Origin: an uncultured Sphingobacteriaceae bacterium
GTDB lineage: Bacteria; Bacteroidota; Bacteroidia; Sphingobacteriales; Sphingobacteriaceae
NCBI GenBank assembly: GCA_946887045.1
Contig: CAMPKC010000077.1
Location: 1 to 15,248 of the forward strand
Direction of reading: 5' to 3'
DNA length: 15,248 nt
In this document: positions 1 through 15,248 of the stretch, in pieces
Layout of the letters: each line of letters starts with the position of its first letter
Position numbering within the stretch: position 1 is the first letter of the stretch
Translations under genes and position numbers: made by a program
The notes under the pieces: generated by a model
Seen by the model: the letters and a program-made list of their open reading frames with translations, nothing else
The model's database searches: none
Told to the model about the DNA's origin: nothing

Positions 1-1242
1 CTGGCAGAAAAATGTTCAGGCTCTGGCGATTGCCGAAAAAGCGCCATCTCTGGCGGCGTGATGTGCCCGAGCTATATGGCAACGCGACTTGAAAAAGATA
101 CCACAAGAGCCAGGGCAAATGTTTTAAGGCAATTTCTCAGCAATGAGCATGATAAGCATCCTTTTAATCATGAAGAGATTAAGGATGTCATGGACTTGTG
201 TTTGAGCTGTAAGGGATGTAAAACTGAATGCCCTTCTGGTGTGGATGTGGCCAAAATGAAAGCCGAGTTCCTGCAGCAATATTATGATCAGAACGGTATT
301 CCTTTCAGATCTAAATTAATCGGGAACTTCAGTAAGCAAATGAAGCTGGCCTCTCTTTTTCCGCCGGTTTACAATTTAATTTTTCAGACAAGAGTATTTC
401 GAAAGATGGCTAATTCCGTCGTTGGTTTCCATCCCGAAAGGTCTATGCCGCATTTGAACCCGGTTACCTTACACAAATGGCATAGAAAAAGAAAGAAACC
501 AGCACAAAGTGGGCGCAGATTATTTGTGTTTTGTGATGAGTTTACTAATTATAATGATCTCGAAGTTGGGCAAAAGACCATTCTGTTATTGGAAGCTTTA
601 GGCTTTGAGGTAGTCATTCCCGAACATGTCGAAAGTGGCAGAACCTATTTGTCGAAGGGATTGGTGAAAAAGGCCGCGGTCATTGCAAATCAAAATATCG
701 AAATTTTCGCTGATCTGATTTCAGAAGAAACTCCTTTAATAGGCATTGAGCCTTCCGCCATTTTAACCTTCAGGGATGAATATATAGATCTTGTCAGCAA
801 GGAGAATCGTGAAAAAGCAATTAAACTCTCAAAAAACACCTATACGATCGAAGAGTTTCTTTCGAAGGAAATGCGAAAAGGAGGCATAAACCGTGCGTTG
901 TTCACTAGTGAAAAACGGAAAGTGTTGATCCATGGGCATTGTTATCAAAAAGCTTTATCAGCTCAGGAACATTTAAAAGCCATGTTAGGCATTCCCGAAA
1001 ACTACAGCACCCATCTCATTCCTTCAGGATGTTGCGGTATGGCGGGCTCCTTCGGTTATGAAAAGGAACATTTTCAAATTTCCAATCAAATTGGAGAATT
1101 GATACTATTCCCTGCTGTAAGATCGGCCGAAGAGGAAACTTTGATCGCGGCATCCGGAACATCCTGCAGGCATCAAATTAAAGATGGAACGCCAAGAACA
1201 GCCCGGCATCCGGTAGAAATATTGTATGATGCGTTGAAATAA
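1..1242 (+). CDS. FAD-linked oxidase-type Fe-S oxidoreductase, C-terminal part (5' truncated by window edge)
   Basis: The frame is open from base 1, so the gene begins outside the window; 413 residues are visible. Residues 5-23 carry a first ferredoxin-type cluster (C5, C11, C22 followed by PSYMAT, with CRK after C11). Residues 67-77 carry a second, CxxCxxCxxxC followed by P. The C-terminal half has cysteine-rich CCG-type motifs: HGHC near 311-314, SGCCGMAGSFGYE with C344/C345, and C389 in SGTSCRHQI. This order matches the C-terminal half of YdiJ/GlcD-type proteins, which carry an N-terminal FAD-binding domain and oxidise D-lactate, D-2-hydroxyglutarate or similar 2-hydroxyacids, passing electrons through the clusters. 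The FAD half should lie just upstream; the substrate cannot be read from this part. No clear terminator follows before the next gene. Confidence 0.88.
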   Translation: MAEKCSGSGDCRKSAISGGVMCPSYMATRLEKDTTRARANVLRQFLSNEHDKHPFNHEEIKDVMDLCLSCKGCKTECPSGVDVAKMKAEFLQQYYDQNGIPFRSKLIGNFSKQMKLASLFPPVYNLIFQTRVFRKMANSVVGFHPERSMPHLNPVTLHKWHRKRKKPAQSGRRLFVFCDEFTNYNDLEVGQKTILLLEALGFEVVIPEHVESGRTYLSKGLVKKAAVIANQNIEIFADLISEETPLIGIEPSAILTFRDEYIDLVSKENREKAIKLSKNTYTIEEFLSKEMRKGGINRALFTSEKRKVLIHGHCYQKALSAQEHLKAMLGIPENYSTHLIPSGCCGMAGSFGYEKEHFQISNQIGELILFPAVRSAEEETLIAASGTSCRHQIKDGTPRTARHPVEILYDALK

Positions 1243-1384
1243 AACCGGATTAATATGGGAGCAATTTACTCTCAGATTTCCCTTTTTTGACTGTCCCGAA
1301 AACGTGTTGTGGATGAATTTTTTTTTTCAAGATGTTTCAATAATTGAAGAATTGTATATATTAGGGCTTAAACTTTAAGAAATC

Positions 1385-1564
1385 ATGGAAAAATACAATC
1401 AGTTAAAAAGCCTTTTGGCATCAGTAGAAGAAGATGCAGACAAATTTTACAACAAGGGAGTTAGCGCTGCCGGAACACGTGTTCGTAAAGCATTACAAGA
1501 TATGAAAGCACTTGCTTCTGATATGAGAAAAGAAGTAACTGATATCAAAAATAAAGAGAAATAA
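1385..1564 (+). CDS. Histone H1-like (Hc1-type) small protein, 59 aa
   Basis: A 59-codon frame starting MEKYNQLKSL and ending NKEK. It is lysine-rich, predicted all-helical, and carries the segment KFYNKGVSAAGTRVRKALQD, which I recognise from the small histone-H1/Hc1-like proteins common in Sphingobacteriaceae and other Bacteroidota. Such proteins are thought to bind DNA as nucleoid-associated factors; that role is family knowledge, not shown here. The gene stands alone: 142 bases separate it from the Fe-S oxidoreductase, and a clear hairpin terminator follows 18 bases after its stop. The start is the only ATG giving the family N-terminus; the leader is A/T-rich with no strong Shine-Dalgarno site. 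A weak TAnnTTTG-like match (TATATTAG, 1357-1364) lies upstream but lacks a good -33 element. Confidence 0.85.
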   Translation: MEKYNQLKSLLASVEEDADKFYNKGVSAAGTRVRKALQDMKALASDMRKEVTDIKNKEK

Positions 1565-1582
1565 AAAAATGTTTTTCATAGG

Positions 1583-1617
1583 AAAGCCGCTTTAGCATTG
1601 TCTGAAGCGGCTTTTTT
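1583..1617 (+). terminator. Rho-independent terminator of the histone-like gene
   Basis: Arms AAAGCCGCTT (1583-1592) and AAGCGGCTTT (1605-1614) are complementary around a loop of about 12 bases and run into TTTTTT. The hairpin lies between two convergent genes. On the minus strand the stem is followed by only three Ts, so it may also end the phosphodiesterase transcript, less efficiently. Confidence 0.85.
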
Positions 1618-1627
1618 GGTAAATAGC

Positions 1628-2617
1628 CTATCGCGATGTCTTTAAAATTTCGAGAAGCAGTTCAGGTTCGTTGGTGGTTATAAAATCTATGTTTTGCTTA
1701 AGCAGCCAGCGCATGTCATCCTCCCGGTCAACCGTCCAAACATTGGTAGTTAAGTTCTTTTCATGAGCTTTTTTAATCCAGGCCGGATTTTTCCTTAAGA
1801 CGCTAAATGCATAATCAAATCCCGGAATTTTATCTTTTGCAAGGCCTTCAGGCGATTTATCACCTTTAAGGTAAGCAACTGAAGCCTGAGGTTGAAGTTT
1901 CACAAGTTCTGTGCAAATTTCATAGTCGAAACTAATATAATCGAGCCAGGCCTGAGCTTTATAGTCTTTTATAATTTCTACAACTTTTTGGGCGGTCTTA
2001 ATACCAGTTTCTTTATTTATAGCCGAGGGCTTAATTTCCAGAACCAGACGGGTGCTTTTCTGATTTAACCCTTTTTCAAGATATTGATTCAAGGTGGGTA
2101 AGGTTTCATTATTTGCAAGCTTCAATTTCTGCAGCTCGGTCGATGCAGCTTTTTCAAGAGGAATGCCCTGAACTTTGTAATCGTGATTAACAAATATTTT
2201 CGAATCTGAAGACATATGAACATCGAATTCGCTGGCACCGCAACCCAATTTTACAGCGTGCTGTAAGGCGGCAATAGAATTTTCCGGAAGACCCCGATTT
2301 CTCCATGCTCCACGGTGTGCAATTACTTTGTTTTTTATAAAGCTGTCGCTGATGATTTTAAATGATTCTGAAAAAACGCCAAAATCTGTATCTACAGAAA
2401 TCGTCAGATCGTATTCAGCATCTTTTTTATTGTGAGACGGCAGCAAGCAGAGTTTGTTTTCTTTAACAGAGAAAGCTTTTGCATCTTCTCCCGAAAGGCT
2501 TACTTTTTTTAAGCCGATTTCATTTGCCGATAACCTGATCGATCCAATCTCATGTCGGCCAAATGAAAATGTGTAGCCGCTTAGAAGTATCGAGAGTTCC
2601 TGTGGTTCATTTATCAT
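1628..2617 (-). CDS. Glycerophosphodiester phosphodiesterase family protein with N-terminal beta domain
   Basis: Residues ~97-325 form a GDPD TIM barrel: HRG at 101-103, PENS at 111-114, E130/D132/H134 in SEFDVH, NHD at 144-146, LEIKPS at 193-198, WTVD at 294-297 and a final TTNEPE. These are the metal and general acid/base residues of enzymes that cleave glycerophosphodiesters to glycerol-3-phosphate and an alcohol. Residues 1-95 are a separate, predicted beta-rich region resembling cadherin-like domains of other Bacteroidota proteins; this assignment is tentative. The start is well fixed: AGGAAGG lies 7 nt upstream, and an in-frame TAG sits four codons before the ATG. There is no signal peptide, unusual because many Bacteroidota GDPDs are exported, so this one looks cytoplasmic or uses another route. 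It is convergent with the histone-like gene and divergent from the next gene. Confidence 0.9.
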   Translation of the reverse strand: MINEPQELSILLSGYTFSFGRHEIGSIRLSANEIGLKKVSLSGEDAKAFSVKENKLCLLPSHNKKDAEYDLTISVDTDFGVFSESFKIISDSFIKNKVIAHRGAWRNRGLPENSIAALQHAVKLGCGASEFDVHMSSDSKIFVNHDYKVQGIPLEKAASTELQKLKLANNETLPTLNQYLEKGLNQKSTRLVLEIKPSAINKETGIKTAQKVVEIIKDYKAQAWLDYISFDYEICTELVKLQPQASVAYLKGDKSPEGLAKDKIPGFDYAFSVLRKNPAWIKKAHEKNLTTNVWTVDREDDMRWLLKQNIDFITTNEPELLLEILKTSR

Positions 2618-2716
2618 AAAGAAACCTTCCTAAAGGAATAATAATACTGATTTAAAAGTTTCGAACATTGAATTATTCTTTCTCTTTTGACCATAATCAT
2701 TGACCTGGTTAATAAG

Positions 2717-2738
2717 AATCAGGCATATAAACCTGATT
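2717..2738. promoter_or_regulatory. Inverted repeat AATCAGG-N8-CCTGATT, possible operator
   Basis: Perfect 7-bp arms at 2717-2723 and 2732-2738 around CATATAAA, in the divergent gap between the phosphodiesterase and the PepSY-like gene. A TAnnTTTG-like box with one mismatch (TAGTTCTG, 2738-2745) abuts the right arm. The TCAG/CTGA core resembles the stress-gene dyads described elsewhere in this window, but the spacing (N10 between cores, 43 nt to the start codon) differs, so I treat it as a separate candidate. Confidence 0.35.
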
Positions 2739-2781
2739 AGTTCTGAAATTTACAGCTTCTTTCATATTTAATATTAATGCC

Positions 2782-3318
2782 ATGAAAACTCAATTAATTC
2801 TTCGCGTATCAATGGTGTTTTTAGGATTGTCACTTGCTTTCAGTTCTTCTGCTCAGGACGTTGATACTTTATTAAAAATGGATACCATCTCTGACAGAGG
2901 TCTTGATACTTTACCTACAGTAGTAATTACCAGAGGTTCTGTAGTAAATCAAAGAGTGTCGAAGGCTTTTAGCAATGATTTTAAAGATGCGATAAATCCA
3001 AGGTGGTTCGAGATAAATAAAAGGTATTTGGTTAAGTTTATCTCGGCGGATCAAAAAAATACAGCATTATATAATAAAAGAGGTTATCTGATATATCATA
3101 TTGCGTACGGAACAGAAAAACACCTTCCGGCAAGCGTAAGAGATCAGATTAAAGCTCAATACCCGCGGGCTACCATTACCAATGCTATTTATGTAAATCA
3201 GGCAAACCGGAAAATTTGGGTTGTAAACCTGGAAGAAGGCAGGGAATTGGTTTTAACGCGGATTGAAGATGATCAGCTGGATGAAGTTCAACGCTTGAAA
3301 AACGTTTCTGCGAATTAA
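2782..3318 (+). CDS. Secreted PepSY-like / BLIP-fold hypothetical protein
   Basis: The 178-residue product starts with a clear signal peptide (KTQLILRVS, then a hydrophobic stretch to residue ~20, with SSSA|QD suggesting cleavage after residue 24). The mature part after ~60 (FSNDFKDAINPRWFEI..., YLVKF, ALYNKRGYLIYHI, LPASVRDQIKAQYP, IYVNQANRKIWVVNLEEGRE) has the alternating helix-strand pattern and wording of the putative beta-lactamase-inhibitor-like PepSY-like family (DUF2874 type) common in Bacteroidota. Function is unknown; such proteins are periplasmic. No catalytic motif is visible. Only 14 bases separate it from the DUF892 gene downstream, with no terminator between, so the two are probably co-transcribed. 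Family assignment is by pattern recognition and moderately sure; secretion is strongly supported. Confidence 0.75.
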   Translation: MKTQLILRVSMVFLGLSLAFSSSAQDVDTLLKMDTISDRGLDTLPTVVITRGSVVNQRVSKAFSNDFKDAINPRWFEINKRYLVKFISADQKNTALYNKRGYLIYHIAYGTEKHLPASVRDQIKAQYPRATITNAIYVNQANRKIWVVNLEEGRELVLTRIEDDQLDEVQRLKNVSAN

Positions 3319-3332
3319 ATTTTTCTATTGTA

Positions 3333-3839
3333 ATGAAAGATATTGCCACTTTAAATGATTTGATGATTTATTATCTGCAATCATTGCTTGATACCGAGTT
3401 ACGATGGTCTGAAGCATTAGACCGGTTACTGGTCGGCGTATGGTCGCCGGACTTAAAAGCATTATTAGCGAAATCGGCTGATCTTTCAAGAAATCACCTC
3501 AGGATTTTAGGTGAAACTTTAGAGGAGTTTAAGAATGGTGTTCCTTTTAAGAAGGCCCTGGCTGTAGAAGGGGTGATCAGGGAAATGGATGGAGTGATTG
3601 AAATGACCACCGATCCGGAGATTAAAGACGCGGCTATTCTTGTTTTTCATCAATCTATCGCACATTATAAAATCGCACAATATGGCGCAGTAAGCTCGTA
3701 CGCAAAACTTTTTAAAATGCCGGAAATTGCATCCACGATGCATCACCTGCTGGAGGAAGAGAAAGCCGCTGACGAAGTCTTGACCGAACTCGCCGAAACC
3801 AGGATTAATCCTGATGCGCTATCTCCTTTATTAAAATAA
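3333..3839 (+). CDS. DUF892 (YciE/YciF-type) ferritin-like protein, copy A
   Basis: A 168-residue, all-helical protein with the DUF892 pattern: E22 in helix 1, H55 in helix 2, D99 and H111 in helix 3 (KDAAILVFHQSIAHYKIAQYG) and acidic EEEKAADE around 141-148 in helix 4. These positions match conserved polar residues in the two other copies in this window and plausibly form the di-metal site of the ferritin-like bundle. E. coli YciE/YciF belong to this family and are stress-induced; their biochemical role is unsettled. Copy A is the most divergent: it lacks the NEKHIDDRLSQLAEH tail of copies B and C. It probably shares a transcript with the secreted PepSY-like protein. Its last codons contain a 14-bp palindrome that may act on the next gene. 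Confidence 0.85.
   Translation: MKDIATLNDLMIYYLQSLLDTELRWSEALDRLLVGVWSPDLKALLAKSADLSRNHLRILGETLEEFKNGVPFKKALAVEGVIREMDGVIEMTTDPEIKDAAILVFHQSIAHYKIAQYGAVSSYAKLFKMPEIASTMHHLLEEEKAADEVLTELAETRINPDALSPLLK
3799..3814 (+). promoter_or_regulatory. Candidate stress-type dyad CCAG-N8-CTGA upstream of the alcohol dehydrogenase
   Basis: The bases CAGGATTAATCCTG (3800-3813) form a perfect 14-bp palindrome inside the 3' end of the DUF892-A frame. The outer pattern matches TCAG-N8-CTGA at 7 of 8 positions. Counting two bases beyond the core, 63 nt lie before the ATG at 3880; the four better-supported dyads have 62-66 nt. Unlike those, no convincing TAnnTTTG box lies 30 nt downstream, so this stays a weak candidate. 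Confidence 0.3.
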
Positions 3840-3879
3840 TCTCAGTTTAGTAGCATCCACAAAATAGTACTTATTCTAT

Positions 3880-4920
3880 ATGCCCCCGACAAATAGCGAC
3901 GATAAATTTCAAGTTATGGATATTCCGGAATTAATGCAGGCAATGGTATTCGAACGTGCCGGAAAACCTTTGGTATTGAAACAGATGCCCGTTCCAAAAC
4001 CATCGGCCGACCAGATGTTATTGAAAATTCAGGCTTGTGGAATCTGCCGGACGGACCTTCATATATTAGACGGAGAGCTGAGAAATCCTAAACCTCAGCT
4101 TATCCCAGGGCATGAAATTATCGCAACAGTTGTAAAAAAGGGGCAAAACGTGACCCGTTTTAAAGAGGGTGATATTGTGGGTGTTCCCTGGCTGGCTCAC
4201 ACCTGCGGCAAATGCAAATTTTGTAAAAACGGCCACGAAAACTTATGTGATAACCCTTTATTTACGGGCTATACCGTTGACGGAGGCTTTGCCGAATACA
4301 CAGTAGCTTATGAGCAGTATTGCTTCAATCTGTCAAATTTCTATAGTAATTCGTCCGGGGCACCCCTCATGTGTGCAGGATTAATTGGCTTCCGGTCGTA
4401 TAAAATGCTCGACAAAAAAGTTGAAAATATAGGCATCTATGGATTCGGAGCGGCCGCGCATATCATCATTCAGCTGGCAGTTTTTCAAAAAAAGAAAGTG
4501 TATGTATTTACCCGCGCCGGCGATAAAATAGGGCAGAAATTTGCTATGGACCTGGGAGCTGAATGGGCGGGCGATTCTGAAGAAATGCCTCCTATAAAAT
4601 TGGATGCTGCAATAATTTTTGCGCCTCTCGGCGATTTGATTCCAAAAGCTTTGCAGGATGTGGATAAAGGAAGTATGGTAGTTTGCGGGGGAATCCATAT
4701 GACTGATATACCTTCGTTTCCTTATCATCTTTTGTGGGAAGAGCGATCTTTGCATTCTGTAGCTAATCTTACACGAGAAGATGGATTGGAGTTTCTCGAG
4801 CTGGCGGAAAAAGTACCGGTGAGGGCTACAACTGTGCTGTTTAAATTGCAGGAAGCAAACCAGGCAATTGACAGCCTTCGCCATGGAAAAATACATGGTG
4901 CAGCTGTACTTGTAATGTGA
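3880..4920 (+). CDS. Zinc-dependent alcohol dehydrogenase (MDR family)
   Basis: This 346-residue medium-chain dehydrogenase has a full set of zinc sites. Catalytic zinc ligands are C56 (CGICRTDLH), H78-E79 (PGHE) and C165 (APLMCAG). The structural zinc lobe has C109, C112, C115 and C123. The NAD(P)-binding Rossmann motif is GIYGFGAAAH near 185-194, in which the third glycine of GxGxxG is alanine. The pattern, especially GFGxxAH, fits the zinc-binding alcohol dehydrogenase subfamily that oxidises or reduces alcohols and aldehydes; the substrate cannot be inferred. The annotated start gives a roughly 20-residue leader before the conserved MVFERAGKPL, so an internal start at M20 or M22 is possible. 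It follows DUF892-A by 40 bases and ends at a likely terminator. A candidate dyad lies upstream, inside the previous gene. Confidence 0.9.
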   Translation: MPPTNSDDKFQVMDIPELMQAMVFERAGKPLVLKQMPVPKPSADQMLLKIQACGICRTDLHILDGELRNPKPQLIPGHEIIATVVKKGQNVTRFKEGDIVGVPWLAHTCGKCKFCKNGHENLCDNPLFTGYTVDGGFAEYTVAYEQYCFNLSNFYSNSSGAPLMCAGLIGFRSYKMLDKKVENIGIYGFGAAAHIIIQLAVFQKKKVYVFTRAGDKIGQKFAMDLGAEWAGDSEEMPPIKLDAAIIFAPLGDLIPKALQDVDKGSMVVCGGIHMTDIPSFPYHLLWEERSLHSVANLTREDGLEFLELAEKVPVRATTVLFKLQEANQAIDSLRHGKIHGAAVLVM

Positions 4921-4983
4921 TTTGATCGCCGAGTTTCAATCTGCTATTTGTTGCCAGCCCTGATTATAATCAATAGCTGTACT

Positions 4984-5016
4984 GACCGTTATTTTAAAAA
5001 TGAAGGTCCGTTTTTT
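4984..5016 (+). terminator. Probable terminator after the alcohol dehydrogenase
   Basis: GACC (4984-4987) pairs with GGTC (5005-5008). Inside it, TTAT pairs with ATGA using one G-T pair, after a single mismatch, and the loop is A/T-rich. Six Ts follow at 5011-5016. The stem is weaker than the one at 1583 but well placed, 64 bases after the stop codon. Confidence 0.5.
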
Positions 5017-5161
5017 GTTCCTTTGAAAGCTGTCCGAGATTAGAATGAGGAGGTATTCGAGCTTAGATTTCTTTTGCAGCGAATTTTGCAGAGTTCGCTT
5101 CGCCATGATGATTCGATGGTACCCCGTTACTTAAATCATAGAAAAACTTTTTAATGTGAGA

Positions 5162-7168
5162 ATGATTATGCGGAAAAGTGCCTCAAAAACGAAAAAAGAA
5201 AAGGAAGACCCAAAAAAACTTCCGCAACCGGATCTTCCTGAAGGAACTAACTTCAGTATCGGTTGGATATATGTAATCCTGTTTGGTATCATTTTGACGG
5301 TTTCTGTATTTAGAGATACTTCGCTGGCAAAAGAAACTACCTGGCAGGAGTTTAACCGGAATATGTTACAACGTCGGGCAGTTGCGCGTATTGAAGTAAT
5401 CAACAACGAAAGGGTAGACGTTTATATCGATAAAAAATTTTCTCAGGACCCCGCTTTTAAGGACGTGTTTGCGCCTGCAATTGGCAGTCAGCCAGATCCC
5501 GGACCTCATTACGCATTTACTATCGGATCTGTAGAAACGTTTGAGGATAAACTCGATAAGGCACAGGCTAACTTCAAAGAAGAAGATAAAGTTGATGTAC
5601 GCTATGTGAAACAGTCTAATTGGCTGATGCAGATGTTCGGCTGGATATTCCTGTTTGTGATTATCACCATTATCTGGCAATATATGTTCCGGCGAATGGC
5701 TGCCGGTGGAGCTGGTAACTCTTCTGTTTTTTCCTTCGGAAAATCTACTGCTTTATTGATGGAAAAAGAGAATAAAAGCACCATCACGTTCGATGATGTT
5801 GCCGGACTGGAAGAGGCAAAAGTTGAGATCAAGGAAATTGTTGATTTCTTAAAAGATCCAAGCGTTTATACCCAATTGGGCGCTAAAATCCCGAAAGGAA
5901 TTATTATTGTCGGTCCTCCCGGAACCGGTAAAACGCTGTTGGTTAAGGCGGTGGCAGGCGAAGCCCAGGTTCCTTTTTTCTCTATTTCTGGTTCTGAATT
6001 TGTTGAAATGTTTGTCGGAGTAGGAGCATCACGCGTTCGTGATCTTTTTAAAAAAGCTAAAGAAAAAGCTCCGTGCATTGTTTTTATTGATGAAATCGAT
6101 GCTGTTGGGCGATCACGTAGTAAGAACTCGCTATATACCGGAGCCAACGACGAGAGGGAGAATACCTTGAATCAGTTACTTACCGAAATGGATGGTTTCG
6201 GAACCAACAGCGGCGTTATTGTTTTGGCTGCTACCAATCGTGCTGATATGCTTGACCCGGCTCTGTTACGGCCGGGAAGATTTGACCGTCATATCTACCT
6301 TGAATTGCCAAATTTCACTGAACGAAAAGCCATTTTCAAAGTACATTTGCGCCCCCTGGTTCTCGATTCTTCTATCGAAATTGATTTTCTTGCGGCACAA
6401 ACTCCTGGTTTTTCGGGTGCTGATATTGCTAACATTTGTAACGAAGCCGCTTTAATTGCGGCCCGCCGCAAGAAGCATAAGGTAGAAAAACAAGATTTTT
6501 TAGATGCTACGGACCGAGTGGTAGCCGGGCTGGAACGGAAAAGTAAAATCATTTCTCCGGAAGAAAAGAAGATTATTGCCTATCACGAAGCCGGACATGC
6601 CATTGTTAGCTGGCTTTTGAAGTATGTTGACACGCTGGCAAAAGTTTCTATTATACCTCGTGGGAAATCTCTTGGCGCTGCCTGGTATTTGCCCGAAGAG
6701 CGGGAGTTACGCACTGCTACCGAATTCTCGCAACGGCTTTGTGCCGCGCTGGGTGGGCGCGCAGCTGAAGAAATAATATGGGGCGAAGTGTCTTCGGGGG
6801 CATTAGACGACCTGGAAAAGGTGACCAAAGATGCGTATATGATGGTGGCTTTTTACGGCTTCAACAAGAAAATCGGTAATATTAGTTTTTACGATTCGAC
6901 CGGCCTGCGCGATTCCAGTATTCAAAAGCCATATAGTGAAGAAACCGGTAAATTGATTGATCAGGAAGTGAGAAAATTGGTGGAAGAGGCGTATAAAAAA
7001 ACCAAAGAAATTTTATTAAATCATAAAGAAGAACTTACACAAGTGGCGGAGCTGTTGTTGAAAAAGGAAGTGATCTTCAAGGAAGATATTGAACAAATTT
7101 TAGGAAAGCGCCCTGAAAGTAGTATGTCTGTTGAATTAAAAACCCCTGAGCAAGTTACCGGAGTTTAA
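5162..7168 (+). CDS. ftsH: FtsH-type membrane-bound AAA+ zinc protease (probable accessory paralog)
   Basis: Numbering from ATG 5162 (668 aa). A lysine-rich cytoplasmic start is followed by a membrane helix at ~31-50, a ~100-residue periplasmic domain, a second helix at ~154-176, then the AAA+ module: Walker A GPPGTGKT (251-258), pore loop FVGVG (284-288), Walker B IVFIDE (306-311) and the second region of homology ending RPGRFDR (~370-376). The protease domain has HEAGH (475-479) and the acidic third zinc ligand in [11 protein letters not shown] (D549 or D550). FtsH extracts and degrades membrane and short-lived cytosolic proteins using ATP. The SGAL.DLE and GNISFYDS segments match Bacteroidota FtsH, but [16 protein letters not shown] differs from the usual GYAQYLP-type text, and the stress-gene setting also suggests an accessory copy. 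GTG 5156 and ATG 5168 are alternative starts. Confidence 0.93.
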
Positions 7169-7222
7169 GCCTCTGCGAAGCTTTTTCTCGGGTAAGTCGC
7201 TGCAATGGCAGGTTTGGATAAC

Positions 7223-7280
7223 AATCAGTAATTGAGTTGAGACCTGTCAGTCAATAGAACCCAGTAGTTCTCTAATTTAG
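7223..7280 (+). promoter_or_regulatory. cfa promoter with degenerate stress dyad and -7 box
   Basis: TCAG (7225-7228), eight bases, then TTGA (7237-7240) matches TCAG-N8-CTGA at 7 of 8 positions. Counting two further bases, exactly 30 nt separate it from TAATTTAG (7273-7280), one mismatch from TAnnTTTG, and 24 nt more lead to the ATG of cfa. This is the same spacing as at the three perfect dyads. No TTTG/TTG -33 element is seen 19 nt before the box. Confidence 0.5.
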
Positions 7281-7304
7281 TTCCATCATTATTTTTTTAA
7301 AAGA

Positions 7305-8465
7305 ATGGCTACAGCTATAACCGATTACAGGAAATCCTATCCTGTTAAATTGAACTTTTACGAGGAGTATATGCACAAGCTTTTCAATAAAGCGGATATA
7401 CAAATTAATGGTTCGCGCCCATGGGACATACAGGTTCATGATTCATCGCTTTATGCAAACCTCTTTAAAAAGGGATCTCTGGCTTTCGGCGAATCGTATA
7501 TGGACGGCTTGTGGGATTGTGAAAAACTCGATGAGCTTACCTTTAGAATTATTAGAGCTAACCTTGACAGGGAAGTCTCAAGGGATTTTCGTGCAATTTT
7601 ATATTTTCTTAAATCGAAGTTTTTAAATCAACAATCGGTGAATAAAGTTCAGGAGGTAGCAAAGAAGCATTACGATGTAGGGAACGACCTTTTTGCCGCC
7701 ATGCTCGATAAAAGAATGATGTATTCATGTGCTTATTGGGATAATGCTGAAACACTCGATCAGGCCCAGGAAAATAAACTTGAACTGATTTGTCAGAAAC
7801 TTAAGCTTTTGCCCGGACAGAGGGTGCTGGATATTGGCTGCGGGTGGGGTGGTTTTGCTCAATATGCTGCAGAGAAATACAAAGTAGATGTAGTAGGAAT
7901 TACAATCTCAAAACAACAGCTTCAATTGGCGAAAGAGCGTTGTGCTAATCTTCCGGTTGAGATACGTTTACAGGACTATAGGAGCCTGAATGAAAAGTTC
8001 GACAGAATTGTTTCTATAGGTATGTTCGAGCATGTAGGATATAAAAATTACGTTGATTACATGCAAACAGTCAGAAATGCTCTTAAAGATGACGGCTTAT
8101 TTCTTTTACATACCATCGGTGGAAACGTTTCATTAACCACTATAGATCCATGGATCAATACTTATATTTTCCCGAATGCAATGATGCCTTCTGTCGCCCA
8201 AATCGGAAAGTCAATTGAAAATAAATTTATCCTTGAAGACTGGCATAGCCTGGGCAGCAATTACGACTTAACTTTAATGGCATGGATGGACAGATTTAAA
8301 CATGCATGGTCGCAGATAAGGGAAAAATACGATGAACGTTTTTATAGAATGTGGATTTATTACCTGTCTACTTGTGCAGCATCTTTCAGAGCAAAAAGAA
8401 ATAACTTGTGGCAAATCGTTTTATCGCCGCCAACAAACCTAAATGCCTATGTTTCTGTAAGGTAG
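7305..8465 (+). CDS. cfa: Cyclopropane-fatty-acyl-phospholipid synthase
   Basis: This 386-residue SAM-dependent enzyme transfers a methylene group to the double bond of unsaturated acyl chains in membrane phospholipids, forming cyclopropane rings that toughen the membrane under acid, heat or stationary-phase stress. The SAM motif is VLDIGCGWGGF (174-184). Residues known in the E. coli enzyme for bicarbonate binding are all present with a constant offset of +3: C142 (YSCAYW), E242 (EHVGY), H269 (LLHT), Y320 (NYDLT) and C357 (STCAASFR). The length equals the family norm (about 380). The start is the first ATG after an A-rich leader; no strong Shine-Dalgarno site is seen. A dyad plus -7 box upstream suggests shared control with the DUF892 and BON genes. 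It is convergent with DUF892-B, 21 bases apart. Confidence 0.95.
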   Translation: MATAITDYRKSYPVKLNFYEEYMHKLFNKADIQINGSRPWDIQVHDSSLYANLFKKGSLAFGESYMDGLWDCEKLDELTFRIIRANLDREVSRDFRAILYFLKSKFLNQQSVNKVQEVAKKHYDVGNDLFAAMLDKRMMYSCAYWDNAETLDQAQENKLELICQKLKLLPGQRVLDIGCGWGGFAQYAAEKYKVDVVGITISKQQLQLAKERCANLPVEIRLQDYRSLNEKFDRIVSIGMFEHVGYKNYVDYMQTVRNALKDDGLFLLHTIGGNVSLTTIDPWINTYIFPNAMMPSVAQIGKSIENKFILEDWHSLGSNYDLTLMAWMDRFKHAWSQIREKYDERFYRMWIYYLSTCAASFRAKRNNLWQIVLSPPTNLNAYVSVR

Positions 8466-8486
8466 CTTTTTCAATTTTGCCACTGG

Positions 8487-9011
8487 CTATTTAAGATAGA
8501 TATTAGGGTCTTTTGCTTTGATATTGATGTCATGCTCTGCCAATTGCGATAAGCGGTCGTCGATATGCTTTTCATTAATATCAATCGAATAAAAAACGTC
8601 CGTTCCCATTCCCATGTTCATTATTTTAGCAAAGGCTGCTGCTGTACCGTAAATACTTATTTTGAAATGATTTATTGCCTGTACGCCTGCCAGTAGAGCG
8701 GCATCTCTAACGTCCATATCCTGGCAAGTAAACATCGTTTGCTCAACCTCTTTAATATACGCATCCATTACACGGCTACCGACATTCAGCGGAGTGATTT
8801 CCTCTTCCTTCAACATGGCTTCCATCTTTTGTACATGCTGTTGAACAAACTCCAGGTATTTCTCCAGCACAGCTTTTAACTTGGAAGAATTGGCCTTATT
8901 GATCCAATCGGGTAAAACCGCTTTCAGTTGGTTTTCTGCGTTTATACACTCGCTGATATCATAAATAAGCAACTGACCAAGGTTGCTGATTGTTGAATTA
9001 TTTACTTCCAT
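8487..9011 (-). CDS. DUF892 (YciE/YciF-type) ferritin-like protein, copy B
   Basis: A 174-residue helical-bundle protein. Conserved polar residues are E26 (NAENQL), H59 (VQQHVQ), D103 and H115 (RDAALLAGVQAINHFKISIYG), and E147/H149 in NEKHIDDRLSQLAEH. It is clearly paralogous to copy C at 13774: VQQHV, CVQAINHFKIS-like helix 3, YGTAAAFA and INEKHIDDRLSQLAEH are shared almost unchanged. Copy A is a more distant relative. The family is ferritin-like and stress-associated (E. coli YciE/YciF), probably cytosolic; enzymatic activity is unknown. The gene is monocistronic and convergent with cfa. Its promoter shows the dyad TGTCAG-N8-CTGACA and a perfect TAnnTTTG box, the same spacing as for copy C, so the two copies probably share a regulator. 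Confidence 0.88.
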   Translation of the reverse strand: MEVNNSTISNLGQLLIYDISECINAENQLKAVLPDWINKANSSKLKAVLEKYLEFVQQHVQKMEAMLKEEEITPLNVGSRVMDAYIKEVEQTMFTCQDMDVRDAALLAGVQAINHFKISIYGTAAAFAKIMNMGMGTDVFYSIDINEKHIDDRLSQLAEHDINIKAKDPNIYLK

Positions 9012-9039
9012 GACGGTTGTTTTTTTCTTTGTTCTAATT

Positions 9040-9097
9040 CAAATTTATCCTTTGAACAGGAGTGTTCAACTGATCTGTGTCAGCACGATGGCTGACA
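9040..9097 (-). promoter_or_regulatory. DUF892-B promoter: dyad TGTCAG-N8-CTGACA plus TAnnTTTG
   Basis: TGTCAG at 9078-9083 and CTGACA at 9092-9097 form an inverted repeat whose flanking bases (C/G) also pair. On the minus strand 30 nt (9077-9048) separate it from a perfect -7 box TAAATTTG (9047-9040), followed by 28 nt to the start codon. A GTTG lies 19 nt before the box (9070-9067), a plausible -33 element. The dyad would centre near -54 if transcription begins a few bases past the box. Confidence 0.65.
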
Positions 9098-9239
9098 GTT
9101 CTCAAGAATGATGAAGTTCCAGCTAAAAGGCCTCTAAGTTGTGTAATCGTGCTTTTTAAAGTCTTTTAATAAAAAAAAAGGTTTTTTCACCGATGAAACT
9201 GGAACATTAATTGTTCGGCTTTAAGTTAATCACTGGCTT

Positions 9240-9413
9240 ATGGCAAAGACGAAAAAAATGAATGAGCAATTGCCTGAGAAGTATCCTGAGAATACGCCAA
9301 TTGCTGATCCTGAAGATCCATTTGTACCCGAAGGCGATCCTGAGATAATTCCCTTCGAAGATCCTTTTGAAACACCGCCTTATACGCCACCTGTCCCCGG
9401 CGAGGGGCCCTGA
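9240..9413 (+). CDS. Small proline- and acid-rich protein, 57 aa
   Basis: An open frame with start MAKTKKMNEQLPEKYPE and a run rich in Asp, Glu, Pro and Phe/Tyr, including EDPFVPEGDPEI, FEDPFETPPYTPP and a GEGP end. Short, disordered, proline/acid-rich proteins ending in PGEGP-like text seem familiar from Sphingobacteriaceae, but I cannot name a family or function. Support is compositional: 57 codons without a stop, a self-similar EDPF repeat and a basic N-terminus. No good Shine-Dalgarno site or TAnnTTTG box is seen, and the dyad at 9078-9097 is farther (centre ~152 nt) than at the other genes. If this frame is not a gene, 9012-9477 would be an empty stretch of about 460 bases. Confidence 0.55.
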   Translation: MAKTKKMNEQLPEKYPENTPIADPEDPFVPEGDPEIIPFEDPFETPPYTPPVPGEGP

Positions 9414-9442
9414 TAAGGTGTGCTGCGGGAGGTTAGGATTTA

Positions 9443-9472
9443 TTTTTATGCCGGCCTAAACCGGCATAAAAA
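9443..9472. repeat. Perfect 12-bp inverted repeat between convergent genes
   Basis: TTTTTATGCCGG (9443-9454) and CCGGCATAAAAA (9461-9472) flank the loop CCTAAA. It lies between the 3' ends of the small Pro-rich gene and the BON gene. On both strands the T-run comes before the stem and the A-run after it, opposite to a normal intrinsic terminator, so it may instead stabilise RNA 3' ends or be a protein site. Confidence 0.6.
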
Positions 9473-9477
9473 TCTTG

Positions 9478-10149
9478 CTAAAGAATGAACTCTGCCTCTT
9501 CTTCAACTTCCAGCTTATTTTCTACTCTGAAGATACCGGGAGCTGACCAGATAGCGTCTTCAGCATCTTCTTTTTCTGCGAAGGAGCGTACTTTTCCTTT
9601 CAGTATAGCTTTGTTCCCCTCAACTTCAACCTGTATTTTATTTGCATCAATACTGGCGCTTCTATGAAAAGCAGCGCTTATTTTTTGTTTTAAGTTTTCG
9701 GGCGCGTTTTTTTGTTTTAAAGTAAGGTTGTTAATAACGCTGCGCACACCGATAAGATTGACCACTGCGTTTTTGGCTGATTCTCGTTGATATCCCCAAT
9801 CAACTTCTCCTTCCAGAGTTATAACTCCATCTTCTACTTTTACTTTAATACTTTGTTCATTAATAGAGGTATGCCATTTAATTGCATTTACGGCGGCCTC
9901 TGCAATTTCTGTATCCGACCTTTTATAACTGGGTGAAACTCCTACCTGAATATCTTCAGCAATTGCCTTAACCCCCATTACTTTCTTGGCTTGTTTTTCG
10001 GCCTCTAACTTTTTCAGATAACTGTCTACATTACCTGAAAGCGTCACCACGCCGTTTTTAACAGAAACGCCAATCTCTGAAGCGTTTAAAAGCGGATCCC
10101 ATTTTAACTGATCGAGTACATCCTGCTGGATTTGTGCGTCATTTTTCAT
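9478..10149 (-). CDS. Triple BON-domain protein (OsmY-like)
   Basis: Three BON domains fill the 223 residues: about 4-70, 79-145 and 152-217. Each has the helix-strand pattern with a VxxGVVTLSG-type core: KNGVVTLSGNVDS, EDGVITLEGEVDW and EGNKAILKGKVRS; the third has lost the central glycine pattern. BON domains bind phospholipid surfaces. E. coli OsmY, with two, is a periplasmic, osmotically and stationary-phase-induced protein. Here no signal peptide is present (MKNDAQIQQDVLDQLKWDP), so the protein is probably cytosolic or at the inner face of the membrane; this is inferred. The C-terminus EVEEEAEFIL is strongly acidic. It is divergent from the USP gene. The promoter carries TCAG-N8-CTGA and a TATCTTTA box. 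Confidence 0.9.
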   Translation of the reverse strand: MKNDAQIQQDVLDQLKWDPLLNASEIGVSVKNGVVTLSGNVDSYLKKLEAEKQAKKVMGVKAIAEDIQVGVSPSYKRSDTEIAEAAVNAIKWHTSINEQSIKVKVEDGVITLEGEVDWGYQRESAKNAVVNLIGVRSVINNLTLKQKNAPENLKQKISAAFHRSASIDANKIQVEVEGNKAILKGKVRSFAEKEDAEDAIWSAPGIFRVENKLEVEEEAEFIL

Positions 10150-10176
10150 AATAATAGTCTGTTTTTTTTGATTTTT

Positions 10177-10233
10177 TAAAGATAGCTCCCTCCTTTTTTT
10201 TTGCTTTGATAATAATCAGTTATCTTTCTGATA
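10177..10233 (-). promoter_or_regulatory. BON gene promoter: dyad TCAG-N8-CTGA plus TATCTTTA box
   Basis: ATCAG (10215-10219) and CTGAT (10228-10232) form the dyad. On the minus strand, counting the same two extra bases as elsewhere, 29 nt separate it from TATCTTTA (10184-10177), one mismatch from TAnnTTTG, and 27 nt more lead to the BON start codon. No -33 TTG is seen; the purine run AGGAGGG upstream of the box is not a Shine-Dalgarno site for this gene. The site lies in the divergent gap shared with the USP gene and could act on both. Confidence 0.55.
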
Positions 10234-10339
10234 TTCATGTGATTAGTCAGGGTATTTATCATCTTACTTAGAGATGCCAATCAGTCTTTTTGTGGCCGTT
10301 TTCTTTCAATTTTATTTTCACATGAAACTCTGGTTTGTT

Positions 10340-11128
10340 ATGAAAAAAATTCTTGTACCAATCGATTTTTCCCCGGCTTCCCGTAGGGCCAGTGAATATG
10401 CCGCTACCTTGGCTAAACAACTGTCTGCCGAAATCCGGCTTTTATATGTGTTTCATGAAACCTCTGCTGTTATTGAGGGGCCCGTCGACAGCGATACTGT
10501 TGGTGCGGATTTAATGGACGAGAATGAAATTCTAGTAAAAAAGGAGATCAACTTTTTAAGGGAAAACTATGCCGTGGAAATAAGCGGATATGCCAGAATA
10601 GGTTTTAAAACGGCTAAGATACGAGATATGGCGGATGAGATGGAGGCTGATCTGATTGTTATGGGTGCCGGTGAAACCACATTAAGTACAATCAGAAAGG
10701 TTAACATACCGGTGCTAATAATTCCTGAAGAAGCATCTCTTTCACCTGTTAAACATATTGTGTTCGCTGCTGATTTTAATGAAATTTCTAATATTTCTTG
10801 TTTTGATCCTTTGCTTATATTGATGGACAAACTAGATGCGATGTTACAGGTTTTGCATATTAAAAGATACATGAAAGAGACAGATTTCGAAGATCCAGGA
10901 AAGGAACAACTTCGCAGCGTTTTCTCAAAGGTAACTTTCTGGTATGAGGAAATAGAGGCCGACAGTGTTGAAGAGGGGATTCAGGATTTTACCGCAAGCC
11001 ATCCTGCCGAATTGTTGGTTATGCTTGCCCGCACGCACAATGTATTTGAACGGGCTTTTGGCAGCGTTCATACCAGTTCAATGATTTATAAAACTAAATT
11101 ACCATTGCTGGTTTTGCAGGATAAATAA
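10340..11128 (+). CDS. Tandem-domain universal stress protein
   Basis: I take the start at ATG 10340, because MKKILVPIDFSPASRRASEYAATLA is the standard UspA opening; upstream in-frame ATGs at 10274 and 10322 would add 22 or 6 atypical residues. The 262-residue product has two UspA-like domains, ~1-132 and ~136-262. Domain 1 has D9 in the first strand, but the nucleotide loop is cut down: IVMGAGETTLSTIRKVNIPVLIIP lacks the normal GxxGx9G(S/T). Domain 2 keeps a longer loop (MLARTHNVFERAFGSVHTSS...KLPLLVLQ), with glycines partly replaced. ATP binding is therefore uncertain. Universal stress proteins accumulate in starvation and other stress and act in the cytosol. It is divergent from the BON gene and convergent with the membrane-protein gene 16 bases downstream. 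Confidence 0.87.
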   Translation: MKKILVPIDFSPASRRASEYAATLAKQLSAEIRLLYVFHETSAVIEGPVDSDTVGADLMDENEILVKKEINFLRENYAVEISGYARIGFKTAKIRDMADEMEADLIVMGAGETTLSTIRKVNIPVLIIPEEASLSPVKHIVFAADFNEISNISCFDPLLILMDKLDAMLQVLHIKRYMKETDFEDPGKEQLRSVFSKVTFWYEEIEADSVEEGIQDFTASHPAELLVMLARTHNVFERAFGSVHTSSMIYKTKLPLLVLQDK

Positions 11129-11144
11129 GTCAGACAGATAATCT

Positions 11145-11528
11145 TTAAAGCATTCTGCTCTTTTCAAGCCGTACTGCGAAATATAGAATACCCGTGCCGG
11201 TAAGAAGATAGAGCAGATGCAGCCAATGAATAGTATTAATCATAATCATTTGGATAATTATCCATCCGCTTATTAATAAACCGGCGACAACAGACCACTT
11301 ATACCTTGAGCGATATCGCTGTGCGTTGCAGAATCCTGCAAACAAATTCACTAATCCCACACCTACCAGAAGTATTCCCGGTATCAGAAAATTTTTAAAT
11401 GGAGTTTCTCGTAATATATCAGGCGGCAAATTTAACAGAGTACCCGGTGGATCGCTTATCATCAGTAAACCCGATACAATGCTCGTAAGAGCAACGAACA
11501 TGAGTAAGATAAATAAGGCAGACCTCAT
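11145..11528 (-). CDS. Small four-helix integral membrane protein, unknown function
   Basis: The 127 residues contain four hydrophobic segments, near 4-23, 47-67, 78-97 and 101-119, joined by short loops. The first loop (MISDPPGTLLNLPPDILRETPF) is on the opposite side from the basic loop QRYRSRYKW between helices 2 and 3, which suggests both ends lie in the cytoplasm. I do not recognise a named family. Its ATG overlaps the TGA of the PEBP-like gene (ATGA, 11528-11525), so translation is probably coupled and it is the last gene of the erythromycin-esterase-like operon. Confidence 0.75.
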   Translation of the reverse strand: MRSALFILLMFVALTSIVSGLLMISDPPGTLLNLPPDILRETPFKNFLIPGILLVGVGLVNLFAGFCNAQRYRSRYKWSVVAGLLISGWIIIQMIMINTIHWLHLLYLLTGTGILYFAVRLEKSRML

Positions 11529-12199
11529 TTAACTTTTTTATAAGTTCCAATCAGCTCGCCGAAACCTATAATATGTCCGCTCATTGCCTTCTCCAGATCG
11601 GTTTTCCTTGTAGTCGGACCCAAGTTCAGCAATTCATCTAATGCATATACTTTAAAAAAGTACCGGTGAGTGCCTGATGGGGGGCAGGGGCCGCCATAAT
11701 TTCTTTTTTCAAAATCGTTAACCCCTTCCACGCCATGTATAACATTTTCTTTTATATGATGCGTCAATGGAATATTCCATACAAGCCAGTGCACCCAGGT
11801 TGCAATTGGTGCGTCAGGGTCGTCAACAATTAGGGCCAGGCACTTGGCTTCATCCGGAATGTTTTCGATTTCCAGTGGTGGGCTTAAGTTTTTGCCGTCG
11901 CATGTGTATTTTGACGGAATGGATTGATTGTGTTCAAAGGCGGGGCTGGTAATTTTAAGCTCTTTGTAATGTACAGAGTAATACGCAGATTCACTGAGGT
12001 CTGATTGATCGGGCCAGTCATTCTGATTCTCCCCAGATGAAGTAAACGAGTCAACGCCTTCTATAAAATCAGGGTCTTCGTGCTGGATGATTGGTTCATC
12101 TGTACTTATTGGCATCTTAGTATCCGAATTGTTTTTCGGTGTCAGTGTGCTGTTTTTTGCGGCCTTTCTCATAGTCTTTATTGATTTTTTATTCTCCAA
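11525..12199 (-). CDS. PEBP/YbhB-family protein (Raf-kinase-inhibitor-like) with N-terminal extension
   Basis: Residues ~77-224 are a complete PEBP domain: ITSPAF, YTCDGKNLSPPLEI, the ligand motif DDPDAP (126-131), WVHWLVWNIP, the second motif YGGPCPPSGTHRYFFKVYALD (168-188), and IGFGELIGTY at the end. Bacterial members (YbhB/YbcL) bind phosphate-bearing or small anionic ligands; their cellular role is poorly known. Residues 1-75 are an unusual extension: a basic start (MENKKSIKTMRKAAK), then a polar, acidic, low-complexity tail with no signal peptide or membrane segment, so the usual ~150-180-residue family length is exceeded. The start overlaps the end of the erythromycin-esterase-like gene by 11 bases, and its stop overlaps the next start. 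If the true start were internal, the extension would shrink, but no better-placed ATG is obvious. Confidence 0.88.
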   Translation of the reverse strand: MENKKSIKTMRKAAKNSTLTPKNNSDTKMPISTDEPIIQHEDPDFIEGVDSFTSSGENQNDWPDQSDLSESAYYSVHYKELKITSPAFEHNQSIPSKYTCDGKNLSPPLEIENIPDEAKCLALIVDDPDAPIATWVHWLVWNIPLTHHIKENVIHGVEGVNDFEKRNYGGPCPPSGTHRYFFKVYALDELLNLGPTTRKTDLEKAMSGHIIGFGELIGTYKKVK

Positions 12200-13523
12200 A
12201 CGGATATGTTTCCGGCATTTGGTGGCCGTCGGGTTTTAAATGCAGAGGATGCAGGGCGTTGGTTTCATCCAGATAAATAAATGCGTCGTAACGCAGTGGC
12301 AATATGCTGGGTACATAATTGCCATATTCATGTTTAGGGTCGTAAACCACACCTATTGCTCTGTGACCCAAATGATTTTCCATTAAAATATCATGATCAG
12401 CGAAATCCTCCATAATCAATAATTTGTTTACGGTGCCTGCGGTATGTAATAAATATTCCCAGCTTCCTTTTTTCGCTTCGGGTACTTCCATTTTTTGCAT
12501 GGGTGCTCCCCAGCTTTTTCCCGCAGTAACAAATCCTTTATACGATCCGAATCCTACCAGCACTACGCCTTTATCAGCATGTTGAATTCTTGCCAGTTCC
12601 CCGATATTAAACATCCCGTCCTGAACCATATCCGTTGCCCGGGCATCACCTATGTGCGTATTATGTTCCCATACAATTGCCTTCGAATTTTCTCCGTGAA
12701 ATGCCAGCAAACGGTTTAAAGTATCGGCCATATGTCTGTCACGTACGTTCCAGCTATGGGGTCCGCCCTGCACCATCGCCCTGTAATATTTTTCGGCATG
12801 TACTGCTACCAGGGCGTTTTGTTCGGTACTAAACACGTTCTCATAGTCAGAGTCGTACTTAGGCGATTTTTGCTGAATTTCTTTTAACAACTTAACCACT
12901 TCATTTTGACATAGCTCAGGTACCAGCATCGAGGCCCTTGCATATGCCCTGCCTTCATCGTTACGGTAAGGCTCAAAACAACGAAAAGCTTCCTCGGCAA
13001 TTTGCAAAGCTGCTGGATCGGTATTCTTTAGATACTGCATAATACTTTCCATGCTTTCCCACAGGCTGTATACATCCAGACCATAAAATCCTGCTTTCTT
13101 GTTTGAAGGCAGATCCAAGTTGTGTCTTTGCATCCATTCAGCCAGTGCTGCTACTTCCCAGTTAGCCCACATCCATGTTGGCCAGCGGTTAAACTGGTGC
13201 AATATTTTCAGGGCTGTTCTGTGCTCCGGGTCGTATCCTTTAACAAACCGGTTTAACCGATAGCAATCGGGCCAATCCCCTTCAACAGCAATAAAGTTGA
13301 ATCCTTTTTCTTCTATCAGCTTTCGTGAAATATGAGTGCGCCATGTATAATATTCGTTCGTCCCGTGACTGGCTTCACCTAACATCACTATTCTGGAATC
13401 TCCTATCCGGTCAAATAAGGGCCGCAAATCAGCCCTGCTGTTAAGCGGATAGCTCCATTGTTTAATGGCGCTGATAGCTGCGGTTTCATCTACCGATACT
13501 TCCTGCGTAAAATAACGTCTCAT
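12189..13523 (-). CDS. Erythromycin esterase-like protein (COG2312 type)
   Basis: The 444 residues span a full erythromycin-esterase fold. Key residues are LGEASHG (48-54; E50 and H53 correspond to the catalytic pair of Ere enzymes), AVEGDWPDCYRLNRFV with E81, RDRHMADT (261-268) and WEHNTHIGDAR (285-295) with H287 and H290. Ere enzymes hydrolyse the macrolactone ring, but chromosomal homologs like this one are common in environmental bacteria and have not been shown to confer macrolide resistance; the natural substrate is unknown. It heads a minus-strand operon with the PEBP-like and membrane proteins. Homologs elsewhere are found next to, or fused with, phosphoribosyltransferase and dienelactone-hydrolase-like proteins, both encoded divergently here from 14303 on. 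No clear Shine-Dalgarno site or -7 box is seen. Confidence 0.9.
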   Translation of the reverse strand: MRRYFTQEVSVDETAAISAIKQWSYPLNSRADLRPLFDRIGDSRIVMLGEASHGTNEYYTWRTHISRKLIEEKGFNFIAVEGDWPDCYRLNRFVKGYDPEHRTALKILHQFNRWPTWMWANWEVAALAEWMQRHNLDLPSNKKAGFYGLDVYSLWESMESIMQYLKNTDPAALQIAEEAFRCFEPYRNDEGRAYARASMLVPELCQNEVVKLLKEIQQKSPKYDSDYENVFSTEQNALVAVHAEKYYRAMVQGGPHSWNVRDRHMADTLNRLLAFHGENSKAIVWEHNTHIGDARATDMVQDGMFNIGELARIQHADKGVVLVGFGSYKGFVTAGKSWGAPMQKMEVPEAKKGSWEYLLHTAGTVNKLLIMEDFADHDILMENHLGHRAIGVVYDPKHEYGNYVPSILPLRYDAFIYLDETNALHPLHLKPDGHQMPETYPFGE

Positions 13524-13682
13524 AGTATTGACTCTGTGTTCACCGGAGATTCATTTGCCTGCTTAATTTCTCTCTTTAAACCGCAAATTATGCAAGGGCT
13601 TTTCCTTGTAAAGAGTTCTTTTGGGCAATTTGTTTTTCCTGCGTTGTTTATTCAAAACAACCTCATTTTATGGTTCTTATGC

Positions 13683-13748
13683 ATGATAATTGTCAGATCG
13701 TAGTCTGACAATTATCATCGGGATAGAATTGAAAGCGGACTAGATTTG
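13683..13748 (+). promoter_or_regulatory. DUF892-C promoter: 15-bp-arm dyad (TGTCAG-N8-CTGACA core) plus TAGATTTG
   Basis: ATGATAATTGTCAGA (13683-13697) and its exact complement (13704-13718) flank TCGTAG. The inner core TGTCAG-N8-CTGACA (13691-13710) is the same as upstream of DUF892-B. From the core end, 30 nt lead to a perfect -7 box TAGATTTG (13741-13748) and 25 more to the ATG. AAGGA, 8 nt before the ATG, is a likely ribosome site. No -33 TTG is present, as expected if an activator bound at the dyad recruits polymerase. The hairpin lacks a T-run, so it is not a terminator. Confidence 0.65.
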
Positions 13749-13773
13749 AACTAATAAAAAAAGGAAAAAAGCT

Positions 13774-14292
13774 ATGGAAAATACACCTATCAGTACCCTT
13801 CATAATCTTATAGATTATGATATCAGCAGGTTTATGAGTGCAGAAGTTCAGCTAAAAAACAGTTTGTCAGAATGGATCAACAAGGCCAGTTCTCTTCAGT
13901 TGAAAAATGTTTTGCAAAGGTATCTGACCTTCGTACAGCAGCATGTTGAAAAACTGGAAGAGTTTTTTGAACAGGAGCAAATAGGTTCTTTAAGTCTCAA
14001 TAATCGCATAATGCAGGCCTATATTTCTGAAACTCAGGAGAAATTGGAAAACTGTACACATTTAGAGGTGAAAGATGCCTGTCTGCTTTCTTGTGTGCAG
14101 GCTATAAATCATTTCAAAATAAGTACATACGGAACTGCTGCGGCGTTTGCCAATGCACTTGGAATGGATAAATCTGCTGCCGTTTTTCACGAAGCAGAAA
14201 TCAACGAAAAACACATTGATGACCGTTTGTCTCAATTGGCTGAACACGAAGTGAATATTAAGGCTAAGTCTCCGATCATCTTACCTGAATAA
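13774..14292 (+). CDS. DUF892 (YciE/YciF-type) ferritin-like protein, copy C
   Basis: A 172-residue paralog of copy B with the same conserved set: E24 (SAEVQL), H57 (VQQHVEK), D101 and H113 (KDACLLSCVQAINHFKISTYG), E145/H147 in NEKHIDDRLSQLAEH. The two copies match over their whole length except for short stretches, and the last 30 residues are nearly the same, so the duplication looks fairly recent or under strong constraint. Function of the family is unsettled; it is ferritin-like and stress-linked. Copy C carries cysteines (C94, C103, C107) absent from copy A. It leads a plus-strand operon: the alpha/beta hydrolase starts 10 bases after its stop, and the phosphoribosyltransferase follows. 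Its promoter has the strongest dyad in the window. Confidence 0.88.
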   Translation: MENTPISTLHNLIDYDISRFMSAEVQLKNSLSEWINKASSLQLKNVLQRYLTFVQQHVEKLEEFFEQEQIGSLSLNNRIMQAYISETQEKLENCTHLEVKDACLLSCVQAINHFKISTYGTAAAFANALGMDKSAAVFHEAEINEKHIDDRLSQLAEHEVNIKAKSPIILPE

Positions 14293-14302
14293 ATCTGACA
14301 TT

Positions 14303-14962
14303 ATGGAAATGCGTATTGCTAAAGAGGTTGCCATTCCTGTTAAAAGTATAACCTTAAAAGGTGAATTGTCTGTGCCCTTAAATGCGACAGCGATTATTGT
14401 TTTTTCGCACGGAAGTGGAAGCAGCCGATTTAGTAGCCGCAACCAGATGGTGGCCGCGTACCTGCGTGAAAGGAATTTTGGAACACTTTTATTCGATTTG
14501 CTTACAAGTCAGGAAGACGAGGACTATGATAACAGGTTTAATATCGATCTGCTAAGCAGCAGACTAATAGGTGTAACGGAATGGCTGAACGCTAATCCTG
14601 CAACAAAAGATCTGAGTGTAGGGTACTTTGGTGCAAGCACTGGTGCTGCATCTGCCCTGCAGGCCGCCGCTAACCTGGGTTCGGTAGGCGCTGTTGTTTC
14701 AAGAGGCGGGCGCCCCGATCTTGCAATGAGGTTTGTAGAAAGAGTTGAGGCTCCGACCTTGTTGATTGTCGGAGGTTTGGATCCCGTTGTTCTTGAGTTA
14801 AACCAAAGAGTGCTGCAAAGATTGCATTGCCCTAAAGATCTTATAATAGTTGAAGGCGCTTCTCATTTATTTGAAGAGCCGGGAAAATTGGATAAAGTAG
14901 CAACATTGGCTGCTGAATGGTTTGAAAAATATTTAAGTCCTGTGGCAGCAGTAAGAAGTTGA
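14303..14962 (+). CDS. Alpha/beta hydrolase, dienelactone-hydrolase-like
   Basis: The 219-residue product has an alpha/beta-hydrolase core with a complete triad: nucleophile S112 in GYFGASTGAAS (GxSxG-type elbow), D160 in VGGLDPVV and H188 in GASHLFEE. The oxyanion-hole region is FSHGSGSSR (34-42). The substrate is unknown; the serine nucleophile differs from the cysteine of true dienelactone hydrolase, so the name gives only the superfamily branch. Proteins of this type are adjacent or fused to COG1926 phosphoribosyltransferases in many bacteria; the M. tuberculosis protein Rv0571c is, as I recall, such a fusion. Here the phosphoribosyltransferase follows after 25 bases, and DUF892-C precedes by 10, indicating an operon. 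Initiation could also be at the second ATG, 14309. Confidence 0.87.
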   Translation: MEMRIAKEVAIPVKSITLKGELSVPLNATAIIVFSHGSGSSRFSSRNQMVAAYLRERNFGTLLFDLLTSQEDEDYDNRFNIDLLSSRLIGVTEWLNANPATKDLSVGYFGASTGAASALQAAANLGSVGAVVSRGGRPDLAMRFVERVEAPTLLIVGGLDPVVLELNQRVLQRLHCPKDLIIVEGASHLFEEPGKLDKVATLAAEWFEKYLSPVAAVRS

Positions 14963-14987
14963 TAGGGGCCGAAAAAAGAAGATTATT

Positions 14988-15248
14988 ATGTTTCGAGATA
15001 GATTAGATGCTGGCTTATTCTTAGCCGAAAAGCTCAGAAAGTTTAAAGGTGATCCCGGTGTGGTTCTGGCTGTTCCGAGGGGGGGCGTGCCGGTGGGTTA
15101 TGCCGTTGCCCGCGAGTTAAATTTCCCGCTTGATGTAATTCTTACAAAAAAAATAGGACATCCGCGGAATGAAGAATATGCAATAGGCGCTGCCAGTCTT
15201 ACCGATTATTTTGTAATTCCGCATAGCAATGTTTCAGACGAGTATGTC
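14988..15248 (+). CDS. COG1926-type phosphoribosyltransferase (3' truncated by window edge)
   Basis: The ATG at 14988 opens a frame that stays open to the last base (87 codons). The start FRDRLDAGLFLAEKL, the strand VVLAVPRGGVPVGYAVARELN and the segment VILTKKIGHPRNEEYAIGAAS match the N-terminus of the predicted phosphoribosyltransferase family often linked to erythromycin-esterase-like and alpha/beta-hydrolase proteins. The AVPRGGVPVG loop corresponds to the pyrophosphate-binding PPi loop of type I phosphoribosyltransferases; the PRPP-binding motif should lie beyond the window. The base substrate is unknown. It follows the hydrolase by 25 bases and is probably translated from the same mRNA as DUF892-C. 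Confidence 0.9.
   Translation, partial: MFRDRLDAGLFLAEKLRKFKGDPGVVLAVPRGGVPVGYAVARELNFPLDVILTKKIGHPRNEEYAIGAASLTDYFVIPHSNVSDEYV

Follow-up and report, generated by a model that had tools for sequence, protein, structure and literature searches.

A tandem palindromic promoter element in a Sphingobacteriaceae genome, probably a double operator for a receiver-Crp/FNR fusion activator of low-oxygen and stress genes

Six copies of a tandem palindromic element, TGAY-N4-RTCA-N10-TGAY-N4-RTCA, were located (≤2 of 16 mismatches; Table 1) in a 15,248-nt stretch of DNA from an uncultured Sphingobacteriaceae bacterium (the window), whereas dinucleotide shuffles of it gave 0.07 on average (100 shuffles). 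The element kept a fixed distance to a -7 box, was conserved in relatives, and was linked in them to a two-component operon whose response regulator joins a receiver to a Crp/FNR-type output. The best explanation, in which we have moderate confidence, is that it would be a double operator for a FixJ-FixK-fusion activator of the Crp/FNR type, acting on low-oxygen and stress genes.

The first-pass annotation had described a single dyad, TCAG-N8-CTGA, near -54 of four promoters. Its exact copies at 9080, 10216 and 13693, its one-mismatch copy at 7225 and the lack of other exact copies in the window were reproduced, as were the -7 boxes TAAATTTG, TATCTTTA, TAGATTTG and TAATTTAG and their distances to the ATG (28, 27, 25 and 24 nt, respectively). 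The shared cis element at fixed promoter spacing held, but the single dyad did not: TCAG-N8-CTGA spans only the facing halves of two 12-bp palindromes, TGAY-N4-RTCA, with a gap of exactly 10 bp and centres 22 bp apart, and the correct unit is the tandem pair, its boxes centred about 41 and 63 nt before the inferred transcription start. Dyad-to-box gaps given as 30, 29, 30 and 30 nt were 32, 31, 32 and 32 nt when counted from the end of CTGA, the former values matching only with the longer form CTGACA as the counting end. All four promoters remained as sites, but 2688 and 4961 had been missed. The proposed search for TGTCAG-N8-CTGACA gave weak enrichment in 8 relatives (60 vs. 19 in the reversed control, ≤1 mismatch), whereas the tandem pattern gave 157 vs. 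6, and the longer dyad was rejected as the unit.

Table 1. Tandem pairs and genes of the window, with -7 boxes and their offsets from the downstream box.
Feature	Position	Strand	Composition or domain match	Context	-7 box
Tandem pair	2688..2721	+	TGACCATAATCA-N10-TAATAAGAATCA, 1 mismatch	upstream of 178-aa gene (2782-3318)	weak -7-like GAAATTTA, 2745-2752 (2 mismatches), offset 23
Tandem pair	4961..4994	+	TGATTATAATCA-N10-TGACCGTTATTT, 2 mismatches	upstream of ftsH	-7-like TTCCTTTG, 5018-5025 (1 mismatch), offset 23
FtsH-type AAA protease	5156..7168	+	PF01434 E=5.3e-63, PF00004 E=1.5e-48		
Tandem pair	7216..7249	+	GGATAACAATCA-N10-TGAGACCTGTCA, 2 mismatches	upstream of cfa	TAATTTAG, 7273-7280, offset 23
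cfa, cyclopropane-fatty-acid synthase family (CMAS)	7305..8465	+	PF02353 E=9.9e-94		
DUF892-B	8487..9011	-	PF05974 E=3.3e-22		
Tandem pair	9071..9104	-	TGAGAACTGTCA-N10-TGACACAGATCA, 1 mismatch	upstream of DUF892-B	TAAATTTG, 9040-9047, offset 23
Three-BON-domain protein	9478..10149	-	PF04972 E=9.6e-47, 3 stretches		
Tandem pair	10207..10240	.	2 mismatches	between divergent BON and usp	toward BON TATCTTTA, 10177-10184, offset 22; toward usp weak TTACTTAG, 10264-10271 (2 mismatches), offset 23
Universal stress protein (usp)	ORF 10274..11128	+	PF00582 E=1.6e-24		
Erythromycin-esterase-family protein	12189..13523	-	PF05139 E=2.9e-116	74% identical to L049:13157-14491	
Tandem pair	13684..13717	.	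TGATAATTGTCA-N10-TGACAATTATCA, exact	between divergent erythromycin-esterase-family gene and DUF892-C	TAGATTTG, 13741-13748 (+), and TTGTTTTG, 13653-13660 (-), each at offset 23
DUF892-C	13774..14292	+	PF05974 E=9.6e-22	9 related loci fetched	

At the window sites 22-23 nt lay between the end of the downstream box and a TAnnTTTG-like -7 box, and a tandem pair with such a box (≤1 mismatch) 22-24 nt downstream was found as 6 strand-sites at 5 window sites, compared with 0 in 100 shuffles. The single homolog of the 178-aa gene among the fetched loci (L045:152-652) carried a site too, and the one CFA homolog (L100:9064-10224) an exact site. The one fetched ftsH homolog had no tandem site, so the putative ftsH promoter is read from the window sequence alone. 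By eye, DUF892-C of one relative (L002) had no site and that of another (L004) a spacer of N9. The divergent layout of site 13684, which sits within a perfect 15-bp inverted repeat (13683-13718), recurred in L003 and L008 (= L049). Action of site 2688 toward GDPD (1628-2617) was dropped, with no -7 box (≤2 mismatches) at offset 22-24. For usp, ATG 10340 is a likelier start than 10274, which was rejected because the Usp domain begins only at residue 23 of the ORF.

Promoters of Bacteroidota carry a -33 TTTG and a -7 TAnnTTTG. Exact TAnnTTTG occurred at offsets 23-24 in 20 of 22 cases (103 site-gene pairs) and, in 60 other loci, in 18 of 19 (88 strand-sites), with a sharp peak at +23 across the fetched stretches. 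The same -7 box was present as in the housekeeping promoter, and the putative activator boxes occupied the place of the -33, which was unconserved in the logo. The earlier statement that most of these promoters lack a -33 TTG was borne out, no such TTG being conserved in the site logo and only DUF892-B having, by eye, one roughly 19 nt upstream of its -7 box. The distance from the downstream box centre to the first base of the -7 box was 29 bases (6 + 23, main peak). In class II activation by FNR/CRP, the box is centred near -41.5, 29 bases upstream of where the -10/-7 box begins; relative to the inferred starts, the predicted spacing of the element is that of this class. The palindrome TGAY-N4-RTCA appeared in the logo built from 95 site-gene pairs chosen by that same pattern, and was also enriched over the reversed control. 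The FNR-type outer T/A (TTGAT-N4-ATCAA) was not found, T preceding box 1 in 19 of 95 pairs, and TGTGA of the CRP box was absent from that logo.

With spacers of N0-N30 allowed, a narrower pattern had N10 in 18 of 28 pairs (6 genomes), and the same element was present in Pedobacter, Mucilaginibacter, Agriterribacter and Pollutibacter genomes. All 101 sites examined lay outside ATG-started ORFs of at least 100 aa, a site counting as inside when its centre was at least 30 nt within the ORF. A looser count over 17 loci (ORFs of at least 70 aa, GTG and TTG also accepted as starts, sites with ≤2 mismatches) placed 10 of 59 sites inside an ORF, 8 in ORFs of 72-112 aa and 2 in alternative start regions of longer ORFs. 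The coding-region and ortholog checks proposed as refutations, when run on the corrected element, did not refute it, the ftsH ortholog being unsupportive. One genome (G245) held a repeat-like set of eight one-mismatch matches, seven of them listed.

Genes behind sites included fixI-fixS-ccoNO-ccoP-ccoG-fixH (cbb3 oxidase), DUF892, BON, Usp, Hsp20 and CFA, general stress proteins being the commonest families. The cbb3 operon was preceded by the element in Pedobacter, and fixI homologs with sites were found in 4 of 8 relatives; in locus L102 one site preceded fixI-fixS-ccoNO-ccoP-ccoG-fixH and another the kinase-regulator operon. Close Usp homologs had a site in 2 of 9 rows, both of them one Pollutibacter gene in two overlapping loci; looser clustering placed Usp-type genes behind sites from four relatives and the window. 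The proposed stress regulon was upheld by these genes, but not as a local one, the element recurring in the genomes named above and ahead of the cbb3 operon in Pedobacter. The set is probably best read as a regulon for low oxygen and stress under the control of a FixJ-FixK fusion.

The regulator had been called unnameable; the candidate is now a response regulator of receiver, cNMP_binding and HTH_Crp_2 domains (REC-Crp), no gene for which was present in the window. Sites clustered at the operon encoding it with a histidine kinase. Of 69 REC-Crp ORFs, some of them one gene in overlapping loci, 55 had a kinase ORF immediately upstream and 14 had no adjoining kinase within the fetched stretch. 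The family is large (7593 of 8000 scored candidates matched at E ≤ 1e-60), and among the matches listed 120 of 120 showed Response_reg, cNMP_binding and HTH_Crp_2. Some members bear general names (response regulator, CRP-like cAMP-binding protein). The helix ETVSR, which we take to resemble the FNR E--SR helix, occurred in 10 of 14 copies, and ESLIR or ESMIR in 4 of 14. The phospho-Asp was lost in two paralogs beside DUF892-C (L073, L076).

The activator would most likely be REC-Crp, encoded behind its sensor kinase, with FixJ (receiver) and FixK (Crp/FNR binder) as one protein that the window organism presumably also has. Two Crp/FNR-fold dimers would bind side by side on one DNA face, about two helical turns apart. 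The downstream dimer may replace the missing -33 contact, since 29-base spacing is class II geometry (about -41.5), and the upstream box (about -63.5) may contribute cooperativity. Low O2 would activate the kinase, the receiver would become phosphorylated, and the phosphorylated regulator would activate cbb3 oxidase and stress genes (DUF892, BON, Usp, Hsp20, CFA).

REC-Crp might instead read the boxes in response to redox, NO, envelope or nutrient stress, as a general stress response. We consider this rather unlikely, although most other partner kinases had a PAS that was not FixL-like and general stress proteins prevailed downstream. Kinases with a FixL-like, predicted heme-binding PAS domain occurred in Pedobacter and a Sphingobacteriaceae MAG (L102 kinase: PAS vs. 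FixL E=5.7e-30, HisKA-HATPase domain set). The His and FG-loop Arg, presumably heme-pocket residues, were kept in 16 of 16 partner kinases with a PAS score of at least 300, query included; this, together with the site ahead of the cbb3 operon, argues for oxygen as the input.

Among 296 Bacteroidota genomes, the 43 with full-length REC-Crp held 223 sites vs. 15 in the control (1.12 per Mb) and the 253 in which none was found 221 vs. 48 (0.26 per Mb; Mann-Whitney p = 5.5e-10, without phylogeny correction); REC-Crp absences are soft because as a rule only 7 candidates were scored per genome. Across the 243 kb of the 27 higher-scoring REC-Crp loci there were 24 sites (none in the control), with a site in 20 of the 27. 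The lower-scoring group showed no enrichment (12 genomes, 5 vs. 5), a count that leaves out G153, G169 and G185, which carry 18 sites. In the 236 genomes that lacked both REC-Crp and any listed stand-alone relative, there were 168 sites vs. 43 in the control. Because of this fourfold excess REC-Crp cannot be the sole reader of such pairs, and our confidence in the best explanation was lowered from fairly high to moderate. Site-rich genomes without REC-Crp were G278 (15), G157 (12) and G280 (6).

The boxes might be read not by the fusion but by another Crp/FNR-family protein of the same cells, namely the stand-alone N-terminal-cysteine type, the stand-alone 235-aa SLSGIFPID type or a relative of the latter, which we judge a little less probable than a different input. 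Both stand-alone kinds were found in relatives, and the starts of two 235-aa copies (L066, L070) were each preceded, at a distance of about 60 nt, by a site with 2 mismatches. Seventeen genomes with a listed stand-alone relative and without REC-Crp held 53 sites vs. 5 in the control, and 5 of 11 stand-alone loci held sites (9 in 121 kb, control 0), G133 and G173 of those 11 genomes, and likewise G153, also having REC-Crp. However, strong matches in the 296 genomes numbered 6 for the cysteine type and 3 for the 235-aa type (14 and 17 with weaker matches), their helices were mostly YET-FR or ENV-R and not ETVSR, and 36 genomes that have REC-Crp but lack a strong match to both stand-alone types had 140 sites vs. 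11 in the control. The concentration of sites at REC-Crp loci also speaks against the stand-alone types.

That the element is a repressor operator is improbable: repressors typically have palindromic pairs as well, and the downstream box adjoins the -33 region, but the distance from box centre to -7 box matches class II activation, a -33 TTG is not conserved, and one offset prevails in each of two locus sets. A reading as chance palindromes, as terminators or as mobile repeats, suggested by the hairpin-like 13684 site (15-bp perfect arms) and the set in G245, was rejected for the sites as a whole, with shuffles, reversed controls, intergenic placement, the constant distance to the -7 box and the recurrence of sites ahead of homologous genes against it.

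The proposed double operator for REC-Crp can be set beside known systems. FixK targets of FixL-FixJ-FixK include cbb3 oxidase and maturation genes, which by gene order also lay behind sites here as candidate targets. In PMC4999443, the FixK/FnrN consensus of Alphaproteobacteria is TTGANCNNGATCAANG, and that system shares a FixL-like (heme-PAS) kinase, a receiver, a Crp/FNR-type binder and TGA..TCA palindromes with the present one. There FixJ activates fixK, whereas here a single protein holds both the receiver and the Crp/FNR binder, with a cNMP_binding and HTH_Crp_2 output unlike the LuxR-type output of FixJ and a Crp/FNR module fused to the receiver rather than stand-alone as in FixK. The N10-paired boxes, the Bacteroidota -7 promoter, the lack of a conserved outer T/A and the many stress genes differ as well. 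A FixL make-up (heme PAS with proximal His, FG-loop Arg, HisKA-HATPase) was predicted in relatives' kinases only. FNR, ANR and DNR regulons, with a TGAT-N4-ATCA core, class II spacing and Usp-type targets, are alike in all three, but tandem boxes are the rule here, and the REC-Crp N-terminus is a receiver without the [4Fe-4S] cysteines of FNR, the cysteine type being a separate protein. The actinobacterial DosR regulon, under a hypoxia response regulator, likewise combines paired boxes and universal stress proteins, but the DosR output is LuxR-type and its box unrelated.

In our view, low-O2 sensing and response in aerobic Bacteroidota are poorly mapped; among the open-licence papers listed, no title or displayed abstract treated this element or a FixL/REC-Crp pair in Bacteroidota. 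The chances seem about even that a phospho-switched one-protein FixJ-FixK, two dimers of which would stack on a double operator of fixed spacing, is a main low-oxygen/stress switch of Sphingobacteria-type Bacteroidota, with a regulon readable from TGAY-N4-RTCA-N10-TGAY-N4-RTCA-N23-TAnnTTTG. The element would provide a readable regulon code with a candidate kinase-regulator pair, would explain why genes for DUF892, BON, Usp, Hsp20 and cyclopropane-fatty-acid synthesis tend to occur together, and points, in a large family, to an unusual domain solution in which a receiver would directly drive a Crp/FNR binder.

The first-pass annotation had described three exact copies and one mismatched copy of TCAG-N8-CTGA, all with a TAnnTTTG-like box and then a start codon downstream, and had proposed a local stress regulon. 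The sites, the boxes and the distances to ATG were present, and the finding is real and larger than reported, the same element occurring in the genomes of relatives. The dyad is a real sequence but consists of the facing halves of two 12-bp palindromes, TGAY-N4-RTCA, with an N10 spacer between them (tandem pair, 16 fixed bases; box 1 upstream, box 2 downstream). The gaps from CTGA to the -7 box measured 32, 31, 32 and 32 nt; the figures given previously fit only the longer form CTGACA.

Six tandem pairs with at most two mismatches in 16 were found in the window, at 2688, 4961, 7216, 9071, 10207 and 13684, against 0.07 expected per shuffle (100 shuffles); those at 2688 and 4961 had been overlooked. 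Pairs with a -7 box 22-24 nt downstream numbered 6 strand-sites in the window when one mismatch was allowed in the box and 8 when two were allowed, against 0 in both cases (100 shuffles). The -7 box of site 2688 was weak. Site 13684 also faced the erythromycin-esterase-family gene, an arrangement that recurred in loci L003 and L008 of related genomes. The Usp domain begins at residue 23 of the listed usp ORF, which points to a start at ATG 10340; site 10207 may serve usp as well, and the -7 box on that side was weak. A 57-aa ORF (9240-9413), acidic, proline-rich and without a Pfam match, had behind it an inverted repeat of 13 bp with perfect arms (9442-9473).

The tandem pattern (one mismatch at most) occurred 157 times in eight relative genomes and the backwards pattern 6 times. 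With spacers N0-N30 allowed, N10 accounted for 18 of 28 exact pairs (narrower pattern, six genomes; counted from the list). None of 101 distinct sites examined (6 of the window and 95 of the relatives' 157, in stretches fetched around site clusters) lay inside an ATG-started ORF of at least 100 aa, although such ORFs made up 80% of that DNA; isolated sites outside the fetched clusters may well be coding. Across 103 site-gene pairs, exact TAnnTTTG began 23 nt past the end of box 2 in 18, 24 nt past it in 2 and at all other offsets together in 2; when one mismatch was tolerated, 56 boxes lay at 23, 6 at 24, 4 at 22 and 0-3 at each other offset. A second set of 60 loci, chosen for their regulator genes or for additional sites and a few of them overlapping, held 88 strand-sites and gave 17 exact boxes at 23, 1 at 24 and 1 elsewhere. 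The logo showed TGAT-N4-ATCA twice, with neither a conserved outer T/A nor a -33 TTG. From the centre of box 2 to the first -7 base there are 6 + 23 bases, the centre-to-box distance of class II geometry in E. coli. Contigs C1 and C2 of Bacteroidota genome G245 held eight one-mismatch tandem matches; those listed resembled a different, GC-richer dispersed repeat.

Relatives were found through one gene, DUF892-C, a single protein scan of which gave nine loci, eight with upstream sequence (L009 has none); these eight upstream sequences revealed the double-palindrome structure. Read by eye, the N10 pair was present in six of the eight (L001, L003, L005, L006, L007 and L008), L004 had N9 spacing instead, and L002 had no pair upstream of DUF892-C. 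Homologs of the window genes were scored for a site lying between -60 and 300 nt upstream (table). The fetched loci were picked around DUF892-C, sites or regulators, and these rates are therefore not genome-wide; overlapping loci repeat some genes. For the window genes at 58, 1628, 11145 and 11525, these loci contained no homolog.

Homologs of window genes carrying an upstream tandem site in the fetched loci
Window gene	Window position	Homologs with site	Remarks
DUF892-C		9/14 rows	6 distinct genes
BON		8/10 rows	
CFA		1/1	
178-aa gene	2782-3318	1/1	L045:152-652; no Pfam match
Esterase		3/6 rows	L003; L008 and L049 (same region)
Hydrolase	14303-14962	2/8 rows	
Usp		2/9 rows	
ftsH		0/1	
ADH		0/1	

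Evidence on the regulator came from relatives rather than from the window organism's own genome. HTH_Crp_2 proteins were present in 8/8 relatives, and one kind, of about 350 aa, was a response regulator (Response_reg, cNMP_binding, HTH_Crp_2; REC-Crp). A tandem site began at the stop codon of REC-Crp in 6/14 copies, and in locus L102 another lay 45 nt before the kinase heading the REC-Crp operon. A kinase ORF stood directly upstream of 55/69 REC-Crp ORFs (some being one gene in overlapping loci). Higher-scoring REC-Crp loci (n = 27) held 24 sites in 243 kb, against 0 for the reversed control pattern; lower-scoring loci (n = 18) were not enriched, their 2 sites both belonging to loci with FixL-like kinases. 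A lower-scoring group with kinase partners (L146-L160) had helices mostly of the ETAIR or ETLIR kind, and no tandem sites occurred in the stretches covered. In two REC-Crp paralogs adjoining DUF892-C (L073 and L076) the phospho-Asp of the receiver is replaced by S or N, so the sites may be shared by several REC-Crp proteins. The next gene after REC-Crp was a 2-hydroxyacid dehydrogenase family match or cluster-mate in the four loci looked at among those six copies (L102, L109, L112 and L117). Three of these genes were ORFs of 156-157 aa directly behind REC-Crp (L102:14173-14640, L109:13678-14145 and L112:4566-5036); the first matched 2-hydroxyacid dehydrogenase over its catalytic domain only, and the others clustered with it. 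The L117 counterpart, of 340 aa, included the NAD-binding domain.

Of 296 evenly sampled Bacteroidota genomes, the 43 with full-length REC-Crp (E <= 1e-90) held 223 sites against 15 for the control, kinship being ignored in all these counts; the 253 in which none was found, on a first look scoring few candidates per genome, held 221 against 48. REC-Crp genomes without a strong match to two stand-alone Crp kinds held 140 against 11 (36 genomes), genomes with a listed stand-alone relative and no REC-Crp 53 against 5 (17 genomes), and those with neither 168 against 43 (236 genomes). These last counts speak against an exclusive link between REC-Crp and the sites: either the pairs are also recognised by other Crp/FNR proteins, or some of the excess reflects palindromes generally. 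The DNA code may predate the REC-Crp fusion. Judged from sequence, the system would be one of FNR/FixK-type activation, a known kind, varied by the fusion of a receiver to the DNA binder and by the fixed double operator.

The L102 kinase was of PAS-HisKA-HATPase architecture, its PAS domain matching FixL structures (E = 5.7e-30). The predicted heme-ligating His and the Arg of the FG loop were kept in 16/16 partner kinases with a PAS score of at least 300 (query included). These FixL-like partners included three Pedobacter genomes and one Sphingobacteriaceae MAG, whose DUF892-C places it nearest the window (75%); in the remaining partners the PAS was of a generic kind, and the His aligned there has no diagnostic value. 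In L102 a tandem site preceded fixI-fixS-ccoNO-ccoP-ccoG-fixH-dsbD, and fixI homologs had sites in 4/8 relatives. A protein with a PycTM (Pycsar effector) domain (L102:2594-3832) adjoined this cbb3 operon.

A -7 box with at most two mismatches stood at offset 22-25 in 95 of the 103 site-gene pairs, and 93 of the 95 downstream proteins were scanned (two short ORFs omitted; 6 from the window). Among the first 25 of 90 families were DUF892 (7), BON (6), P-type ATPase (6) together with the FixI-type domain PF12156 (4), Usp (6), Hsp20 (5), 2-hydroxyacid dehydrogenase (4), MlaE (3), cytochrome c (3), CMAS (2), fatty acid desaturase (2) and nitroreductase (2). Together, the FixL-like kinases, the site before the cbb3 operon and the downstream families point to low oxygen plus stress as the signal of the regulon, which would be under O2 control.
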